A DNA stretch of 64,000 nt from positions 1 through 64,000 of the forward strand of contig NZ_ATVN01000016.1 of NCBI RefSeq assembly GCF_000420745.1, written 5' to 3'. The translations under genes and the position numbers were made by a program. Each line of letters opens with the position of its first letter. The stretch's first letter is position 1. This DNA comes from Pseudorhodobacter ferrugineus DSM 5888 (GTDB lineage: Bacteria; Pseudomonadota; Alphaproteobacteria; Rhodobacterales; Rhodobacteraceae). Under the pieces are notes generated by a model. It saw nothing but the letters and a program-made list of their open reading frames with translations. It had not been told where the DNA came from and searched no databases. Positions 1 to 64,000 of this stretch are shown here, piece after piece.

Positions 1-330
1 GTGCCTCTGGCGGTGCATTGCTCTTCCACCTTCTGAGCAAGCTGTATGAACGCACCAGCGTCATCATCACCACCAACCTGAGCTTCAGCGAATGGGCCAG
101 CGTGTTCGGCGATGCCAAGATGACCACCGCACTGCTCGATCGTCTTACCCATCGCTGCCACATCCTCGAGACTGGCAATGACAGCTACCGCTTCAAGGCC
201 AGCTCCGAAACAGCGAAGAAAAAGCGAAAGGAGGCAACAGCATTGACGCCATCATGACATAGAGAACATAACTAATGGGTGGGTCAAATCGCGGTGACAA
301 TGCCGGGTCAGTTCTCAGTGACAATCAACA
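1..330 (+). mobile_element. IS21-family insertion sequence, right end (left part outside window)
   Basis: The window opens inside an IS21-type element. It carries the end of istB, followed by about 70 bases of non-coding end. That end holds repeated gtgacaat-type and gggtcagt-type blocks and finishes at about 330 with ...gacaatcaaca. Read on the other strand this starts TGTTGATTGTC, the TG...CA type of end expected of IS21 elements. The exact last base is inferred, because the left end and the target duplication are outside the window. The element lies directly upstream of a DUF4145 gene and supplies the start codon of that gene. Confidence 0.75.
3..257 (+). CDS. istB: IS21 transposition helper ATPase IstB, C-terminal part
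   Basis: The reading frame is open from the left edge and ends at TGA 255-257. It gives the last ~84 residues of an IstB-like AAA+ ATPase. Visible features are the [17 protein letters not shown] block, the late AAA+ sensor region, followed by [22 protein letters not shown], the family's conserved C-terminal core. IstB assists the IstA transposase in target capture. The Walker A and B part and istA must lie left of the window, so whether the element is intact cannot be judged. The tail is lysine-rich, which is usual for the family. Identification is by recognised motif only. Confidence 0.88.
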
Positions 331-1064
331 CTCATCAGTACTGGGGGTCTTTGCGGAGTGAATGGTTCAAAAAAGATGACGTTCCCCAAAAGCCTGATGC
401 TCCATGGATACAGAAGGTCGAAAAGGAGTTGAAAGGACAAGACACCGAAGACAGCCGTAAAAATCTTGCTTGGTTGCAGGAGGTTAGTCGCTCTTTGGAG
501 GGAACTGTTTTCCCATCGTTGATCCGGCGTGATCCTTACAGTTTTGAGATCTACAATTTGGATTTGTCGAGGTGTGATTCCTGTGGAGAGGTGGCAATTT
601 GGCTGGCTGGAAGGTTAATCCATCCACAAACAGGGCCGGTAGGAATTCCTAGCCAAGACATGCCAGCTTCAGTTCGGAAGCTATTTGAGGAAGCCGGTCG
701 GGTGTATTCGAGTTCGCCTAGGGCTTCGGTCGCTCTTTTGCGATTGGCTATGCAAGTCTTGCTAAAAGAGCTTGGACAAGATGGGAAGGACATCAATAAA
801 GACATCAACGCGCTTTATAAGCAGGGCTTATCACCGGGGCTCACAAAAGTTATGCATTCGCTTCGGATTATTGGAAACGAGTCTGTCCATCCCGGAGTGA
901 TTTCTGTTGATGATGATCCGTCAATAGCAGCAACTATGTTTAGGCTCCTCAATGAAATTGTCGAACAGATGATCACTCGACCTCGAGAGCAACAAGAGTT
1001 GTGGGATATGCTCCCAGAGAATAAAAGAGCCCCTATTGAAGCCATCTTGAAACCCAAAGAATAA
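279..1064 (+). CDS. DUF4145 domain protein, 5' end replaced by IS21 end
   Basis: A 261-residue frame from GTG 279. Residues ~140-245 match the DUF4145 pattern: [14 protein letters not shown], then a GLSPGL turn, then the [11 protein letters not shown] motif and a [20 protein letters not shown] helix. The function of this domain is not established; it is often found in restriction or defence-related proteins. A CDSCGE segment at ~98-103 resembles one half of a zinc knuckle. The first ~17 residues are encoded by the end of the IS21 element (279-330), so the original N terminus has probably been lost. Whether the chimera is expressed is unknown. Its base composition is more AT-rich than the following ribosomal genes, which suggests acquired DNA. 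Confidence 0.7.
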
Positions 1065-1083
1065 CGATGTTTGCAGTGTAGTC

Positions 1084-1112
1084 TTGAACCCTCTACTACT
1101 TACCTCTATACG
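1084..1112 (+). promoter_or_regulatory. Candidate sigma-70 promoter upstream of rplO
   Basis: TTGAAC (1084-1089) and TATACG (1107-1112) are separated by exactly 17 bp, about 100 bp before the rplO start. The DUF4145 gene and the IS element cut rplO off from the usual upstream spc genes, so the downstream cluster needs a local promoter or read-through. Assigned from consensus match and position only. Confidence 0.42.
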
Positions 1113-1209
1113 CTCCCAGTGGCCCCTCATAGTCACAAGAATCAACAAGAAACGCCGCGTTTGGCCGCTCCCGTCGCTGGGGGTCACATCCGGCAATAGG
1201 AGAAGCGAC

Positions 1210-1689
1210 ATGAAACTGAATGAACTTTCCGATAACGCTGGTGCAGCGAAGAAACAAAAGCGCAAGGCGCGTGGTCCGGGTTCGGGCAAGGGTAAAACCG
1301 CTGGCCGTGGTATCAAGGGTCAGAAATCGCGTTCGGGCGTTTCTATTGGTGGTTACGAAGGCGGGCAAATGCCGCTGTATCGCCGCCTGCCAAAGCGCGG
1401 CTTTACCAAGCCGAATGCAAAGCATTATGCCGTTGTGAACCTGGGCCTGATCCAGAAATTCATCGACCTTGGCAAGCTGGACATCAAAGCCGACATCACC
1501 GAAGACGCAATCATCGCGGCCGGTTTGACCAAGCAAAAGCTGGACGGTATTCGCGTTCTGTCCAAAGGCGAGCTGAAAGCCAAGGTTACGCTGATCGTAA
1601 CTGGCGCGTCGGCATCGGCCATTGAAGCGGTCGCAAAAGCCGGTGGTAGCCTCACAGTTACGGCACAAGTGGCGGCTGCGGCTGAATAA
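1210..1689 (+). CDS. rplO: 50S ribosomal protein L15
   Basis: A 159-residue protein of the large ribosomal subunit, an assembly protein near the central protuberance. The start at 1210 is chosen because an AGGAGA ribosome-binding site precedes it and the product then begins MKLNELSDN, the family N terminus. Longer frames back to 1084 would add unrelated residues. The glycine-rich basic block around residues 20-50 ([13 protein letters not shown], then [27 protein letters not shown]) is diagnostic. Normally rplO follows rpmD in the spc operon. Here the upstream neighbour is accessory DNA. secY follows after a hairpin-containing gap of 110 bp. Confidence 0.97.
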
Positions 1690-1738
1690 TAGGTTGTGAG
1701 TGGTCGCAAGACTGCTTACATCCCTAATAAGTTTTCTC

Positions 1739-1776
1739 GCGCCGCCGACCGGAAAACGGTTGGCGGCGCTTCCTTT
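1739..1776 (+). terminator. Hairpin between rplO and secY (attenuator-like)
   Basis: GCGCCGCCGACC (1739-1750) pairs with GGTTGGCGGCGC (1758-1769) across a 7-nt loop. This gives a 12-bp stem with one G-U pair, followed by TTCCTTT. The U-tract is imperfect, so partial termination, RNA processing or stability control are all possible. It sits inside an operon that is otherwise expected to be co-transcribed. Confidence 0.5.
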
Positions 1777-1799
1777 AGCGCCTGTGGAGAAATTTTACC

Positions 1800-3155
1800 A
1801 TGGCATCAGCTGCGGAACAAATGGCGGCCAACCTGAGCTGGGGGGCGCTGGGTAAGGCGACCGACCTGCGTCAACGCATCTTTTTCACGATCGGCTTGCT
1901 GATCGTGTACCGGATCGGGACTTATATTCCTGTACCGGGGATCGATGGGACAGCCCTGAAGAACTTTATGGCGGAAATCAGTGGCGGCATCGGGGGCATG
2001 TTGAACATGTTCACCGGCGGCGCGATTTCGCGCATGGGGATTTTCGCCCTGGGGATCATGCCTTACATTTCGGCCTCGATCATCGTGCAGCTGCTGACGG
2101 CCATGGTGCCGCGGCTGGAGCAATTGAAGAAAGAGGGCCAGCAAGGCCAGAAAAAGATCAACCAATACACGCGCTATGGCACGGTTGTGCTGGCCTCGTT
2201 CCAGTCATATGGCATCGCCGTCAGTTTGCAGAGCGGGGATTTGGTAACAAATCCCGGTTGGTTCTTTATTGCATCGTGCATGGTGACGCTGGTTGGCGGC
2301 ACGATGTTCCTGATGTGGTTGGGTGAACAGATCACTGCACGCGGCATTGGCAACGGTATTTCGCTGATCATTTTCGTCGGCATTGTTGCGGAAATTCCTG
2401 CGGCTTTGGCGCAGTTCTTTTCTCAGGGTCGGTCTGGCGCGTTGTCGCCTGCTGTGATCGTGGGCGTCATCGTAATGGTTGTGGTCGTGATTGCCTTCGT
2501 GGTGTTCATGGAACGCGCCTTGCGCAAAATCCATATTCAGTACCCCCGCCGTCAGGTGGGCATGAAGGTCTATGATGGCGGCTCGAGCCATTTGCCTGTT
2601 AAGGTCAACCCAGCGGGTGTTATTCCGGCGATTTTCGCGTCCAGCTTGCTGCTGCTGCCAATGACAATTTCGACCTTCTCGGGTGCGCAAACCGGCCCGA
2701 TCATGTCGACGATCCTTGCGTATTTCGGCCCGGGGCAGCCGCTCTATCTGATTTTCTTTGTCGGTATGATTGTTTTCTTTGCCTATTTCTACACACACAA
2801 CGTGGCGTTCAAAGTTGAAGATGTGGCCGAGAACCTGAAAAGCCAGAACGGTTTTGTGCCTGGCATTCGCCCCGGCAAAAAGACCGAGGAGTATCTGGAA
2901 TACGTGGTGAACCGTGTATTGGTGCTTGGGTCTGGCTATCTGGCATTGGTCTGTTTGCTGCCGGAAATTCTGCGGCATCAGCTGGCGATTCCGTTCTATT
3001 TTGGCGGCACCTCGGTGCTGATCGTGGTGTCGGTAACGATGGATACGATCAATCAGGTTCAGTCGCATCTGTTGGCTCATCAGTATGAAGGGTTGATTGA
3101 AAAATCGCAGCTGCGTGGGAAAAAGCGCGGCAAGCCAGCACCAGCACGTCGCTAA
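1800..3155 (+). CDS. secY: Protein translocase subunit SecY
   Basis: A 451-residue channel subunit of the SecYEG translocon in the inner membrane. The sequence shows ~10 hydrophobic segments beginning near residue 30. It has the early PVPGIDGTALKNFM plug-region segment and the cytoplasmic loop with YTRYGTVVLASFQ. The late motif QNGFVPGIRPGKKTEEYL (around residues 350-367) is characteristic of bacterial SecY. The tail GKKRGKPAPARR is basic. The start ATG 1800 follows GTGGAGAAATTTTACC. adk begins only 9 bp after the stop, so secY and adk are surely co-transcribed. No unusual residue was noticed. Confidence 0.98.
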   Translation: MASAAEQMAANLSWGALGKATDLRQRIFFTIGLLIVYRIGTYIPVPGIDGTALKNFMAEISGGIGGMLNMFTGGAISRMGIFALGIMPYISASIIVQLLTAMVPRLEQLKKEGQQGQKKINQYTRYGTVVLASFQSYGIAVSLQSGDLVTNPGWFFIASCMVTLVGGTMFLMWLGEQITARGIGNGISLIIFVGIVAEIPAALAQFFSQGRSGALSPAVIVGVIVMVVVVIAFVVFMERALRKIHIQYPRRQVGMKVYDGGSSHLPVKVNPAGVIPAIFASSLLLLPMTISTFSGAQTGPIMSTILAYFGPGQPLYLIFFVGMIVFFAYFYTHNVAFKVEDVAENLKSQNGFVPGIRPGKKTEEYLEYVVNRVLVLGSGYLALVCLLPEILRHQLAIPFYFGGTSVLIVVSVTMDTINQVQSHLLAHQYEGLIEKSQLRGKKRGKPAPARR

Positions 3156-3164
3156 GGGGGCCCT

Positions 3165-3818
3165 ATGCCGAATATCATCCTTCTCGGGCCGCCCGGCGCT
3201 GGCAAAGGCACGCAAGCAAAGCGGTTGGTCGATGAGCGCCAGATGGTGCAACTGTCGACAGGCGATATGCTGCGCGAGGCCAAAACCTCGGGGTCCGAGA
3301 TGGGGCGCAAAGTGGCTGCCGTAATGGAACGGGGTGAGTTGGTTACGGATGAAATCGTGATTGGCTTGATCCGTGAAAAGTTGGGCGGCGCGGCGGGTGG
3401 CGGGTTCATTTTTGACGGCTTTCCCCGCACCTTGGCGCAAGCCGATGCTTTGGGCCAGTTGATGGCCGATACGGGCCAAAAGCTGAACGCTGTGATTGAA
3501 ATGCGGGTGGATGATGCGGCCTTGGTCGCGCGGATCACTGGACGCTATACCTGTGGCGGTTGCGGCGCGGTCTATCATGACCAGACAAAGCCCACAGCGG
3601 TGGCAGGGGTGTGTGACAGCTGCGGGTCGGACAAGATGGTGCGGCGCGCGGATGACACCGAAGAGGCGCTGCGCACGCGGTTGATGGAATACTACAAGAA
3701 AACTTCGCCTTTGATCGGGTATTACTATGCCAAAGGCGCGCTGTCGTCCGTGGATGGTTTGGCCGAAATGGATGTGGTTGCGGGTTCTATCGCAACTGTG
3801 CTGAACAGCGGCGATTAA
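3165..3818 (+). CDS. adk: Adenylate kinase
   Basis: A 217-residue enzyme interconverting ATP + AMP and two ADP. The P-loop GPPGAGKGT is at residues 8-16. The AMP-binding STGDMLR (31-37) and the [10 protein letters not shown] motif (83-92) follow. The LID is long and holds a CX2C-X16-CX2C set (C130, C133, C150, C153), so this is the zinc-binding LID form rather than the E. coli type. An [14 protein letters not shown] segment follows it. The GGGGGCCCT-like junction after secY gives only a short untranslated gap. A hairpin and a candidate promoter lie downstream, before rpsM. Confidence 0.98.
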
Positions 3819-3823
3819 ACACG

Positions 3824-3861
3824 GGCCTGCCCTTGACGGGCGGGTCAAAACCCCATATTGC
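3824..3861 (+). promoter_or_regulatory. Hairpin and candidate promoter between adk and rpsM
   Basis: CCTGCCC (3826-3832) pairs with GGGCGGG (3838-3844), extendable by two pairs, with loop TTGAC. As double-stranded DNA, TTGACG (3833-3838), 17 bp, then TATTGC (3856-3861) resembles a sigma-70 promoter with a weak -10. Either it restarts transcription for rpsM-rpoA or it is an RNA hairpin ending the secY-adk transcript. The sequence alone does not decide. Confidence 0.35.
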
Positions 3862-3999
3862 ACGGCGTCCCCTAGGGGAATCGTTTCGCACTTTGGGTCT
3901 CTCAAAATTGTAAACGGAAAACATCAAGGGCGGAGACGCCGCTCTTGGGTTGTGAAAAAAGGTTCTGGCATAACGGAACCGCAACGAAAGGAAGCGCGC

Positions 4000-4368
4000 G
4001 TGGCTCGTATTGCTGGCGTAAACATTCCGACGGGGAAACGTGTCCCCATCGCATTGACCTATATCACCGGGATCGGTTCCCACACCGCAGAGTTGATCTG
4101 TGAGGCTGTTGGCATTGACCGCGCCCGCCGCGTAAACGAGCTTTCGGATGCCGAAGTGCTCGCGATCCGCGAACATATCGACGCGAACTTCACCGTTGAG
4201 GGTGACCTGCGTCGTGAAACATCGATGAACATCAAGCGCTTGATGGACCTTGGTTGCTACCGTGGCTTGCGCCATCGTCGTGGCCTGCCGGTTCGTGGTC
4301 AGCGTACCCACACCAACGCTCGTACCCGCAAAGGCCCTGCAAAGGCCATTGCTGGCAAGAAGAAATAA
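4000..4368 (+). CDS. rpsM: 30S ribosomal protein S13
   Basis: A 122-residue protein of the small-subunit head, contacting the P-site tRNA and forming bridges to the large subunit. The start is GTG 4000: AAAGGAAG precedes it at proper spacing, and translation then gives [20 protein letters not shown], the invariant family start. A longer frame to 3952 adds 16 non-conserved residues. The C-terminal [25 protein letters not shown] region is fully conserved and ends in a basic tail. rpsK follows after 14 bp, so the two are co-translated from one message. Confidence 0.97.
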
Positions 4369-4382
4369 GGGGGCGTTGAATA

Positions 4383-4772
4383 ATGGCACGCGATAAGACC
4401 CGTATGAAGAAAAAAGAGCGCAAGAACATCGCCGCTGGCGTTGCTCATGTGAACTCTTCGTTCAACAACACAAAAATCCTGATCTCTGACGTTCAGGGCA
4501 ACGCAATCTCTTGGTCGTCTTCGGGCACCATGGGCTTTAAAGGGTCGCGCAAATCGACTCCTTATGCTGCCCAGATGGCTGCTGAAGATGCAGCGCGTAA
4601 GGCGCAAGAGCATGGCGTGAAAACGCTGGAAGTTGAAGTGCAGGGCCCAGGTTCGGGCCGTGAGTCCGCGCTGCGTGCGCTGGCTGCTGCTGGTCTGAAC
4701 ATCACGTCTATCCGTGATGTAACGCCAATGGCTCACAACGGCTGCCGTCCACCAAAGCGCCGCCGCGTTTAA
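4383..4772 (+). CDS. rpsK: 30S ribosomal protein S11
   Basis: A 129-residue protein of the 30S platform near the Shine-Dalgarno helix region. It has the family hallmarks: [19 protein letters not shown] at ~21-39, [19 protein letters not shown] in the middle, and the C-terminal [24 protein letters not shown]. The start codon follows the short gap after rpsM, and the order rpsM-rpsK-rpoA-rplQ is the standard alpha operon without rpsD. A strong hairpin lies in the 120-bp gap before rpoA. Confidence 0.98.
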
Positions 4773-4786
4773 GGGTTTTCTATTTT

Positions 4787-4821
4787 ATCGGGCCGGGCGC
4801 GGTTTGCGCACGGCCCGATTT
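4787..4821 (+). terminator. Strong hairpin between rpsK and rpoA
   Basis: ATCGGGCCG (4787-4795) pairs with CGGCCCGAT (4811-4819). After one G/A mismatch, GCGC (4797-4800) pairs with GCGC (4806-4809) over a 5-nt loop. TTTCGG follows, with no long U-run. It is probably an attenuating or processing hairpin setting the ratio of S11 to alpha subunit rather than a full terminator. Confidence 0.45.
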
Positions 4822-4892
4822 CGGCATTTCTACATCCTCGGGCGTCGACTGCTTAGGGACATGGGCAGAAGACAAGTATGGAGGCTATACGC

Positions 4893-5909
4893 ATGATCCA
4901 CAAAAATTGGGCCGAACTGATCAAACCGACGCAGCTGGTGGTTAACCCCGGCCCAGACGCGTCGCGCACGGCTACTGTGATCGCTGAACCGCTGGAGCGT
5001 GGCTTTGGCCTAACGCTGGGCAACGCGCTGCGCCGCGTTTTGATGTCGTCGCTGCAAGGCGCGGCCATCACATCGGTACAGATCGACAACGTCCTGCATG
5101 AATTTTCATCCGTAGCCGGTGTGCGCGAAGACGTCACTGACATCGTGTTGAACCTGAAAGGCGTCAGCCTGCGCATGGACATTGAAGGGCCAAAGCGTCT
5201 TTCGATTTCCGCCAAGGGTCCAGGCGTTGTGACGGCTGGCGACATCTCGGAAACAGGTGGGATTGAGGTTCTGAACAAGGATCACGTGATCTGCCACCTT
5301 GATGATGGCGCTGACGTGTTCATGGAACTGACCGTCAACACCGGCAAAGGCTATGTTTCTGCTGACAAAAATCGCCCCGAAGATGCACCAATCGGGTTGA
5401 TCCCGATTGATGCGATCTATTCGCCGGTGAAAAAGGTCAGCTATGAAGTGCAGCCTACCCGTGAAGGTCAGGTTCTGGACTATGACAAGCTGACGATGAA
5501 GATCGAAACCGATGGGTCGCTGACGCCAGATGACGCCGTGGCCTATGCCGCACGCATTTTGCAAGACCAGCTGTCGATCTTTGTGAACTTTGACGAGCCT
5601 GAGTCGGCGACACGTTCGGACGTGGATGATGGGTTGGAATTCAACCCGCTGCTGCTGAAGAAAGTCGACGAGCTGGAACTGTCGGTCCGTTCGGCAAACT
5701 GCCTGAAGAACGACAATATCGTATACATCGGCGATCTGATCCAGAAGACCGAAGCCGAAATGCTGCGTACGCCGAACTTTGGCCGCAAATCCTTGAACGA
5801 AATCAAGGAAGTGCTGTCTGGTATGGGCTTGCACCTTGGCATGGACGTCGAAGATTGGCCGCCAGAGAACATCGAAGATCTGGCCAAGCGTTTTGAAGAC
5901 CAGTTTTAA
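4893..5909 (+). CDS. rpoA: RNA polymerase alpha subunit
   Basis: A 338-residue subunit. The N-terminal assembly domain (~1-235) contains [26 protein letters not shown], the dimer and beta-contact helix region. The C-terminal domain (~250-325) has [17 protein letters not shown] and [17 protein letters not shown], which bind UP elements and activators. The start at 4893 is chosen over 4878 because GGAGG (4880-4884) sits 8 nt before it and [13 protein letters not shown] is the usual alphaproteobacterial N terminus. Two hairpins separate it from rplQ. Confidence 0.98.
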
Positions 5910-5915
5910 GAGTTA

Positions 5916-5957
5916 GGGGGGCGGCAACGCCCCCCGCAAATGCCCGGATCTGCCGGG
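5916..5957 (+). terminator. Tandem hairpins between rpoA and rplQ
   Basis: GGGGGGCG (5916-5923) and CGCCCCCC (5928-5935) form a perfect 8-bp stem closed by a GCAA tetraloop. CCCGG (5943-5947) and CCGGG (5953-5957) form a second, smaller stem. No U-tract follows either. They are candidates for attenuation, RNase processing or mRNA protection between rpoA and rplQ. Confidence 0.45.
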
Positions 5958-6040
5958 GAAAATATGGGCATAACGCCCCAAGGTGAGTGGCCCAGTCGAG
6001 GGCTGCCGGACAAAGCAAAACGCGACTTTAGGAGAATAAA

Positions 6041-6460
6041 ATGCGTCACGCCCGTGGTTACCGCCGTCTAAACCGCACACATGAACACCGCAAAGCGCTG
6101 TTCGCCAACATGTGTGGCTCGCTCATTGAACATGAGCAAATCAAAACAACTTTGCCTAAGGCAAAAGAACTGCGCCCGATCATCGAAAAGCTGATCACGC
6201 TGGCAAAGCGTGGCGATCTGCACGCCCGCCGTCAGGCTGCGGCTCAGTTGAAGCAGGACCAGTATGTGGCTCGCTTGTTCGAAATTCTTGGCCCACGCTA
6301 CAAGGACCGTCAGGGCGGCTATGTGCGCGTTCTGAAAGCCGGTTTCCGCTATGGCGATATGGCACCAATGGCGATCATCGAATTTGTTGATCGTGACCCG
6401 AATGCAAAAGGCGCAGCCGATAAGGCGCGTGTAGCGGCAGAAGAAGCTGTTGACGCGTAA
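6041..6460 (+). CDS. rplQ: 50S ribosomal protein L17
   Basis: A 139-residue protein lining the polypeptide exit-tunnel side of the 50S subunit. The start [20 protein letters not shown] and the [22 protein letters not shown] block are diagnostic. TTAGGAGAATAAA gives a good ribosome-binding site before ATG 6041. The C terminus carries an alanine-rich extension beyond the [26 protein letters not shown] core, common in alphaproteobacteria. This is the last gene of the ribosomal cluster: a canonical terminator follows 26 bp after the stop. Confidence 0.98.
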
Positions 6461-6486
6461 GCTCTAACTTGTAATTTTGATGAAAT

Positions 6487-6515
6487 GCCCGCCCAATCGG
6501 CGGGCGTTTTTTTTT
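6487..6515 (+). terminator. Rho-independent terminator of the ribosomal cluster
   Basis: GCCCGCC (6487-6493) pairs with GGCGGGC (6499-6505) over loop CAATC. A run of nine T (6507-6515) follows after one G. This is a textbook intrinsic terminator and the clearest transcript end in the window. Confidence 0.95.
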
Positions 6516-6554
6516 GATGTGGTTCAATCGTGTGGTTTGTACGACGCTTGGCCT

Positions 6555-6577
6555 TTCGTAAACGAATTGTTAACGAA
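6555..6577. promoter_or_regulatory. Inverted repeat upstream of luxR, candidate operator
   Basis: TTCGTAAAC (6555-6563) and GTTAACGAA (6569-6577) are inverted copies with one mismatch, 5 nt apart, about 70 bp before luxR. Size and position fit a dimeric regulator site, possibly a divergent type of lux box. It does not resemble the classical ACCTGT-type lux box, and no binding partner can be named from sequence. Confidence 0.4.
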
Positions 6578-6644
6578 GATGCTGGCAGAGATGTGGTTAA
6601 GAACTTAGGGTTGATCCGAATCTATAGGGACTCTGTTAAGGTTG

Positions 6645-7256
6645 ATGTCGTTAGAGAAGAGGCTGACAGGATTGTATGACGAGTTGCATCAGCTGGCGCC
6701 GGAAGGCTATGCCGTTGGGCTGCATATCCGGTTTGCATCCCCGCTTATTTATCATAGCTGCTACCCTGCAGACTGGGTGGCCTATTACAATGCCAATTCC
6801 TATTACCTTCGCGACCCTCTTGTGTTTTGGGGGATAGGGACCGCAGGAACCGCTCGCTGGAGTGAGATTCGGCTTCCGGACCCGTTTAATGTGCTAAAGA
6901 AGGCTGCTGCGCATGGGATGACCTATGGTGTCGTCTCATCTTATGGGCCTATTACCTCTCGGTCGATGGCTGGCATATGCCGGTCTGATCGAGAATTTTC
7001 AGACGAAGAAATGGCGCGGCTCACGGAAATAACCGCACGCCTGCATATTGAGGCAAAGCCACCGTCTGAATTGACAAAAGCACAGATTGAAGCGTTGCAA
7101 TGCATCGCGAATGGGGACCGACACACTGCTGCCGCAGACAAACTAGGGATATCGGAAAGTGCCTTCAAGGCGCGTCTCACTTCGGCGCGCGTACGGCTTG
7201 AAGCCCGCACCACATCAGAAGCCCTGAAAAAAGCGCGAGAGTACCGATTGCTTTAG
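6645..7256 (+). CDS. LuxR-family acyl-homoserine-lactone-responsive regulator
   Basis: A 203-residue two-domain regulator. Residues ~15-135 form the autoinducer-binding domain and carry the six residues usually conserved: W44, Y48, D57, P58, W72 and G95. These correspond to TraR W57, Y61, D70, P71, W85 and G113. Residues ~142-203 form a LuxR-type helix-turn-helix (SELTKAQIEALQ, AADKLGISESAFKARL), with somewhat fewer consensus residues than usual. ATG 6645 is preferred to the TTG one codon earlier. luxI follows 50 bp later in the same direction. The inverted repeat at 6555-6577 may be its operator. The cognate signal cannot be told from sequence. Confidence 0.9.
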   Translation: MSLEKRLTGLYDELHQLAPEGYAVGLHIRFASPLIYHSCYPADWVAYYNANSYYLRDPLVFWGIGTAGTARWSEIRLPDPFNVLKKAAAHGMTYGVVSSYGPITSRSMAGICRSDREFSDEEMARLTEITARLHIEAKPPSELTKAQIEALQCIANGDRHTAAADKLGISESAFKARLTSARVRLEARTTSEALKKAREYRLL

Positions 7257-7306
7257 GAGTGTATGGCGCCCCTCTGACAGGTTTTAACCCCAGAAGGAGC
7301 ACTAAA

Positions 7307-7894
7307 ATGGAAGTTACTACACTCTCTTACGAGAACTTGCACAATCATGGTGAGCTGTTTGCCAACATGTTTCGGGCGCGCCACCGTTCATTCATCCTGC
7401 AAAACAAGTGGGATCTGCCCCAAGCAAACGGAATGGAATTTGACCAGTATGACACGCCCGCAAGCCGCTGGGTCGCGGTGCACGAGGCGGGTCAGGTTTT
7501 GGCCGGTATCCGTTTGACACCAACGACCCATCGCTGTGGCGTTTATTCCTACATGATCCGTGATGCGCAGATGGGGCTTTTGGCCTCGATTCCGCAAACG
7601 CTTCTTTATGAGCAAGCGCCCGTTGCCGATCACATCTGGGAAAGCAGCCGTGTGTTCGTGTCTGACCTTGTGCCAGCCAATTTGCGGCTGCGGGTCCAGT
7701 TGCAGTTGCGCCATGAAATGGTGATTTCTGCGCGAAATTTGGGTGCCACCTCGGTTCTTGGCCTGATCCCTGAAAACTCGCGCCGTTTGGGCCGCCGTGT
7801 TGGCCTTGACTGTGAACCCGCTGGTCCAATCATGGATATTGATGGCGTCGACTGCGTATGCGTTACCATCAACATGGCCGCAAAGATGCACTAG
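7307..7894 (+). CDS. LuxI-family acyl-homoserine-lactone synthase
   Basis: A 195-residue enzyme that joins an acyl group to S-adenosylmethionine to make an N-acyl-homoserine lactone. The conserved catalytic-core set is present: R25, F29, W35, E44, D46, D49, R69, then WESSR at 111-115 with E112 and R115. The start ATG 7307 is chosen because AGAAGGAG lies just before it and the product then has the normal family N terminus. A frame extending to 7259 would add 16 unrelated residues. It is the direct partner of the luxR gene upstream. A large hairpin follows before the degP-like gene. Confidence 0.93.
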   Translation: MEVTTLSYENLHNHGELFANMFRARHRSFILQNKWDLPQANGMEFDQYDTPASRWVAVHEAGQVLAGIRLTPTTHRCGVYSYMIRDAQMGLLASIPQTLLYEQAPVADHIWESSRVFVSDLVPANLRLRVQLQLRHEMVISARNLGATSVLGLIPENSRRLGRRVGLDCEPAGPIMDIDGVDCVCVTINMAAKMH

Positions 7895-7911
7895 ATGTGG
7901 AGCATGCGGCC

Positions 7912-7958
7912 GTTGCGGAACCGCCATCGATAGCGCATATCGATGGCGGTGCTGCAAC
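7912..7958 (+). terminator. Long hairpin between luxI and the degP-like gene
   Basis: ACCGCCATCGAT (7920-7931) pairs perfectly with ATCGATGGCGGT (7939-7950) over a 7-nt loop. After a small internal loop, GTTGC (7912-7916) pairs with GCAAC (7954-7958). There is no U-tract. Because it is an almost perfect palindrome it could also be a protein-binding site in front of the protease gene, which starts at 7971. Confidence 0.45.
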
Positions 7959-7970
7959 ACGGAGACTTTC

Positions 7971-9347
7971 ATGCGGGTAAAAAACTTAATTGCCGCGTTG
8001 GGTATTTGCTTTTTGCCGATCATTGGGCTTGCGCAAACGGTTCCGGCCTCTGGCGCCGAAATCAGCTTGTCTTTTGCGCCGCTGGTGCGACAAGCGGCGC
8101 CGGCTGTTGTTAACATCTATGCGAAACTGATTGTCCAAGGGCAGGACAGCCCCTTTGCAGGCGATCCGTTTTTCGGGCAATTTTTTGAAGGGTTCGGGCA
8201 ACCCGTTGAGCGGGTTCAAAATTCCCTTGGGTCGGGGGTGATTCTTGGGGCCGGCGGTTTGGTCATGTCGAACTTTCATGTGGTGGGCGAGGCGACGGAT
8301 ATTCGTGTGGTGCTAACCGACCGCCGCGAATTTACGGCTAGGGTGATTATGGCCGATGAGGAAAGCGACCTTGCCTTGTTGCAGTTGGACGAGGCAAAGG
8401 ACCTGCCGTTTCTGTCCCTGCGTGGCAGTGATGCGGTTGAGGTGGGTGAGTTGGTGCTGGCAATAGGGAACCCGTTTGGTGTGGGCCAAACGGTGTCGAG
8501 TGGCATTGTGTCGGGCCTTGCGCGGTCATCGGCATCCCTTGGGCGCGGGTATTTCATTCAAACCGATGCCCCTGTGAACCCCGGCAATTCGGGCGGTGCG
8601 CTGATTGATATGGCGGGGCGGTTGATCGGGATCAACACGGCGATCATTTCAAAGGCGGGCGGGTCAAACGGCGTAGGATTTGCTATTCCTGCCGATTTGG
8701 TGGCGCAGATGATGACACAGGCGGCAAATGGGAATGACCAGTTCATGCGCCCTTGGGCTGGGGTTGTGGGGCAAACGGTTGATGCGCAGATGGCCAAGGC
8801 CTTGGGTATGGACCGCCCTGTTGGAATTGTACTGGATGAACTCCACCCGCAAAGCCCGTTTGGCCAAGCGGGGCTTGTCGCGGGGGATGTGATTGTTCAC
8901 TTGGCTGGTGCGGATGTGAACAGCCCGCAAGAGGTGATGTTCCGTCTTGCCGTCGCTGGAATTGGTGCAGACATTGCGGTGGAATACCTGCGTGGCGGGG
9001 TTTTGAGCACCGCTAATGTCGTGCTTGTGGCCCCGCCGCAGGCCGATAGCGCGGCCGAGGTTGCGATTACCCAAGGCGGTCTTGCGGGCCTGACGGTGGC
9101 TGACATCGGGCCTGCATTGATTTCCTCATTGGACCTGCCGTTGTCGGCACAAGGCGTTGTTATTACAGATGTAAAGTGGCCTTTGATCCGTACCGGAATG
9201 ATTGCAGGGGATATTGTGATTGCCATCAACGGCAGTGAGGTGAAAGCCGCTGCAGATGTGCAGGCCATTGCAGAAATCGATACGCGCAGCTGGTCGGTTG
9301 ACCTAACCCGTGGCGGGCAGTTGCTGCGTCTGCGGTTTAGGTTGTGA
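7971..9347 (+). CDS. Periplasmic DegP/Do-like serine protease
   Basis: A 458-residue HtrA-family protease-chaperone. Residues 1-~29 are a signal peptide (hydrophobic LIAALGICFLPIIGLA). The trypsin-like domain has the triad H103 (NFHVVG), D133 (ESDLALL) and S207 (GNSGGA). Two PDZ-like regions follow (~265-355 and ~370-455). ATG 7971 is preferred, with GGAG upstream and a signal sequence at once. The frame back to 7797 overlaps luxI and is a shadow. Expected role: quality control of envelope proteins. rarA follows after 41 bp in the same direction. Confidence 0.94.
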   Translation: MRVKNLIAALGICFLPIIGLAQTVPASGAEISLSFAPLVRQAAPAVVNIYAKLIVQGQDSPFAGDPFFGQFFEGFGQPVERVQNSLGSGVILGAGGLVMSNFHVVGEATDIRVVLTDRREFTARVIMADEESDLALLQLDEAKDLPFLSLRGSDAVEVGELVLAIGNPFGVGQTVSSGIVSGLARSSASLGRGYFIQTDAPVNPGNSGGALIDMAGRLIGINTAIISKAGGSNGVGFAIPADLVAQMMTQAANGNDQFMRPWAGVVGQTVDAQMAKALGMDRPVGIVLDELHPQSPFGQAGLVAGDVIVHLAGADVNSPQEVMFRLAVAGIGADIAVEYLRGGVLSTANVVLVAPPQADSAAEVAITQGGLAGLTVADIGPALISSLDLPLSAQGVVITDVKWPLIRTGMIAGDIVIAINGSEVKAAADVQAIAEIDTRSWSVDLTRGGQLLRLRFRL

Positions 9348-9388
9348 CAGGACTTTCTATGCGGGGCAGGACAGCGTAACCTGCCCTT

Positions 9389-10699
9389 ATGACCGACCTT
9401 TTTGATCAAACACCTTCCCCCAAAGCCGAAGGGCCGCGCCCCTTGGCCGACCGTTTGCGCCCGCGCAAGCTGTCCGAGGTGATTGGGCAGGCCAAGGTTT
9501 TGTCGCCTGAGGGGCCGTTGGGGGCGATGCTGGGGGCGGGGTCGCTGTCGTCGTTGGTGTTTTGGGGGCCGCCCGGGGTGGGGAAAACCACGATTGCGCG
9601 GCTGCTGGCGGATGAGACCGATCTTGCCTTTGTGCAGATATCGGCGATTTTTACCGGCGTGCCCGACCTGCGCAAAGTGTTTGAGGCGGCCAAGCTGCGG
9701 CGGCAAAATGGGCGGGGGACGTTGTTGTTCGTCGATGAGATCCACCGTTTCAACAAGGCGCAGCAAGATGGTTTCTTGCCCTATATGGAAGATGGCACGA
9801 TCCTTTTGGTCGGGGCCACCACGGAAAACCCCAGTTTTGAATTGAACGCGGCGTTGCTGTCACGGTCACAAGTTATTGTTTTAGAACGACTTTCTTTGAC
9901 GGAGCTGGAGCTGTTGGCGCAGCGGGCGGAAAAAGAACTGAACCGCGCGTTGCCGTTGAAGGGTGAGGCGCGTGAGGCGATGTTGGAAATGGCCGATGGG
10001 GACGGTCGGGCCTTGTTGAATTTGATCGAGCAGGTGGCGGCGTGGAAGCTGGACGCCAACCTTACGCGTGACCAGCTTTCGCAGCGGTTAATGCGGCGGG
10101 CCGCAAAATACGACAAATCGGGCGAAGAGCATTACAACCTGATTTCCGCGCTGCACAAATCGGTGCGTGGATCGGACCCGGATGCCGCGCTGTATTGGTT
10201 CGCGCGGATGCTGGAGGGGGGCGAAGACCCGCGTTTCTTGGCCCGCCGCATCACGCGTATGGCGGTTGAGGATATCGGGCTGGCCGACCCGCAGGCGCAA
10301 GAGGTATGTCTGCAAAGTTGGCAAACATATGAACGACTTGGCAGCCCCGAGGGTGAGTTGGCACTGGCGCAGGCGGTGGTTTACATCGCCCTCGCGCCCA
10401 AGTCGAACGCGGTTTATGTGGCCTATAAGGCGGCGCGGGCGGCAGCAAAACAGACCGGATCGGAACCCCCGCCCAAGCACATTTTGAACGCGCCGACCAA
10501 GATGATGAAGGACATAGGTTACGGCGCGGGCTATGCCTATGACCATGATGCCGAGGACGGGTTTTCGGGGCAAAACTACTTTCCTGACGTGATGAAACGG
10601 CCCGTTTGGTACATGCCATTGGAACGCGGATTTGAGCGTGAGTTGAAAAAACGGGTGGATTATTTTGTCAAGCTGCGGGGCAAGCGGCAGGGCAACTGA
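9389..10699 (+). CDS. rarA: Replication-associated recombination protein A (RarA/MgsA)
   Basis: A 436-residue AAA+ ATPase related to the clamp-loader and RuvB groups, acting at stalled replication forks. The Walker A GPPGVGKTT is at 60-68. The Walker B with LLFVDEIHRFNKAQQD lies near 111-127, and the GATTENPSFELN sensor region and LLSR arginine-finger region follow. The C-terminal half contains the MgsA tetramerisation region with LHKSVRGSDPDAALYW and PKSNAVYVAY. Length and order are as in the family. It starts at ATG 9389, 41 bp after the protease. Confidence 0.96.
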   Translation: MTDLFDQTPSPKAEGPRPLADRLRPRKLSEVIGQAKVLSPEGPLGAMLGAGSLSSLVFWGPPGVGKTTIARLLADETDLAFVQISAIFTGVPDLRKVFEAAKLRRQNGRGTLLFVDEIHRFNKAQQDGFLPYMEDGTILLVGATTENPSFELNAALLSRSQVIVLERLSLTELELLAQRAEKELNRALPLKGEAREAMLEMADGDGRALLNLIEQVAAWKLDANLTRDQLSQRLMRRAAKYDKSGEEHYNLISALHKSVRGSDPDAALYWFARMLEGGEDPRFLARRITRMAVEDIGLADPQAQEVCLQSWQTYERLGSPEGELALAQAVVYIALAPKSNAVYVAYKAARAAAKQTGSEPPPKHILNAPTKMMKDIGYGAGYAYDHDAEDGFSGQNYFPDVMKRPVWYMPLERGFERELKKRVDYFVKLRGKRQGN

Positions 10700-10787
10700 C
10701 CCCGTTTGGGGGCGTATTCACCGCGTATGTCATCTGTATGCCATCCGTACATACACCCGTATGTCGCCCAGATTAGACCTTGTCTGG

Positions 10788-10816
10788 TTGACAAAACCCG
10801 CCATCGGGCACAGATA
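10788..10816 (+). promoter_or_regulatory. Candidate promoter of crcB-rluC-atp12
   Basis: TTGACA (10788-10793), a perfect -35 box, is followed after 17 bp by CAGATA (10811-10816), a poor -10, seven bases before the crcB start. Rhodobacterales promoters often have a strong -35 and weak -10. A transcript from here would have almost no leader. No fluoride-riboswitch pattern was recognised in this gap. Confidence 0.35.
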
Positions 10817-10822
10817 GCGCGG

Positions 10823-11200
10823 ATGATCATAACCTTGCTTCAAGTTGCCCTTGGCGGCGCTATCGGTGCATCTGCCCGTTATCTGACCAATGTCGCGGTG
10901 ATGCGCGGCATCGGGCCGGGGTTTCCCTATGGCACGCTGATTGTGAATATCGCGGGGTCGTTCCTGATGGGCGTGCTGGTTGTGCTGTTGGCGCACAAAG
11001 GCGGCACACGGTTTGCGCCGTTTTTGATGACGGGCATTTTGGGCGGGTTCACCACGTTTTCGGCCTTTTCGCTCGATGCGTTTACCATTTGGGAACGCGG
11101 GCAAGTGGCGCTGGCTGGGGCCTATGTGGCCGGGTCGGTTATTTTATCTATCATCGCGCTAATCTGTGGCGTGCTGTCTATGCGAGGGATTTTGGCATGA
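10823..11200 (+). CDS. crcB: Fluoride ion channel FluC/CrcB
   Basis: A 125-residue, four-helix membrane protein exporting fluoride. It shows the family signatures GGAIGASARY (11-20), GTLIVNIAGSFLMG (37-50, with the pore Asn near 42) and TGILGGFTTFSAFS (70-83, with the phenylalanines that line the pore). ATG 10823 is chosen because it yields exactly the usual N terminus. The frame running back to 10706 adds a 39-residue non-hydrophobic stretch absent from the family. The stop overlaps the rluC start (ATGA). Confidence 0.94.
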   Translation: MIITLLQVALGGAIGASARYLTNVAVMRGIGPGFPYGTLIVNIAGSFLMGVLVVLLAHKGGTRFAPFLMTGILGGFTTFSAFSLDAFTIWERGQVALAGAYVAGSVILSIIALICGVLSMRGILA

Positions 11201-12243
11201 GCGATGTGAAGTTGTTGACCGTTTCGGTGGATGAAGGCGAACAGCGATTGGACCGTTGGTTCAAGCGGCGGTTTCCACATTTGACCCAAGGTGCGGTTGA
11301 AAAGATGTGCCGCACCGGGCAGGTGCGGGTCAATGGCGGGCGGGCCAAGGCATCGGACCGCGTGGAGCCGGGGGCGGAAATTCGCATCCCGCCGTTGCCT
11401 ACGGGGGATGCGCCGTCGCGGCCCGCCAAGGATGGCGTGTCGGCGGCGGATACCAAGATGATCCAGAATTGTGTGATTTTCAAAGACGAGCATTTGATCA
11501 TCATCAACAAACCGCCGGGGTTGCCGAGCCAAGGCGGGTCGGGGCAGGGCGACCGGCATGTCGACGGGCTGACCGAGGCGCTGAAGTTTGGCTATAAGGA
11601 CCGGCCCAAGCTGGTGCATCGGTTGGACAAGGATACGTCTGGTCTGTTGATGCTGGCGCGGACCGATCGGGTGGCGCGCGCGCTGTCCGAGGCGTTGCGC
11701 CACCGGGCCACGCGCAAGATTTACTGGGCAGCGGTGGCAGGTGTGCCGAACCCGCGCAAAGGGTCGATTAAGTACGGGTTGATGAAGGCGGGTGGGCGGG
11801 GCCGTGGCGGTGAAGGCGAAAAGATGATTTGTGTGCATCCCGCCAAGATGAACGAGCACCCCGAGGCGAAACGCGCGCAGACCGATTTTTTCGTGCTGTG
11901 GTTTTTGGGCAGCCGTCTGTCGTGGATGGCGTTGGAACCTGTGACGGGGCGCACGCACCAGCTGCGCGCGCATATGGCCGAAATGGGCCACCCGATTTTG
12001 GGCGATGGCAAATACGGCGGGTCGGGGACCGAAAACCAAGGCGATGGTTGGGGCGCGTCGATTGGCGGCGAGATCAGCAAGAAACTGCATCTGCACGCGC
12101 GGTCGCTGACCATTGAACACCCGATCACCAAAAAGATGATGACGTTTCTGGCCCCCTTGCCCGACCATATGGACCGGACCTGGAAGGCGCTGGATTGGGG
12201 CATTAATGATGTGCCTGCCGACCCGTTCGGGGATGGTGCATGA
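11197..12243 (+). CDS. rluC: 23S rRNA pseudouridine synthase, RluC-type
   Basis: A 348-residue enzyme that isomerises uridines in 23S rRNA (RluC modifies 955, 2504 and 2580 in E. coli). An N-terminal S4 RNA-binding domain (~15-65, QRLDRWFKRRFPHLTQ) is followed by the RluA-family catalytic domain. Its signature HRLDKDTSG at 141-149 includes the catalytic Asp144. A late VTGRTHQLRAHMAEMGHPILGD block completes the fold. RluC versus RluD cannot be settled from sequence alone, but the single S4 domain and context favour RluC. It is coupled by ATGA overlaps to crcB upstream and atp12 downstream. Confidence 0.9.
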   Translation: MSDVKLLTVSVDEGEQRLDRWFKRRFPHLTQGAVEKMCRTGQVRVNGGRAKASDRVEPGAEIRIPPLPTGDAPSRPAKDGVSAADTKMIQNCVIFKDEHLIIINKPPGLPSQGGSGQGDRHVDGLTEALKFGYKDRPKLVHRLDKDTSGLLMLARTDRVARALSEALRHRATRKIYWAAVAGVPNPRKGSIKYGLMKAGGRGRGGEGEKMICVHPAKMNEHPEAKRAQTDFFVLWFLGSRLSWMALEPVTGRTHQLRAHMAEMGHPILGDGKYGGSGTENQGDGWGASIGGEISKKLHLHARSLTIEHPITKKMMTFLAPLPDHMDRTWKALDWGINDVPADPFGDGA

Positions 12244-12947
12244 GCAGTTGGGCGCCAAAACGGTTCTGGAAACAGGCCGAGGTGGTTGCGGCGGAGCATG
12301 GGTTTACCGTGTCTTTGGACGGGCGCGGGCTGAAAACCCCTGCGAAAACCGCGTTTTGGGTGCCAAGCCGCGCATTGGCCGAGGCGGTTGCCGCGGAATG
12401 GCAAGCACAAGACGGCAAAGTGCGGCCCGAAACCATGCCCTATACCCGCACGGCCAATTCGGCGCTGGATAAGGTGATTCCGCAGTTCACGGCTGTGGCT
12501 GATATGTTGGCGGGTTATGGCGGGTCGGATTTGTTATGTTACCGTGCCGAGGCCCCGCAAGAGTTGATCGCGCGGCAAGCGGCTGCGTGGGACCCGCTTT
12601 TGGTATGGACCAAGGTGCATTTCGGGGCTGATTTGACCGTGACCCACGGGATCATGCCGGTTGAGCAACCCGAGCAAAGCCTTCGGGGATTGTCGAGCGC
12701 GGTCCATGCGTTGACCCCGTTCCAGCTTGCAGCCTTCCACGATTTGGTCGCGATTACAGGGTCGCTGGTTATCGCGCTGGCCATTGCGCGGGGACAGGTC
12801 GCGGCTGAGGCAGGGTTTGACCTGTCGCGGATTGATGAGGCTTGGCAGATCGAGCTGTGGGGGGCGGATGAAGAAGCTGCCGAATCCGAGGCCTATAAAC
12901 GCGGCAGTGTTTTACAAGCTGCCCGATTCTTTGCATTGTGTGGGTAA
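12240..12947 (+). CDS. ATP12 family F1-ATPase assembly chaperone
   Basis: A 235-residue homologue of mitochondrial Atp12, which binds the F1 alpha subunit before assembly. The recognised features are the early KRFWKQAEVV and GFTVSLDGRGLKTPAK segment, the LLCYRAEAPQELIARQAAAWDPLL block (~95-118), and a C-terminal IDEAWQIELWGADEEA helix with W and E residues typical of the family. Such bacterial homologues occur mainly in alphaproteobacteria. It overlaps rluC by 4 bp (ATGA). A hairpin after the stop probably ends the crcB-rluC-atp12 transcript. Confidence 0.92.
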   Translation: MSSWAPKRFWKQAEVVAAEHGFTVSLDGRGLKTPAKTAFWVPSRALAEAVAAEWQAQDGKVRPETMPYTRTANSALDKVIPQFTAVADMLAGYGGSDLLCYRAEAPQELIARQAAAWDPLLVWTKVHFGADLTVTHGIMPVEQPEQSLRGLSSAVHALTPFQLAAFHDLVAITGSLVIALAIARGQVAAEAGFDLSRIDEAWQIELWGADEEAAESEAYKRGSVLQAARFFALCG

Positions 12948-12956
12948 CAATCTTGC

Positions 12957-12993
12957 GCAAGAACCCGCCTATCGGGCCTGTTCTTGCATTATT
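12957..12993 (+). terminator. Terminator-like hairpin after atp12
   Basis: GCAAGAAC (12957-12964) pairs with GTTCTTGC (12980-12987). CCG and CGG can pair inside the loop, and ATTATT follows. It lies 9 bp after the atp12 stop. The U-tract is short, so termination efficiency is uncertain. Confidence 0.55.
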
Positions 12994-13069
12994 CCACGCT
13001 AAGACCAGTGAAAACGCACATTCTTTGGTTTGACGATGGGTTGCACTTGACCTTTCAAAGCGGTTCGGA

Positions 13070-13127
13070 CGAAACTGTCCTACGCTGAGGGGGGGATCCC
13101 TCAATCAGTTTCGCCCCGGCGACGGGG
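13070..13127 (+). promoter_or_regulatory. Structured leader RNA upstream of aapJ
   Basis: Three stems can form. CGAAACTG (13070-13077) pairs with CAGTTTCG (13106-13113). GAGGG (13087-13091) pairs with CCCTC (13098-13102) inside it. Directly adjacent, CCCCG (13114-13118) pairs with CGGGG (13123-13127) over loop GCGA. The structure ends ~55 nt before the aapJ start. It does not match any riboswitch class known to me. A role in expression or stability of the binding-protein message is inferred. Confidence 0.45.
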
Positions 13128-13181
13128 CAAGGGAGCAATTAATCCACCTGAAAATGGGTGGGCAATCAGGAAGAGGTAAAA

Positions 13182-14204
13182 ATGAATAAAACCGTATTCT
13201 TCGGAGCAATGACAGCCGCCGTGACGCTTGTCGCTGGTGCTGCATCCGCAACTGTGTTGGATGAAGTCAAAGCCCGTGGTGAATTGAACTGTGGCGTCTC
13301 GACAGGCGTTAACGGTTTCTCGGCTCCGGATTCGGCTGGCGAATGGCAAGGCTTTGACGTGGCAGTTTGCCGCGCTGTTGCCGCTGCCGTGCTGGGCGAC
13401 CCCAAGAAGGTAAAGTTTGTCACAACCACTGGCCAGACCCGCTTTACAGCGCTGGCTTCGGGTGAAATCGACATGCTGGCCCGCAACACCACCTGGACCT
13501 TGAGCCGCGATGCGGACTTGAAGTTTACCTTTGCTGGCGTGAACTACTACGATGGTCAGGGCTTTATGATCAACAAGGCGATGGGCGTGTCTTCGGCTAA
13601 GGAACTGGACGGATCGACCGTTTGTATCCAGACCGGCACCACAACCGAGCTGAACTTGGCTGACTATTTCAAAGCCAACAACATGACCTATGAGCCGGTT
13701 CCGATTGAAACCAACGCAGAAGCACAGCAGCAGTACCTTGCTGGCGCATGTGACGTGTACACCACGGACGCATCTGGCCTGGCCGCAACACGTGCGACAT
13801 TTGCCGATCCAGAAAACCACGCGCTTTTGCCCGAGATCATCTCGAAAGAGCCGCTTGGGCCATTGGTTGCGCATGGCGACGACCAGTGGGCTGACATCGT
13901 TCGCTGGACGATGAACGCACTTGTTGCAGCAGAAGAGCTGGGCATCACGTCGGCAAACATCGAAGAGCTGTCGAAAGGCACCGCTAACCCAGAAGTCGAC
14001 CGTATGTTGGGGTCGTCCGAGGACGATCTTGGTGCGATGTTCGGCTTGGACAAGCAGTGGGCCAAGCGCGCGATTGCGGCTAATGGCAACTATGGCGAAA
14101 TCTTTGCCGCAAACATCGGTGAATCGACCCCAATCGGTCTGGCACGTGGCTTGAACGCGCTTTGGACCCAAGGTGGTTTGCAGTACTCCCCGCCCTTCCG
14201 TTAA
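13182..14204 (+). CDS. aapJ: General L-amino-acid ABC transporter, periplasmic binding protein
   Basis: A 340-residue solute-binding protein. Residues 1-~23 are a signal peptide (FFGAMTAAVTLVAGAASA). The mature protein has the family-3 binding-protein pattern LNCGVSTGVNGFSAPDSAGEWQGFDVAVCRAVAAAVLGD and later TVCIQTGTTTELNLADYF. It delivers a broad range of amino acids to AapQ/AapM. GGAAGAGGTAAAA precedes ATG 13182. The longer frame to 13158 is not supported. A strong terminator right after the stop separates it from aapQ, so the binding protein is probably made in excess over the membrane parts. Confidence 0.96.
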   Translation: MNKTVFFGAMTAAVTLVAGAASATVLDEVKARGELNCGVSTGVNGFSAPDSAGEWQGFDVAVCRAVAAAVLGDPKKVKFVTTTGQTRFTALASGEIDMLARNTTWTLSRDADLKFTFAGVNYYDGQGFMINKAMGVSSAKELDGSTVCIQTGTTTELNLADYFKANNMTYEPVPIETNAEAQQQYLAGACDVYTTDASGLAATRATFADPENHALLPEIISKEPLGPLVAHGDDQWADIVRWTMNALVAAEELGITSANIEELSKGTANPEVDRMLGSSEDDLGAMFGLDKQWAKRAIAANGNYGEIFAANIGESTPIGLARGLNALWTQGGLQYSPPFR

Positions 14205-14220
14205 GGCGAGGCTAAGGAAA

Positions 14221-14248
14221 GGGCGCGCCATTGGTGCGCCCTTTTTTT
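14221..14248 (+). terminator. Terminator between aapJ and aapQ
   Basis: GGGCGCGCC (14221-14229) pairs with GGTGCGCCC (14233-14241), with one G-U pair and a 3-nt loop. Seven T follow (14242-14248). It should end most transcripts after aapJ, with some read-through into aapQMP. Confidence 0.88.
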
Positions 14249-14342
14249 CCAACCAATTCGTCAATTCTGACAGATGCGCGGGCAAAGCCCTGACCGCATC
14301 AGAGCGCGATAAAGCGCCAGATCAGACCCAGGGGGAATATCA

Positions 14343-15596
14343 ATGGCGATGACGTCTGAACCATCGGGCAGCTCGTTCCGGCTGAGTATGCTTATCTATG
14401 ATACACGGTATCGATCGATTACGATCCAGATCCTGTTTCTGTTTTTGTTTATGGCGGGCTTTGCGTGGTTGGTTGACAACACGCTGGCCAACCTTGCCCA
14501 AAAGGGCAAAGACATCAACTTTGGCTTTCTTGGCTCGCGTGCCGGTTACGACATCAACCAGATGCTGGTGAATTACACCAACGACAGCTCGCATGCGCGG
14601 GCTTGGATTGTTGGCCTTTTGAATACACTGGTTCTGGCCGTCGCCGCCTGCGCTTCGGCGACCGTCATCGGGGTGATTGCAGGGGTTTTGCGGTTGTCGA
14701 AAAGCTGGATCGTCTCAAAAATCATGACGGTTTATGTCGAGATATTCCGCAACGTGCCGCTTTTGCTGTGGATTATTGTCATTTTCGCGGTTCTTACAGA
14801 AATCACACCGGCGCCCAATGCGTTTCGGGGTGAAAATCCGACCTCGTCTATGTTCTTTTTCGATAGCGTGGCCATAACCAACCGCGGCACCTATCTGCCG
14901 GGCGCATTGTTTGACCGCAGCTTGGGCGATATCAATCTTGGGATCGTGTCTGTCAGCACAAATTACATTGTTCTTATTGCGCTGATCATCGCGAGCATTT
15001 GGGGGTACCGCGCTTTGCAACGCAAGGCGGGAGTTGTGCAAGAGGCGACAGGCGTGCGCCCCGTGACCTGGTGGAAATCTGCGTTGATCCTTATTGCGCC
15101 AACGCTGATTGCCCTGCTCGCGATGGGGTTCCACCTAGAATACCCCGAGCTGAAGGGCTTTAACTTTCAAGGTGGGAGCTATTTGCGCAACTCGTTCATC
15201 GCGATGTGGTTGGCGCTGACGCTGTATACGGGCGCCTTTATCGCCGAGAACGTGCGGGCGGGTATTCTGGCGATTTCCAAAGGCCAAACCGAAGCGGCCT
15301 TTGCGTTGGGCCTGCGCCCGAACAGGACCATGAACCTTGTGATCTTGCCACAGGCGCTGCGGGTGATCATTCCACCGTTGATTTCGCAATACTTGAACAT
15401 CACCAAAAACACATCGCTTGCGATTGCTGTGGGGTATATGGACTTGCGGGCCACTTTGGGCGGCATCACGCTGAACCAAACGGGGCGGGAATTGGAATGC
15501 ATGCTGTTGTTGATGATGACCTATCTGATCGTCAGCCTGATGATCTCCGGTGCGATGAACGTCTACAACAATTCCGTCAAGTTGAAGGAGCGTTGA
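14343..15596 (+). CDS. aapQ: General L-amino-acid ABC transporter permease AapQ
   Basis: A 417-residue inner-membrane permease, longer than HisQ-type permeases because of an insert between helices (~160-240) typical of AapQ/BztB. The first helix is at ~28-48. EIFRNVPLLLWI near 130 marks the His/Glu/Gln permease family. The EAA loop that docks the ATPase is QTEAAFALGLRPNRTMNLVILPQALR near 318-343. ATG 14343 follows AGGGGGAATATCA. The stop is 1 bp from the aapM start, so the two are translationally coupled. Confidence 0.95.
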   Translation: MAMTSEPSGSSFRLSMLIYDTRYRSITIQILFLFLFMAGFAWLVDNTLANLAQKGKDINFGFLGSRAGYDINQMLVNYTNDSSHARAWIVGLLNTLVLAVAACASATVIGVIAGVLRLSKSWIVSKIMTVYVEIFRNVPLLLWIIVIFAVLTEITPAPNAFRGENPTSSMFFFDSVAITNRGTYLPGALFDRSLGDINLGIVSVSTNYIVLIALIIASIWGYRALQRKAGVVQEATGVRPVTWWKSALILIAPTLIALLAMGFHLEYPELKGFNFQGGSYLRNSFIAMWLALTLYTGAFIAENVRAGILAISKGQTEAAFALGLRPNRTMNLVILPQALRVIIPPLISQYLNITKNTSLAIAVGYMDLRATLGGITLNQTGRELECMLLLMMTYLIVSLMISGAMNVYNNSVKLKER

Positions 15597-15597
15597 G

Positions 15598-17001
15598 ATG
15601 AGTGACACACATAGCAACACAGCCGCCTATGTCCGCGACACCATGATTCCGCAAAAAGCGCCGCCAACCGGCCAGGTTGGAGCGGTGCGCTGGCTGACGG
15701 AAAACCTGTTTTCGGGGCCTGTGAACACGATCCTGACCCTGTTGGGGGTTGCGGCAGTGTATTTCCTTTTCGTGCATCTTGGGCCGTGGTTCCAAAATTC
15801 GATTTGGAACGCGAATTCGCTCGCGGAATGCCGGGAAATTCTTGACGGTGCCTCGGGGGCTTGCTGGGGGGTCATCAAGGATCGCTGGCATCAGCTGTTG
15901 TTTGGCTTTTATCCGCAATACACAGACCCGGCAATCATCTCGGCGTTAACCGGCGTTGATCTGGCGACGGCAAAGGGCTGGGGCGACGCGAGTGTCGAGG
16001 CCGAGAAAGGTTTCGGCGTGGTGTTTCGCTATTGGAGGCCAAGCCTGACCTTTATCCTGATGGTCGCGGCACTTGTGCCTGTTCTTTTTGACGCGATCCC
16101 GCGCAAGGCACTTTGGTTCTCGGCGGCGTTTCCGTTCTTGGCCTTTTGGCTGCTTTGGGGGGGCTCGATTTGGTTTCCGGTCTTTGCCATGATGGGATTT
16201 GCCGTTGGCTACATCGCTTTCATTGCCTTGCAGCGCATTTCGAGCCTTGCCGCAACAGTCGGTGCGGTCTTGGCGCCGGTTATCTGGTGGTTTTTTCTTG
16301 CAGAGCCAATCGGTGATGCGGTTGCTTCGGCTATCCCGATCAGCTTGGTGCCGATCCAGTCGCATGACTTTGGCGGCTTTATGATTTCGATCATCATTGG
16401 CGTTACGGGGATTGCGCTGTCACTGCCAATTGGCATTTTGCTCGCGCTTGGCCGTCAGTCAGATATGCCTTTGGTCAAGTGGATCTGCGTTGGCTTCATT
16501 GAATTCATTCGCGGCGTGCCACTGATCACCTTGCTGTTCACGGCCAGCTTGCTGCTGAACTATTTCCTGCCGCCGGGCACAAATTTTGACATCGTTTTGC
16601 GGGTTATCATCATGGTAACACTGTTTGCAGCGGCCTATATGGCCGAGGTGATCCGTGGGGGCTTTGCAGCCCTGCCGCGCGGCCAGTATGAGGCGGCGGA
16701 TGCGCTTGGCCTTGATTACTGGAAGTCGCAGCGCCTTATCCTGTTGCCACAAGTACTGAAAATTTCGATCCCGGGTATCGTGAACACCTTTATCGGGTTG
16801 TTCAAAGATACCACGCTGGTTGTGTTTATCGGCATCTTGGACCCGATTGGCCTGTCCAGTGCGATCCGCGCAGATAGCAATTGGAATGGTATCTTCATGG
16901 AGCTTTACGCCTTCATCGCGCTTTGTTTCTTCATCTTCTGTTTCGGCATGTCCCGGTACTCGCAGTATCTTGAAGGCAAGCTGAAAACCGATCACCACTA
17001 A
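15598..17001 (+). CDS. aapM: General L-amino-acid ABC transporter permease AapM
   Basis: A 467-residue second permease of the Aap system. An N-terminal cytoplasmic stretch precedes the first helix at ~44-62. Several extra hydrophobic segments (~150-250) come before the conserved HisM-like core. That core starts near 260 and contains [14 protein letters not shown], with the EAA loop [27 protein letters not shown] at ~361-388. It pairs with AapQ to form the channel. It starts one base after aapQ ends, and aapP follows after 11 bp with GGGAG upstream. Confidence 0.95.
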
Positions 17002-17012
17002 GGGAGACCGCT

Positions 17013-17804
17013 ATGTCAGAAGCCATGGCCGACCGTAAACTGGACCGCAGCCACATGCAGGTAAGCGATGAGGTCGCGATCCAGATCAGCAACATGAACA
17101 AGTGGTACGGCACATTCCACGTGCTGCGCGACATTGACCTGACCGTGAACCGCGGGGAGCGCATTGTTATTGCGGGCCCGTCGGGGTCGGGTAAATCGAC
17201 GCTGATCCGCTGTATCAACCGTTTGGAAGAGCATCAGCAGGGCCAGATTATTGTGGATGGGACCGAGTTGACGAGCGACTTGAAAAACATCGACAAAGTC
17301 CGGTCCGAAGTGGGGATGGTGTTCCAGCACTTTAACCTGTTCCCGCATTTGACCATTCTGGAAAACCTGACTTTGGCACCGATTTGGGTTCGCAAGACCC
17401 CAAAGAAAGAGGCCGAGGAAGTGGCGATGCATTACTTGAACAAGGTCAAGATCCCCGAGCAGGCGCATAAGTATCCGGGCATGTTGTCGGGTGGGCAGCA
17501 GCAACGTGTGGCGATTGCGCGGTCTTTGTGCATGAAACCGCGGATCATGCTGTTTGATGAACCGACGTCGGCGCTTGACCCCGAGATGATCAAGGAAGTT
17601 CTGGATACGATGATCGAGCTGGCCGAAGAAGGCATGACCATGCTGTGCGTGACGCATGAGATGGGCTTTGCGCAGGCCGTGGCCAACCGTGTTATCTTTA
17701 TGGACCAAGGGCAGATTGTAGAGCAAAACAATCCGCACGACTTCTTTAACAACCCGCAGTCCGAGCGGACCAAGCTGTTCCTGAGCCAGATTTTAGGCCA
17801 CTGA
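17013..17804 (+). CDS. aapP: General L-amino-acid ABC transporter ATP-binding protein AapP
   Basis: A 263-residue ATPase that energises amino-acid uptake. The Walker [10 protein letters not shown] is at 55-63, a Q-loop [10 protein letters not shown] is near 105, the signature [13 protein letters not shown] near 155-167, Walker [13 protein letters not shown] near 175-186, and the switch His in VTHEMGFA. The N-terminal ~20 residues before the ABC core are an extension seen in AapP/BztD proteins. Last gene of the operon; a terminator hairpin follows 7 bp after the stop. Confidence 0.97.
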
Positions 17805-17811
17805 TCAAAGG

Positions 17812-17835
17812 GAAGGGGGCGCTGCCCCCTTCTTT
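17812..17835 (+). terminator. Terminator of the aap operon
   Basis: GAAGGGGGC (17812-17820) pairs perfectly with GCCCCCTTC (17824-17832) over a 3-nt loop, followed by TTT. The short U-tract is compensated by a very stable stem. Confidence 0.75.
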
Positions 17836-17855
17836 GCCTTACGGCAAATTCAACC

Positions 17856-17883
17856 CCCGGGATATTTTCGCCGAAAAGAAAGC
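17856..17883 (+). repeat. Dispersed post-terminator motif, copy 1
   Basis: CCGGGATATTTTCGCCGAAA and the following AGAAAG lie directly after the aap terminator. Similar GATATTT-N-AGAA blocks recur at 30624-30647, 46711-46734 and, inverted, 44620-44660. All lie in gene-free gaps, and copies 1 and 2 follow GC-rich hairpins. Confidence 0.45.
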
Positions 17884-17948
17884 GGGGGGCTTTGTTGGGC
17901 TCTGGCCCCGTTAAATTGCTTGGGGTCAGGGTAGCTCATTGCTTCACT

Positions 17949-18035
17949 GGCGGCAGTAAAGGCGGGTTGAACTCAAAACTGCACGCGGTCTGCGACAGTC
18001 AGGGACGGCCCCGCACCCTGTTTCTGACCGCAGTA
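17949..18035 (+). mobile_element. IS5-family (IS427-like) transposase fragment
   Basis: A short open stretch encodes GGSKGGLNSKLHAVCDSQGR and PRTLFLTA, the internal motif of IS5/IS427-type DDE transposases just before the second catalytic Asp region. Only ~30 codons remain. The match stops abruptly near 18032, where an IS481-like remnant on the other strand begins, so one element was inserted into, or recombined with, the other. No terminal repeats could be identified. Confidence 0.7.
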
Positions 18036-19027
18036 TTCAGTCCCAGCATCTGGTGGATCGGATTTAGGATGAATCGATCTGGCTCTGAAGTCCAGATCTT
18101 GCAGATGTATTCGTAGGGTGTGAGCCCACCGAGGGTCTTGAGGCTGCGAGCAAAGTTGTAGGCTGCTATGAAGTCCGCGAGATGGGTGCGGCGTTGGTTG
18201 TGGTCGTCGTAGTGGAAACGCTTGACCGTCGCGTCTTTGATTGTGCGGTTCATGCGCTCCACCTGACCGATGGTCCACGGATGGTTTGGCTTGGTAAGGC
18301 GATGTTCGATACCATTGGCCTCACAGATCATGTCGAAACGCATTGGCCTTGAATATGCGGTGTTGCGATTGCGTGGTTGCTCAGCGAACTGGATGTCGTT
18401 GTCCATTGCCCGGCAACACATCCCTGCATGTGTAAAAGGGGGGCAAAATGGTATGGACGCGATAAGGCACTGCTTCGAGCAAGATCTGCAAGAACTCCCA
18501 GGCGGTCTTCCTGTCTGCCTTCTCGACGAGTTGGGTCACGGCAAACTAGCTTGTGCGGTCAATGCCCACGAATATATAGAGCTTGCCTTCAGCGGTCTGG
18601 ACCTCGGCAATGTCGATATGAAAGAAGCCGATGGGGTAGCGCTTGAACTTCTGACGCTTTGGTTTGTCACCTTCCACATCAGGTAACCGAGAAATGCCAT
18701 GACGCTGAAGGCATCGATGCAAATCTGAACGCGTCAAATGCGGGATCGTCGGTTGCAGCGCATAGAGACAGTCGTCCAGCGGCAACAATGTAGGCCGTCT
18801 GAATGCGACGATGGTCGCCTCCTCGGCTTCGGTCAAGGCAGTTGAGCGCGGCTCCCTCGGTCCGGTCTTGAGGTGTCTTCCACGGTCCGGCGTTTGCACC
18901 ACTTCGCTACAGTGTTGGGGTTGATGCCCAGCTGCTTGCTCAACTGCGTGAGCGAAGCTTGCGATCGCTGTATTGCAGCTCTGACGGCGTGCGTGGCCGT
19001 GGCGCGCCCGTAACGAACTTGTCCCAT
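18033..19027 (-). pseudogene. IS481-family transposase, multiply disrupted
   Basis: Reading the minus strand from 19027, the start MGQVRYGRATATHAVRAAIQ and a helix-turn-helix LSKQLGINPNTVAKWCKR fit IS481 transposases. The frame then shifts near 18880 to TGPREPRSTALTEAEEATIV and runs through GFFHIDIAEVQTAEGK (the catalytic DDE start) to an in-frame TAG just after GIDRTS. Coding similarity goes on past it (QLVEKADRKTAWEFLQ). A second shift lies near 18420. The end NHPWTIGQVERMNRTIKDAT ... LGGLTPYEYICKIW is on the first frame again. At least three lesions make it inactive. The end merges with the IS5 fragment at ~18032. Confidence 0.88.
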
Positions 19028-19105
19028 AATGCTTTCTTCCATTCCTGAGAAAGGATTGCACCATCAAACCATGGAATCAAACACCTAGGGTAAGCCTTGA
19101 CCGAT

Positions 19106-19612
19106 TTAGGCGACAATTTCGCGCGGGATGATGAAATCGAGCGCGGCACCCGTACCCAAGGTGACATCCTTCCAATCATCGACCATGAAATCGACGACAA
19201 GTGTGGCGCCGGTTGGATAGCGGTGGAATTCAGGGTTAACGGGCGCGCGTGTGACAAGCCGGGTGGCAAATTCGGAAATGCCGGGGTTGTGCCCGATCAT
19301 CATCACCGTGTCGGCCGTGGCATGACGCAACACTGCCAGCATAACGTCTGGTCCCGCCTGATACAGCGCGGGTTTCAGATCCAGCTGTGGCGATCCGGGC
19401 AGGGCTGGGGCCATGCCGGAAAACGTACTGCGGGTGCGGATGGCATCCGAGCAAAGCACCTGCGCGGGCACATAGCCGCGCGAGGCAAGCCATTGGCCAA
19501 GGTCGGCGGCGGCCAATTTGCCGCGCTCGTTCAGCGGGCGGTCATGGTCGGGGGTGAGCGGGTCATCCCAGCTGGATTTGGCATGGCGGGTCAGGATTAG
19601 ACGTTTGGTCAT
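19106..19612 (-). CDS. SixA-like histidine phosphatase
   Basis: A 168-residue member of the histidine phosphatase superfamily. The catalytic LTRHAKSSW motif is at residues 7-15 with H10. The second catalytic His lies in MMIGHNPGISEFA near 107-119. SixA removes phosphate from phosphohistidine domains; the alphaproteobacterial homologues are less well defined, so the substrate is uncertain. The start ATG 19612 gives [12 protein letters not shown] and overlaps the stop of the 4Fe-4S gene by 4 bp (ATGA). A frame to 19681 adds unrelated residues. It is the last gene of an argB-4Fe4S-sixA run, with IS relics immediately downstream. Confidence 0.88.
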   Translation of the reverse strand: MTKRLILTRHAKSSWDDPLTPDHDRPLNERGKLAAADLGQWLASRGYVPAQVLCSDAIRTRSTFSGMAPALPGSPQLDLKPALYQAGPDVMLAVLRHATADTVMMIGHNPGISEFATRLVTRAPVNPEFHRYPTGATLVVDFMVDDWKDVTLGTGAALDFIIPREIVA

Positions 19613-20262
19613 TTGTGAAATTGCCTCATGTGATAGGCCGACTGTTCTGGCAGTCTTGCATAGGCTTGGGAGATTGGGCAAGCGCGACGATTGCCGCAGC
19701 CGTTATTCATGCAACCGGCCCCTTTGGGGGTGTCCAGAAAGGCGTGGCAAGCGGGCAGATCATAGCCTTGCGCGTTCAGCGCATCTGTCGGGCAGGCCGT
19801 AAGGCAGGGCTTTGCGGAGCAGCTATCGCAAGGTTTGGGCCGCTGGGGCGGCAGGTCTATCGCCGTTTTTAGTGCTAATGCCCCGCGATAAGAGGCAAAG
19901 AGGCCCATCTGGTCATGCACAAGCAAGCGCACAGGGCTGTCCCATGCGCGCCCCGAGCGCAGCGCCCATTGGTAAAACGGGTGCCACGGCGGGCCGCCAA
20001 AGGGAAAAACGGCCTTGGCCCCAAGGTCGCAGGCCACTTGGCCGATGGTCCGGCGCGACCAGCGATCTAGGGGATCGGGCGCACCGTCTTTCCATTCGCG
20101 CGCTGCGGTCAGATGCGGCCAAAAGCCCGGCTCTGCCGGCCCGATCAGCAGCAGGGTGCGGGTGCCTTTGGGCAAGGCGGGGTCATCCTGCGCGGCAAAC
20201 CCGCCCATCACTGCAAGGCGATGCGGTTGCAGCACTGCCGCAATGGCGGCCAGATCGGTCAT
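19609..20262 (-). CDS. 4Fe-4S cluster protein, QueG-like C-terminal region
   Basis: A 217-residue protein with a C-terminal ferredoxin-like domain. [18 protein letters not shown] (~142-159) gives C-X2-C-X4-C-X3-C for one cluster. The later [15 protein letters not shown] supplies more Cys for a second cluster or a metal site. The arrangement resembles the C-terminal half of epoxyqueuosine reductase QueG, but the N-terminal cobalamin domain of QueG is absent. The N-terminal half (~1-135) is not recognised. The reaction is unknown. It overlaps both neighbours by ATGA, so it is translationally coupled to argB and to the phosphatase. Confidence 0.8.
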
Positions 20263-21158
20263 TCGGCGCGTATTTTCACCCGGGGTTCCACCGTGGCAGA
20301 CCGGATCAGTGACCCTGCGCCGTGGTCGGTGAACAGCTCCAACAGGCAGGCGTTCTGGATGCGCCCGTCAAGGATAACCACCGCCCGCACACCTTGTTCA
20401 ATCGCCATCAGCGCGGTTTCGGTTTTGGGGATCATGCCACCGGCGATAATCCCTTTTGCGGTCAGATCGCGCACCTCTTCGGGGGTGAGTTGGGTAATCA
20501 CCTCGCCATCCGCGTTTTTCACGCCGGACACATCGGTGAGCAGCAACAAACGGTCAGCTTTCAGCGCACCGGCAATGGCACCCGCCGCTGTGTCGCCGTT
20601 GACGTTAAAGGTTTCGCCATTGTCGCCGGGCGCCACGGGCGCGACCACGGGGATGATGCCTGCATTGAACATATCACGCAAAACCTGCACGCGCATATCG
20701 CGTGGGCGGCCAACAAAGCCCAGTTCGGGGTCGTCATAATCGCAGACCATCAGGTCGTCATCCTTGCCGGAAATGCCAACAGCGCGGCCCCCTGCATCAT
20801 TGATCGCCTGCACGATGCGCTTGTTCACAAGGCCGGACAGCACCATTTCGACCACTTCGACGGTGGCGGCATCGGTTACGCGCTTGCCGCGAATAAACTC
20901 TGACTTAATGCCTAGTTTGCCAAGCAAGCTGTTGATCATCGGGCCGCCACCATGCACCACAACCGGGTTCAGGCCAACCTGCCGCATGAAAACGATGTCT
21001 TGGGCAAATTCTTCCATCGCCTCATTGTCACCCATCGCGTTCCCGCCAAATTTGACGACGACAATCGCACCGGAATACCGCTGCAAATAGGGCAAAGCCT
21101 CGTTCAGGGTGCGGGCGGTTGCAATGGAATCACGCATATTGACTAACTGCTTTTTCAT
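20259..21158 (-). CDS. argB: Acetylglutamate kinase
   Basis: A 299-residue amino-acid kinase that phosphorylates N-acetylglutamate, the second step of arginine synthesis. It shows [12 protein letters not shown] (~33-44), the [18 protein letters not shown] substrate loop (~67-84), [28 protein letters not shown] and the late [25 protein letters not shown]. The N-terminal helix before the kinase core fits the hexameric, arginine-inhibited type. ATG 21158 has AGGAACCCCATC upstream. The longer frame to 21338 is unsupported. It is divergent from an SDR gene across 126 bp. Confidence 0.97.
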
Positions 21159-21284
21159 GATGGGGTTCCTGTTGATCTTGCTTTTGGTAGCGGCTTTCGC
21201 AGCAACTGCCAAGGGTAAGTGGCGGGGCTTGCGCCCAAGGTGCAAAAGCATAGGGTGGCGCAAGATTTGAGAGGGAGCAACCAA

Positions 21285-22016
21285 GTGGCCGAACAAAAAA
21301 CGCTGGTATTGACGGGGGCTAGTCGCGGGATTGGCCATGCCACGGTCAAACGGTTTTCGGCCGAGGGCTGGCGGGTTTTGACCTGTTCACGCCAAGCGTT
21401 TGATCCGCGCTGCCCCTGGCCCGGGGGCGAGGAAAATCATATCCAGATTGATTTGGCCGACCCGAACAAGACCATCGCAGCGATCGAGGTGATCAAGCAA
21501 AAGGTGAACGGGCGGCTGGATGCACTGGTCAATAACGCGGGGATTTCGCCGAAAGGCGAGGGGGGGAAGCGGCTGAGCACGCTGGAAACCGACCTGCGGA
21601 CATGGGGGCATGTGTTCCATGTTAACTTTTTTGCCTCGGTCATTCTGGCGCGCGGGTTGCAGGCCGAATTGGCCGCCGCAAAAGGGGCGATTGTGAATGT
21701 GACCTCGATCGCGGGGGTGCGGGTGCACCCGTTTGCGGGGGCGGCCTATGCCACGTCCAAGGCGGCGCTGGCCGCGCTGACCCGCGAAATGGCGCATGAT
21801 TTCGGGCCCTTGGGTGTGCGGGTGAATGCGATCGCGCCGGGCGAGGTGGAAACGGCGATCCTGAGCCCCGGCACGGACAAGATTGTGGAGCAATTGCCGC
21901 TCCGCCGCCTTGGGCAGCCGTCAGAAGTGGCCGATGCGATTTGGTTCCTGTGCTCGCCCCAATCCAGCTATATCTCGGGGACCGAGATTGAGGTGAATGG
22001 GGCGCAACACGTGTAG
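21285..22016 (+). CDS. SDR-family oxidoreductase (FabG-like)
   Basis: A 243-residue short-chain dehydrogenase. [10 protein letters not shown] (~10-19) is the cofactor-binding motif, NNAG near 83-86 the structural motif, and the active site has S in VTSIAG and YATSK (Y-X3-K) near 167-171. The C-terminal [15 protein letters not shown] is typical. GTG 21285 is chosen as start because GAGGGAGCAACCA precedes it; the frame extends to 21219 but without support. The substrate cannot be assigned. It ends 3 bp from the convergent engB stop. Confidence 0.87.
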
Positions 22017-22019
22017 CGG

Positions 22020-22673
22020 CTATTCCAAGGTCGCGATTGTGGCCCGCAGGGTTTCGATGCCAAGACCCTTTTCCGACGAGGTTACGATCAGCTCGGGGTA
22101 GGCCGCCGGATGCTTTGACAAGGCCATGCGAGTTTGGTCGATGTTTTTGTCCAGCTCGGCCTTACTGATTTTATCGGCCTTGGTCATCACGGCTTGGAAT
22201 GTCACGGCGGAACGGTCGAGCAGATCCATGATCTCTTCATCGACCGATTTCACACCGTGGCGCGAATCGATCAGGACAAAGGCGCGACGCAGGGTTTGGC
22301 GGCCGGACAAATAGCTTTTCAAAAGGGCCTGCCATTTGGCGACAATGGCAACCGGCGCCTCGGCATAGCCATAGCCGGGAAGATCGACCATATAGCGGAT
22401 ATCGCCCAAGGCAAAATAGTTGATTTCTTGGGTGCGGCCCGGGGTATTTGAGGCGCGCGCAAGGCTTTTACGACCCGTCAAGGCGTTGATAAGACTTGAT
22501 TTTCCGACATTTGAGCGGCCCGCAAAGCAAACCTCGATCCGGTCGGCAGGTGGCATGCCAGACATCGCGACCACGCCTTTGACGAAATCAACAGGGCCTG
22601 CGAACAAAAGCCGCCCAGCCTCGCGTGCGGCAAATTCGGGCTCGTCGGCCAAAGGAAAAGGAAGTGTGGTCAC
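22020..22673 (-). CDS. engB: Ribosome biogenesis GTPase EngB/YsxC
   Basis: A 217-residue essential-type GTPase acting in 50S assembly and cell division. G1 GRSNVGKSS (~52-60), G2 with PGRTQEINYF, G3 DLPGYG, G4 TKADK and G5 SSEKG are all intact. The N-terminal extension of ~45 residues (with LLFAGPVDFVKGVVAMSGMP) is usual in alphaproteobacteria. Its start ATG overlaps the stop of the MOSC gene by 4 bp. It is the last gene of the yidC-MOSC-engB group. Confidence 0.96.
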   Translation of the reverse strand: MTTLPFPLADEPEFAAREAGRLLFAGPVDFVKGVVAMSGMPPADRIEVCFAGRSNVGKSSLINALTGRKSLARASNTPGRTQEINYFALGDIRYMVDLPGYGYAEAPVAIVAKWQALLKSYLSGRQTLRRAFVLIDSRHGVKSVDEEIMDLLDRSAVTFQAVMTKADKISKAELDKNIDQTRMALSKHPAAYPELIVTSSEKGLGIETLRATIATLE

Positions 22674-23410
22674 AAGAGGGTCCCCTCATCATTCACGGAA
22701 ATTTGGCCACCGGTTTTTACCACGGCATAGACGCCAAAATCTTGGTGCCCATAGGCCGAGTTGAGCGCGCCAAGCGTGTCGGCATCAACCTGTCCGGTGG
22801 TGGTATTCGTCATGGTGGCGCGGCAGCGGGTGATCCGTTCTTTCACGGTTAGAACGGCGGTGCCGATTTGGATGTCACGCCCGATCCAATCAAATTCGGC
22901 TAAGGCAATAGGGCCGTCAAGCCACAGGTTGCCGCGAAACCGGTCTTGGGACAGCGGCTGGCCAACCAACCGTGACAATGCATCAAGAGAGGCTTGTGTC
23001 AGGATCGATACGGACGGGAAATCGCTATCGGTCAGACCTTGGGGGGCCGAGACGATACGGGCCGGCTGTGCGCGGTCGGTTGGCGACAAGGGCGCAAGCC
23101 AATCCAGAAAGGCAGGCAGGTCGGTTGGATCATCGGGGCGAAAGGTCAGATCGGGCTGGTCGGGGTGGTGGAGCGTGACCTGATCCCCGTGCAAGTCGCA
23201 GGTTATCGCCATCAGCTTGGGCGCTTTGGCCCCGCGGTGGAAATTGTTGCAAGGGTTCCATCCCGGCACCAGTTTTGCCGCCTCATGGGCGACAGCCCAG
23301 CGGCGATCACTGGGCAGGCAGGCCCCAGCCAAAAGCAGAACGGACGCGAGATCCTCGCGTCCGTGTGCTTTGATCGGGTGACGGCATATCCGGGAGAGCC
23401 GTAGCGTCAT
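22670..23410 (-). CDS. MOSC domain protein
   Basis: A 246-residue protein with an N-terminal MOSC beta-barrel-like region (LRLSRICRHPIKAHG) and a MOSC core. DRFRGNLWLDG (~157-166) and the conserved Cys in ITRCRAT (C196) are the residues expected to hold sulfur or the molybdenum cofactor in this family. MOSC proteins such as YiiM and mARC handle N-hydroxylated compounds or carry sulfur for metal centres; the specific role here is unknown. The gene overlaps yidC upstream and engB downstream by ATGA, a gene order common in this lineage. Confidence 0.88.
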   Translation of the reverse strand: MTLRLSRICRHPIKAHGREDLASVLLLAGACLPSDRRWAVAHEAAKLVPGWNPCNNFHRGAKAPKLMAITCDLHGDQVTLHHPDQPDLTFRPDDPTDLPAFLDWLAPLSPTDRAQPARIVSAPQGLTDSDFPSVSILTQASLDALSRLVGQPLSQDRFRGNLWLDGPIALAEFDWIGRDIQIGTAVLTVKERITRCRATMTNTTTGQVDADTLGALNSAYGHQDFGVYAVVKTGGQISVNDEGTLL

Positions 23411-25230
23411 TTTTTCCCTGTCTTTTTGGTAACCACCGGCTTTGGTGCCGGTTTGCGGCTAAGGCTGGCTTTGATATTTCCAAAGATATCAGGCGTATGG
23501 CCGTGGCTGCGCATGATCAGGAACTGCTGTGCAAAGGTGATCAGGTTGTTCGTAATCCAGTACACCACCAGCCCGCTTGCGAAACTGCCCAGCATGAACA
23601 TGAAGACCCACGGCATCCATGCAAAGATCATCGCTTGAGTCGCGTCGGTCGGTGTCGGGTTCAGTTTTTGCTGCATCCACATCGAAACACCCAGCATAAT
23701 CGGCAAGATGCCGATGAAAACCGTTGCCATCAACGAGTTGGCATCCGGGGCGGCCCAAGGCAGGGCACCAAACAAGTTAAAGATCGATGAGGTGTCGCGG
23801 GCGGACAAATCGGTCAACCAACCAAAGAAGGGGGCGTGGCGCAGCTCTAGCGTCACGAAGATCACCTTATATAGCGAAAAGAAAATCGGGATCTGGATCA
23901 GGATGGGCAAGCACCCAGCCGCCGGATTGACCTTCTTTTCCTTGTAAAGCGCCATCATCTCTTTTTGGAGCTTTTGCTTGTCGTCGCCAGCGCGTTCCTT
24001 CAACTCTTCCATCTCGGGTTGCAGCTCTTTCATCCGCGCCATCGAGACGTAGGATTTATAAGCGAGCGGGAAGACCAGCGCCTTAAGCAAGAAGGTCAGC
24101 GCGATAATGGCGAGACCCATGTTGCCGATCATGGCGTTAAGCCAGTGCAGAACAGCAAAAATCGGTTTGGTAAAGAAGAAGAACCAACCCCAATCAATCG
24201 CATCAATAAAGCCTGCGATGCCGCCTTCGTTTTCGTAGGTGCGCAGGGTTTCCCATTCTTTGGCACCCGCAAACAAACGCGAAGACGCGGCAACAGTTGC
24301 GCCTGCTGCAATCGTAATCAGCGGCTCACGGGTTTCGGTTTGGAAAATATCGGCGCTTGGGACATATTTGATGACCGAGGTGAAGGGCTTGCCCTGTTCG
24401 GGGATCAATGCGGTCATCCAGTATTTGCTGGTAAAGCCGATCCAGCCGTCTGTGGTTGCTTCGCGCACTTCGGCCAAGGCCGCCTCGCGGTCAACCAAGG
24501 GCAGCTTGGTCGCGTCTTTGTACTTGATTTCTTCCAAAGTGCCGTCGGCGCGCGACACAACACCTTCGTGGCTTAGATAAAACCCTTCAAGGTCGGGGGG
24601 GGTGCCGTGACGTGCAACGATGCCATATGGCGAAAGGCTGACATCGGCACCGCTTTGGTTGCTGACGCTTTGTGCAATCGTGAACATGTAGCGGTTATCG
24701 ACCGATACAACGCGCTGAAAGATAAGGCCTTTGCCGTTATCCCATTGCAGGGTCACAGGCGTTTCGGGGGACAAGCCGTTGGTGCCGATCTGCGACCAAA
24801 GCGTATTCGCGCCGGGCACATCGTCAAAGCCGAGCGCGCCTGCAGGGGTCCAGCCGAACAGGGCGTAATAGGGGTGCTCTTCGCCAACCGGAGAGAGCAG
24901 CGTCACGATACCGGACTTTTGGTCAATAGTGTTGGTGTAGGATTTCATCGCTAGGTTATCGATGCGGCCGCCCAGCAAGGAAATCGTGCCTTTCAGGCGG
25001 GGTGTGTCGATGTCCAATCGCGGCGCTTCGGCCCGTTCGGCTTGAGGGGTGGCATCTGTGCCTGCCGTGGCCACCGCCGGTGGGCTTTGGGCCTCGGTCG
25101 TGGTGGCGACGACTGCCGGTGCGTTGGGATCAACCACAGCGTCTTCTGGTGGGAATAAGACAAACCACACCAGAATCACAAGGAAACTGAGGACTGTCGC
25201 GAGGATGAGATTTTTGTTTTGATCGTCCAT
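23407..25230 (-). CDS. yidC: Membrane protein insertase YidC
   Basis: A 607-residue inner-membrane insertase for membrane proteins, working alone or with SecYEG. An N-terminal helix (~8-26) is followed by a large periplasmic beta-sandwich domain (~60-340). The conserved 60 kDa core then starts with WGWFFFFTKPIFAVLHWLN. A cytoplasmic coiled hairpin KELQPEMEELKERAGDDKQKLQKEM (~405-430) and AAGCLPILIQIPIFFSLYKV follow. The tail is basic (KPAPKPVVTKKTGKK), as needed for ribosome contact. Gene order links it to yidD-rnpA-rpmH, but a GGDEF-EAL gene now lies in between. Confidence 0.97.
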   Translation of the reverse strand: MDDQNKNLILATVLSFLVILVWFVLFPPEDAVVDPNAPAVVATTTEAQSPPAVATAGTDATPQAERAEAPRLDIDTPRLKGTISLLGGRIDNLAMKSYTNTIDQKSGIVTLLSPVGEEHPYYALFGWTPAGALGFDDVPGANTLWSQIGTNGLSPETPVTLQWDNGKGLIFQRVVSVDNRYMFTIAQSVSNQSGADVSLSPYGIVARHGTPPDLEGFYLSHEGVVSRADGTLEEIKYKDATKLPLVDREAALAEVREATTDGWIGFTSKYWMTALIPEQGKPFTSVIKYVPSADIFQTETREPLITIAAGATVAASSRLFAGAKEWETLRTYENEGGIAGFIDAIDWGWFFFFTKPIFAVLHWLNAMIGNMGLAIIALTFLLKALVFPLAYKSYVSMARMKELQPEMEELKERAGDDKQKLQKEMMALYKEKKVNPAAGCLPILIQIPIFFSLYKVIFVTLELRHAPFFGWLTDLSARDTSSIFNLFGALPWAAPDANSLMATVFIGILPIMLGVSMWMQQKLNPTPTDATQAMIFAWMPWVFMFMLGSFASGLVVYWITNNLITFAQQFLIMRSHGHTPDIFGNIKASLSRKPAPKPVVTKKTGKK

Positions 25231-25439
25231 CTGGGACTAACACCGTTCCTGTTCAGGGTCAGCGGTGGTTCAACGATAGGGGACACAAAAGGTCAAGGCC
25301 TTTTCCCCCATTTGGGCGGTTTGGGGCCGTAAAACCCCAGCAAAAAGACCGATACTTGGCAAGCGTTGCGAAACGGAGTCCAGAATCGCTTTTTCCGGGG
25401 CTGTATGCGGCATGCGAAACATGTCTAGATCGGCAAGGT

Positions 25440-26999
25440 TCAGCGCGCGCGTGTCCCGATTTGAGGAAGCTTTGAGCGGCTTGCCTGCTGTTCGACAATC
25501 CATTTTTCCGTATCTTCAAATGGCATTGGACGGGCAAACAGAAATCCTTGAACATGGCCACACCCAAGCTGTGCCAACATTGCATGTTCGCCCCGCGTCT
25601 CAACCCCTTCGGCAAGGGTTTCAAGCCCCATGCGTTCGGCCAGCGACAAAATGCCCGACACCATTTTCTGTTGCTCGCGGTCTTCATCGACTTTGGTGAC
25701 AAAGCTGCGGTCAATCTTAATGCGGCGCACGGCAAAGCGGCGAATGTTGGTGATTGACGCGTGGCCGGTTCCGAAATCGTCCAGATCAATGCCGCAGCCC
25801 AGTTTTGCCAGCGCCGAGATGTTGTGAACGATGACGTCATTGTCGGTTTCGGCAATGACCGTTTCAAGGATTTCAACGCAAAGGCGGTCCGGGGTCAGGT
25901 CAAACCGGTCCAGTTCCCATTTCAGTTTCTCGGCAAGGCGTGGGTTGCGCAGCTCGGCCGATGAAAAGTTAACGCCGACATTGGGAACACGAAGACCGGC
26001 CTTGTCCCAGCGCACCAAGGCGGCAAGCGCGTGGTACAGCATCACCTCGCCCAATCGTTCCGACAGGCCAGCATCTTCAATCGCAGGCAGAAATTCGGCG
26101 GGAGAGATGAGGCCGCGGTCGGCATGATGCCAACGGGCGAGCGCCTCAAAGCCGGAAATAGCGCCTGTATCGGTACAGATCTGCGGTTGGAAATGCGGGC
26201 GAATGTGCCCTTCATCCAAGGCGGTTTCCAACTCTCCGCGAAAAGCATCACGGTCGGCCCGTTTGCGCGCCATTCCGGGAACAAAGGCGCGTATCGCACC
26301 GGGGCCATTGCGCCGCGCCTCGTCTGCCGCGACTTGGGCCGAATCGAGCAAAGACGCACCCGTTTGCAAGGGCGATTTCGCGCCAAGGCAAAATCCGATA
26401 GAACAGGTTACGTAAAGGCGCGCGGCATCCACACTTATCGGGCTGGCCAAGGCGGATTGAAGTCGTGCTGCGACCTGAATCATCGACTCAAGGTCGATGC
26501 GCCGCAGCGGGGCCAAAGCAATGGCAAACCCACCCCCTTCCAGTCGCGCAACAACATCCCCTTCACGCAGCGCTGCGCAAAGCCGTTCCGCACTGCGGGC
26601 AAGCACCTCGGTTTGAACCGCGCGCCCGTGACGATCCAGCAAAATGTCGGCATCATCAAACTGAACAACAAAACACGCCGTGTTTTTTCCCGTGATGGGT
26701 GTATCCCGCAGCGTGGTTTCCAGTAACTGTGTAATATGCGAGCGCAAAGCCAGCCCGCCAAGTGGATCGGGGATCGCGGCAAAGCGCCCGTCTGCGCTGC
26801 GAAACACCCCTGCAAGGGCGAATAGGACTGGCAAGCCGAGGGCGGTCACCATCAAAATGACCTCTCCCCCCGCCCAATAGGCAATGAGCGATGCGGCAGG
26901 CAGGAACACCAAGAATTCGGGGCGGCGTAAGTGGCGCCCAAGTCGGTTGACCAACCCAAATCTGTTGTCAGCGTCTGGCTTTTGGCGCGGTTCGTGCAT
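25440..26999 (-). CDS. Membrane GGDEF-EAL protein, probable c-di-GMP phosphodiesterase
   Basis: A 519-residue protein. Two helices at ~28-64 anchor it. A GGDEF-type domain (~85-240) is degenerate: the active loop reads EGGGF (154-158), so cyclase activity is unlikely, although the fold may bind GTP. The EAL domain (~255-500) keeps EALARW (285-290), NFSSAELRNPRLA, CVEILETV, DDFGTGHASI and KIDRSFV, so hydrolysis of cyclic di-GMP is expected. ATG 26999 has AAGGGATATGAC upstream; the frame to 27161 crosses the leader. It is inserted between yidD and yidC, which are usually adjacent. A small palindrome lies in its upstream region. Confidence 0.9.
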   Translation of the reverse strand: MHEPRQKPDADNRFGLVNRLGRHLRRPEFLVFLPAASLIAYWAGGEVILMVTALGLPVLFALAGVFRSADGRFAAIPDPLGGLALRSHITQLLETTLRDTPITGKNTACFVVQFDDADILLDRHGRAVQTEVLARSAERLCAALREGDVVARLEGGGFAIALAPLRRIDLESMIQVAARLQSALASPISVDAARLYVTCSIGFCLGAKSPLQTGASLLDSAQVAADEARRNGPGAIRAFVPGMARKRADRDAFRGELETALDEGHIRPHFQPQICTDTGAISGFEALARWHHADRGLISPAEFLPAIEDAGLSERLGEVMLYHALAALVRWDKAGLRVPNVGVNFSSAELRNPRLAEKLKWELDRFDLTPDRLCVEILETVIAETDNDVIVHNISALAKLGCGIDLDDFGTGHASITNIRRFAVRRIKIDRSFVTKVDEDREQQKMVSGILSLAERMGLETLAEGVETRGEHAMLAQLGCGHVQGFLFARPMPFEDTEKWIVEQQASRSKLPQIGTRAR

Positions 27000-27113
27000 G
27001 TCATATCCCTTTTGCCCAACAAGGGAGTAGACGCCCCTGGTTTTTGTGACGCTAAGGGCAGGGTCTAATTGACCCGTTAATGTCGTGCGAAAAGATACAA
27101 ACAATTCTAATGA

Positions 27114-27127
27114 GTTCAGTGCTGAAC
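27114..27127. promoter_or_regulatory. Palindrome upstream of the GGDEF-EAL gene
   Basis: GTTCAG (27114-27119) and CTGAAC (27122-27127) are perfect inverted copies 2 nt apart, ~115 bp before the GGDEF-EAL start, in an AT-rich gap that also holds an (AT)5 run near 27151. A possible repressor site; the protein is unknown. Confidence 0.3.
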
Positions 27128-27229
27128 AGGCCTGACATGTTCTTTTACATATATATATCAAAGACTTGTTTTGGTATATTCTCTGTGAGAAACATGGCCG
27201 GCGGGCAGTTTTCGGCGCTTTGAATCTTA

Positions 27230-27469
27230 TCAGCTAGGGTCTTTTTGCGATCCGGGGACGGGGTCGTAGCCCGTTCCGCCCCATGGATGGCAGCGGCAAA
27301 TGCGGTGCGCCGTAAGATACCCGCCCTTGAGGCCGCCATGTTTTTCCAAGGCCTCCATCGCATAGGCCGAACAGGTCGGTTGAAACCGGCAGCCGTGACC
27401 GACCCAAGGGCTGAGCAGCAGGCGGTAGGCGCGAATAGGCAAGGCAAGGGCATGAGCGAGGGGGGTCAT
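27230..27469 (-). CDS. yidD: Membrane protein insertion efficiency factor YidD
   Basis: A 79-residue protein that assists YidC-dependent insertion. The family signature is complete: [31 protein letters not shown] with the conserved Cys pair, then [24 protein letters not shown]. It begins by an ATGA overlap with the rnpA stop. Downstream, instead of yidC, lies the GGDEF-EAL gene after a 230-bp gap, so yidD is separated from its functional partner. Confidence 0.95.
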
Positions 27470-27900
27470 TTGCGCGCCGCGTCAGGCTGGCCGTGAATGC
27501 GGGTCAGTGCGGTGCGCAGATCGGACAAAAGATGGGCATAGTCCCGCTCAATCGTCGCATTTGGTCGGCCAACCAAGACGTAATCCCAGCCCGGGTGCCC
27601 TTCAACAGTCAACACCGCGCGGGCAAGCTCTCGCAGGCGGCGCTTGGCCCTGTTGCGGGCAACGGCGTTGCCGATTTTCTTGGAGCAGGTAAAGCCTACC
27701 CGAACGGCCGCGCTGTTATCATCGCGCGCACGCGCCTGAAGCATAAACCCTTGGCTACCTTGCCGTCTTGCAGAAGCGGCCCGCAAAAAATCAGCGCGCT
27801 TGCGTAAGACTTGTAGGGTGTTGGGCGCGCAAAACGAAACCGCCGGTGACAAGCTGGGGATCGCATCACTGCACAGTCCCTTTGCCTCCGGCGGTATCAT
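27466..27900 (-). CDS. rnpA: Ribonuclease P protein component
   Basis: A 144-residue cofactor of the RNase P ribozyme, needed for 5' maturation of tRNAs. The core has [17 protein letters not shown], the RNR motif [18 protein letters not shown], and a C-terminal DLRTALTRI helix. The start ATG 27900 is preferred because AAAGGA lies 9 nt upstream; the frame reaches 27933 without such a site. The N-terminal ~25 residues before the core are a variable extension. Between rpmH and yidD, as is usual. Confidence 0.93.
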
Positions 27901-27946
27901 GTTAGCTAGTCCTTTAAAAAGCAGGGCAGACAATCACCCCAGCCGA

Positions 27947-28081
27947 TTAGGCCGACAGCTTTTTACGACCTTTGGCACGACGCAGGTTCAATACATTGCG
28001 TCCTGCTTTAGTCGACATACGAAGACGAAAGCCATGGCGCCGCGCGCGGACCAGGTTCGACGGTTGAAAAGTGCGCTTCAT
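27947..28081 (-). CDS. rpmH: 50S ribosomal protein L34
   Basis: A 44-residue basic protein. The minus strand gives [19 protein letters not shown], then the [19 protein letters not shown] segment and a LSA end at TAA 27947-27949. This is the complete and nearly invariant family sequence. GGAG precedes the ATG at 28081. It heads the rpmH-rnpA-yidD run; a candidate promoter lies ~90 bp upstream. Confidence 0.97.
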
Positions 28082-28398
28082 CGCGGAGCTCCATCACATT
28101 TGCAGACACAGCGTTTTCGGGCGGGATTCGCCACGAACCAACTGGCCGCGTCTATTCGAAGCCCGTCCTTTACGCATCCCTTTGGCGCAAGTCAATTCAT
28201 GCGCGGCGAAAATCCTGCAACATTTCGCGCTTATTCGCCGTTAAGGTGCCCCTGCAGCCCTGCGAATGTTTCAATAAGGGATGTTCCGGTGCCAAATCTG
28301 TCACCGCAGATCAAGGCCACGTGAACAGGGTGCCACAAACGCGCTCTTTGGTCCAGTTATAGGGTAGGTCATGTTCCAGACGTTCAGCGGAGAAAGTG
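28082..28398. other. Divergent intergenic region rpmH / TVP38 gene
   Basis: 317 bp without a credible gene. On the minus strand it holds the candidate rpmH promoter and ~85 nt of rpmH leader. On the plus strand it must hold the promoter and GGAGA ribosome site of the TVP38 gene. Open frames across it are antisense shadows of rnpA and rpmH. No DnaA-box cluster was seen. Confidence 0.6.
28167..28195 (-). promoter_or_regulatory. rpmH: Candidate promoter of rpmH-rnpA-yidD
   Basis: On the minus strand TTGACT (28195-28190), a 17-bp spacer, then TAAAGG (28172-28167) lie ~90 nt before the rpmH start. Strong -35 and moderate -10; spacing is ideal. Confidence 0.5.
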
Positions 28399-29145
28399 AT
28401 GCCTACAATGCCCCTAAACGATACCGACAATGCTGTGCCCAAGTCAGGTTTGGCGCAGAAACTGCCTATTTTCATTATTCTGGCGGTCGCTGCCGCAGGT
28501 GCCTTCTTTTTGCGCGATCAAATCAGCTTTGCCGCCTTGGCCGAGAATCGCGAAGCGCTGATTGCCTTTCGCGATGCCAATTATGTGGTGGCCGTGCTGG
28601 CGTTTGTGGCGGCCTATACGGCCATTGTCGGGTTTTCATTGCCGGGGGCGACGATTGCCACGCTAACGGGTGGTTTTTTGTTTGGCACCTTTCCAGGGGT
28701 GTTTTTCAATGTGACAGGGGCCACGCTTGGCGCGATTGCCATCTTTATGGCGGCGCGCACAGGATTTGGGGCCAGATTCGCGGAAAAGATTGAAGGCAAG
28801 GGCGGGGCGGTGGCCAAGTTGCAGGCTGGATTGCGCGAAAATGAATGGTCGGTGCTGTTTTTGATGCGGCTGGTGCCTGCGGTGCCGTTCTTTTTGGCCA
28901 ATCTTATTCCGGCATTCGTTGGCACGAAGCTGTCGCGCTTTGCGATCTCGACTTTCTTTGGCATTTTGCCCGGTGCTTTGGTCTTTACATCCGTGGGGGC
29001 CGGTTTGGGCGAGGTGTTTGCGCGGGGCGAGACGCCGGATTTGTCGATTATCTTTGCGCCCCATGTGCTGGGGCCGATTTTGGGGCTGGCGGCACTGTCG
29101 GCGCTGCCGATCATTTTGAAATTGTTTCGTAAAAAGGCGAATTGA
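28399..29145 (+). CDS. TVP38/TMEM64 (VTT/DedA-like) membrane protein
   Basis: A 248-residue integral membrane protein. A first helix is at ~22-37. The VTT domain follows, with GFSLPGATIATLTGGFLFGTFPGVFFNVTGATLGA (~75-110), the re-entrant region of this family, and a later LMRLVPAVPFFLANLIPAFVGTKLSRFAISTFFGILPGALVFTSVGAG block. The family is linked to lipid scrambling or transport; function in bacteria is only partly known. ATG 28399 is preferred to the GTG just before it because GGAGA is well placed. It sits 3 bp before a Mer-like flavoprotein, and the pair is clearly one operon. Confidence 0.88.
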   Translation: MPTMPLNDTDNAVPKSGLAQKLPIFIILAVAAAGAFFLRDQISFAALAENREALIAFRDANYVVAVLAFVAAYTAIVGFSLPGATIATLTGGFLFGTFPGVFFNVTGATLGAIAIFMAARTGFGARFAEKIEGKGGAVAKLQAGLRENEWSVLFLMRLVPAVPFFLANLIPAFVGTKLSRFAISTFFGILPGALVFTSVGAGLGEVFARGETPDLSIIFAPHVLGPILGLAALSALPIILKLFRKKAN

Positions 29146-29148
29146 CCC

Positions 29149-30567
29149 ATGGAAACCATCACAACGGATATTTGTATTATTGGTGCGGGGTCGGGAGGGT
29201 TGTCGATTGCGGCGGGCGCGGTGCAAATGGGCGCGCGGGTTGTGCTGATTGAAGGCGGCGAGATGGGCGGCGATTGTCTGAACGCAGGCTGTGTGCCGTC
29301 CAAGGCGCTGATTGCGGCGGCCAAGCATGCGCATGCGATGACCACGGGGGCGGCGTTTGGGATCACGCCTGTGGTGCCAGAGATCGATTTTGCCAAGGTT
29401 AAGGACCATGTGGCGGCGGTGATAGAAGGCATTGCGCCCGTTGACAGTCAGGAACGGTTTGAGGGTTTGGGCGTGCGGGTGATCCGCGACTGGGCCAAGT
29501 TTACCGGACCGGATGAGGTGACGGCGGGCGGGTATCGCATCAAGGCGCGCCGCTATGTGGTGGCCACAGGGTCGCGCCCTTTTGTGCCGCCAATTCCGGG
29601 CATTGAGACCGTACCCTATCTGACCAATGAGACGATTTTCGCGCAACGCGAGCGGCCCGCGCATTTGATTGTTATCGGGGGTGGCCCGATCGGGATGGAA
29701 ATGGCGCAGGCGCATCGCCGTTTGGGCTGCGCGGTGACGGTTGTTGAAGGGGCCAAGGCCTTTGGCCGCGATGATCCGGACGCTGCCGCTGTGGTATTGG
29801 CCAAAATGCGCGGGGAAGGGGTGGAGATATTGGAAGACGCCCCCGTCGTGCGCGTGGGAGGTCATGAGGGCGCAATCGAGGTTGAGATTAAAGATGGTCG
29901 TGTCGTGACAGGCACGCATTTGCTGATGGCTGTTGGGCGGCAAGTGTCGCTTGAGGGTTTGGGGCTGGACGTGGCGGGCGTGGAGCATACGCGCAAAGGT
30001 GTAACGGTTGGCGCGGACCTGCGGTCAAGCAACCGCAAGGTTTATGCGGTGGGGGATGCAGCGGGCGGGCTGCAATTTACCCATGTTGCGGGCTATCATG
30101 CGGGGGTTGTTATTCGCCAAATGCTGTTTGGGTTGCCGTCTAAGTCTGGCACGGCGCATATCCCTTGGGCCACCTATACCGACCCAGAACTGGCGCAGGT
30201 TGGCCCGACCGAGGCCGAGGCGCGCAAGGCTTATGGCGAGACCTTGACGGTGGTGCGGTTTCACTATGCTGAAAATGATCGCGCGCAGGCGGAGCGCAAA
30301 ACCGATGGGTTTATCAAGGTGATGGTGGTCAAAGGGCGACCTGTGGGTGTGACGATTGCCGGCGCGCAGGCAGGTGAATTGATTGGCCTATGGGCAATGG
30401 CGATTGCCGCAAAGCTGAAGATGGGGGCAATCGCTGGAACCGTTTTGCCCTATCCCACGTTAAGCGAAGTGTCGAAACGCGCGGCAGGGGCCCATTTTTC
30501 GCCAACATTGTTTGAAAATCCAATGGTCAAGCGTATCGTAGGGCTGGTACAACGCTTTGTGCCATGA
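29149..30567 (+). CDS. Pyridine nucleotide-disulfide oxidoreductase (Mer-like)
   Basis: A 472-residue FAD enzyme. IIGAGSGGLSIAAGA (10-24) binds FAD, GGDCLNAGCVPSKALI holds the redox pair C43/C48, and IVIGGGPIGMEMAQ (~174-187) binds NAD(P)H. The C-terminal dimer motif reads LPYPTLSE, with Tyr in place of the catalytic His of dihydrolipoamide dehydrogenase (HPT). So it is not a normal Lpd; it is closer to Mer-like or transhydrogenase-like members. There is no N-terminal heavy-metal domain and no paired C-terminal Cys, so mercury reduction is unlikely. It is co-transcribed with the TVP38 gene. The substrate is unknown. Confidence 0.88.
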   Translation: METITTDICIIGAGSGGLSIAAGAVQMGARVVLIEGGEMGGDCLNAGCVPSKALIAAAKHAHAMTTGAAFGITPVVPEIDFAKVKDHVAAVIEGIAPVDSQERFEGLGVRVIRDWAKFTGPDEVTAGGYRIKARRYVVATGSRPFVPPIPGIETVPYLTNETIFAQRERPAHLIVIGGGPIGMEMAQAHRRLGCAVTVVEGAKAFGRDDPDAAAVVLAKMRGEGVEILEDAPVVRVGGHEGAIEVEIKDGRVVTGTHLLMAVGRQVSLEGLGLDVAGVEHTRKGVTVGADLRSSNRKVYAVGDAAGGLQFTHVAGYHAGVVIRQMLFGLPSKSGTAHIPWATYTDPELAQVGPTEAEARKAYGETLTVVRFHYAENDRAQAERKTDGFIKVMVVKGRPVGVTIAGAQAGELIGLWAMAIAAKLKMGAIAGTVLPYPTLSEVSKRAAGAHFSPTLFENPMVKRIVGLVQRFVP

Positions 30568-30590
30568 CGGTTATCTGCGGGTGACGCGAC

Positions 30591-30647
30591 GGGGAGGGCT
30601 GTCTGCCCTCCCCGAACCCCTCCCGAGGATATTTGTGAACAGAAAAA
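30591..30647 (+). repeat. Hairpin plus dispersed motif, copy 2
   Basis: GGGGAGGGC (30591-30599) pairs with GCCCTCCCC (30605-30613) over 5 nt, ending the flavoprotein transcript. CCCGAGGATATTTGTGAACA and GAAAAAGG follow at 30622-30648. The order hairpin then GATATTT...AGAA matches copy 1 at 17812-17883. The motif leads straight into the histidine-kinase gene. Confidence 0.5.
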
Positions 30648-30660
30648 GGCAGGTGTTGGT

Positions 30661-32079
30661 TTGGGGATTAAGCGGTCGGGATTTTTGAACACGCTATCCG
30701 GGCGGTTTTTGCTGCTGACCGTGGCCTTTGTCATGCTGGCCGAAGTCCTGATTTTTGTGCCCTCGATTGCGCGGTTCCGCGAAGATTATTTGCTGTTGCG
30801 GCTGGAAAAGGCGCAGATTGCGTCGTTGGCATTGCTGGCAACGGATGGGATGATCAGTGCCGAGCTTGAGGCCGAATTGCTGTCGAATGCTGGTGTGTTG
30901 AACGTGGTTTTGTGGCGCGACCAGATCCGGCAGCTTATTCTATCATCGCCGATGACCGAAGAAATTTCGGCGACTTATGATTTGCGGACAGCAACACCAT
31001 TGTACCTGCTGCGCGATGCCTTGGTGGTGTTGGTCGACAGTCATGATCATGTGGTCCGCGTGATCGGCAATCCGGTGCAGCAGGCGGGGTCGCTGATTGA
31101 AGTCACGATGCCAACCGCGCCTCTGCGTCAGGCGATGATTGAGTATGGGTTGCGCATCCTTGTCCTGTCGGCGCTTATTTCGGCCGTGACGGCGACGCTG
31201 TTGTTTCTGGCGGCGCGGCGGTTGTTGGTGCAGCCTATTCGCCGCGTGGTGGACCATATGGCACTTTATGCGGATGCGCCCGAGGATGCGCGCAGGGTGA
31301 TCAAGCCGACATCGCAGGTGGTCGAGTTGCGCGAGGCAGAGGATGCCTTGTTAAGCCTGCAAACCCAAATGACCGGCGCTTTGCGGCAAAAAGAGCGGCT
31401 GGCGCAGCTGGGTTCGGCTGTGGCGAAGATCAGCCATGATTTGCGCAATATCCTGACCACGGCGCAGCTGTTTGCCGACCGGATAGAGCGCAGCGCAGAT
31501 CCGGCGGTGGCGCGCATTGCCCCCAAACTGGTTGGGTCCATCACACGCGCTGTATCGTTGTGCGAATCGACACTGGCCTTTGGCAAGGCCGAAGAGCCGC
31601 CGCCGCGCCTGTCACGCGTAGCCCTCGGCCCCTTGATCGAAGAGGTGATCGAGGCCGAAGCGCTGGGTGAGCGGGACGGTGTAACCTGTTTGGTTGATGT
31701 GCCAATCGGCATGACCCTGCGCGCTGATTCTGAACAGCTGTACCGCATTTTGGCCAATCTGATGCGCAATGCCATGCAAGCGCTGGAGGCTACGGGCAAG
31801 GACGGTGTGATCGAGGTGTCGGGGGGCGAGACCGATGCGGAATGGTGGATCAAGGTCGGTGACACGGGGCCGGGGCTGCCAGCGCGCGCCCGCGATCACT
31901 TGTTCACCGCGTTTCAGGGGGGCACGCGCAAGGGCGGGTCGGGTCTTGGGCTTGCGATCGCGTTTGAGCTGGTGCGCGGGCATGGGGGGCGGTTGGACTT
32001 GCTGCGCAGCGATGAGGCAGGGACAGAATTTATGATTCATCTGCCGAAAAAAGACGGGTTGACCGATACGATCGATTAA
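30661..32079 (+). CDS. Membrane sensor histidine kinase, orphan
   Basis: A 472-residue kinase. Helices at ~15-34 and ~162-186 flank a periplasmic sensor of ~125 residues. A HAMP-like segment (QPIRRVVDHMALYA) follows, and the dimerisation box KISHDLRNILTTAQLF has phospho-acceptor H259. The ATPase domain has NLMRNAMQALEATG (N box), DTGPGLPAR (G1) and a KGGSGLGLAIAFELVRGHGG G2 region. The start is TTG 30661, the only start in frame that keeps the first helix. No response regulator is adjacent, so its partner is elsewhere. The stimulus is unknown. Confidence 0.9.
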   Translation: MGIKRSGFLNTLSGRFLLLTVAFVMLAEVLIFVPSIARFREDYLLLRLEKAQIASLALLATDGMISAELEAELLSNAGVLNVVLWRDQIRQLILSSPMTEEISATYDLRTATPLYLLRDALVVLVDSHDHVVRVIGNPVQQAGSLIEVTMPTAPLRQAMIEYGLRILVLSALISAVTATLLFLAARRLLVQPIRRVVDHMALYADAPEDARRVIKPTSQVVELREAEDALLSLQTQMTGALRQKERLAQLGSAVAKISHDLRNILTTAQLFADRIERSADPAVARIAPKLVGSITRAVSLCESTLAFGKAEEPPPRLSRVALGPLIEEVIEAEALGERDGVTCLVDVPIGMTLRADSEQLYRILANLMRNAMQALEATGKDGVIEVSGGETDAEWWIKVGDTGPGLPARARDHLFTAFQGGTRKGGSGLGLAIAFELVRGHGGRLDLLRSDEAGTEFMIHLPKKDGLTDTID

Positions 32080-32145
32080 AACGGGCAACTTGTTGTTTTC
32101 CCCTCTTGCAATGCCCAGCGTGGGGCGTTACATCGCCCCCACTAC

Positions 32146-32222
32146 GCACCCGTAGCTCAGCTGGATAGAGCATCAGACTACGAATCTGAGGGTCGGGCGT
32201 TCGAATCGCTCCGGGTGCACCA
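32146..32222 (+). tRNA. tRNA-Arg (anticodon ACG)
   Basis: A 77-nt cloverleaf with encoded CCA. The acceptor arm GCACCCG pairs with CGGGTGC. The D arm is GCTCAGCTGGATAGAGC. The anticodon stem TCAGA/TCTGA encloses loop CTACGAA with anticodon ACG. The T loop is TTCGAAT with stem GGGCG/CGCTC (one G-U). All universally conserved positions are present. An integrase remnant begins 90 bp downstream, so this tRNA is a likely former attachment site. Confidence 0.97.
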
Positions 32223-32312
32223 TTTCCCTTTCATATTCGCCAATCGTACAACGATTTCATATGCTTGTCGCCTCCCTCGGTCCACATTAAGGTCCACAGG
32301 AGGTTCACATTC

Positions 32313-33166
32313 ATGGGTGTTACAGTGACGCTTAAGTATTTGAGCGAGCTGGGCGGGGGCCGTTGGGAGTATCGGCGGCGGGTGCCAGAATCGGCCAAGG
32401 CCGTGGTTGGAAAGTCTGAATGGAAGCGCGTCTTCAGTGCGCGGAACGCGGCGGGTGTCGCACGGGGTCACGCCAAGGTTGACGCTGAATTCATCGCTGA
32501 GATGAGCTTTGCTCTAGACGGCCTAAGTCCTGCACCCGGCTCAGCGTCCCCTCGGAAGGCTTTCGAGGTTGCCCTGAGGAGGGCTGAAGGTTTGATTGCC
32601 GGGGCGGTTGGTCTTGACGACGATGAGGTGCGCGCCATCATGGCGGAGGGGATTGCTGCGGCCTATCCTGTTGACCCAGAAGATGGTACTGCGCTGGGCA
32701 TCTCACCCCCGATGACGCTTTGACGATCAAGGCCCTGATGAACCCCGTGAAAGGCGCGCCGGGGTACTCATTAGGAGATGCTAGAGAACTTTACTTTAAC
32801 GAACGCATAGGGGCGGGTGATGACCCGAGAAGGCAGGAAGCGCGTAAGCGTTTGGCAAAGGTGTTTGTACGGGCTGCTGCGGCTGGGCTTCCCGCCTCCA
32901 CCTTGCTTGTTAATTTGACAAGGCAACACGCGCGGGCGGTGCGGGACCATATACTCACTTATGATAAGGCTGGTGGTGGAAAGATCGGCCCCGACTCAGT
33001 GAAACGGGACCTCGCCATGATGAAGGCCTTGATTGGCCACGCCCTCCGAGAATTTGATTTGAAGAAGACTGCACACAACCCCTTTGAAGGGCTGGAAATT
33101 GGCGCTGCATCAGGCAGGGAAAACGAGATCGCCGCGTGCGACAAGCGGGAAGGGGTCGTCGTCTGA
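32313..33166 (+). pseudogene. Tyrosine integrase remnant (frameshifted, catalytic domain lost)
   Basis: ATG 32313 is preceded by a perfect AGGAGG. The first frame (to 32723) starts with a phage-integrase-type N terminus: YLSELGGGRWEYRRRVPES, then ARGHAKVDAEFIAEM. A second frame (32720-33166) carries the core-binding helices (HARAVRDHILTYDKAGGGKI, SVKRDLAMMKALIGHALREF, NPFEGLEIG). A one-base shift near 32715 joins them. The catalytic domain with R...HxxR...Y is absent after 33166. So it is truncated as well as frameshifted and cannot recombine DNA. Its place directly after tRNA-Arg fits an integrated element that has decayed. Confidence 0.78.
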
Positions 33167-33585
33167 GGGCGTGTTCAGTTTGATCATGGGTTCGTCTTCT
33201 ACAACGTATTTCGAACAAATTGCTCAACTCGCAGACCGTGTTCTGGCCGAGTCAAAGTCAGCGATATCATCTGCCTGAGAGGGTCGACATCATCAGCGCC
33301 TGATTAGGCTGGCTCGCTGTCACACAACAAGTTCAACACTATATTGAGGTGGGGCTCTGTTTCGGACTTTCAGGCTACTTAAGTGTTTCACGAGAAACCA
33401 TGCGGATTTGGGATCGCTTGCTTGCATCAATTCGAGGATCGTCAGGTTTTCACACGATCCAGCCAGCCTTCGGTAGAACACGTTATGGGATGCTCACTGG
33501 CTTCAATTTCTGCCAATTAGCATCCCAATAATGTTCCAATACGCCGATTTTATATTTATCTAACGTATTGATTTTGATATAAAAA
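33167..33585. other. AT-rich gene-free stretch after the integrase remnant
   Basis: About 420 bp without a recognisable gene. Short frames (for example 33349-33531) show no family features. The last ~60 bp before gabD are unusually AT-rich (for example attttatatttatctaacg at 33547-33566), unlike the GC-rich neighbours. This looks like scar DNA left by a lost island. No second copy of the tRNA 3' end (attR) was found. Confidence 0.55.
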
Positions 33586-35076
33586 CTATACCGAAAGGCA
33601 GATGTATTTCATCTCCAGATAGTCTTCCATTCCGTGGTGGCTGCCCTCGCGGCCAAGGCCGGATTGTTTGACGCCGCCAAAGGGAGCGACCTCGGTCGAG
33701 ATGATTCCGGTGTTCACACCAACGATGCCGTATTCAAGGCCTTCCTGCACGCGCGTTACGCGGCCGATGTTTTGGGCGTAGAAATAGGCGGCAAGGCCAA
33801 AGATCGTGTCATTGGCGTAACCGATGACCTCTTCTTCGGTGTCGAATTTGAACAAAGGCGCCATCGGGCCAAAGGTTTCTTCCTTGGCGACGATCATGTT
33901 TTGGGTCACGCCGGTGACGATAGTGGGTTCAAAATACGATCCACCCAGCGCGTGGCGTTTGCCGCCTGCAACCACTTTGCCGCCTTTGGCAATTGCATCG
34001 GCGATATGTTCTTCGACTTTTTCCACGGCGGCCACGTTGACCAAGGGGCCAAATTCGACCGTTTCGGTCAAGCCATCCCCCACGCGGGTTTTGGCCAAGG
34101 CTTCGCCCAGCTTTTTCGCAAAGGCGTCATAAACCCCAGCTTGCACATAAATTCGGTTTGCGCAGACGCAGGTCTGGCCGTTGTTGCGGAATTTCGACGC
34201 CATCGCACCTTGCACGGCTGCATCCAGATCGGCGTCATCAAACACGATGAACGGCGCGTTGCCGCCCAGTTCCATCGAACATTTCATCACCTGATCGGCG
34301 GCTTGTTTCAGCAAGATCCGCCCGACTTCGGTGGACCCTGTAAAGGTCAGTTTGCGCACGGTATGGTTTTCACAAAACTCTTTGCCGATGTCTGACGATT
34401 TCTTCGAGGTGATGACCGAGAAGATCCCTTTGGGCAGGCCCGCACGATCCGCCAAAACGGCCAGCGCAAGCGCCGAAAGCGGTGTTTCTGCGGCAGGGCG
34501 GGCGACAAAGCCGCAACCGGCAGCAAGGGCGGGGCCGCATTTGCGCGTAATCATCGCATTTGGAAAGTTCCACGGCGTGATCGACCCCACAACCCCGATG
34601 GGCTGCTTCAACACTGTGATGCGCTTGTCTTTCATATGGCCGGGGATGGTTTCGCCGTAAACGCGCTTGGCCTCTTCGGCAAACCATTCGATGAAGCTGG
34701 CACCGTAGGCGACTTCGCCCTTGGCCTCGGCCAGTGGTTTGCCCATCTCGGCCGTCAGGATCGCGCCCAGATCATCCTGGTTCGCCATCATCAGGTTGTA
34801 CCAAGCGCGCAGAATATTGGCGCGTTCCTTGGCGGTGCGGCTGGCCCAATCTTTCATCGCGATTTCGGCGGCGGCAATGGCGCGGGCGGTTTCCGCACGG
34901 CCAAGGTTCGGCACAGAACAGATCACATCATTGCGGGCGGGGTTGGTCACGTCAAAGGTCGCGCCGTCATCGGCGTCGATCCATTCGCCTGCCACATAGG
35001 CTTTTGTCACCAGCAGGCTTGGGTCTTTCAACATCGCGCGCAAATCGGTTGCGGTGGATTTTGCAGTCATTGCCAT
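33586..35076 (-). CDS. gabD: NAD(P)-dependent succinate-semialdehyde dehydrogenase
   Basis: A 496-residue aldehyde dehydrogenase oxidising succinate semialdehyde (or glutarate semialdehyde) to the acid. Visible features are PWNFPNAMITRK (~169-180), the FTGSTEVGR NAD loop (245-253), MELGGNAP with the general base E269, and NNGQTCVCANR with catalytic C303. Length and motifs fit GabD. One oddity: FVARPAAETPLSA has Arg where most members have the cofactor-binding Lys (KPA). Two in-frame ATGs are possible (MAM or MTA). Divergent from the hydrolase gene across 81 bp. Confidence 0.9.
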   Translation of the reverse strand: MAMTAKSTATDLRAMLKDPSLLVTKAYVAGEWIDADDGATFDVTNPARNDVICSVPNLGRAETARAIAAAEIAMKDWASRTAKERANILRAWYNLMMANQDDLGAILTAEMGKPLAEAKGEVAYGASFIEWFAEEAKRVYGETIPGHMKDKRITVLKQPIGVVGSITPWNFPNAMITRKCGPALAAGCGFVARPAAETPLSALALAVLADRAGLPKGIFSVITSKKSSDIGKEFCENHTVRKLTFTGSTEVGRILLKQAADQVMKCSMELGGNAPFIVFDDADLDAAVQGAMASKFRNNGQTCVCANRIYVQAGVYDAFAKKLGEALAKTRVGDGLTETVEFGPLVNVAAVEKVEEHIADAIAKGGKVVAGGKRHALGGSYFEPTIVTGVTQNMIVAKEETFGPMAPLFKFDTEEEVIGYANDTIFGLAAYFYAQNIGRVTRVQEGLEYGIVGVNTGIISTEVAPFGGVKQSGLGREGSHHGMEDYLEMKYICLSV

Positions 35077-35157
35077 TCGGGCCTCCCATTTTGGTTTGGC
35101 ATATGCAAATCATGGGCGAACAGGGAAGTCCAGTTCCCCGACAAGATTGGAGCTATC

Positions 35158-35937
35158 ATGGATATGGATCTGGCCTATGCCAATGGCGCGTTTATCGCGG
35201 ATGCCGCCACTTATCCGCCAAAATGGGCCGCAGCGGCGGCGGCGTTTCGTGAGGAGTTGGGCGCGCGGGCGCGGTTGGGTTTGGCTTACGGGGCGGGCGC
35301 ACGGCAGCAGTTTGATTTGTTCATGCCTGTGGGGGTGCCGCGCGGGGCGGTGACATTCATCCACGGCGGCTATTGGTTGCAGTTTGACCGGAGTCTGTGG
35401 TCGCATCTGGCGGCGGGCGTGGTGGCGCGGGGCTGGGCCTGTGCGATGCCGTCCTATACCCTCGCCCCCGATGCGCGGATTGGACAGATGACGCAGGAAA
35501 TGGTGGCTGCCGTGGCCGCGATTTCGGCGCAGGTGGCCGGGCCGATGGTGGTGACGGGTCATTCGGCAGGCGGGCATTTAAGTGCGCGGATGGGCTGCGC
35601 GGATGTGGATGTAAGGGGCGTTGTGCGGGTTGTACCTATTTCGCCCCTGACAGATTTGGAACCGATTGCTCTGACCAAGATGCAGGAAGCCCTGCGTCTG
35701 GACGCAGTTGAGATTGAGGCCGAGAGCCCCGCGCGCCACCCCTTGCGCCAAGGTGTTCAGGCGCATGTCTGGGTTGGCGGGCAGGAACGCCCCAGCTTTT
35801 TGTGGCAAGCGCGCCTGCTGTCCGAGGCATGGGGGTGCGATTGGACCGTAAGCGCGGGCAAGCACCATTTTGATGTGATTGATGCGCTGCAAGACCCGAA
35901 TTCGGATTTGGTTAAGGTGCTGGTCGGCGGGCTGTGA
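35158..35937 (+). CDS. Alpha/beta hydrolase, kynurenine-formamidase-like
   Basis: A 259-residue hydrolase. HGGYW at 69-73 is the oxyanion motif found in arylformamidases and related esterases. GHSAGGH at 134-140 presents nucleophile S136. The catalytic His is likely in AGKHHFDVIDAL near the end, and an Asp lies ~30 residues before it. ATG 35158 is chosen because GGAG is upstream; the frame runs to 34636 antisense to gabD. No kynurenine-pathway genes are nearby, so the natural substrate is open. Confidence 0.82.
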   Translation: MDMDLAYANGAFIADAATYPPKWAAAAAAFREELGARARLGLAYGAGARQQFDLFMPVGVPRGAVTFIHGGYWLQFDRSLWSHLAAGVVARGWACAMPSYTLAPDARIGQMTQEMVAAVAAISAQVAGPMVVTGHSAGGHLSARMGCADVDVRGVVRVVPISPLTDLEPIALTKMQEALRLDAVEIEAESPARHPLRQGVQAHVWVGGQERPSFLWQARLLSEAWGCDWTVSAGKHHFDVIDALQDPNSDLVKVLVGGL

Positions 35938-35943
35938 CGGGGT

Positions 35944-38900
35944 TTAGGTTGCGGGGCGCAAGACCACCAGCGCCGCTGCATAGGCCAGCAGCGCCATTGC
36001 AACCACGCCTGCAATAAACAGCAAGAACGCCGCCCCCAGCGCCCCCATCGCAGGGGCGAGGCCCGCAAACGGAGCCACCAAGGCGCCCGTCACGATCACC
36101 CAGCCAAGGGTCAGCCCGAACCAGACGATCATCGCCAAGCCAGCCCCGCCAAGCAAAAACCGTGCGCGCTGGGCCGTTGCGGCATGGCTGCGCAATCCGC
36201 GGCGCAGCGCGCGGAACTGGCGGCCGACATCAGCCTGTACCGCCAGAATGGCTGGCACCAAGACCAAGACCAACAGCATCCCAAAGCCCAACCCGTAAAC
36301 CAAGGTAATCACCGTCGGGCGCAGGAATTCTGCTTGTGATGACCGCTCATACAGCAGGGGGGTAAGGCCCATGACGGTGGTCGCGGTGGTCAGGAATACT
36401 GGGCGCAAACGGTCAGCCACGGCATCAATGATCGCCGGATACAGCCCGCGCTTTTCGGAATATTCGTCGATTGTGGATACCAAGACGATGGAATCATTGA
36501 TAATAATCCCTGTCATCCCGATCATGCCGACAATGGAAAAGATCGAAAGCGGCACGTCCCACGCATTATGCCCATAAATCGCGCCGATCATGCCAAAGGG
36601 GATCACGACCATCACAACCACGGGGCGGGTCCAGCTGGCAAAGACCCATGCCAGCACCATGTAAATCCCCAACAGGCAAAAGATCAGGCCAAGGGTCGCA
36701 TCGCCCAGAAATTCGCGTTCCTGTTCGGCAAGGCCGGACTGGCGGGTGGTCACGCCGAAATCCTGTTCCAGCTTTGGCAAGATCTCCTCGGTCATGGCCC
36801 GCTGCACCTCGGCGGCGCGGGCGGGGTCATCTTCGGAAATGTCACCCGAAACGGTCACGATGCGCAGGCCATTTTCGCGGCGGATGGTGGAAAACCCCGA
36901 TCTGCGGTCGACCGTCACAATATCGCCCAAAGGCACATAAACGCCGGGCGACGCGCGCAGCAGCGTGCTTTCCAAAAAATCGGCGGTCAGTTCCGATTGC
37001 GGCAATTCCACGCGCACCGTTGCCGTGCGTGGCCCATCGGGAAAGGTTGCGGCTTCGATGCCGTTCAGGCGTTCGCGCAGGTTGCGGCCCAGCGTGTCGA
37101 TGCCAAACCCCAAGGCCTGCCCTTGCGGCGTGAGTGACAAGATCAGCTCTTCCTTGTCATAGGCAAGGCTGTCTTCGAGTGCCGACACTTCGGGGAACGG
37201 GGTCATCGCGGTTTTCAACGCCTCGGCTGCGGCCTTGAGCGTGGTGGCATCGGCGCCGGAAATATCGACCGATAGGGCATCGCCGCCCGGGCCAAAGCGG
37301 CCCCCGCGAAAGCTGAGTTCCTCTAGCAGCGGGTGCGAAACCACTTCGTCTTGCAGGTCGGCCACAAAGGCCGAGGAAGTATAGCTGCGGTCATCGGGGT
37401 CAATCAGTTCCATCGCAATGCCGCCCAAAAGGTCGGCATCTTTGGTGTCGGCGCTGGACAGTCCGCGCCCGGATCCGCCGCCGATTTCGGCCATCACAAA
37501 GGTTGTGGGGTTCAGCCCATGTTCGGCCGTGTAGCGGGCTGTCACCGCATCGGTGGCGCGCTGCAATTCGCGCATCATGGCAAATGTATCGTCGCGCGTG
37601 GCCGAAGGCAGCATCGAGAAATTACCCGTGACCGAGGATTGTTCAGGCGAGTTGAAGAAGCGGAATTTCAAATCGCCGCTGATGAACAACGCGGCTTGGG
37701 TCGCCAGCAAAAACACCGCAAAGGCGATGGTCACAGCCCGCCCACGGATCACCAAGGCGGTAAAGGGGCGGATTGCGACGCGGATCAGCCATTGCAGGCC
37801 TTTGTTCATTTGCCGCGACGGCCAGTCATACCACGCCTCTTCGCGGGCGGCGCGCAAGGCGTGGGCCATATGGTTGGGCAGGATCAAAAAGCATTCCACA
37901 AGGCTTGCCATCAGCACCGCGATCACGGTGAAGGGGATGTCGGCAATCAAGGTGCCAAACCGCCCGCCAATCGTGACCAAGCCCGCAAAGGCAATCACCG
38001 TGGTGAGGGTCGAGGCGATAACAGGCATGGCCATGCGATTGGCGGCGTTTTCCGATGCTTCAATCGCCCCTTCGCCCAAGTGACGCGCGCGAAAATCGGC
38101 GTGTTCGCCCACGACAATCGCATCATCCACCACGATGCCAAGCGTGATGATCAGCGCGAACAGCGAGATCATGTTGATGGTCAGCCCAAAGGCATACATG
38201 ATCGCCACCGCCGCTAGCAGTGACACCGGAATCCCCGCCGCCACCCACAGCGCCGTGCGCGCGTTCAGGAACAAGAACAGCAAGGCCACGACCAAACCAA
38301 GCCCCATAGCTGCGTTATCCAGCAGCAATTCCAACCGTGCCGAAATGTATTCGGCCCGCGCGCGCACCAACTCGACCTTAACCTCGGGTGGCAGAAGGGG
38401 GGTCATTTTGTCGACCACCGTTTGCACATTCGCCTGCATTCGGATCGCATCGCCCGTGTCGTTGCGATCAATCCGCACGGTCATTGCAGGATTTGCACCG
38501 ACATAGGTTGCACGCCCACGGTCAGCAGGTTCATTGCGTACGCTGGCCACATCGCCCACCGTTAGGGTGGTGCCATCGCTGGCTTGGCGCAGCACAATCG
38601 CGCGAATTTGGTCTGCCGTTCGCGCCTCTTGCCCCGTGCGCACGCGGGATGCACCGCCGCCCACTTCGCCAGCGGGGGCCGAGCTGGTAGCCGCCGCAAT
38701 GGCCGCCGCAATTTCAGCCATCGTTACGTCATGGCGGATCAGGTTAACCGAAGGCACCTCGATCCCGATCTGCGGATCTGCCATCCCCTGAATCGTGGTG
38801 CGGGTGATGCCTTGGTCAAACAGGCGGGCCACAAATTCATCCGCGAACCGGCCCAACTGGTCGACCGCAACGGGGCCGGTGATGACCACATCGGTCACAC

Positions 38901-39330
38901 GGTCGCGCCACGCTCCCCGCCGGACCACGGGGTCATCGGCATCGGATGGCAAGGTATTGATGCTGTCGACCGCCGATTGCACATCTTCGGCGGCTTGTGA
39001 CAAATCGGTGCCCGGCTCGAATTCCAGCGTGATCCGTGCGGACCCTTCAGAGGCAAGCGACGTTGCATCCGTCACCCCGTCGACGGTCAAAAGAGCGGGT
39101 TCCAAGACCTGCACAATGGCGTGGTCCACATCTTCGGCCCCAGCCCCGTCCCAGGCCACGGCAACGGTCACTTCCGAGATAATGACATCGGGGAAAAACT
39201 GCGCGCGGATACGGGTGGTGGCCGCAAGCCCCGCGACGATCATCACCGCCAACAGCAGGTTTGACAGCGTATGATGCCGCGTGAAATACGACAAAATGCC
39301 CTTGGCCCGACCTGTGCGCGGCTTTGCCAT
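35944..39330 (-). CDS. RND-family efflux transporter, inner-membrane pump
   Basis: A 1128-residue proton-driven exporter of the HAE/AcrB type. The N-terminal helix (~24-42, SNLLLAVMIVAG) is followed by the first porter loop, then helices 2-6 with GIVVDDAIVVGEHADF near ~395-410, holding the Asp pair of the proton relay. The second half repeats the layout with GMIGMTGIIINDSIVLVSTIDEY. After the usual last helix (FGMLLVLVLVPAILAV) an extra ~95 residues follow, with two to three more hydrophobic segments. The partner adaptor gene lies 2 bp upstream. No outer-membrane TolC gene is adjacent. Substrates are unknown. Confidence 0.92.
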   Translation of the reverse strand: MAKPRTGRAKGILSYFTRHHTLSNLLLAVMIVAGLAATTRIRAQFFPDVIISEVTVAVAWDGAGAEDVDHAIVQVLEPALLTVDGVTDATSLASEGSARITLEFEPGTDLSQAAEDVQSAVDSINTLPSDADDPVVRRGAWRDRVTDVVITGPVAVDQLGRFADEFVARLFDQGITRTTIQGMADPQIGIEVPSVNLIRHDVTMAEIAAAIAAATSSAPAGEVGGGASRVRTGQEARTADQIRAIVLRQASDGTTLTVGDVASVRNEPADRGRATYVGANPAMTVRIDRNDTGDAIRMQANVQTVVDKMTPLLPPEVKVELVRARAEYISARLELLLDNAAMGLGLVVALLFLFLNARTALWVAAGIPVSLLAAVAIMYAFGLTINMISLFALIITLGIVVDDAIVVGEHADFRARHLGEGAIEASENAANRMAMPVIASTLTTVIAFAGLVTIGGRFGTLIADIPFTVIAVLMASLVECFLILPNHMAHALRAAREEAWYDWPSRQMNKGLQWLIRVAIRPFTALVIRGRAVTIAFAVFLLATQAALFISGDLKFRFFNSPEQSSVTGNFSMLPSATRDDTFAMMRELQRATDAVTARYTAEHGLNPTTFVMAEIGGGSGRGLSSADTKDADLLGGIAMELIDPDDRSYTSSAFVADLQDEVVSHPLLEELSFRGGRFGPGGDALSVDISGADATTLKAAAEALKTAMTPFPEVSALEDSLAYDKEELILSLTPQGQALGFGIDTLGRNLRERLNGIEAATFPDGPRTATVRVELPQSELTADFLESTLLRASPGVYVPLGDIVTVDRRSGFSTIRRENGLRIVTVSGDISEDDPARAAEVQRAMTEEILPKLEQDFGVTTRQSGLAEQEREFLGDATLGLIFCLLGIYMVLAWVFASWTRPVVVMVVIPFGMIGAIYGHNAWDVPLSIFSIVGMIGMTGIIINDSIVLVSTIDEYSEKRGLYPAIIDAVADRLRPVFLTTATTVMGLTPLLYERSSQAEFLRPTVITLVYGLGFGMLLVLVLVPAILAVQADVGRQFRALRRGLRSHAATAQRARFLLGGAGLAMIVWFGLTLGWVIVTGALVAPFAGLAPAMGALGAAFLLFIAGVVAMALLAYAAALVVLRPAT

Positions 39331-39332
39331 TG

Positions 39333-40793
39333 TCAGCCCCCCATCCGGCTTTCCAGCCGTTCAATCACGCGGGACGGCACTTTTTCTTCGGCCAATTGTG
39401 CAAGGATGCGGGTTTTGGCCTCGGCGGGCATGCGGTCATTGCCTTCGACAAATGCAATAAGGGCGGCGCGGCGTTCAGGGGTCAGATCAACAAATTCGGG
39501 TTGGGCGGCGGCTTGGGCCTGCACATCGGGGCGCACGGGTTTTACCTTGATCCCCGCGCCCAAAAGGGGCGACAGTTCGCGCACCACATCGCGGCCCGCA
39601 AGGCCTGCGGCGGCCAGAATGACCTGATCGCCCTGACGGCGCAGCAAGGTTGCAGGCAGGGTTTCCAAGCGGTCATCCACGCCCAAGGCCAGCACGGACC
39701 CATCGGCACCGTAGGCACTGGCGGGCAAAACGACGATAGACGTCAATTTTGGTTCCGACACGCGCGCGGTGACAAAATCACCGGGGCGAAAACCGGGGGC
39801 AGAGGCAAGCGTGGCATAGACCAAGCGCCCCGTCTGCCCTTCGCCCACCGCAGCGCCCACCCGTGATAATTGGCCCGTGGCCACCAGTTCCGCGCCCGAA
39901 ACTTCAAGCGCGGCGGTGACATCGGTTGGGATTAGCTGGCCATTGGCATCAATCAGGCGCGCGAATTGCGCTGTGGAAATGCGAAAGGACACCTCAAGCG
40001 CGTCAGGGTCGATCAAATCGCCGATCCGTTCGTTTGCCCCCAGAATGCGGCCTTGAACCGTCGTGATGCCGCTTAACACCCCGTCAAATCCGGCGAAAAG
40101 TTCGGTATCGCCCAAGGCGCGTTCGGCCTCGGCCAGTGTAATCGCTTGGCGCGACAAAGCGGTTCTGGCTTGGTCCAGCCGCGCCTCGGCTGCTGCAAGC
40201 GCAGAGCGACGTGACAGCACAGCCTGATCCGATGCTGACGCCGCAAGGGCTGCGGTTTCTACCGCCGCCGCAGACCCGACACCGCGTTTTTCAAGGTCTA
40301 GCTGGCGGGTCAGGGCTTGGGCGCGCAAATCGGCTTGGGCTTGGGCTGCGGCCACATCATCGCGGGCCAGAATCAGCGCGCGGTCGGCATCGCGCAGTTC
40401 TGCCTCGGCCCGTGCCATATCGGACGCGGCAAGGTCACGCGCGGCTGTTGCATCCGCAGGGTCAAGCCGCAACAACAACTGGCCTGCCTTGACCGAAGCC
40501 CCGTCTTCGACCCCATCGCCAAGGGCAATAACCTTACCTGCACGCGGCGCGCGCAGTTCCAAGGTGCGGCGGGACCGGACCTCGCCAAAGGCGGTTAAAA
40601 CCGGCGCAAAGTCAGATTCAACGGCAGACACCACATTCACCGAAAACACCCGTTCGCGGGCTTGTTGCGGCGGGGCACCGCCTGCCAACTTTGCCTCAAA
40701 CGCGCTGCGAATGGTTTGACCCGCCAGTGCCAACAAGCCCAGCGTTACTGCCACTAAAAATAGCCCGGTCAACGAGCGTCGAAAAAACCGCAT
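39333..40793 (-). CDS. RND efflux periplasmic adaptor (membrane fusion protein)
   Basis: A 486-residue HlyD/AcrA-type adaptor. Residues ~8-25 anchor it. The lipoyl half-motifs (SRRTLELRAPRAGKVIALGD near 75-95 and DTELFAGFDGVLSGITTVQG near ~230) flank a long alpha-helical hairpin rich in Ala, Arg and Leu (~118-225). Beta-barrel and membrane-proximal domains follow. The C-terminal ~50 residues (TPERRAALIAFVEGNDRMPAEAKTRIL onward) form an extra helical segment not needed for the adaptor fold. The gene lies 2 bp before the pump gene, and the two form the efflux operon. Confidence 0.92.
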   Translation of the reverse strand: MRFFRRSLTGLFLVAVTLGLLALAGQTIRSAFEAKLAGGAPPQQARERVFSVNVVSAVESDFAPVLTAFGEVRSRRTLELRAPRAGKVIALGDGVEDGASVKAGQLLLRLDPADATAARDLAASDMARAEAELRDADRALILARDDVAAAQAQADLRAQALTRQLDLEKRGVGSAAAVETAALAASASDQAVLSRRSALAAAEARLDQARTALSRQAITLAEAERALGDTELFAGFDGVLSGITTVQGRILGANERIGDLIDPDALEVSFRISTAQFARLIDANGQLIPTDVTAALEVSGAELVATGQLSRVGAAVGEGQTGRLVYATLASAPGFRPGDFVTARVSEPKLTSIVVLPASAYGADGSVLALGVDDRLETLPATLLRRQGDQVILAAAGLAGRDVVRELSPLLGAGIKVKPVRPDVQAQAAAQPEFVDLTPERRAALIAFVEGNDRMPAEAKTRILAQLAEEKVPSRVIERLESRMGG

Positions 40794-40914
40794 TTGCGCA
40801 CTCCGGCCGAGGTCATCTTAAGGTATACGCCCTGTGCGGGCGATTGGATGAAAACCATGTGTTAGCTGATACTACGTCGGAACAACGGCATTCCGTCGCG
40901 CGCTGCGCAAAAAA

Positions 40915-41457
40915 CTATTTGCGGCGCTGATGTTCATCCAGCCGTGGCATGATTTCCACAAAATTGCAGGGGCGATGGCGGTAGTCCAGCTGCCAGCGCA
41001 AAATTTCGTCCCAGGCATCGCGGCACGCCCCCGGGCTGCCCGGCAAGGCAAACAGATAGGTGCCATTGGCCACGCCCCCCGTGGCGCGGCTTTGCACCGC
41101 CGACGTGCCGATTTTTTGCATGGAAACGATGGTGAACACCGTCCCAAACGCCTCGATTTCTTTTTCATAGACATCGCGGTGCGCCTCGACCGTGACATCG
41201 CGCCCCGTTAGGCCCGTGCCGCCGGTGGACAGGATCACGTCGATATCAGGGTTCGCGCACCAATCGCGCAACTGGCTGGCAATTTCGGCGCGCTCATCGC
41301 GGATAATGGTGCGGGCGGCAAGCACATGGCCTGCTTCGGTTATCCGCGCGACCAGCGTGTCGCCCGATTTGTCATCGCCGCTTTGGCGGGTATCCGACAC
41401 GGTCAGAACCGCGATGCGGACAGGCAGAAAGGGTTTGGTTTCATCAATTCGTGACAT
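40915..41457 (-). CDS. moaB: Molybdopterin adenylyltransferase-like protein MoaB
   Basis: A 180-residue MoaB/Mog-family protein of molybdenum-cofactor synthesis. VRIAVLTVSDTR, SGD near the start, ILSTGGTGLTGRDVT (~76-90) and ALPGSPGACRDAWDEIL are the signature blocks that bind molybdopterin. MoaB-type proteins carry out MPT adenylation in organisms lacking MogA. It starts 4 bp after the LysE-family gene, in a udg-lysE-moaB run read on the minus strand. Confidence 0.94.
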   Translation of the reverse strand: MSRIDETKPFLPVRIAVLTVSDTRQSGDDKSGDTLVARITEAGHVLAARTIIRDERAEIASQLRDWCANPDIDVILSTGGTGLTGRDVTVEAHRDVYEKEIEAFGTVFTIVSMQKIGTSAVQSRATGGVANGTYLFALPGSPGACRDAWDEILRWQLDYRHRPCNFVEIMPRLDEHQRRK

Positions 41458-41460
41458 GGT

Positions 41461-42099
41461 TCAAACCTTTTGCAAAAGGGCAAGCCGCAGGGCAAGGGCT
41501 GCAAAAATTCCGGCGCTGATCCGCCCCAGATTGCGGGAAAGCTGTGGCGAGGTGGCAAGGTGGCGGCCAAGGCCTGCGGCAAAGATGCCAACGGCGGAGT
41601 TCACAATCATCCCGCCCATGCCCAGCACCGCGCCAAAGATCAGAAATTGCACCAACACAGCCCCGCGCGCGGGGTCCACAAACTGCGGGATAAAGGCCAG
41701 CACGAACAAGATCACCTTGGGATTGGTCAGATTGACAAGCGCCCCATCCCGAAACGCCGCCAAAGGGGCAAGTGCCGGCGCGGTTGATCGTGCCAGCGCG
41801 GAGTGACGCAAGGATTGCACCGCAAGCCACAGCAGATAGGCGACCCCGACCCAACGGATCAGATCAAAAAGGCCGGGGTGGGCTGCCACCAACGCGCCAA
41901 GCCCAAGGCCTGCCAGCGTCACATGCACCATACCGCCTGCCGTAATGCCTGCCGCCGCCGCCACGGCCGCACGCGGACCCGACCGCAAGCCTTGCCCCAA
42001 GCTGAACATCATATCCGCCCCCGGTGTCAGGTTCAGCGCAAGGGCGGCAGGCACAAAGGTCAGCAGCGTCAGGGCGTCTACGGGGAACATCACGCTCAT
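41461..42099 (-). CDS. LysE/RhtB-family amino-acid exporter
   Basis: A 212-residue membrane protein with about six hydrophobic segments. LTPGADMMFSLGQGLRSGPRAAVAAAAGITAGG (~24-56) is the LysE/RhtB signature, and GALVNLTNPKVILFVLAFIPQFVDP (~118-142) is the second one. Members export amino acids or homoserine lactone-like compounds, and the exact substrate cannot be deduced. It overlaps the uracil-DNA glycosylase gene by 4 bp (ATGA). Confidence 0.92.
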   Translation of the reverse strand: MSVMFPVDALTLLTFVPAALALNLTPGADMMFSLGQGLRSGPRAAVAAAAGITAGGMVHVTLAGLGLGALVAAHPGLFDLIRWVGVAYLLWLAVQSLRHSALARSTAPALAPLAAFRDGALVNLTNPKVILFVLAFIPQFVDPARGAVLVQFLIFGAVLGMGGMIVNSAVGIFAAGLGRHLATSPQLSRNLGRISAGIFAALALRLALLQKV

Positions 42100-42893
42100 C
42101 CGTTAAGCCTTGCCTGAATGGCCAGCAAATCGGCCCAAGCATCGCGTTTTCCCGCCGGATTGCGCAGCAAGGCATCTGGGTGAACCATCGGCATCACGGG
42201 AATGCTCTGCCCCGTGGCCCAAATGCCGCGCAACCGTGTCACCCCGCGCTGGCCCAACAAAGCCGCGCAAGGGGTGTTGCCCATGGCAATAATCACACGG
42301 GGTTTAACCAAGGCGATATGGCGCAAAAGGAACGGCTGCATCATCGCAACCTCTTCATCGGTCGGGTCACGGTCACCAGGTGGCCCCCAAGGCAAAGCGG
42401 TGGTCAGATAGGCGGCGCGCGCCGCAACTTCCTTTTCCCCGCGCGCGTGGCCAATCGCAGCCAGCATCTTGTCCAGCAGCGCACCTGCGGGGCCGACAAA
42501 GGGGCGGCCCTCGCGGCCTTCTTCGCGGCTTGGGGCCTCGCCTATCACCATCAGGGGGGCTGTGGGGTTCCCATCGGCAAACACCAAATTGCGCGCGCCT
42601 TTTTTCAGATCGCAATGGTCGAACGCCTCTAGCGCCGCGCGCAAGGCTACAAGATCGGTGCAGGCATTGGCCGCCGCATTGGCCGCCGCAACCGTATCCA
42701 CCTTGGCAAGCTCTTGCACCACGGGGGCCGCCGCTTTGGCCTTGGCAATCACGGGTTCTTGCTTTTCGGGCAAGGCGTAACGGTCAATCGCTGCCTCGAC
42801 CATCACCTCATCCACGCCCAATTCAACCTGCCACGCAAGGGCGGCAAGGGCGGCGTCAAAGGTATAATCTGCAATATGCGTGTCGATTCCCAT
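42096..42893 (-). CDS. Family-4-like uracil-DNA glycosylase
   Basis: A 265-residue glycosylase removing uracil from DNA. An N-terminal ~80-residue Ala-rich extension precedes the core. The core shows NLVFADGNPTAPLMVIGEAP (motif A), EGRPFVGPAGALLDKML, ALPWGPPGDRDPT and the late MVHPDALLRNPAGKRDAW with the catalytic His region. In classic family-4 enzymes four Cys hold a 4Fe-4S cluster. Here only one Cys (FDHCDLKKG) sits near the expected first pair, and the later position reads MMQPF rather than C-PF, so the cluster appears to be missing. The gene is the first of the udg-lysE-moaB run. Confidence 0.87.
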   Translation of the reverse strand: MGIDTHIADYTFDAALAALAWQVELGVDEVMVEAAIDRYALPEKQEPVIAKAKAAAPVVQELAKVDTVAAANAAANACTDLVALRAALEAFDHCDLKKGARNLVFADGNPTAPLMVIGEAPSREEGREGRPFVGPAGALLDKMLAAIGHARGEKEVAARAAYLTTALPWGPPGDRDPTDEEVAMMQPFLLRHIALVKPRVIIAMGNTPCAALLGQRGVTRLRGIWATGQSIPVMPMVHPDALLRNPAGKRDAWADLLAIQARLNG

Positions 42894-43017
42894 AAACGAA
42901 CAGTAGGGCGGGGCAGGGGGCGGGGCAAGCGGCGGCTTTGCCCCGATCGTGAACTAAACATTGCCCCGCGCGCGCGGCTTTGCCATAAGCAAGGCGTAAC
43001 CAAACACCGGAGCAAGC

Positions 43018-43980
43018 ATGAGTTTTCGCGCGCGTCATTTGCTGGGGATCCAGCACCTTGCCCCAGATGAAATTCGCGCCATACTTGATCTGGCCGATAA
43101 ATATGTCGATCTGAACCGCCGCTCGATCAAGAAATCCGATGCGCTGGCGGGGATGACGCAGATCAACATGTTCTTTGAAAACTCGACCCGCACGCAGGCC
43201 AGCTTTGAATTGGCGGGCAAGCGGTTGGGCGCGGATGTGATGAACATGTCGGTCGCCCAGTCGAGTGTGAAAAAAGGCGAAACCCTGATTGATACGGCGC
43301 TGACGCTGAACGCGATGCACCCCGATTTGCTGGTGGTGCGGCACGGGGCATCGGGGGCCGTGAACTTGCTGGCCGAAAAGGTGAATTGCGCGGTGCTGAA
43401 TGCAGGGGACGGGCGGCATGAACACCCCACGCAGGCCTTGTTGGACGCGCTGACCATCCGCCGCGCCAAGGGGCGGATCCAGCGGTTGACCGTGGCGATT
43501 TGTGGCGACGTGGCCCACAGTCGCGTGGCCCGCAGCAACCTGATCTTGTTGGGGAAAATGGAAAACCGCGTGCGCCTGATTGCGCCGCCAACCCTGATGC
43601 CCGCAGGCGTGGCCGAATTTGGCTGCGAGGTGTTTGACGACATGCGCAAAGGCCTTGAAGGCGCGGATGTGGTGATGATGCTGCGCCTGCAAAAGGAACG
43701 GATGGACGGCGGGTTTATCCCGTCGGAACGCGAATATTACCACCGCTATGGTCTTGATGCCGAAAAGCTGGCCCATGCCAAACCCGATGCCATCGTCATG
43801 CATCCGGGGCCGATGAACAGGGGCGTCGAAATTGACGGCGAAATCGCGGATGATATCAACCGAAGCGTGATCCAAGAACAGGTCGAAATGGGCGTGGCTG
43901 TGCGCATGGCCTGCATGGACCTGCTGGCCCGCAACCTGCGCGCCGAACGCGGTGCCCGCGCGGCAGGGGTGATGGTATGA
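43018..43980 (+). CDS. pyrB: Aspartate carbamoyltransferase catalytic subunit
   Basis: A 320-residue enzyme joining carbamoyl phosphate and aspartate, the first committed step of pyrimidine synthesis. [20 protein letters not shown] has the carbamoyl-phosphate loop S-T-R-T at 56-59. [24 protein letters not shown] and the aspartate-site [11 protein letters not shown] complete the set. No pyrI regulatory gene is present. The last base of its stop overlaps the ATG of a 39-residue membrane peptide (ATGA), and a dihydroorotase homologue lacking its metal ligands lies downstream. That order fits the class A ATCase plus PyrX type. Confidence 0.96.
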
Positions 43981-44096
43981 CCGATCCCGACCGTAAACCA
44001 ACCAAGTCCGATGCCCGCGCCAGTGGCATGGTCGCAACGGCTGTGCTCGTGGCGCTTGCGGTGTTTACAGTGGTCTTTTTGTGGATGGCCGGATGA
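43977..44096 (+). CDS. Small single-span membrane protein in the pyrB operon
   Basis: A 39-residue frame that starts in the pyrB stop (ATGA overlap) and ends at TGA 44094-44096. The first ~17 residues are polar and charged ([17 protein letters not shown]). The rest is one hydrophobic helix ([20 protein letters not shown]) ending in AG, so a short N-in membrane peptide is expected. Coupling to pyrB and clean codon use support a real gene. No family is recognised. A role in tethering or regulation of pyrimidine enzymes would be speculation. Confidence 0.6.
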
Positions 44097-44141
44097 TGCG
44101 CAAAACCCAAGCCAATGATACCAAAACAAAAGGGGAAAGCG

Positions 44142-44603
44142 ATGCCTGACCTGCCACGCGACACAGTGATGGGAACGGCTGTCATGGCCCCACTCCGCCC
44201 TGATGAGGCACTCTTGGCGGATTGGCCCGCAGACAAAGCCAGCTATTGGCGCAGCCACGGGATCATGGCGGTTATTGGCGGCGCAGTTGCAGGGGGGGTC
44301 TTGGTTGCTATCGGAAACCCGACACCTTGGGTTGGCCCTGTGGCCGCCGTGGCCGCAATGGTCGCGCGCGGCTGGTATTTGGCGTCCGAGGCATTGGTGG
44401 CCCATTGGCGGCTGACCGATCAGCGCCTGCAAGGTCCAGGTGGCCGCGCCATTCCGCTGACACAAATCAAACTGGCCCGACCGTTCCTGGGCGATGTCCA
44501 AGTGATAACCCGGTCCGGCGACAAGCATCTTATGAAGTATATGGGCGATATCCCTGCAGTCGTGGCAGCGATTGAAGCCGCCCAACACGGGCAGTCGAAA
44601 TGA
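44142..44603 (+). CDS. PH-like (bPH) domain membrane protein
   Basis: A 153-residue protein. Two close hydrophobic segments (~47-63 and ~67-83) form a membrane hairpin. The C-terminal part (HWRLTDQRLQGPGGRAIPLTQIKLARPFLGDVQVITRSGDKHLMKYMGD) has the W-x-LT-x2-RL...I pattern of bacterial PH domains. ATG 44142 follows AGGGGAAAGCG; the frame to 44115 is unsupported. It lies between the small membrane peptide and the dihydroorotase homologue in the pyr operon. Function unknown. Confidence 0.75.
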   Translation: MPDLPRDTVMGTAVMAPLRPDEALLADWPADKASYWRSHGIMAVIGGAVAGGVLVAIGNPTPWVGPVAAVAAMVARGWYLASEALVAHWRLTDQRLQGPGGRAIPLTQIKLARPFLGDVQVITRSGDKHLMKYMGDIPAVVAAIEAAQHGQSK

Positions 44604-44619
44604 GCCTGCGCCCCCGTTT

Positions 44620-44660
44620 TTGCCTTGCGGCTTCATCTTTGCAAAAATACTTAAATCCAC
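44620..44660 (-). repeat. Dispersed motif, inverted copy
   Basis: Minus strand reads GGATTTAAGTATTTTTGCAA followed by AGATGAAGCCGC, related to the GATATTT...AGAA motif of the other copies. It lies between the PH-like gene and pyrX. No stable hairpin is seen beside this copy. Confidence 0.35.
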
Positions 44661-44702
44661 GCACCAAACCTGCACCCACCCTTTCAGAACTGGCACCCGC
44701 TC

Positions 44703-45986
44703 ATGACCGTCTTTCTTGAAAACGCTCTGATCATCGACCCCGAAGCGGGGACCGTCACGGCAGGCAATCTGGTTCTGGACGGCGGCATGATTGCGGCAAT
44801 CGGCGCCGTCAGCGCACCAAAAGGGGCGCATGTTATTGATTGCGGCGGCAAACATCTTGCCCCCGGCATCGTTGATATGGGCGTCAAAATCGGCGAGCCG
44901 GGCGAGCGTCACCGCGAAAGTTTCCGCTCGGCGGGGCTGGCTGCCGCCGCAGGAGGTGTGACCACGATAATCGCGCGCCCCGACACCAACCCCGCGATTG
45001 ATACGCCCGAAGTGCTGGAATTCGTGACCCGCCGGGCCGCCGAGTCCCCCGTGCGCATCCACCACATGGCCGCCCTGACCAAAGGCCGCGAGGGGCGTGA
45101 GATGGTCGAGATCGGCTTTATGCTCGATGCCGGCGCTTTGGCCTTTACCGATGTGGACCATGTGGTCACTGACACCAAGGTGCTGGGCCGCGCGCTGACC
45201 TATGCCCGCAGTTTGGGGGCGCTGGTGATCGGCCACCCGCAAGACCCCGGATTGTCCAAAGGGGCGGCTGTGACCAGCGGCAAGTTTGCGTCGCTTTTGG
45301 GCCTGCCGGGGGTGCATCAGATGGCGGAAAGGATTGGCCTCGACCGTGATCTTGGCATGGTTGAGATGACAGGCGTGCGTTATCATGCCGATCAGATTAC
45401 CTGCGCGCGGTCTTTGCCGCCTTTGGCGCGGGCCAAGCAAAACGGGTTGGATGTGACGGCGGGGGTGTCGATCCATCACCTGACGCTGAATGATCTGGAT
45501 GTCGGCGACTACCGCAGCTTTTTCAAACTGACCCCGCCCTTGCGTCCCGAAGAGGACCGCTTGGCCGTGGTGGAGGCCGTGGCATCTGGGCTGATTGATA
45601 TCATCTGCTCGATGCACACGCCCCAAGATGAGGAAAGCAAGCGTCTGCCGTTTGAAGAGGCGGCCTCGGGCGCGGTTGCGCTCGAGACGTTCTTGCCCGC
45701 AGCGATGCGGCTTTATCATGCGGGGGTGATGGATTTGCCGGGGCTGTTCCGGGCGATGGCCTTGAATCCGGCGAAACGGTTAGGGCTGCCGCAGGGCCGG
45801 ATGGCCGAGGGGGCACCTGCCGATCTGGTGCTGTTCGATCCGGACGCGCCTTTTATGCTGGACCGTGCCAAGCTGCATTCAAAGTCAAAGAACACACCAT
45901 TTGACGGGCAGCGGATGGAGGGGCGGGTGATCGCGACCTTTGTCGCGGGCCGTCAGGTTTTTGGTGAGGGGAACGCAGATGCCTGA
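44703..45986 (+). CDS. Dihydroorotase-like protein lacking metal ligands (PyrX type)
   Basis: A 427-residue amidohydrolase-fold protein related to class I dihydroorotase. The fold is clear: [14 protein letters not shown] start, PGIVDMG (~55-60), [45 protein letters not shown] end. However, the metal site DxHxHxR reads DMGVKIG (58-64), so both His and the Arg are lost. HCED-type residues read GHPQD, and the late DHAPH reads MHTPQ. It is therefore very unlikely to hydrolyse dihydroorotate. In Pseudomonas-type systems such inactive homologues (PyrX) assemble with PyrB, which fits the operon. A working dihydroorotase must be encoded elsewhere. Confidence 0.85.
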
Positions 45987-46587
45987 TATGACAACGGGGT
46001 CGATGGTGCTTATTTTGGTGGCAGTGCTGGCCTATCTTTTGGGGTCGGTGCCCTTTGGGTTGGTCATAACAAAGGCGCTGGGATTGGGCGATTTGCGGAC
46101 CATCGGGTCGGGCAATATTGGGGCCACGAATGTGCTGCGGACCGGAAACAAACCTGCCGCTTTGGCGACCCTTTTGCTGGATGCGGGCAAAGGCGGGATT
46201 GCGGTTTTGATCGCAAAAGCACTGGTTGGAAATGATGCGGCCCAACTGGCAGGGCTGGCGGCGTTTCTGGGGCATATCTTTCCGGTCTGGTTGAATTTCA
46301 AAGGCGGAAAAGGGGTGGCTACGTTTCTTGGTATCCTTTTGGCGTTGGCTTGGCCTGTTGGATTGGCGGCCTGTGCCAGCTGGTTGGTCATGGCCTTACT
46401 GGGGCGGATTTCATCCTTGGCGGCCTTGGTGGCGGCGGCGTCTTCGACTCTTTGGATGCTGGCTTTGGGGCAAGGGCAGATGATGCTTTTGGGGATCATT
46501 TTGACCCTTTTGGTCTATTGGCGCCATGCCCCGAATATCAAGCGATTGAGGGCAGGGACCGAGCCCAAGATTGGCAAAAAGGGCTGA
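45979..46587 (+). CDS. plsY: Glycerol-3-phosphate acyltransferase PlsY
   Basis: A 202-residue polytopic membrane enzyme transferring acyl groups from acyl phosphate to glycerol 3-phosphate, the first step of phospholipid synthesis. Motifs: [48 protein letters not shown] and [24 protein letters not shown] 45979 lies inside the last codons of the dihydroorotase-like gene (8-bp overlap) with GAGGGGAAC upstream. The frame starting at 45940 is not supported. Linked in one operon with pyrB and the pseudo-dihydroorotase. Confidence 0.95.
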
Positions 46588-46694
46588 GGTTTTCCCCGAA
46601 TGTTCGCGCGCGGACATTTCTGTAAGTGATTGATTTCGCTTTGTTTCCATATTTTTGTTTACGCGGTCTTAACCTTTTGAGACATGCGGTCGCG

Positions 46695-46734
46695 GCGAGG
46701 GCGGAGCCTCCGGCGGGGATACTTAGGAACAGAT
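46695..46734 (+). repeat. Dispersed motif, copy 3
   Basis: A small GGAG/CTCC hairpin, then CGGGGATACTTAGGAACAGA, lies in the gap after plsY. It follows the pattern of the copies at 17856 and 30622. The rest of the gap 46588-46758 shows no gene. Confidence 0.4.
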
Positions 46735-46758
46735 GGTATGGGTATAGGCCGCGGCTTT

Positions 46759-47124
46759 TTAAGGCTTGGTACTGAGTGACAGCGCGTCAAGATAGGCGCG
46801 GGTGCAGGTGGTGACGTGGCGAAAACGGTCGCCGCCCAGTTGGGTGCCGCCGTACCAGCGCGTCACGACGATGAGATGATCGGTGACTGCCTCGCGGTCC
46901 AGCATGCGCAGGATGGCGGCGGCGGCACCTGACTCGCCATCATCATTGCGTAAGGGACCGTCTGGCAGCAGCGCGGCCCAAGTGTTATGGGTTGCGCGGG
47001 CAAATTTCTTGTTGGATTTCAGCGTTTTGAGGAAGGCGTCGATATCGGCGCGGCTGTTGACGGGGCCGCCGGATACGGCATAGCGCGAGCCGCGGTCGCT
47101 GACCACGTTCAGGATTTGCAGCAT
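46759..47124 (-). CDS. YigZ/IMPACT (UPF0029) N-terminal domain protein
   Basis: A 121-residue protein matching only the first domain of YigZ. SRYAVSGGPVNSRADIDAFLKTL, a THNTWAALL segment, RNDDGESGAAAAILRMLD and the diagnostic VVTRWYGGTQLGGDRFRHV are present. The second, ferredoxin-like domain of full-length YigZ (~200 residues) is missing, so this is a one-domain form. The IMPACT domain in eukaryotes acts on translation control; the bacterial role is unknown. It lies downstream of a DUF6455 gene on the same strand. Confidence 0.85.
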   Translation of the reverse strand: MLQILNVVSDRGSRYAVSGGPVNSRADIDAFLKTLKSNKKFARATHNTWAALLPDGPLRNDDGESGAAAAILRMLDREAVTDHLIVVTRWYGGTQLGGDRFRHVTTCTRAYLDALSLSTKP

Positions 47125-47151
47125 AAGACCCCCCGTTTGGTTCAGGGGATG

Positions 47152-47421
47152 TTAGGCGTTGGGCGTGTCGGGGGCCAGTGCCTCTAGATCGGCGCGGATC
47201 GCGCAAAAGCTGGGCGGGGATTGGTGCGGGGCGGAGGGTTTTGCCAGAACATCCATGCAGCCCTTGGCGCAGCCGCTGGTTTTGCAGCGCGACACGATTG
47301 CGGCAAGGTCGGCGCGTGTCAGCCAGCCGTCAATCACCGCGCGGGGCACATCGACGCCCGCGCGCCGTGCCATGCCGCGAACAAGGCCCCATGTGACGGG
47401 TGCGTCGACATATCCGATCAT
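47152..47421 (-). CDS. DUF6455 family protein
   Basis: An 89-residue protein with four regularly placed Cys: SRCKTSGCAKGCMDVLAK and then PSFCAIRADLEAL. The combination resembles the small Cys-rich DUF6455 family common in Rhodobacterales, of unknown function. The Cys set may bind a metal or form a disulfide. It precedes the YigZ-like gene with a 27-bp gap. Confidence 0.7.
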   Translation of the reverse strand: MIGYVDAPVTWGLVRGMARRAGVDVPRAVIDGWLTRADLAAIVSRCKTSGCAKGCMDVLAKPSAPHQSPPSFCAIRADLEALAPDTPNA

Positions 47422-47543
47422 TCTGTTTCCTTTGCCTTGGATGCGCGTTTTGCTTATCCAAGGTGCGGGGAAATGCTGTGTGGCGCTTTGATTCAGATCA
47501 AGGCGGCTTGGTTTGGCATCGCCACGCGGGCGGGGCCTGTGGT

Positions 47544-48818
47544 CTAAATCGGGCGGGGGCGCGGGGTTTTGGCGCTGTCGGAGATTTGGTCAGCGACGGC
47601 CTTTAGGCGCGCCACCTCATGCGGCAGCAGGTTGGGGGTGCAGCGGGCCAGCGCCGTTTCGGAATGGGTTTGCGCCAGTTTGGCAAATTGCGCAGGGGCG
47701 ATTTGGGCCAAGGCCAGCAGCGCCTTTTGCAAGCGGATTTGAACAGCGAAGTTGGACGCGCCATCACGGGCAATGGGAGGAAAAATATCATCCATCATAT
47801 CGTCAACCGTCAGCGGCGGCACCCAGACATTGGGAAAGCGCAGGTCGTGGTCGCGGGGGGCTGACAGGCTGGCAAACAGGCGCACGGCGCGGCCCAGAAT
47901 ATCAATCGCCGTCCCGGGGTCATTTACGGCGGGCGACAGGGCGCGTTCGGCAATTTCGGCCAGAACGGCAAGGCCAAAGCGGGGGTCTTGTTCAAAGCTG
48001 CGGGTGCGACCGATGCTGAAGGCGCGGGTAATTTTGTCAGGGTCTTGGGGCTTGTCGCCCAGAACATAGGCAACAACCCTGCCCGGGTGGACGAACGCGC
48101 CGGGCAGGGCCGCGAGATAGATCTGGCAGCCCAGATCTTCGGCGCGGTCTTGGAGCCAATCCATATGGACATAGCGAACATAGCCGATGTCGGGTTGGGT
48201 GATCGGGTGCGCGTTGGGCGGGGGCGGGCCGGAATGGCCGTGGCCGCCCATAAAGGGCGCATCGGTGCGGTTTTCCAATGCGCGCTGGGCCGCCTTTTCG
48301 ACCTTTTCGATGGAATCGGTCATCAGGCCAAAGACGGTGAGATGCGCGATCCAGCGCAGGATGGCGATGACCACGATGGCCACAACCGCGATGCTGACGA
48401 TGAACAAGACCAAGCGGTCGTTATCGGTCAGCACGCCTGCATTCAGGGCGATGATCCCGATCAGGCTGTACAGAAACGAGCCGAGGAAGGTTGCGAGCAC
48501 GCGCTGGGTGGTGCGGTCGGTTTTCAGCAGCGCCGTGGCGCGAGGGGTGACGGCGGCGGCGGCCCCCACAAAGGCCGAAACCATGATGCCAAGCGAGAAG
48601 GTCACGACCGACAGCATCGAGCTGGCGAGGATGGTCAGGACCGCCTCGACCGAGTCGGCCCCAAGAGTTTCACCAAGACCGTCTGGCAAAAGCGGGCCGA
48701 TGAAAATGGCGGCAAGGTTGGTGGCCACGGCGAGGGCTGCGTAGAGCAGGGCCACGAACCAAAGCTTTTCGAACAATTCCTTGAGGAACAGTCGCCATTT
48801 AGAGATCATCGGGGCCAC
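47544..48818 (-). CDS. DUF2254 membrane protein
   Basis: A 424-residue integral membrane protein. Four hydrophobic segments lie in the first ~155 residues (near 18-40, 62-88, 108-130 and 137-155), with SSMLSVVTFSLGIMVSAFVGAAAAVTPRA typical of DUF2254. A soluble C-terminal part follows, with GYVRYVHMDWLQDRAEDLGCQIYLAALPGAFVHPG and the conserved AERALSPAVNDPGTAIDIL. Function unknown; the family is sometimes linked to stress or membrane homeostasis. The start could be MAPM or the ATG at the fourth codon (MISK). Confidence 0.88.
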   Translation of the reverse strand: MAPMISKWRLFLKELFEKLWFVALLYAALAVATNLAAIFIGPLLPDGLGETLGADSVEAVLTILASSMLSVVTFSLGIMVSAFVGAAAAVTPRATALLKTDRTTQRVLATFLGSFLYSLIGIIALNAGVLTDNDRLVLFIVSIAVVAIVVIAILRWIAHLTVFGLMTDSIEKVEKAAQRALENRTDAPFMGGHGHSGPPPPNAHPITQPDIGYVRYVHMDWLQDRAEDLGCQIYLAALPGAFVHPGRVVAYVLGDKPQDPDKITRAFSIGRTRSFEQDPRFGLAVLAEIAERALSPAVNDPGTAIDILGRAVRLFASLSAPRDHDLRFPNVWVPPLTVDDMMDDIFPPIARDGASNFAVQIRLQKALLALAQIAPAQFAKLAQTHSETALARCTPNLLPHEVARLKAVADQISDSAKTPRPRPI

Positions 48819-48892
48819 CTTTGCAACGCTTCGCTTTGGTCAAAGCCTGCCCGCAGCGCAGACAGGTAGCAAGTGGCGTTGTGACCGAGGTG

Positions 48893-49609
48893 TCACCTAA
48901 GGGCTGCGACCGCGCGGGCCACCGTGGCGCGGCGGTCGGCGTTTGGCGGGTGGGTGCCAAGGAATTTATTGCCCGGATCGGGCAGACGGTCAAAGAAGGC
49001 CGCACCGCGCAGTGCGTCAAACCCTGCGCGCTCGGTGATCTCAGTACCCAATGCGTCGGCCTCAAGCTCGAATCCTTTGGAAAAGCGGCGTGCGCCGACA
49101 GTCGCCCCGATTTTCTGCGCCTCTTGGATCGTGGCGGCATCGCCGCCGCCTGCGGCAACAAGGATACCTGCCAGCAGCGCCCCTTGGGATGCGCTTTGTT
49201 GTTGCTGCGGGATATGACCTGCAATGTGATGCGCCGCTTCATGCCCGATGACAAAGGCAAGTTCGTCGACATTGCGGGCATTGGCGATCAGCGCAAGGTT
49301 GAAAGCAAGGATGGGGCGGTTGAAATCATCCAGCGTTTGAAAGGCGTTCGGGGGTTGGTTCGGGGTGTCATCGACCACGATGCGGAAGTCGCAGTTGATG
49401 CCACGGGTGCGGGCGCGGCAAATCTGTTCGGCCACAGGTTCGACCGCCCCGACCGCCGCGACAAAGTTTCTGGCGGCTTGGTTGGGGGGAAGGGCGTTTG
49501 AGGCTGCGCCTGTGCTTGCCGCCTGTTGCGGCAATTGAGTGGCGGGGTCCATTGGCACCACGCAGCCCGCAAGTGCGAGAGAAAACAGGAGTGCTGCGAT
49601 TGGGCGCAT
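48893..49609 (-). CDS. M48-family metalloprotease lipoprotein
   Basis: A 238-residue zinc protease. Residues 1-15 are a lipoprotein signal with lipobox LALAGC (Cys16), so it is anchored to a membrane on the periplasmic side. IGHEAAHH (121-128) is the HEXXH zinc motif, and FELEADALGTEI supplies the third ligand Glu. THPPNADR is the usual last block. Homologues (BepA or YcaL-like) act in envelope protein quality control. ATG 49609 is preferred, with GAGG 6-7 nt upstream; a second ATG four codons earlier has no good site. Confidence 0.88.
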   Translation of the reverse strand: MRPIAALLFSLALAGCVVPMDPATQLPQQAASTGAASNALPPNQAARNFVAAVGAVEPVAEQICRARTRGINCDFRIVVDDTPNQPPNAFQTLDDFNRPILAFNLALIANARNVDELAFVIGHEAAHHIAGHIPQQQQSASQGALLAGILVAAGGGDAATIQEAQKIGATVGARRFSKGFELEADALGTEITERAGFDALRGAAFFDRLPDPGNKFLGTHPPNADRRATVARAVAALR

Positions 49610-49730
49610 GGGGGACCTCATCCTGAGTGATAGCCGTCTAACTAGCAGAGTTGCGGGCGGGGAAAAGCCCCTTCACGCAGCGGTGTAGTGGGGGATTGAT
49701 ACGGGCGCGGGCGCGGCATAGGCTGAACCC

Positions 49731-49967
49731 ATGTTTACCATAGAGCACGAATTTGACGCGACCGTTATCACATTGATCGACGAAGGTGCGCCCGAGTTGA
49801 CCGAGGATGTGACGATTTCGGCCTTTGAGGACTGCGTGACGCTGACGCAGTTGGACCCGCGCACAGGGCAGCCTGTGGTGGTGACATTGTCGATGGCGCA
49901 GGTGAATGACCTGCTGGCGGCGCTGGATTTGCCCGAGGGCAGTTATCGGTTGATGCGAGGTGGATAG
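49731..49967 (+). CDS. Conserved hypothetical protein, small acidic
   Basis: A 78-residue acidic protein: MFTIEHEFDATVITLIDEGA, then DVTISAFEDCVTLTQLDP, then SMAQVNDLLAALDLPEGSY. No known domain was recognised; the alternating strands and a final helix suggest a small alpha/beta fold. It is followed 5 bp later by a lipoprotein gene and lies divergent from the M48 protease. A real gene is supported by frame length against overlapping frames and by lack of a better competitor. Confidence 0.6.
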   Translation: MFTIEHEFDATVITLIDEGAPELTEDVTISAFEDCVTLTQLDPRTGQPVVVTLSMAQVNDLLAALDLPEGSYRLMRGG

Positions 49968-49971
49968 GGCG

Positions 49972-50370
49972 ATGAATCGATTCGTGGTTTTGGCTGGATT
50001 GGTGGTTTTGGCGGGGTGCGGCACCCCGCAAGAACGCTGCATTGCAGGCGTCACGCGGGATTTGCGCGTGGTCGATCGATTGATCGTTGAAACGCAGGGC
50101 AATCTGGACCGGGGTTATGCCTTGGTTGAGGTGGTGCGCAGCAGAGACCGTTGGGTCATGTGCGTGCCGGAGCAGGCGGCAACGGCGACCCAACCTGCGC
50201 AAGCGCCGCAAATGTGCCTGCAAGACTATGATTACACAGTAACCGAACCCCGCGCCGTGAACCTTGCCGAACAGCGGGTGACGCTGGCCGAGTTACAGAA
50301 AAAACGTGTGGCGCTGGAAAAGGCGAGCCGCCCTGCGGTGGCAAGTTGCATACAGGCGCATCCGGAATAG
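49972..50370 (+). CDS. Hypothetical lipoprotein
   Basis: A 132-residue protein with a clear lipoprotein signal: MNRFVVLAGLVVLAGC, with Cys at 16 as the lipidation site. The mature part is polar, has several Cys and a central PQMCLQDYDYTVTEPRAV segment, and ends in a charged helix (ALEKASRPAVASCIQAHPE). No family is recognised. ATG 49972 is chosen as start because it gives the signal sequence directly. Downstream the SDR gene converges after 7 bp. Confidence 0.65.
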   Translation: MNRFVVLAGLVVLAGCGTPQERCIAGVTRDLRVVDRLIVETQGNLDRGYALVEVVRSRDRWVMCVPEQAATATQPAQAPQMCLQDYDYTVTEPRAVNLAEQRVTLAELQKKRVALEKASRPAVASCIQAHPE

Positions 50371-50377
50371 GGGTGGG

Positions 50378-51187
50378 TTAATGCGCGGGGGCGACTGCGG
50401 CGTCGATCAGGGCGCGGCCACCGTCTAGCGTGACGATTTGGCCGGTCATAAAGGCTGACGCATCCGAGGCCAGATATTGCACGGTTTCGGCCAATTCATC
50501 CGCGCCAGCGATACGGCCCAAGGGGGTGGCGGCGGCGATTGCGTCGCGGTAATCGGGGTTTTCGCGCAGCGCGCCTTGCAAGCTATCGCTCATCACGGAG
50601 CCGAATGACACGGCGTTCACGCGGATGCGGTTGGGGGCCAAAGCCACGGCAAGCGAACGGGTCATTTGTTCGACCGCCGCACAAGAGATTGAATAACCGA
50701 GCAATTCCGGCTGCGTGCGGCGCGCGGCGATGGACGACATGTTGATGATCGAGCCAATCACCCCTTCGGTATTGCCCGTCTTTTCGGCCTGATGGATCAT
50801 GCGCTTTGCGGTCATCTGCGACAGGCGCAGGCTGGTCATCAGGTTTTGCTGCAGCATCAATTCGACCACATCGCCGTCAGGGTTCAGCGGGTCGGAGGGT
50901 TGCATTTTACGGCTGGCGTTAACCAGAATATCGACGCGGTCAAAGGCGTCGATGGTGGCGGACAAAAGGTTGGCAATGGTCAGTTTTTCACGCAAATCGC
51001 CGCCGAAAAAGCGCAAAGCGCCTTCGGCCTTGGCCTCTTCGCTGCATTCACTGTCCAGCCGCGCCTCGTCCACATCGGCAAACATGACATTGGCGCCTTT
51101 GGCCAGAAAATGCCGCGCGATGGACAGGCCGATGCCCGCAGCCGAGCCGGTGACGATGGCGGTTTTGCCGGTAAGGGAAAACGACAT
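50378..51187 (-). CDS. SDR-family protein with altered active site (Lys to Cys)
   Basis: A 269-residue short-chain dehydrogenase fold. TGSAAGIGLSIA (13-24) binds the cofactor, and NMSSIAARR carries the catalytic Ser. The active Tyr is in GYSISCAAVEQM (Y165). In the normal Y-X3-K motif the Lys would be at 169, but here it is Cys169. The NNAG motif also reads NASR (90-93). The normal proton-relay Lys is therefore missing. Either it is a degenerate enzyme, a scaffold or regulator, or another residue takes over. The C-terminal GQIVTLDGGRALIDAA is usual. Confidence 0.82.
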   Translation of the reverse strand: MSFSLTGKTAIVTGSAAGIGLSIARHFLAKGANVMFADVDEARLDSECSEEAKAEGALRFFGGDLREKLTIANLLSATIDAFDRVDILVNASRKMQPSDPLNPDGDVVELMLQQNLMTSLRLSQMTAKRMIHQAEKTGNTEGVIGSIINMSSIAARRTQPELLGYSISCAAVEQMTRSLAVALAPNRIRVNAVSFGSVMSDSLQGALRENPDYRDAIAAATPLGRIAGADELAETVQYLASDASAFMTGQIVTLDGGRALIDAAVAPAH

Positions 51188-51201
51188 GGGATATCCTTTG
51201 A

Positions 51202-52203
51202 CTATTTGGGGGCGCGCAAAGGGCGCGCGGCGCGGGTCAGGCGGAAACGGGGATCGGAGCCGATGTCTTCGACCTCGCGGAACAGCGCCGCAAGGGTGCG
51301 GTCATAGGGCAAATGGCGGTTGGCCACGAGCCATAGGGTGCCATGCGAGGCCAGCAGGCGGGCGGCCGATTGCAAGAATGACAGCCCCAGCGCGGGGTCG
51401 GGGTCGCGGGCGGTGTGAAAGGGCGGGTTGCAGACCACCGTATCGACGCCGCGATCCAGTTTGAACGTGGTTGCATCGGCCCAATGAAACTGCGCGCGCG
51501 GGTCGGTGATATTCAGTTTGGCGCAGGTGAGGGCGGTGGCGTTCGCTTCGACCAGATGCAGGTCTTTGACCGTGGGGCGGGTCAGAATGGAACGCGACAG
51601 GTAGCCCCAGCCTGCGCCAAGGTCGATCACGCGCGTGCCCAGCTTTTCCGGCAGGGTGGCGGCCAAAAGGGCGGAGCCGGCATCGGGGCCATCGGCGGAA
51701 AACACGCCGGGCAGGGTTTGAAACCCATCTCCGACATCTTGCGGTTTCGCGGCCCAATCGGCCATCAGGTCATCGCCGGGGCGAAAGCTGAACAGTTTGC
51801 CATGCGCCTTGGACACGGGGTCAGACACGGTAAACCGTGCGCGCAGGTCGCGCAAAAGGCTGTCGATGCCATCGGTTTTGTGCCCGTCTACGATGATATG
51901 GCCCTTGGGGCCAGTGGCGGCGGCAGCCTCGGCCAGCAGGGCATAGGCGGCGGCTTTGGCGCGGGGGACACAGACGAGAACGGCGGCAAAACGGCCGGAT
52001 TTGGGGCGTTCGGCCAGAACCGAATAGCCGCGCGCAACGAAATTATCGTAATCGGGGCGCATTGGTTGAATTACGGTCAGCCGCCCCTTGGGCAGCATCG
52101 ACAAGCTGTCGTGGCCAGCGGGGTGCAGAACCAGAATATCGCCTGCATCGGGCAAGTTTAGCATATCGGTTCGCAAAGCGAATGTCAGACGATCTGAGCG
52201 CAT
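51202..52203 (-). CDS. RsmC-like class I methyltransferase
   Basis: A 333-residue SAM-dependent enzyme. The N-terminal half is a degenerate methyltransferase-like domain (~1-155). The catalytic half has VIDLGAGWGYLSRSIL (SAM motif I, ~195-210), LVEANATAL and the N6/N2-type active motif NPPFH (~254-258). This two-half layout matches RsmC/RlmG enzymes that methylate guanine N2 in rRNA. ATG 52203 is preferred, the TTG four codons upstream being unlikely. The SDR gene follows with a 14-bp gap. Confidence 0.82.
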   Translation of the reverse strand: MRSDRLTFALRTDMLNLPDAGDILVLHPAGHDSLSMLPKGRLTVIQPMRPDYDNFVARGYSVLAERPKSGRFAAVLVCVPRAKAAAYALLAEAAAATGPKGHIIVDGHKTDGIDSLLRDLRARFTVSDPVSKAHGKLFSFRPGDDLMADWAAKPQDVGDGFQTLPGVFSADGPDAGSALLAATLPEKLGTRVIDLGAGWGYLSRSILTRPTVKDLHLVEANATALTCAKLNITDPRAQFHWADATTFKLDRGVDTVVCNPPFHTARDPDPALGLSFLQSAARLLASHGTLWLVANRHLPYDRTLAALFREVEDIGSDPRFRLTRAARPLRAPK

Positions 52204-52269
52204 GGGCAGCCGCAAGTCACGGCCTTGATCCTTTTATGATGTGGCGAAAGCGGCGCAAGAGCGGCAGCT

Positions 52270-52590
52270 TTACTCTTTTTCCATGGTGCATTGCAACGGA
52301 TGCTGATGGCGGCGCGCGAAATCCATCACCTGGGTCACTTTGGTTTCGGCGATTTCATAGGAAAACACACCCACAACAGCGAGGCCTTTTTTATGCACGG
52401 TCAGCATGATTTCAAAGGCTTGGGAATGGTTTAGGCCAAAGAACCGTTCCAAAATATGCACGACAAATTCCATCGGCGTGTAATCGTCGTTTAATATCAG
52501 AACCTTATACAGCGGCGGACGTTGGGTTTTGGGTTTGGTTTTCGTCAACAGGCCAGGGTCGCCGTGGGTTCCATCCGGCTTTTCAGACAT
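52270..52590 (-). CDS. clpS: ClpS adaptor for ClpAP protease
   Basis: A 106-residue adaptor delivering N-degron proteins to ClpAP. A disordered N-terminal tail ([20 protein letters not shown]) is followed by the conserved core [25 protein letters not shown] (with the substrate-pocket Asn, Asp and Asp), [42 protein letters not shown]. The start at 52590 is set by similarity; no good Shine-Dalgarno is visible, so an upstream start to 52716 cannot be excluded. clpA is not adjacent. Confidence 0.93.
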
Positions 52591-52756
52591 CTGGAGGGGG
52601 ATTTGCGGCAAGGGGCGGCTCCGGTTTATGGGATTCGGAAAATATGTCTGTTGCGGTTTAGTATAGCGTTTTTTCGTAAGGCGCAAAGGGGGCGGCAAGT
52701 GGCCTTGATTTAACACGAAAAACAGAAGAGCTTGGCGCGGAAAGAGAGGGGTTTTT

Positions 52757-53470
52757 GTGCGCGAGATTACGACAGTCGGGTTTGATGCGGATGATACGCT
52801 GTGGCAAAATGAGGCGTTTTTTCGCCTGACGCAGGCGCAGTTTGTCGAACTGCTGGCGGATTACGCCGAGCCTGCGCATTTGCACGAACGGTTGCTGGCC
52901 GCCGAGCGGCGCAATCTGGGGCAATACGGGTTTGGTATCAAAGGGTTTGTGTTGTCGATGATCGAAACCGCGATCGAGGTGACGCAAGGCCGCGTGGAAG
53001 CGCGGGTGATTGCCGAGATCATGGCGGCGGGGCGCGATATGCTGGCCCATCCGATTGAGCTGTTGCCCCATGCGCGCGCAGCAGTTGAGGCGGCGGCGGT
53101 GGATCATCAGGTGCTGTTGATTACCAAGGGCGATTTGCTGGATCAGGAACGCAAGCTGGCGCAATCGGGGTTGGGGCCGTTGTTTCACGGAGTTGAAATT
53201 GTGTCGGACAAGACGCCCGAGGCCTATGTGAAGATTTTTGAGCGGCATGGCGGGCGTGCGGACCGCGCGTTGATGGTGGGCAATTCGCTGAAATCGGATG
53301 TGGTGCCGGTGATTGTGGCGGGGGGGCATGGGGTGCATGTGCCGCATGGCGAGACATGGGCGCTGGAACATGCCGAGGCCCCAAGCGGCAACCCGCGGTT
53401 TCATGAGCTGGCCGATTTGGGGGCGCTTGCAGGTTTATTGGTGGCGTTGCATATTGGCACCAGCGGCTAG
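52757..53470 (+). CDS. HAD-family hydrolase
   Basis: A 237-residue haloacid-dehalogenase-type phosphatase. [11 protein letters not shown] (9-19) holds the nucleophile and acid Asp pair (DxDxT/V form), LLITKGD near 120 gives motif [10 protein letters not shown] has the motif III Lys region, and [25 protein letters not shown] is motif IV. A helical cap domain lies between 20 and 95. GTG 52757 is the start. The natural substrate is not predictable. Confidence 0.85.
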
Positions 53471-53673
53471 CGCCCTAGGGCTTGGGGGTTGTTTCAGGGT
53501 GCCCCCCCAGATGTGGGGTGCTGTGTTTACGTGAAGAACGGCGGGAAAGCCTTTGAAATTTTAGGGAAATTTGGGGGTTTTCCGATTCTCTGGCCTGTGT
53601 TACGTTTTGCCCAAGCAGTTTAAGCCCCATAAAAAAACCGGGGCATCATGAGGCAGGACAAGGGATCAGCGAC

Positions 53674-55254
53674 GTGGCATCGCTTCAAGGGCTATTTGCC
53701 CGCATTTTTCTTATGTTCGCATTAGCGACGCTCATTGCAATTATGTCTGTCCGTTTCGGGCAGGCCGCACCCTATGCGGCGGTTGTGATGGATGCGCGCA
53801 GTGGCGAGACGTTGTACGAGCAAAACGCCGATGCGCGGTTGCATCCGGCTTCGCTGACGAAAATGCTGACCCTTTATATTGCGTTTGACGCGATCCGGCG
53901 GGGCGAGGTTTCGCTGGATTCAATGATCACCGTGTCCAAGAATGCGGCGTCCAAGCCACCATCGCGGTTGGGGTTGAAGGCGGGGCAAAAGATTGCGCTG
54001 CGTTATTTGATTCGCGCGGCGGCGGTGAAATCGGCGAATGATGCAGCGTCGGCGATTGGCGATGCGCTGGGCGGCAACGAGGCACGGTTTGCCGCGCGGA
54101 TGACGCAGACGGCGCGCGCTCTGGGGATGCGCAATTCCACATTTAAGAACGCGAACGGGTTGACCGAGGCGGGGCATTTGTCGACCGCGCGGGATATGAA
54201 CATGCTGGGGCGACGGTTGTTTTACGATTTCCCGGAATATTACAACATATTTTCGCGCCGTGAAACGGATGCGGGCATGTCCAAGGTGCGCAACACCAAC
54301 CGCCGCTTTCTGGATGCTTATAAGGGCGCGGACGGGATCAAGACCGGCTATACCTCGGCTGCGGGGTTTAACCTGACGGCATCGGCAGAACGCGGGAACA
54401 AGCGGATCATTGCAACGGTGTTTGGGGGGCAATCGACCGCGCACCGGAATGCCAAGATGGCGGATCTGATGGATCTGGGTTTTGGCAATGCCAAGAATAA
54501 TGTGGCAGTGCGCAAGCCGGCACCTGCCAACTTGCCGGGTGCGGATGTTGAGGTAATCGCGGATAGCGGATCGGGTGGCACGCAAGGCAATGGCCAAGGG
54601 CGCAGTGCGGGCAAGACTATTCGTTTGGTGACGTCTGTGGCCACGTCGCCGCGCCCGCGTTCGCGGCCTGTGAGCGCCGAGAAAGTGGCGGCAACCGAGG
54701 TGGCCGTGTTGGCAATGAAGGATGATATTGCAGGGATTTTGGCCGAGGTGGTGGCACCGCCTGCGCCAAAAGTTGCGATTGCCGAAGTTGTGGCGGCGGT
54801 AGAGCCTGAAGTGCGGCCAGAGCCGAAACCGCAGGATATTGCCGAGACGGTGATGGAGATTCGCGATACGCCCGCGGTGGTCGCTGCGGCTGTGCCAGAG
54901 ATTGAGGCCACACCGCGCAAACGCCCTGCCATGCTGTTGATGGCCAGTGCCGAAACCGAACGCCGCGCGGCTGCCAAAGCACCGGCGCCTGTTATTGTGA
55001 CGCGGGTGTCTACATCCGGCGGGCGGCATTGGGGTGTGAACCTTGGGCGTTTTTCCTCGCGCGGGGTGGCCGAACGGGCCTTGATGCAAACGGCCTTGGC
55101 CGAGAGCACGACGCTGCGCGACGGGTTGCGCAAGGTGGTTGAACGCAAGGGCGGTTACGACGCGAATTATATGGGCCTGACGCAGGAACAAGCCGATATG
55201 GCCTGCCGCCGTTTGCAGGCCCGTGCCGTGCAGTGTTTCACCATCGGTCCATGA
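53674..55254 (+). CDS. D-alanyl-D-alanine carboxypeptidase with SPOR domain
   Basis: A 526-residue low-molecular-weight penicillin-binding protein. A signal peptide (~8-31) is followed by the S11 peptidase domain with SXXK = SLTK (60-63), SAN (120-122) and KTG in GADGIKTGYTSAAG. A long Ala/Pro/Glu-rich linker (~300-440) leads to a C-terminal SPOR-like domain (HWGVNLGRFSSRGVAERALMQTALAE). SPOR binds denuded septal peptidoglycan, so the enzyme is probably delivered to the division site. The start is GTG 53674. DacA-SPOR fusions are typical of alphaproteobacteria. Confidence 0.88.
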   Translation: MASLQGLFARIFLMFALATLIAIMSVRFGQAAPYAAVVMDARSGETLYEQNADARLHPASLTKMLTLYIAFDAIRRGEVSLDSMITVSKNAASKPPSRLGLKAGQKIALRYLIRAAAVKSANDAASAIGDALGGNEARFAARMTQTARALGMRNSTFKNANGLTEAGHLSTARDMNMLGRRLFYDFPEYYNIFSRRETDAGMSKVRNTNRRFLDAYKGADGIKTGYTSAAGFNLTASAERGNKRIIATVFGGQSTAHRNAKMADLMDLGFGNAKNNVAVRKPAPANLPGADVEVIADSGSGGTQGNGQGRSAGKTIRLVTSVATSPRPRSRPVSAEKVAATEVAVLAMKDDIAGILAEVVAPPAPKVAIAEVVAAVEPEVRPEPKPQDIAETVMEIRDTPAVVAAAVPEIEATPRKRPAMLLMASAETERRAAAKAPAPVIVTRVSTSGGRHWGVNLGRFSSRGVAERALMQTALAESTTLRDGLRKVVERKGGYDANYMGLTQEQADMACRRLQARAVQCFTIGP

Positions 55255-55280
55255 GGGTTTGATGTGATGTGTGGCGGGGT

Positions 55281-55298
55281 GGTGGGTTGGCACCCACC
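55281..55298. terminator. Palindrome between dacA and yqgE
   Basis: GGTGGGT (55281-55287) pairs with ACCCACC (55292-55298) over 4 nt. It lies between two convergent genes, so it could terminate both transcripts, although no U-tract is present. The minus-strand GTAGGGTGGGTGCC core resembles short palindromes scattered in many bacterial genomes. Confidence 0.4.
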
Positions 55299-55305
55299 CT
55301 ACGCT

Positions 55306-55860
55306 TTACGCCCGTCCCGACATGGCCGATAGCGCCAAGGGTTCCACGCCCATATGGCGCAAGGCGGCGGCCCATTTGCCCGCAGTATCCTGGGCAAAGA
55401 CCAGATCGGCCGGCGCATCGGTGGTCAACCAGTCATTACGCAAAATCTCGGATTCCAACTGCCCCGGTCCCCAACCTGCATAGCCAAGCGCCAAAAGCGC
55501 TGTTTGCGGCCCTTCGCCGCGCCCCAATGCGCGCAGCACGTCTTGGGTGGCGGTCATGCCATAGGTGTCTGCGATGTTCATCGTGCCATCCTTGGCTTTG
55601 TAGTCGGGCGAATGCAGCACAAAGCCGCGCCCCCGTTCGACAGGCCCGCCGAAATGCACCGATATGCCGCGCCCTTGGGGCGTGTGGGGGATGCCAAGCT
55701 GTTCCAGCAAACTGGCAAAGCTGAGGTCGGTGACGGGTTTATTGACGATCAGCCCCATCGCGCCATCGGGCGAATGCGCGCAGATCAGGATGACCGAGGC
55801 GTCAAAACGCGGATCTTCCATGCCGGGCATAGAGATAAGGAGTTTTCCGGTGAGGTTCAT
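55306..55860 (-). CDS. YqgE/AlgH family protein
   Basis: A 184-residue member of UPF0301. LLISMPGMEDPRFDASVILICAHSPDGAMGLIVNKP (~6-41) and HFGGPVERGRGFVLHSPDY with a later GYAGWGPGQLESEILRNDW are diagnostic. The function is not established. The start MNLTGK (55860) is preferred by family comparison, with GGAAAGCG upstream; an ATG six codons earlier (55878) is possible. Convergent with dacA. Confidence 0.92.
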   Translation of the reverse strand: MNLTGKLLISMPGMEDPRFDASVILICAHSPDGAMGLIVNKPVTDLSFASLLEQLGIPHTPQGRGISVHFGGPVERGRGFVLHSPDYKAKDGTMNIADTYGMTATQDVLRALGRGEGPQTALLALGYAGWGPGQLESEILRNDWLTTDAPADLVFAQDTAGKWAAALRHMGVEPLALSAMSGRA

Positions 55861-56000
55861 CGTTGTTTCGCTTTCCATAGCTATAACATGGGGGCGGGGC
55901 GGTGAATGCTCAAGCCTTATATGCCACGGTGATAGGCGATAACGCAGCGCTCGCCGCAAAGTGATTGTGCAAGCGGCGATTGCCCGCTTACTTAGGTGCT

Positions 56001-56810
56001 ATGATATACAAAGTACCCTTTCTTTCGCCCTTTGCCCTGATTGCCTGCCTTGTGGGTGCTTCGCCTGCGCTGGCCCAACCCGACGTGTTGGAGGCCAATT
56101 TGCGCGTGGGCTGGACCATGCAGAACGGCAACCAGATGGCGGCGTTTCATTTGACGCTTTTGGACGGGTGGAAAACCTATTGGCGCGCGCCGGGGGATGC
56201 GGGGATACCGCCGTATTTTGACTGGGCAGGGTCGCGCAATGTAAAGTCGGTGACGTTCCATTGGCCGCGCCCAGAGGTGTTTACGCTGGGTGGCATGCAG
56301 ACCATCGGCTATTCACACGAACTGATCCTGCCGGTTGAGGTGGTGCCTTTGGACCCGTCCAAGCCGGTGGAATTGAAAGCGGCGGTGGATTTGGGCGTGT
56401 GTTCGGATATTTGCGTGCCTGCCAATTTTGCGGTCACGGCGCTGTTGCCGCGCCCCGGTGTGAAGGACGAGGCGATTGGCAGCGCGTTGCGCCAGCGCCC
56501 ATCCACCGCGCGCGAGGCGGGGGTGGCATCGGCCCATTGCACAATTACCCCCAATGCCAAAGGGTTGACCGTGACGGCGGTGCTGCAGTTGCCATCGGCA
56601 GGCGGGAATGAGGTGGTGGTGGTCGAACCCGGCGTGCCCGGCGTTTGGGTGTCGGCGGCCGATGTAACGCGGTCGGGCCGCGAATTGCGCGCGGTGGTGG
56701 ATATGATCGGGCCCAGCGGTGCGCCGATTGCGTTGCAACGGGATGCGATTTTGGTGACGGTTCTGGGCAAACATCGCGCCGTTGAAATCGCAGGTTGCGC
56801 CGCGCCGTAA
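56001..56810 (+). CDS. DsbD-alpha-like periplasmic redox protein
   Basis: A 269-residue protein. A signal peptide runs to about 24 (PFALIACLVGASPALAQ). The rest resembles the N-terminal DsbD domain: HLTLLDGWKTYWRAPGDAGIPPYFDW and then VDLGVCSDICVPANF with the Cys pair (C-X3-C). DsbD passes electrons from the cytoplasm to periplasmic thiol proteins, but this gene has only the periplasmic part and no membrane or thioredoxin domains. It may cooperate with a CcdA/ScsB-like protein encoded elsewhere. ATG 56001 is chosen for the signal sequence. Confidence 0.82.
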   Translation: MIYKVPFLSPFALIACLVGASPALAQPDVLEANLRVGWTMQNGNQMAAFHLTLLDGWKTYWRAPGDAGIPPYFDWAGSRNVKSVTFHWPRPEVFTLGGMQTIGYSHELILPVEVVPLDPSKPVELKAAVDLGVCSDICVPANFAVTALLPRPGVKDEAIGSALRQRPSTAREAGVASAHCTITPNAKGLTVTAVLQLPSAGGNEVVVVEPGVPGVWVSAADVTRSGRELRAVVDMIGPSGAPIALQRDAILVTVLGKHRAVEIAGCAAP

Positions 56811-56818
56811 CGCGGAGT

Positions 56819-57151
56819 TTAGTTCGACGTGCTGTGCATGCGCTCGATATAGGCGCGCATTTCCTCGGCCTCGTGCCGCGCTTCGCGCAGGCCTTCCATC
56901 GCGGCGCGCAGTTCGGCCTCGGTTTGGCTGATCTGGTTGGTCAGTTCCGCTTCGCGCTGTTCCAGATACAAAATCGCCTGATCGCGCATTTCTTCGGCTT
57001 CGTGCAGGGATTGGGCAAGGTTGTCCACCTCGGTCACATCACCGCCTGCAACGCGGGTAAAGCGGTGCAACAGCCAATGCGTGAACCAGCCCAGCATGAA
57101 AGCCACGAACAAGATGATGGTGGTGGCGATGATAAATTCTGTACGGTTCAT
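56819..57151 (-). CDS. Small membrane protein with coiled coil
   Basis: A 110-residue protein. One N-terminal helix (EFIIATTIILFVAFMLGWFTHWL, ~5-27) anchors it. Residues ~45-105 form a long Glu/Ala/Arg-rich coiled coil (HEAEEMRDQAILYLEQREAELTNQ and on). This architecture is reported for small envelope-spanning or scaffold proteins, but no family was identified. It converges with the DsbD-like gene and is 33 bp before the OmpA-family gene on the same strand. Confidence 0.7.
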   Translation of the reverse strand: MNRTEFIIATTIILFVAFMLGWFTHWLLHRFTRVAGGDVTEVDNLAQSLHEAEEMRDQAILYLEQREAELTNQISQTEAELRAAMEGLREARHEAEEMRAYIERMHSTSN

Positions 57152-57184
57152 GGGGGCACTTTTAACGAGAAGGAAAGGGCGGGG

Positions 57185-59170
57185 TCAATTGGCTTTCGGG
57201 CTGCGCTTGGGGCGTGCCCATTTTTCTGTCGTGGGTTCAAAGACAAAGGTCTGATCGGCATCGGGGGCCGCGGTTGGCGCACCCTGATCCGGGGTTTCGG
57301 CGTTCTGGCTTGCCAGCGCCGCTTCGACCAAGGCTGTGCCGGATGGCGCGGACACGGGTTCGGACGCGCTGAGAAGTTTGAATTCGATTCGGCGGTTGGC
57401 TTCGCGCCCGTCTTCGGTGCCATTGTCAGCGATGGGTTCGTCTTGGCCATAACCTTTGGCGATAAAGGCTGTGACATCAAGGCGGCGGCCTTGCAAGGCG
57501 GTTAGCACCGCCTCTGCCCGGGCCTGGCTTAGGGCAAGGTTGCCGCCGGACGAGCCTTGGCTGTCGGTGTGGCCGGTGATTTCCATTTCCAGCGGTGGGC
57601 AGTTGGTCAGAATTTCGGTCAGCGAGTCGATCACCTTTGAGGCGCCTGCGTCGATTTCGGCAGAACCGGGGGCAAAGCTGATTTTTTGGCGTGTCATGGC
57701 GGCGTTCAGGTCGGCGGCGCATTCGGCAGGGGTGGGCAGGGCCGCCAGAGGGTCGAACTTTTCGTCATAGCTGACGTTGATCCGGAAGGTTTTGCCCTGA
57801 CCTAGTTTATCGGACAGGATTTGCGACATGCGGGCGCGGGCATCGGGTTTTCCGGTCACGCCAGCCACTTCGACCGTGTCGCCGCGCACCAGCAGGCTGC
57901 CGTGGTGCAAAAGCGCAAGTGATTCGAGGCCCGCAAGCACACGCACCGCCCAGCCATCGGGCAAGGTTTCATCCAGCAAGGTGGCGGTGTAAACGCTTTT
58001 GGCCCCGAATTGCGCACGGGCAAAACTGTCGGCGGCGGCGCGCAGCGTGTCATCGGACAAGCGGCCGCGCAGTTGGACCTTGCCGGCTTCATCCAATGCG
58101 GCGGTGAATTCGGCAGGGCCAGCGGCAGTGGCTGTAGGGCGCGGCGGCAAGGTGGCATCGAGCGAGAAGACGGGCGGCAATTGCGCCTGCAAATCGCCGA
58201 CAACGCGGTCAAAGTCGGATTGCGAGATGTCTACAGACCCCAAGAGAGACACATCGGCGTCGGAAAAGGTGATTGTGCCTTTGCCCAAGGTGGCGACGGC
58301 TTTGATCCCGGCTTCGGCCGCTTCGGCCCAACGCGGAGTGGGCACGCCAAGGCCCACGGTGCAATCGGTTTTTGCCGCCACACCCGCCGCCACGCCTGCC
58401 GACACGATCCGGTCGCGGGCGCGGTTGGTATCGGCAGAACAGGCATCAAACCGCGCGCCCGTATCGTCGATCACAAAGCGCAGGGTAAAGGGCGTCAGCA
58501 CGGGGCGGGGGGCCGAAATATTCAGGTTCACCCGCACGCCTTTAGGGGCAAGCCGCGCCAGATCGCTTTCAAACTTGCGTTTTTGGTCAGGGCTGTCGGA
58601 AATGGCGGTAACTTCGACCAGATCGGCCGCAATCGAGATTTTGGAGCGGGGCAAAATGCGCAAAGCCGCAAGGCCGAATTTCAACGCTTCTTCCCAGCCT
58701 TCGGGGGCGGCGTAATCGGCGCTTTCCAGCATGTCGGATACGGGTTGGCCGTTGGTCAGTTCGGCCACGTTTCCTGTCAGATCGGGGTCCACCTCTTTGC
58801 CCGGCACAAGACCGATCAGGGAAATGCCGTCGTCATTGCGCAGAATTTCCAGCGAAAAGCGCGGAGCCTCGACAGCGCGGACGGCTGTCACCTCGAGCTG
58901 GTCGCGCACGCGGCTGGATTGCACCACACTGCCCGCCATGTTGACGATGCGAAAGCGCGCCGCCTCATTCGGGGCGGTGCCGTTCAGGCGAACCTGAAGG
59001 CCGTTTGCCTCGACGCTGGCCCATGTGATGCCATCACTGAGCAAGCGGGTGGTGACGGCAGCGGCGGATCGCTTTTCAATCGCCAGCGCGGACCACCACG
59101 CGCCAAGCGACGCGAGAAGCCCTGCGAGCAAGATCGCAGCAAAGGTAAGGACTGTTTTTCGTAAGTGCAT
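57185..59170 (-). CDS. OmpA-family protein with BON-like repeats
   Basis: A 661-residue envelope protein. A signal-anchor helix is at ~5-25. A long periplasmic region with repeated BON-like folds follows. The C-terminal OmpA domain (~485-610) has ISFAPGSAEIDAGASKVI, EMEITGHTDSQGSSGGNLALSQARAEAVLTAL and NRRIEFKL, which binds peptidoglycan. A Pro/Ala-rich tail ends the protein. The role is probably cell-envelope tethering. ATG 59170 is chosen for the signal helix; the frame reaches 59227. Confidence 0.85.
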   Translation of the reverse strand: MHLRKTVLTFAAILLAGLLASLGAWWSALAIEKRSAAAVTTRLLSDGITWASVEANGLQVRLNGTAPNEAARFRIVNMAGSVVQSSRVRDQLEVTAVRAVEAPRFSLEILRNDDGISLIGLVPGKEVDPDLTGNVAELTNGQPVSDMLESADYAAPEGWEEALKFGLAALRILPRSKISIAADLVEVTAISDSPDQKRKFESDLARLAPKGVRVNLNISAPRPVLTPFTLRFVIDDTGARFDACSADTNRARDRIVSAGVAAGVAAKTDCTVGLGVPTPRWAEAAEAGIKAVATLGKGTITFSDADVSLLGSVDISQSDFDRVVGDLQAQLPPVFSLDATLPPRPTATAAGPAEFTAALDEAGKVQLRGRLSDDTLRAAADSFARAQFGAKSVYTATLLDETLPDGWAVRVLAGLESLALLHHGSLLVRGDTVEVAGVTGKPDARARMSQILSDKLGQGKTFRINVSYDEKFDPLAALPTPAECAADLNAAMTRQKISFAPGSAEIDAGASKVIDSLTEILTNCPPLEMEITGHTDSQGSSGGNLALSQARAEAVLTALQGRRLDVTAFIAKGYGQDEPIADNGTEDGREANRRIEFKLLSASEPVSAPSGTALVEAALASQNAETPDQGAPTAAPDADQTFVFEPTTEKWARPKRSPKAN

Positions 59171-59227
59171 TCGACCACTATCTAAGACGACTGCATGTTC
59201 CTTAGGCCCTTGAGGCGAAAGGATCAA

Positions 59228-60196
59228 TCAAAGCAATGCCGCACCGGCAAGAAATAGCGCAGGGATAAGCCCCGCGTTGCGATTTGTGCGAAACAAGACA
59301 AGACATTTGGCGGGATCGGTAGTGTCCAGCCGCGTCATTTGCCATGCCATATGCCAACCAAACCCCCAAGCGCCGGCAAGTGCCAGCAGCATTTTGGCCT
59401 GTGGAGAATCGCTTAGGGCCAGCGCGATGGCTACGGTCATCAGCAAGACCGCCATCATCCAAAAGCCGCGCAGCCACAGCTTGCTGTTGGCGTCACCAAA
59501 CAGGCGGGCGGTGGATTTTACCCCGATCAGTGCGTCGTCTTCTTTATCTTGATGCGCATAGATCGTGTCATAAAACAGGGTCCATGCGATGCCTGATAGC
59601 CATAGAAGTACGGGGGGTAGGGACAGGCTGCCAGTGTGCGCGGTCCATGCCACCAGCGCGCCCCAGTTGAACGCCAGCCCAAGGAAAACCTGCGGCCACC
59701 ATGTGAACCGCTTGGCAAAGGGGTAGATGACGACAAGCGCAAGCGAGGCGATGCCAAGGGCGATGGCCAAGCCGTTGAAGGTGAACAGGATGGCGGCGGC
59801 CAATGCGGCCTGCACGCCCATCCAGACCACGGCCTTTTTCACCGTGACCTGACCGGACGGGATAGGGCGGCTTTTGGTGCGGGCGACGGCGGCGTCAAAG
59901 TCGCGGTCGGTGATGTCGTTCCATGTGCAGCCCGCGCCGCGCATCAAAAACGCGCCAAGGGTGCAGCCAAGCGCGATCCACACATCAAACAGGCGGTAGC
60001 CGGTGGGATCGGCGGCGGCGGCAAGTGCCAGCCCCCAAAAGCAGGGAATCAGCAACAGCCATGTGCCGATGGGGCGGTCGGCGCGGGCAAGGCGCAGGTA
60101 GGGGCGGGTGGGTGCTGGTGCGAAACGGTCCACCCAATTGCCCGCAGGGGCATCGGCGACGGTTTTGGCCTCTGGCATTTGGCCGGATGCGGTCAT
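59228..60196 (-). CDS. ubiA: 4-hydroxybenzoate polyprenyltransferase
   Basis: A 322-residue polytopic enzyme of ubiquinone synthesis attaching a polyprenyl chain to 4-hydroxybenzoate. The first prenyl-diphosphate site is NDITDRDFDAAVARTKSRP (~112-130) and the second YDTIYAHQDKEDDALIGVKSTARLFG (~208-233). The N-terminal ~30 residues are an Ala/Pro-rich extension. Start ATG 60196 lies only 11 bp from the divergent rsmE start. An internal ATG at codon 7 (60178) would widen that gap. Confidence 0.94.
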   Translation of the reverse strand: MTASGQMPEAKTVADAPAGNWVDRFAPAPTRPYLRLARADRPIGTWLLLIPCFWGLALAAAADPTGYRLFDVWIALGCTLGAFLMRGAGCTWNDITDRDFDAAVARTKSRPIPSGQVTVKKAVVWMGVQAALAAAILFTFNGLAIALGIASLALVVIYPFAKRFTWWPQVFLGLAFNWGALVAWTAHTGSLSLPPVLLWLSGIAWTLFYDTIYAHQDKEDDALIGVKSTARLFGDANSKLWLRGFWMMAVLLMTVAIALALSDSPQAKMLLALAGAWGFGWHMAWQMTRLDTTDPAKCLVLFRTNRNAGLIPALFLAGAALL

Positions 60197-60207
60197 AAGT
60201 TGCCCCT

Positions 60208-60948
60208 ATGGGAAATGCGAAAATCAGACTGTTTGTAGATCAGCCTATCGGGGCAGGGCAAGCGATTGCGCTGGATGAGGCGCAGGCGCATTATTTGTTT
60301 GCCGTGATGCGGCTGACGGTGGGTGCGTCTGTGCTGGTGTTTGACGGGGCGCATGGCGAGTGGCGGGCCGAGGTGGTGGAAGTGGGCAAGCGCAAAGGCG
60401 TGCTGGTTTGTGTCGAGCAAACAGCCCCGTTGCGGATGCCGCCCGATCTGTGGTTGCTGTTTGCCCCGATCAAAAAGGCGCGCACCGATTTTATCGTGGA
60501 AAAGGCTGCGGAATTGGGGGCGGCGCGGGTGATGCCTGTGCAAACGCGGTTTACGAATGCTGACCGCGTAAAGGTGGACAAGCTGCGCCTGCACGCGATT
60601 GAAGCCGCCGAGCAATGCGGTGGCACCTTTGTGCCGCAGGTCGATGACGTGGTGCCGCTGGCAAAGGTGTTGGCCGATTGGCCCGCAGAGCGCCGGATTT
60701 TATGGTGCAACGAGCATTTGGCAGGGGTGGCGCAGGCGCTGCCCAAGCGCGGCGATTTGGGGGCGGAGGCCGGCCCGTGGGCCGTGCTGATTGGCCCCGA
60801 GGGCGGGTTCTCGGAGGACGAACAAGCGCGCCTGAGTGCCATGCCGCAGGTGGTGCAAGCCAGCCTTGGCCCGCGCATTTTGCGCGCCGATACGGCGGTG
60901 GTCGCCGCGCTGACCTTGTGGCAATCGCATCTGGGGGATTGGGCATGA
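60208..60948 (+). CDS. rsmE: 16S rRNA m3U1498 methyltransferase
   Basis: A 246-residue SPOUT-class enzyme methylating U1498 of 16S rRNA. KIRLFVDQPIGAGQAI is an N-terminal PUA-like start. HYLFAVMRLTVGASVLVFDG follows, then the knot region LWLLFAPIKKARTDFIVEKAAELGAARVMPVQTRFTNADR and LIGPEGGFSEDEQARL, with the SAM-binding loop SLGPRILRADTAVVAAL. ATG 60208 is 11 bp from ubiA's start. The stop overlaps the next gene by ATGA. Confidence 0.95.
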   Translation: MGNAKIRLFVDQPIGAGQAIALDEAQAHYLFAVMRLTVGASVLVFDGAHGEWRAEVVEVGKRKGVLVCVEQTAPLRMPPDLWLLFAPIKKARTDFIVEKAAELGAARVMPVQTRFTNADRVKVDKLRLHAIEAAEQCGGTFVPQVDDVVPLAKVLADWPAERRILWCNEHLAGVAQALPKRGDLGAEAGPWAVLIGPEGGFSEDEQARLSAMPQVVQASLGPRILRADTAVVAALTLWQSHLGDWA

Positions 60949-61496
60949 GCCTGATCCGCCCCGAGGCGCAAGCCGCGCTGTGGCGGTTTCGCGAGATGTT
61001 TGCGTCCCTAGGGTTGGCATTGATCGGCCTGTGGTTGGCGGTTTTGGGCGGATTTATCCTTGTGCCTTTGGGTGCCGGTATTATTGTTCTTGCCGCAGGG
61101 TTTGGCCTGCTGGCATGGCGGCGGTTACGCTTTGCCCAAAGCGGCGATGCGCCGGGGATGGTGGAGCTGGACGAGGGCCAGATCAGCTATTTTGGCCCTG
61201 ATGTGGGCGGGGCTGTGGCACTGCGCGACCTTGTGGAATTACGCCTGATCACGGCAGGTGGGCGGCGAATGTGGCGGTTGCGCCAGCAAGACGGGCAGGT
61301 GCTGGCGATTCCGGTCAGCGCGATGGGGGCGGACCAATTGTTCGATGCCTTTGCCGCCTTGCCGGGCATGGATACAGGCGCATTGGTTGCGGCGGTGGAC
61401 CCTGTGGTGGGGCCAGCAAGCGTAAACCGTGACGTTGTTTCAATCGCTGACAGTCGTGTGATCTGGCGTCATCCTGTACGCGCGGTCTTGACTTGA
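60945..61496 (+). CDS. Hypothetical membrane protein downstream of rsmE
   Basis: A 183-residue protein. Two near-adjacent hydrophobic segments (~20-40 and ~42-60) suggest a membrane hairpin. A soluble C-terminal part follows with VELDEGQISYFGPDVGGAVALRDLVELRLITAGGRRMWRL, reminiscent of small PH-like domains, though no assignment is made. ATG 60945 overlaps the rsmE stop (ATGA). gshA follows 57 bp later in the same direction. Confidence 0.7.
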   Translation: MSLIRPEAQAALWRFREMFASLGLALIGLWLAVLGGFILVPLGAGIIVLAAGFGLLAWRRLRFAQSGDAPGMVELDEGQISYFGPDVGGAVALRDLVELRLITAGGRRMWRLRQQDGQVLAIPVSAMGADQLFDAFAALPGMDTGALVAAVDPVVGPASVNRDVVSIADSRVIWRHPVRAVLT

Positions 61497-61553
61497 CGCC
61501 TGCAAAACGACAGGTCTGGCGACTGACATTAGAAACGAGATCGGAGCCTGCCC

Positions 61554-62900
61554 ATGTCTATTCCCCAATCCGGTGGCGGACCGATTGAAAGCTTTGACCA
61601 GCTTGCGGCCTATATGGAAAGCGGCTGCAAACCTGCGGACCAGTGGCGCATTGGCACCGAGCATGAAAAATTCGGCTTTCTGACCGACAGCCATGCGCCG
61701 TTGCCCTATGACGGTGCGCGGTCTGTGCGCGCGATGCTGGAAGGGTTGCGCGACCGTTTCGGCTGGGAGCCGGTGGAGGAGCAAGGGCATCTGATCGGCC
61801 TTGTGCGCAATGGCGCGAATGTCAGTTTGGAACCCGGTGGGCAGTTTGAACTTTCGGGTGCGCCGCTTGCCACGGTTGGTGATGTGGCGGCAGAATTGGA
61901 CAACCATTTGGCCGAGGTGGCGCAGGTGGCGGACCCGATGGGCGTTGGTTTTCTGGGCGTGGGCGCGGCCCCTGTTTGGTCGCATGACGACATGGACCGG
62001 ATGCCCAAAGGCCGCTACCGTTTGATGACGGATTACATGGGGCATGTGGGCACGCATGGCACCCAGATGATGTATCGCACCTGCACCGTTCAGGTGAACC
62101 TCGACTTTGGGTCCGAGGCGGATATGGTGAAAAAGATGCGTGTGGCGCTGGCGTTGCAGCCGGTCGCGACAGCGCTGTTTGCGTCCTCGCCGTTCTTTGA
62201 GGGCAAGCCGAACGGGCATAAAAGCTGGCGATCACGTATTTGGCGGGGGCTTGATGGCAGCCGCACGGGGATGCTGCCCTTTATGTTTGAGGAGGGGGCC
62301 GGTTTTCAGCGCTATGTTGACTGGGTGCTGGATGTGCCGATGTATTTTGTGTACCGCGATGGTAAGTATATCAATGCCTTGGGCCAATCTTTCCGTGATT
62401 TCCTGAAGGGCGAATTGCCTGCACTGCCCGGCGAAAAGCCGACCTTGTCGGATTGGGCCGACCATATGACCACCGTGTTCCCCGAAGCGCGGGTCAAGAA
62501 ATACATTGAAATGCGCGGGGCCGATATGGGCAGCCGTGATTATACGGTGGCACTGCCCGCGTTTTGGGTGGGGCTGATGTATGATTCCGCAGCGCTGGAT
62601 GCGGCGTGGGATTTGGTCAAAGGGTTTGACGTTGATACCCGTGAAGGGCTGCGGGTTGCCGCCTCGGTTCAGGGTTTGCAGGCCGAGGCAGGCGGCGTGA
62701 AGCTGGCCGATTTGGCGCGTGCTGCGGTGGGGCTGTCGCATGCCGGATTGGCCGCGCGGGGGCATGGCGAAGAGGCGTTTTTGGCGCCCGTTGTGGAAAG
62801 TTTGAAAACCGGCGCGACACAGGCAGACCGGTATTTAGGCTTGTATCACGGCGAGTGGGGCGGCGATCTGGACCGGATTTACGCGGCAGCCAAACTGTAA
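61554..62900 (+). CDS. gshA: Glutamate-cysteine ligase (plant/alphaproteobacterial type)
   Basis: A 448-residue enzyme making gamma-glutamylcysteine, the first step of glutathione synthesis. It starts MSIPQSGGGPIESFDQL and shows WRIGTEHEKFGFLTDS (~32-47), the LEPGGQFELSGAPL loop (~90-103), and MTDYMGHVGTHGTQMMYRTCTVQVNLDF in the middle. The pattern is the plant/alphaproteobacterial class 3 GCL rather than the E. coli class. A minus-strand terminator hairpin overlaps its stop codon. Confidence 0.94.
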   Translation: MSIPQSGGGPIESFDQLAAYMESGCKPADQWRIGTEHEKFGFLTDSHAPLPYDGARSVRAMLEGLRDRFGWEPVEEQGHLIGLVRNGANVSLEPGGQFELSGAPLATVGDVAAELDNHLAEVAQVADPMGVGFLGVGAAPVWSHDDMDRMPKGRYRLMTDYMGHVGTHGTQMMYRTCTVQVNLDFGSEADMVKKMRVALALQPVATALFASSPFFEGKPNGHKSWRSRIWRGLDGSRTGMLPFMFEEGAGFQRYVDWVLDVPMYFVYRDGKYINALGQSFRDFLKGELPALPGEKPTLSDWADHMTTVFPEARVKKYIEMRGADMGSRDYTVALPAFWVGLMYDSAALDAAWDLVKGFDVDTREGLRVAASVQGLQAEAGGVKLADLARAAVGLSHAGLAARGHGEEAFLAPVVESLKTGATQADRYLGLYHGEWGGDLDRIYAAAKL

Positions 62901-62920
62901 AAAAGGGGGGAGGTCCCCCC
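62899..62920 (-). terminator. Terminator of the CDGSH gene (minus strand)
   Basis: On the minus strand GGGGGG (62920-62915), ACCT, CCCCCC (62910-62905) and then six T (62904-62899) form an intrinsic terminator directly after the CDGSH stop. In the plus direction the same stem lacks a U-tract. It overlaps the last bases of gshA. Confidence 0.85.
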
Positions 62921-62923
62921 CGA

Positions 62924-63166
62924 TTACAACCCCTTATGCGCCCCGTCACACAGCGGCGATTTGGCCGAGTGTTTGCAGCCACAAAAGAACACCTTTTTCG
63001 ACGTTTCCGCTGTGTATTTCACGGGCGTGAAATCGGACCCTTTATGCGACCCATCGCAAAATGGCTGCTTGGACGATTGCCCGCAGGCGCACCAGAAATA
63101 GGATTTGCCCTCTTCAACCTCGACGGGATAGGGCGCGGTTTGGGCGATTTTAGGGGCGTCGGTCAT
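62924..63166 (-). CDS. Tandem CDGSH iron-sulfur protein
   Basis: An 80-residue protein with two CDGSH-type motifs: CACGQSSKQPFCDGSH (26-41; C26, C28, C37, H41) and CGCKHSAKSPLCDGAH (62-77; C62, C64, C73, H77). Each should bind a 2Fe-2S cluster through three Cys and one His. Bacterial double-CDGSH proteins are linked to electron transfer or redox sensing. ATG 63166 is chosen because the upstream frame to 63208 has no support. A minus-strand terminator follows. Confidence 0.93.
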   Translation of the reverse strand: MTDAPKIAQTAPYPVEVEEGKSYFWCACGQSSKQPFCDGSHKGSDFTPVKYTAETSKKVFFCGCKHSAKSPLCDGAHKGL

Positions 63167-63247
63167 GGTGGCGGTCCTTTGGGTTGGGGGGCTTGATTGC
63201 ATTACCAATATTTGGTAACTTTATCGGGCGGTTGGAGGGAGCGAATT

Positions 63248-63493
63248 ATGGGCAAGAATACGTCGATCGCATTGGGGGACCATTTCACTGAATTTTTAAC
63301 GACGCAAGTTGGTTCAGGCCGCTATGGCTCTGCGTCCGAAGTGGTGCGGGCTGGATTGCGTTTGTTGGAAAGCAAGGAAATGCAGCTTGCGGAGTTACGT
63401 GAAGCGATCCGCGCAGGCGAGGAAAGCGGGGAGGTGGAGGGGTTTGATCTGGACTCGTTTTACGCTGACATGCGGGTAACCCCAAGCGAATGA
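63248..63493 (+). CDS. ParD-type antitoxin
   Basis: An 81-residue ribbon-helix-helix protein. KNTSIALGDHFTEFLTTQV (DNA-binding ribbon and helix), GRYGSASEVVRAGLRLLESKE (second helix) and a C-terminal helix binding the toxin. ATG 63248 follows GGAGGGAGCGAATT. It overlaps the toxin gene by 4 bp, the usual ParDE coupling. It should repress its own operon. Confidence 0.9.
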   Translation: MGKNTSIALGDHFTEFLTTQVGSGRYGSASEVVRAGLRLLESKEMQLAELREAIRAGEESGEVEGFDLDSFYADMRVTPSE

Positions 63494-63780
63494 AGCTGCG
63501 GATAACGCATGTTGCGCAGAGTGATTTACGCCAGATCGAACGCTATTCGATACAGCATTGGGGGCCTCAGGTAGGCTTTGCGTATTCCGACAGGCTGCGG
63601 CTGGTTTTGGGGCAATTGGTTCGCGCAGAAATTTCAAGCCAAGGTGCCGATTACGTTAGCCCCGGATTGCGCAAGCAGGTTGCAGCAAGCCATGTGATTT
63701 GGTTTCGCATCCAAGGGGATAATCTGCTTGTGGTGCGGGTGCTGCATCAGAGCCGGGATGTGGGGCCTGTAGTTGGGTAA
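63490..63780 (+). CDS. ParE-type toxin
   Basis: A 96-residue RelE/ParE-superfamily toxin. MKLRITHVAQSDLRQIERYS is the N-terminal helix, a central GLRKQVAASHVIWFRIQGDN segment contains the conserved R and F, and VVRVLHQSRDVG is the last strand with H and R. ParE toxins poison DNA gyrase. It starts within the stop codon of ParD. Confidence 0.9.
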   Translation: MKLRITHVAQSDLRQIERYSIQHWGPQVGFAYSDRLRLVLGQLVRAEISSQGADYVSPGLRKQVAASHVIWFRIQGDNLLVVRVLHQSRDVGPVVG

Positions 63781-63910
63781 AGTTTGCCTTGGCGACAATG
63801 TTAGTGAAGCCAGCAACGTAAGAGATTGTTGGCTGATCCAAATAGGAAATTTGGCACATCGTCGTCTCCAAATGTGAACTAGATACCGTTTTTAGGCTGT
63901 TGGCAAAGCC

Positions 63911-64000
63911 TCAAACCAACCGCCCCCACAAATCATACTCGCCCGCTTCCTCAACCGTCACGGGGACGATCTCGCCCGCGCTCAACCCCTCAAACCCTTC
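63911..64000 (-). CDS. rimO: Ribosomal protein S12 methylthiotransferase RimO, C-terminal end
   Basis: The minus strand reads open from the right edge (64000) to TGA at 63913-63911, giving the last 29 residues. GLSAGEIVPVTVEEAGEYDL is the start of the final stretch, ending WGRLV. This is the end of the TRAM domain of RimO, which adds a methylthio group to Asp89 of S12. The radical-SAM part lies outside the window. The assignment rests on this short C-terminal match. Confidence 0.75.
   Translation of the reverse strand, partial: EGFEGLSAGEIVPVTVEEAGEYDLWGRLV

Follow-up and report, generated by a model that had tools for sequence, protein, structure and literature searches.

The window analyzed here (the whole stretch of 64,000 nucleotides from Pseudorhodobacter ferrugineus DSM 5888) carries at 13182-14204 the gene for the substrate-binding protein of an amino-acid ABC transporter, aapJ, here called bztA/aapJ; the name bztA is used in papers on relatives. 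Downstream, at 14343, 15598 and 17013, lie two permease genes and an ATPase gene, as in operons of this type. The gap between aapJ and the first permease gene contains a G+C-rich hairpin followed by seven T (14222-14250) which, judged by eye, resembles a partial terminator; the terminator scan did not list it, perhaps owing to the loop limit of that scan. Such a terminator would cause more of the binding protein to be made than of the permeases. Beside the transporter operon, two adjoining open frames lie on the minus strand (17999-19067). In the second, Pfam detects rve_3, an integrase core domain; the first is without a Pfam match, and together they are perhaps a broken or frameshifted IS element. 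The features of the region that precedes and includes bztA are the following:

13047-13052, plus strand: −35 element TTGACC of the aapJ/bztA promoter (TTGAC anchors 80 of 81 aligned upstream regions)
13071-13076, plus strand: −10 element GAAACT, 18 bases after TTGACC and within the DNA repeat arm 13070-13077 (see below)
13083, plus strand: predicted transcription start, placed by promoter geometry 7 nt past the last −10 base
13084-13109, plus strand: 5′-terminal hairpin H1, core UGAGGGG-GGGA-UCCCUCA (13086-13092/13097-13103), predicted by folding from the expected start
13108-13136, plus strand: hairpin H2, core GCCCCG-GCGA-CGGGGC (13113-13118/13123-13128) and lower stem 13108-13112/13132-13136, predicted by folding
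13144-13161, plus strand: hairpin H3, CCACCU-GAAAAU-GGGUGG, ending 20 nt before the start codon, predicted by folding
13166-13178, plus strand: ribosome-binding strip TCAGGAAGAGGTA, single-stranded in the predicted fold and nearly invariant among relatives
13182-14204, plus strand: aapJ/bztA, amino-acid ABC transporter substrate-binding protein, 340 aa, Pfam SBP_bac_3

The upstream region was compared between the window and 80 relatives of the bztA/aapJ locus (81 leaders), almost all from Rhodobacteraceae and with Pseudorhodobacter as the closest. The conserved TTGAC is followed, mostly 18 bases on, by a CAAACT/GAAACT-like hexamer, whose second base is A in 67 and whose last base is T in 66 of the 80 anchored rows. 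Three of the promoter-anchored rows are displaced, one by a single base (L041) and two by 7-8 bases (L057 and L080), and these fall in the tail of the distances between the −10 box and H1.

The initial annotation had described a nested arrangement in which an outer 8-bp stem encloses an inner one and is followed at once by a further small stem. All the arms that it named are present as complementarity in the DNA. CGAAACTG (13070-13077) and CAGTTTCG (13106-13113) are perfectly complementary, TGAGGG/CCCTCA sits within this repeat, and CCCCG-GCGA-CGGGG (13114-13118/13123-13127) comes directly after CAGTTTCG, 55 nt ahead of the ATG at 13182. As an RNA structure the outer stem was not borne out. 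Its 5′ arm CGAAACTG should be absent from the RNA because it includes the −10 box in full and precedes the expected start at about 13083. The nested model draws on an outer pairing that is perfect in the window and also in L018, with one pair type changed; yet at least seven of the eight pairs form in only 4 of the 81 leaders, compared to 2.6% (about 2.1 of 81) in shuffles, the stem is complete in only two of the eight rows of a genus-level alignment of close relatives, and minimum-energy folds do not use it. The −10 box of L112 is intact and the 3′ arm of the outer stem is altered. That 3′ arm pairs instead with GCUGA just past the start. The rival pairing, by which H1 can be extended (13084-13088 with UCAGU at 13105-13109), is better kept, with 5/5 pairs in six of the eight Pseudorhodobacter/Gemmobacter rows and at least three pairs in all eight. 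The nested model was rejected, and we consider it scarcely credible.

When folded from 13083, the RNA forms three separate hairpins one after another and leaves the ribosome strip open (MFE −37.0, z −2.52, 2/200 shuffles as good). A structured leader before aapJ was correctly recognized at the outset, with the layout of a nested pair plus one giving way to three successive hairpins, of which H3 (13144-13161), beside the ribosome site, had been missed. The fold of 13066-13130 has a z of −3.18 relative to dinucleotide shuffles, one in 200 of which is as good. On its own, the stability of the window leader from 13083 is only moderately above that of its shuffles. The first H1 pair lies 8 nt past the −10 box in the window, about +2 from the predicted start, and 8-12 nt past it (about +2 to +6) in 49 of 72 leaders; in part of the leader set H1 is found more than 12 nt past the box or is badly placed.

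Local folding of the 81 leaders, counting hairpins of at least four pairs, yields three hairpins in 65 of them, four in 10, two in 3, five in 2 and six in one. The Pararhodobacter loci L054, L061 and L074 have a longer bztA leader upstream of position 1501, with five or six hairpins. The mean folding z over the 81 leaders is −2.5 and 52 of them lie below −2. For comparison, 23 control leaders that passed the filter were taken from 464 kb of the same genome. Their mean z is −0.90, against −2.47 for bztA leaders, and seven of the 23 are below −1.5. At least three hairpins of at least five pairs are found in 71/81 bztA leaders and 13/23 controls, while a hairpin that stops at the same distance from the ATG as H3 is found in 72/81 and 4/23, respectively. 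Hairpins as such are therefore not rare in these leaders, but their strength and fixed place are. Note that the lowest z among the 23 controls (−4.3) comes from 4790-4822 of the window, where a strong hairpin and a short run of T precede a start codon near 4894; this hairpin may terminate transcription of the gene upstream.

Compensatory changes in homologous leaders, which the initial annotation had itself put forward as its test, were searched for in several alignments. Alignment A1 was assembled leaving out L004, L005, L054, L061, L074 and six near-duplicates. Automatic consensus folding of the MAFFT alignment A2 recovered only part of H3 because stems of unequal length misalign; the structure was therefore drawn by hand on A5, a sequence-only alignment of 10 leaders, from which the covariance model R1 was built. 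Changes on both sides are found in 10 of the 22 pairs in A5, compared to 4.6 in shuffled alignments (0/500 as high), and 76.7% of the cells pair (72.2% shuffled). R1 recognizes the leader in 82 of 88 sources, among them the 10 on which it was trained, and the window scores 45.1 bits (E 2.8e-11). The six sources without a leader match are Paracoccus loci, one of which (L056) matches weakly elsewhere, at 2521. The 82 distinct rows from the R1 matches, including the off-target match of L056, form alignment A6, which was fitted to the model structure and is biased towards it. Within that limit, 85.9% of its cells are paired (67.1% shuffled), double changes occur in 22/22 pairs (H1 9/9, H2 7/7 and H3 6/6 model pairs), and the covariation score is 0.393, compared to 0.155 in shuffles (0/500 as high) and at most 0.090 when the structure is slid. 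H3 has 93.8% of its cells paired. In A7, a single genus-level group of 10 distinct rows, 98.5% of the cells pair and double changes are found in 3/20 pairs, all in H3; this signal is weak, as 35/500 shuffles are as high on double changes and 3/500 on score. Compensatory changes are thus seen in A5 and A6 and weakly in A7. By this comparative measure, with compensatory changes above the controls, the leader is a conserved structured RNA element.

In a sample of the order, the covariance model has a hit (E 0.01 or better) in 139 of 149 genomes and in 67 of 72 genera, nearly always a single one per genome, and all of the 30 best matches, which were inspected, precede bztA. Of the ten genomes without a match, five belong to one genus (g29), possibly Paracoccus. 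The own genome has one strong match (E 2.3e-10); the next has an E of 0.045 and lies in a frame that, by eye, we take to be pntA. A class-wide sample gave matches in 9 of 289 genomes, all four from the same family and five from other families, the latter weak. These five (of 285 genomes) have E values of 1e-4 to 8e-4 and none adjoins a bztA relative. Conversely, such a hairpin array was not seen by eye in 27 loci of bztA relatives from other families. A motif common to other genes was considered and rejected: there are five extra weak hits, in four genomes, and the second-best hit of the own genome, with no bztA relative nearby. Three off-target hits lie in or across frames that, named by eye, are presumably pst genes, a hydroxylase/acetyltransferase pair and pntA. 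A weak model hit in L152 (1501-1605, minus strand) lies ahead of another open reading frame, shows repeats resembling hairpins and a ribosome site rich in purines, and is perhaps a similar leader on a second gene. The best reading of these comparisons is that the element is a Rhodobacteraceae-wide, structure-conserved 5′ leader of bztA/aapJ, in which shape is kept while sequence drifts.

The ribosome-binding strip is conserved in sequence. The exact 12-mer CAGGAAGAGGTA is present in 69 of the 81 leaders picked by protein, and its columns reach 98-100% identity in A6, whose rows were picked by a model that contains the strip. TCAGGAAGAGGTA followed by one to six nucleotides and ATG occurs exactly once in 12 of 31 genomes, each time before bztA, and is therefore not a generic ribosome site; CAGGAAGAGGTA occurs once in the own genome. 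A different strip is found upstream of position 1501 in the Paracoccus loci L026, L042, L049, L056, L060 and L065, where it reads CAACAAAGGGGTAG in five of the six and CAACAACGAGGTAG in L026. All six leaders fold into at least three hairpins despite the altered strip. Since the hairpins are kept and the strip is replaced, structure and strip evolve separately.

It is possible, though doubtful, that TCAGGAAGAGGTA, presented by the hairpins, is used by a trans-acting regulator, either a base-pairing small RNA together with Hfq or a protein that binds RNA, and that regulation of this leader adjusts the uptake of amino acids to the supply of nitrogen or carbon. Ribosome binding would not need a strip so long and so conserved, and CAGGAAGAGGTA has no second copy in the genome. 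In Paracoccus the bzt operon responds to nitrogen, according to the available portion of PMC5424462, and the small RNA MicA targets E. coli ompA, as stated in the part of PMC7509114 at hand. However, no perfect 12-base complement of CAGGAAGAGGTA was found elsewhere in the own genome, opposite strand included, although shorter seeds could serve; the Paracoccus strip differs while the hairpins stay; and a small RNA that targets bztA was not described in the literature, to the extent that its text was accessible. A partner with a perfect antisense match to the strip, encoded in the same genome, was discarded as a candidate. In its widest form, this idea would make the leader a new class of regulatory RNA in the family, an array of hairpins conserved in structure only that offers an invariant strip of 12-13 bases to a trans-acting small RNA or protein and so sets Glu/Gln/Asp uptake. 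We rate this wider claim as speculative; if true, the class would span the Rhodobacteraceae including marine roseobacters.

A ligand-sensing riboswitch, or another metabolite-responsive switch for amino-acid uptake, was also considered. The position of the leader, the function of the gene and the compact conserved fold speak for it. Against it, unpaired columns of A6 outside the ribosome strip show at most 73% identity, leaving no conserved unpaired nucleotides for a binding pocket, and a conserved switch partner is likewise missing. The longest complementarity to the strip averages 5.56 bases in the 81 leaders (5.28 shuffled) and reaches at least eight bases in 5/81, compared to about two expected. 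Conserved sequestration of the ribosome site was rejected because these values are close to those of shuffles, and a scan of 12900-13250 returned no terminator-like site that could act as an alternative structure. Having neither pocket nor switch partner, a riboswitch is very improbable. The sensor role implied when the leader was called a regulatory RNA is thus not supported: no unpaired position outside the strip is strongly conserved and no conserved sequestration is found.

The statement that the leader matches no known riboswitch class was confirmed in Rfam 15, in which it has no family. At the gathering threshold, the only match in the whole window is a tRNA at 32146, and 20 of the 80 relative loci, searched whole, gave no match. 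When the leader alone was searched with E up to 10, the best hit was a plant-virus element on the other strand with 20.5 bits, compared to a threshold of 80. A known riboswitch or other known RNA family was rejected on this basis. A description of the leader was not found in the accessible text of papers on bztA/aapJ leaders, small RNAs, riboswitches and structured RNAs of Rhodobacterales. The main text of a survey of 26 genomes (PMC8632094) describes other Rhodobacterales motifs, and an earlier unnamed listing in its supplementary lists is possible. Among these motifs, uORFC-8-2 (cysS) and HRC-8-4 (cco) resemble the bztA leader in being order-specific structured RNAs from comparative genomics but differ in the genes that they precede, the cysS motif being a proposed ribosome-mediated attenuator and HRC-8-4 terminator-like, as far as that main text goes. 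The trpB-motif, a riboswitch candidate described in the available part of PMC11109978, is like the bztA leader in having at least two hairpins and lying mostly near a possible amino-acid ABC transporter gene, and unlike it in being a proposed ligand sensor; the two are likened here by description.

We infer, with somewhat more confidence than doubt, that the leader is no riboswitch but acts like the 5′ UTR of ompA, which combines a 5′-terminal hairpin with a strong and open ribosome site. A conserved promoter places the predicted RNA start just ahead of H1. H1 would thereby lie at the extreme 5′ end and shield it from 5′-end-dependent decay (RppH/RNase E). As rigid spacers, H2 and H3 would ward off RNase E and competing structure and keep the ribosome strip open, and the binding protein would be made from a stable, well-initiated message. 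The accessible strong ribosome-binding site of the ompA type is represented here by a strip that is unpaired in the predicted fold and by the frequency of CAGGAAGAGGTA given above.

Like the bztA leader as predicted here, the E. coli ompA 5′ UTR belongs to the mRNA of an envelope protein and has a 5′-terminal hairpin with more structure and a strong single-stranded ribosome-binding site. It differs from the bztA leader, which has three hairpins (five or more in Pararhodobacter) and precedes a different class of gene; the likeness is one of architecture, and a sequence relation is not expected. Arnold et al. (1998) reportedly speak in their title of two protective elements in the ompA 5′ UTR. 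According to the available portion of PMC7509114, the mRNA of ompA has high stability in fast-growing cells and, when deprived of its start codon, is still stable if a strong Shine-Dalgarno is present. Works titled on 5′-terminal stem-loops, cited in the accessible part of PMC3997798, were used for the ompA precedent. Within the same family, several hairpins protect the puf mRNA of Rhodobacter capsulatus from endonucleolytic attack (PMC7509114, same portion). The bztA leader differs from this case in belonging to another operon. The 1990 puf paper is said to refer in its title to segments within the polycistronic puf mRNA, not to a 5′ leader.

A 5′ stabilizer alone leaves unexplained why three hairpins, or the exact 12-base strip, are kept. 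The hairpins might instead act purely in translational standby or insulation, freeing the strip of upstream structure and giving the 30S subunit a landing site with no role in decay. This is an unlikely account, despite the fixed place of the hairpin end before the ATG in 72/81 leaders, the strip left unpaired by the predicted fold and the five or six hairpins of Pararhodobacter, not three, which suggest that number matters less than presence. It would not by itself require H1 at the 5′ end; H1 begins within 8-12 nt of the −10 box in 49/72 leaders.

The finding would add a structured leader before an amino-acid capture gene, absent from Rfam 15 and present in nearly every sampled Rhodobacteraceae genome. 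Because the fold is kept while the sequence drifts, these leaders form a clean natural series, with three to six hairpins and with and without the usual strip, which suits the study of 5′ hairpin arrays, decay and translation in alphaproteobacteria.
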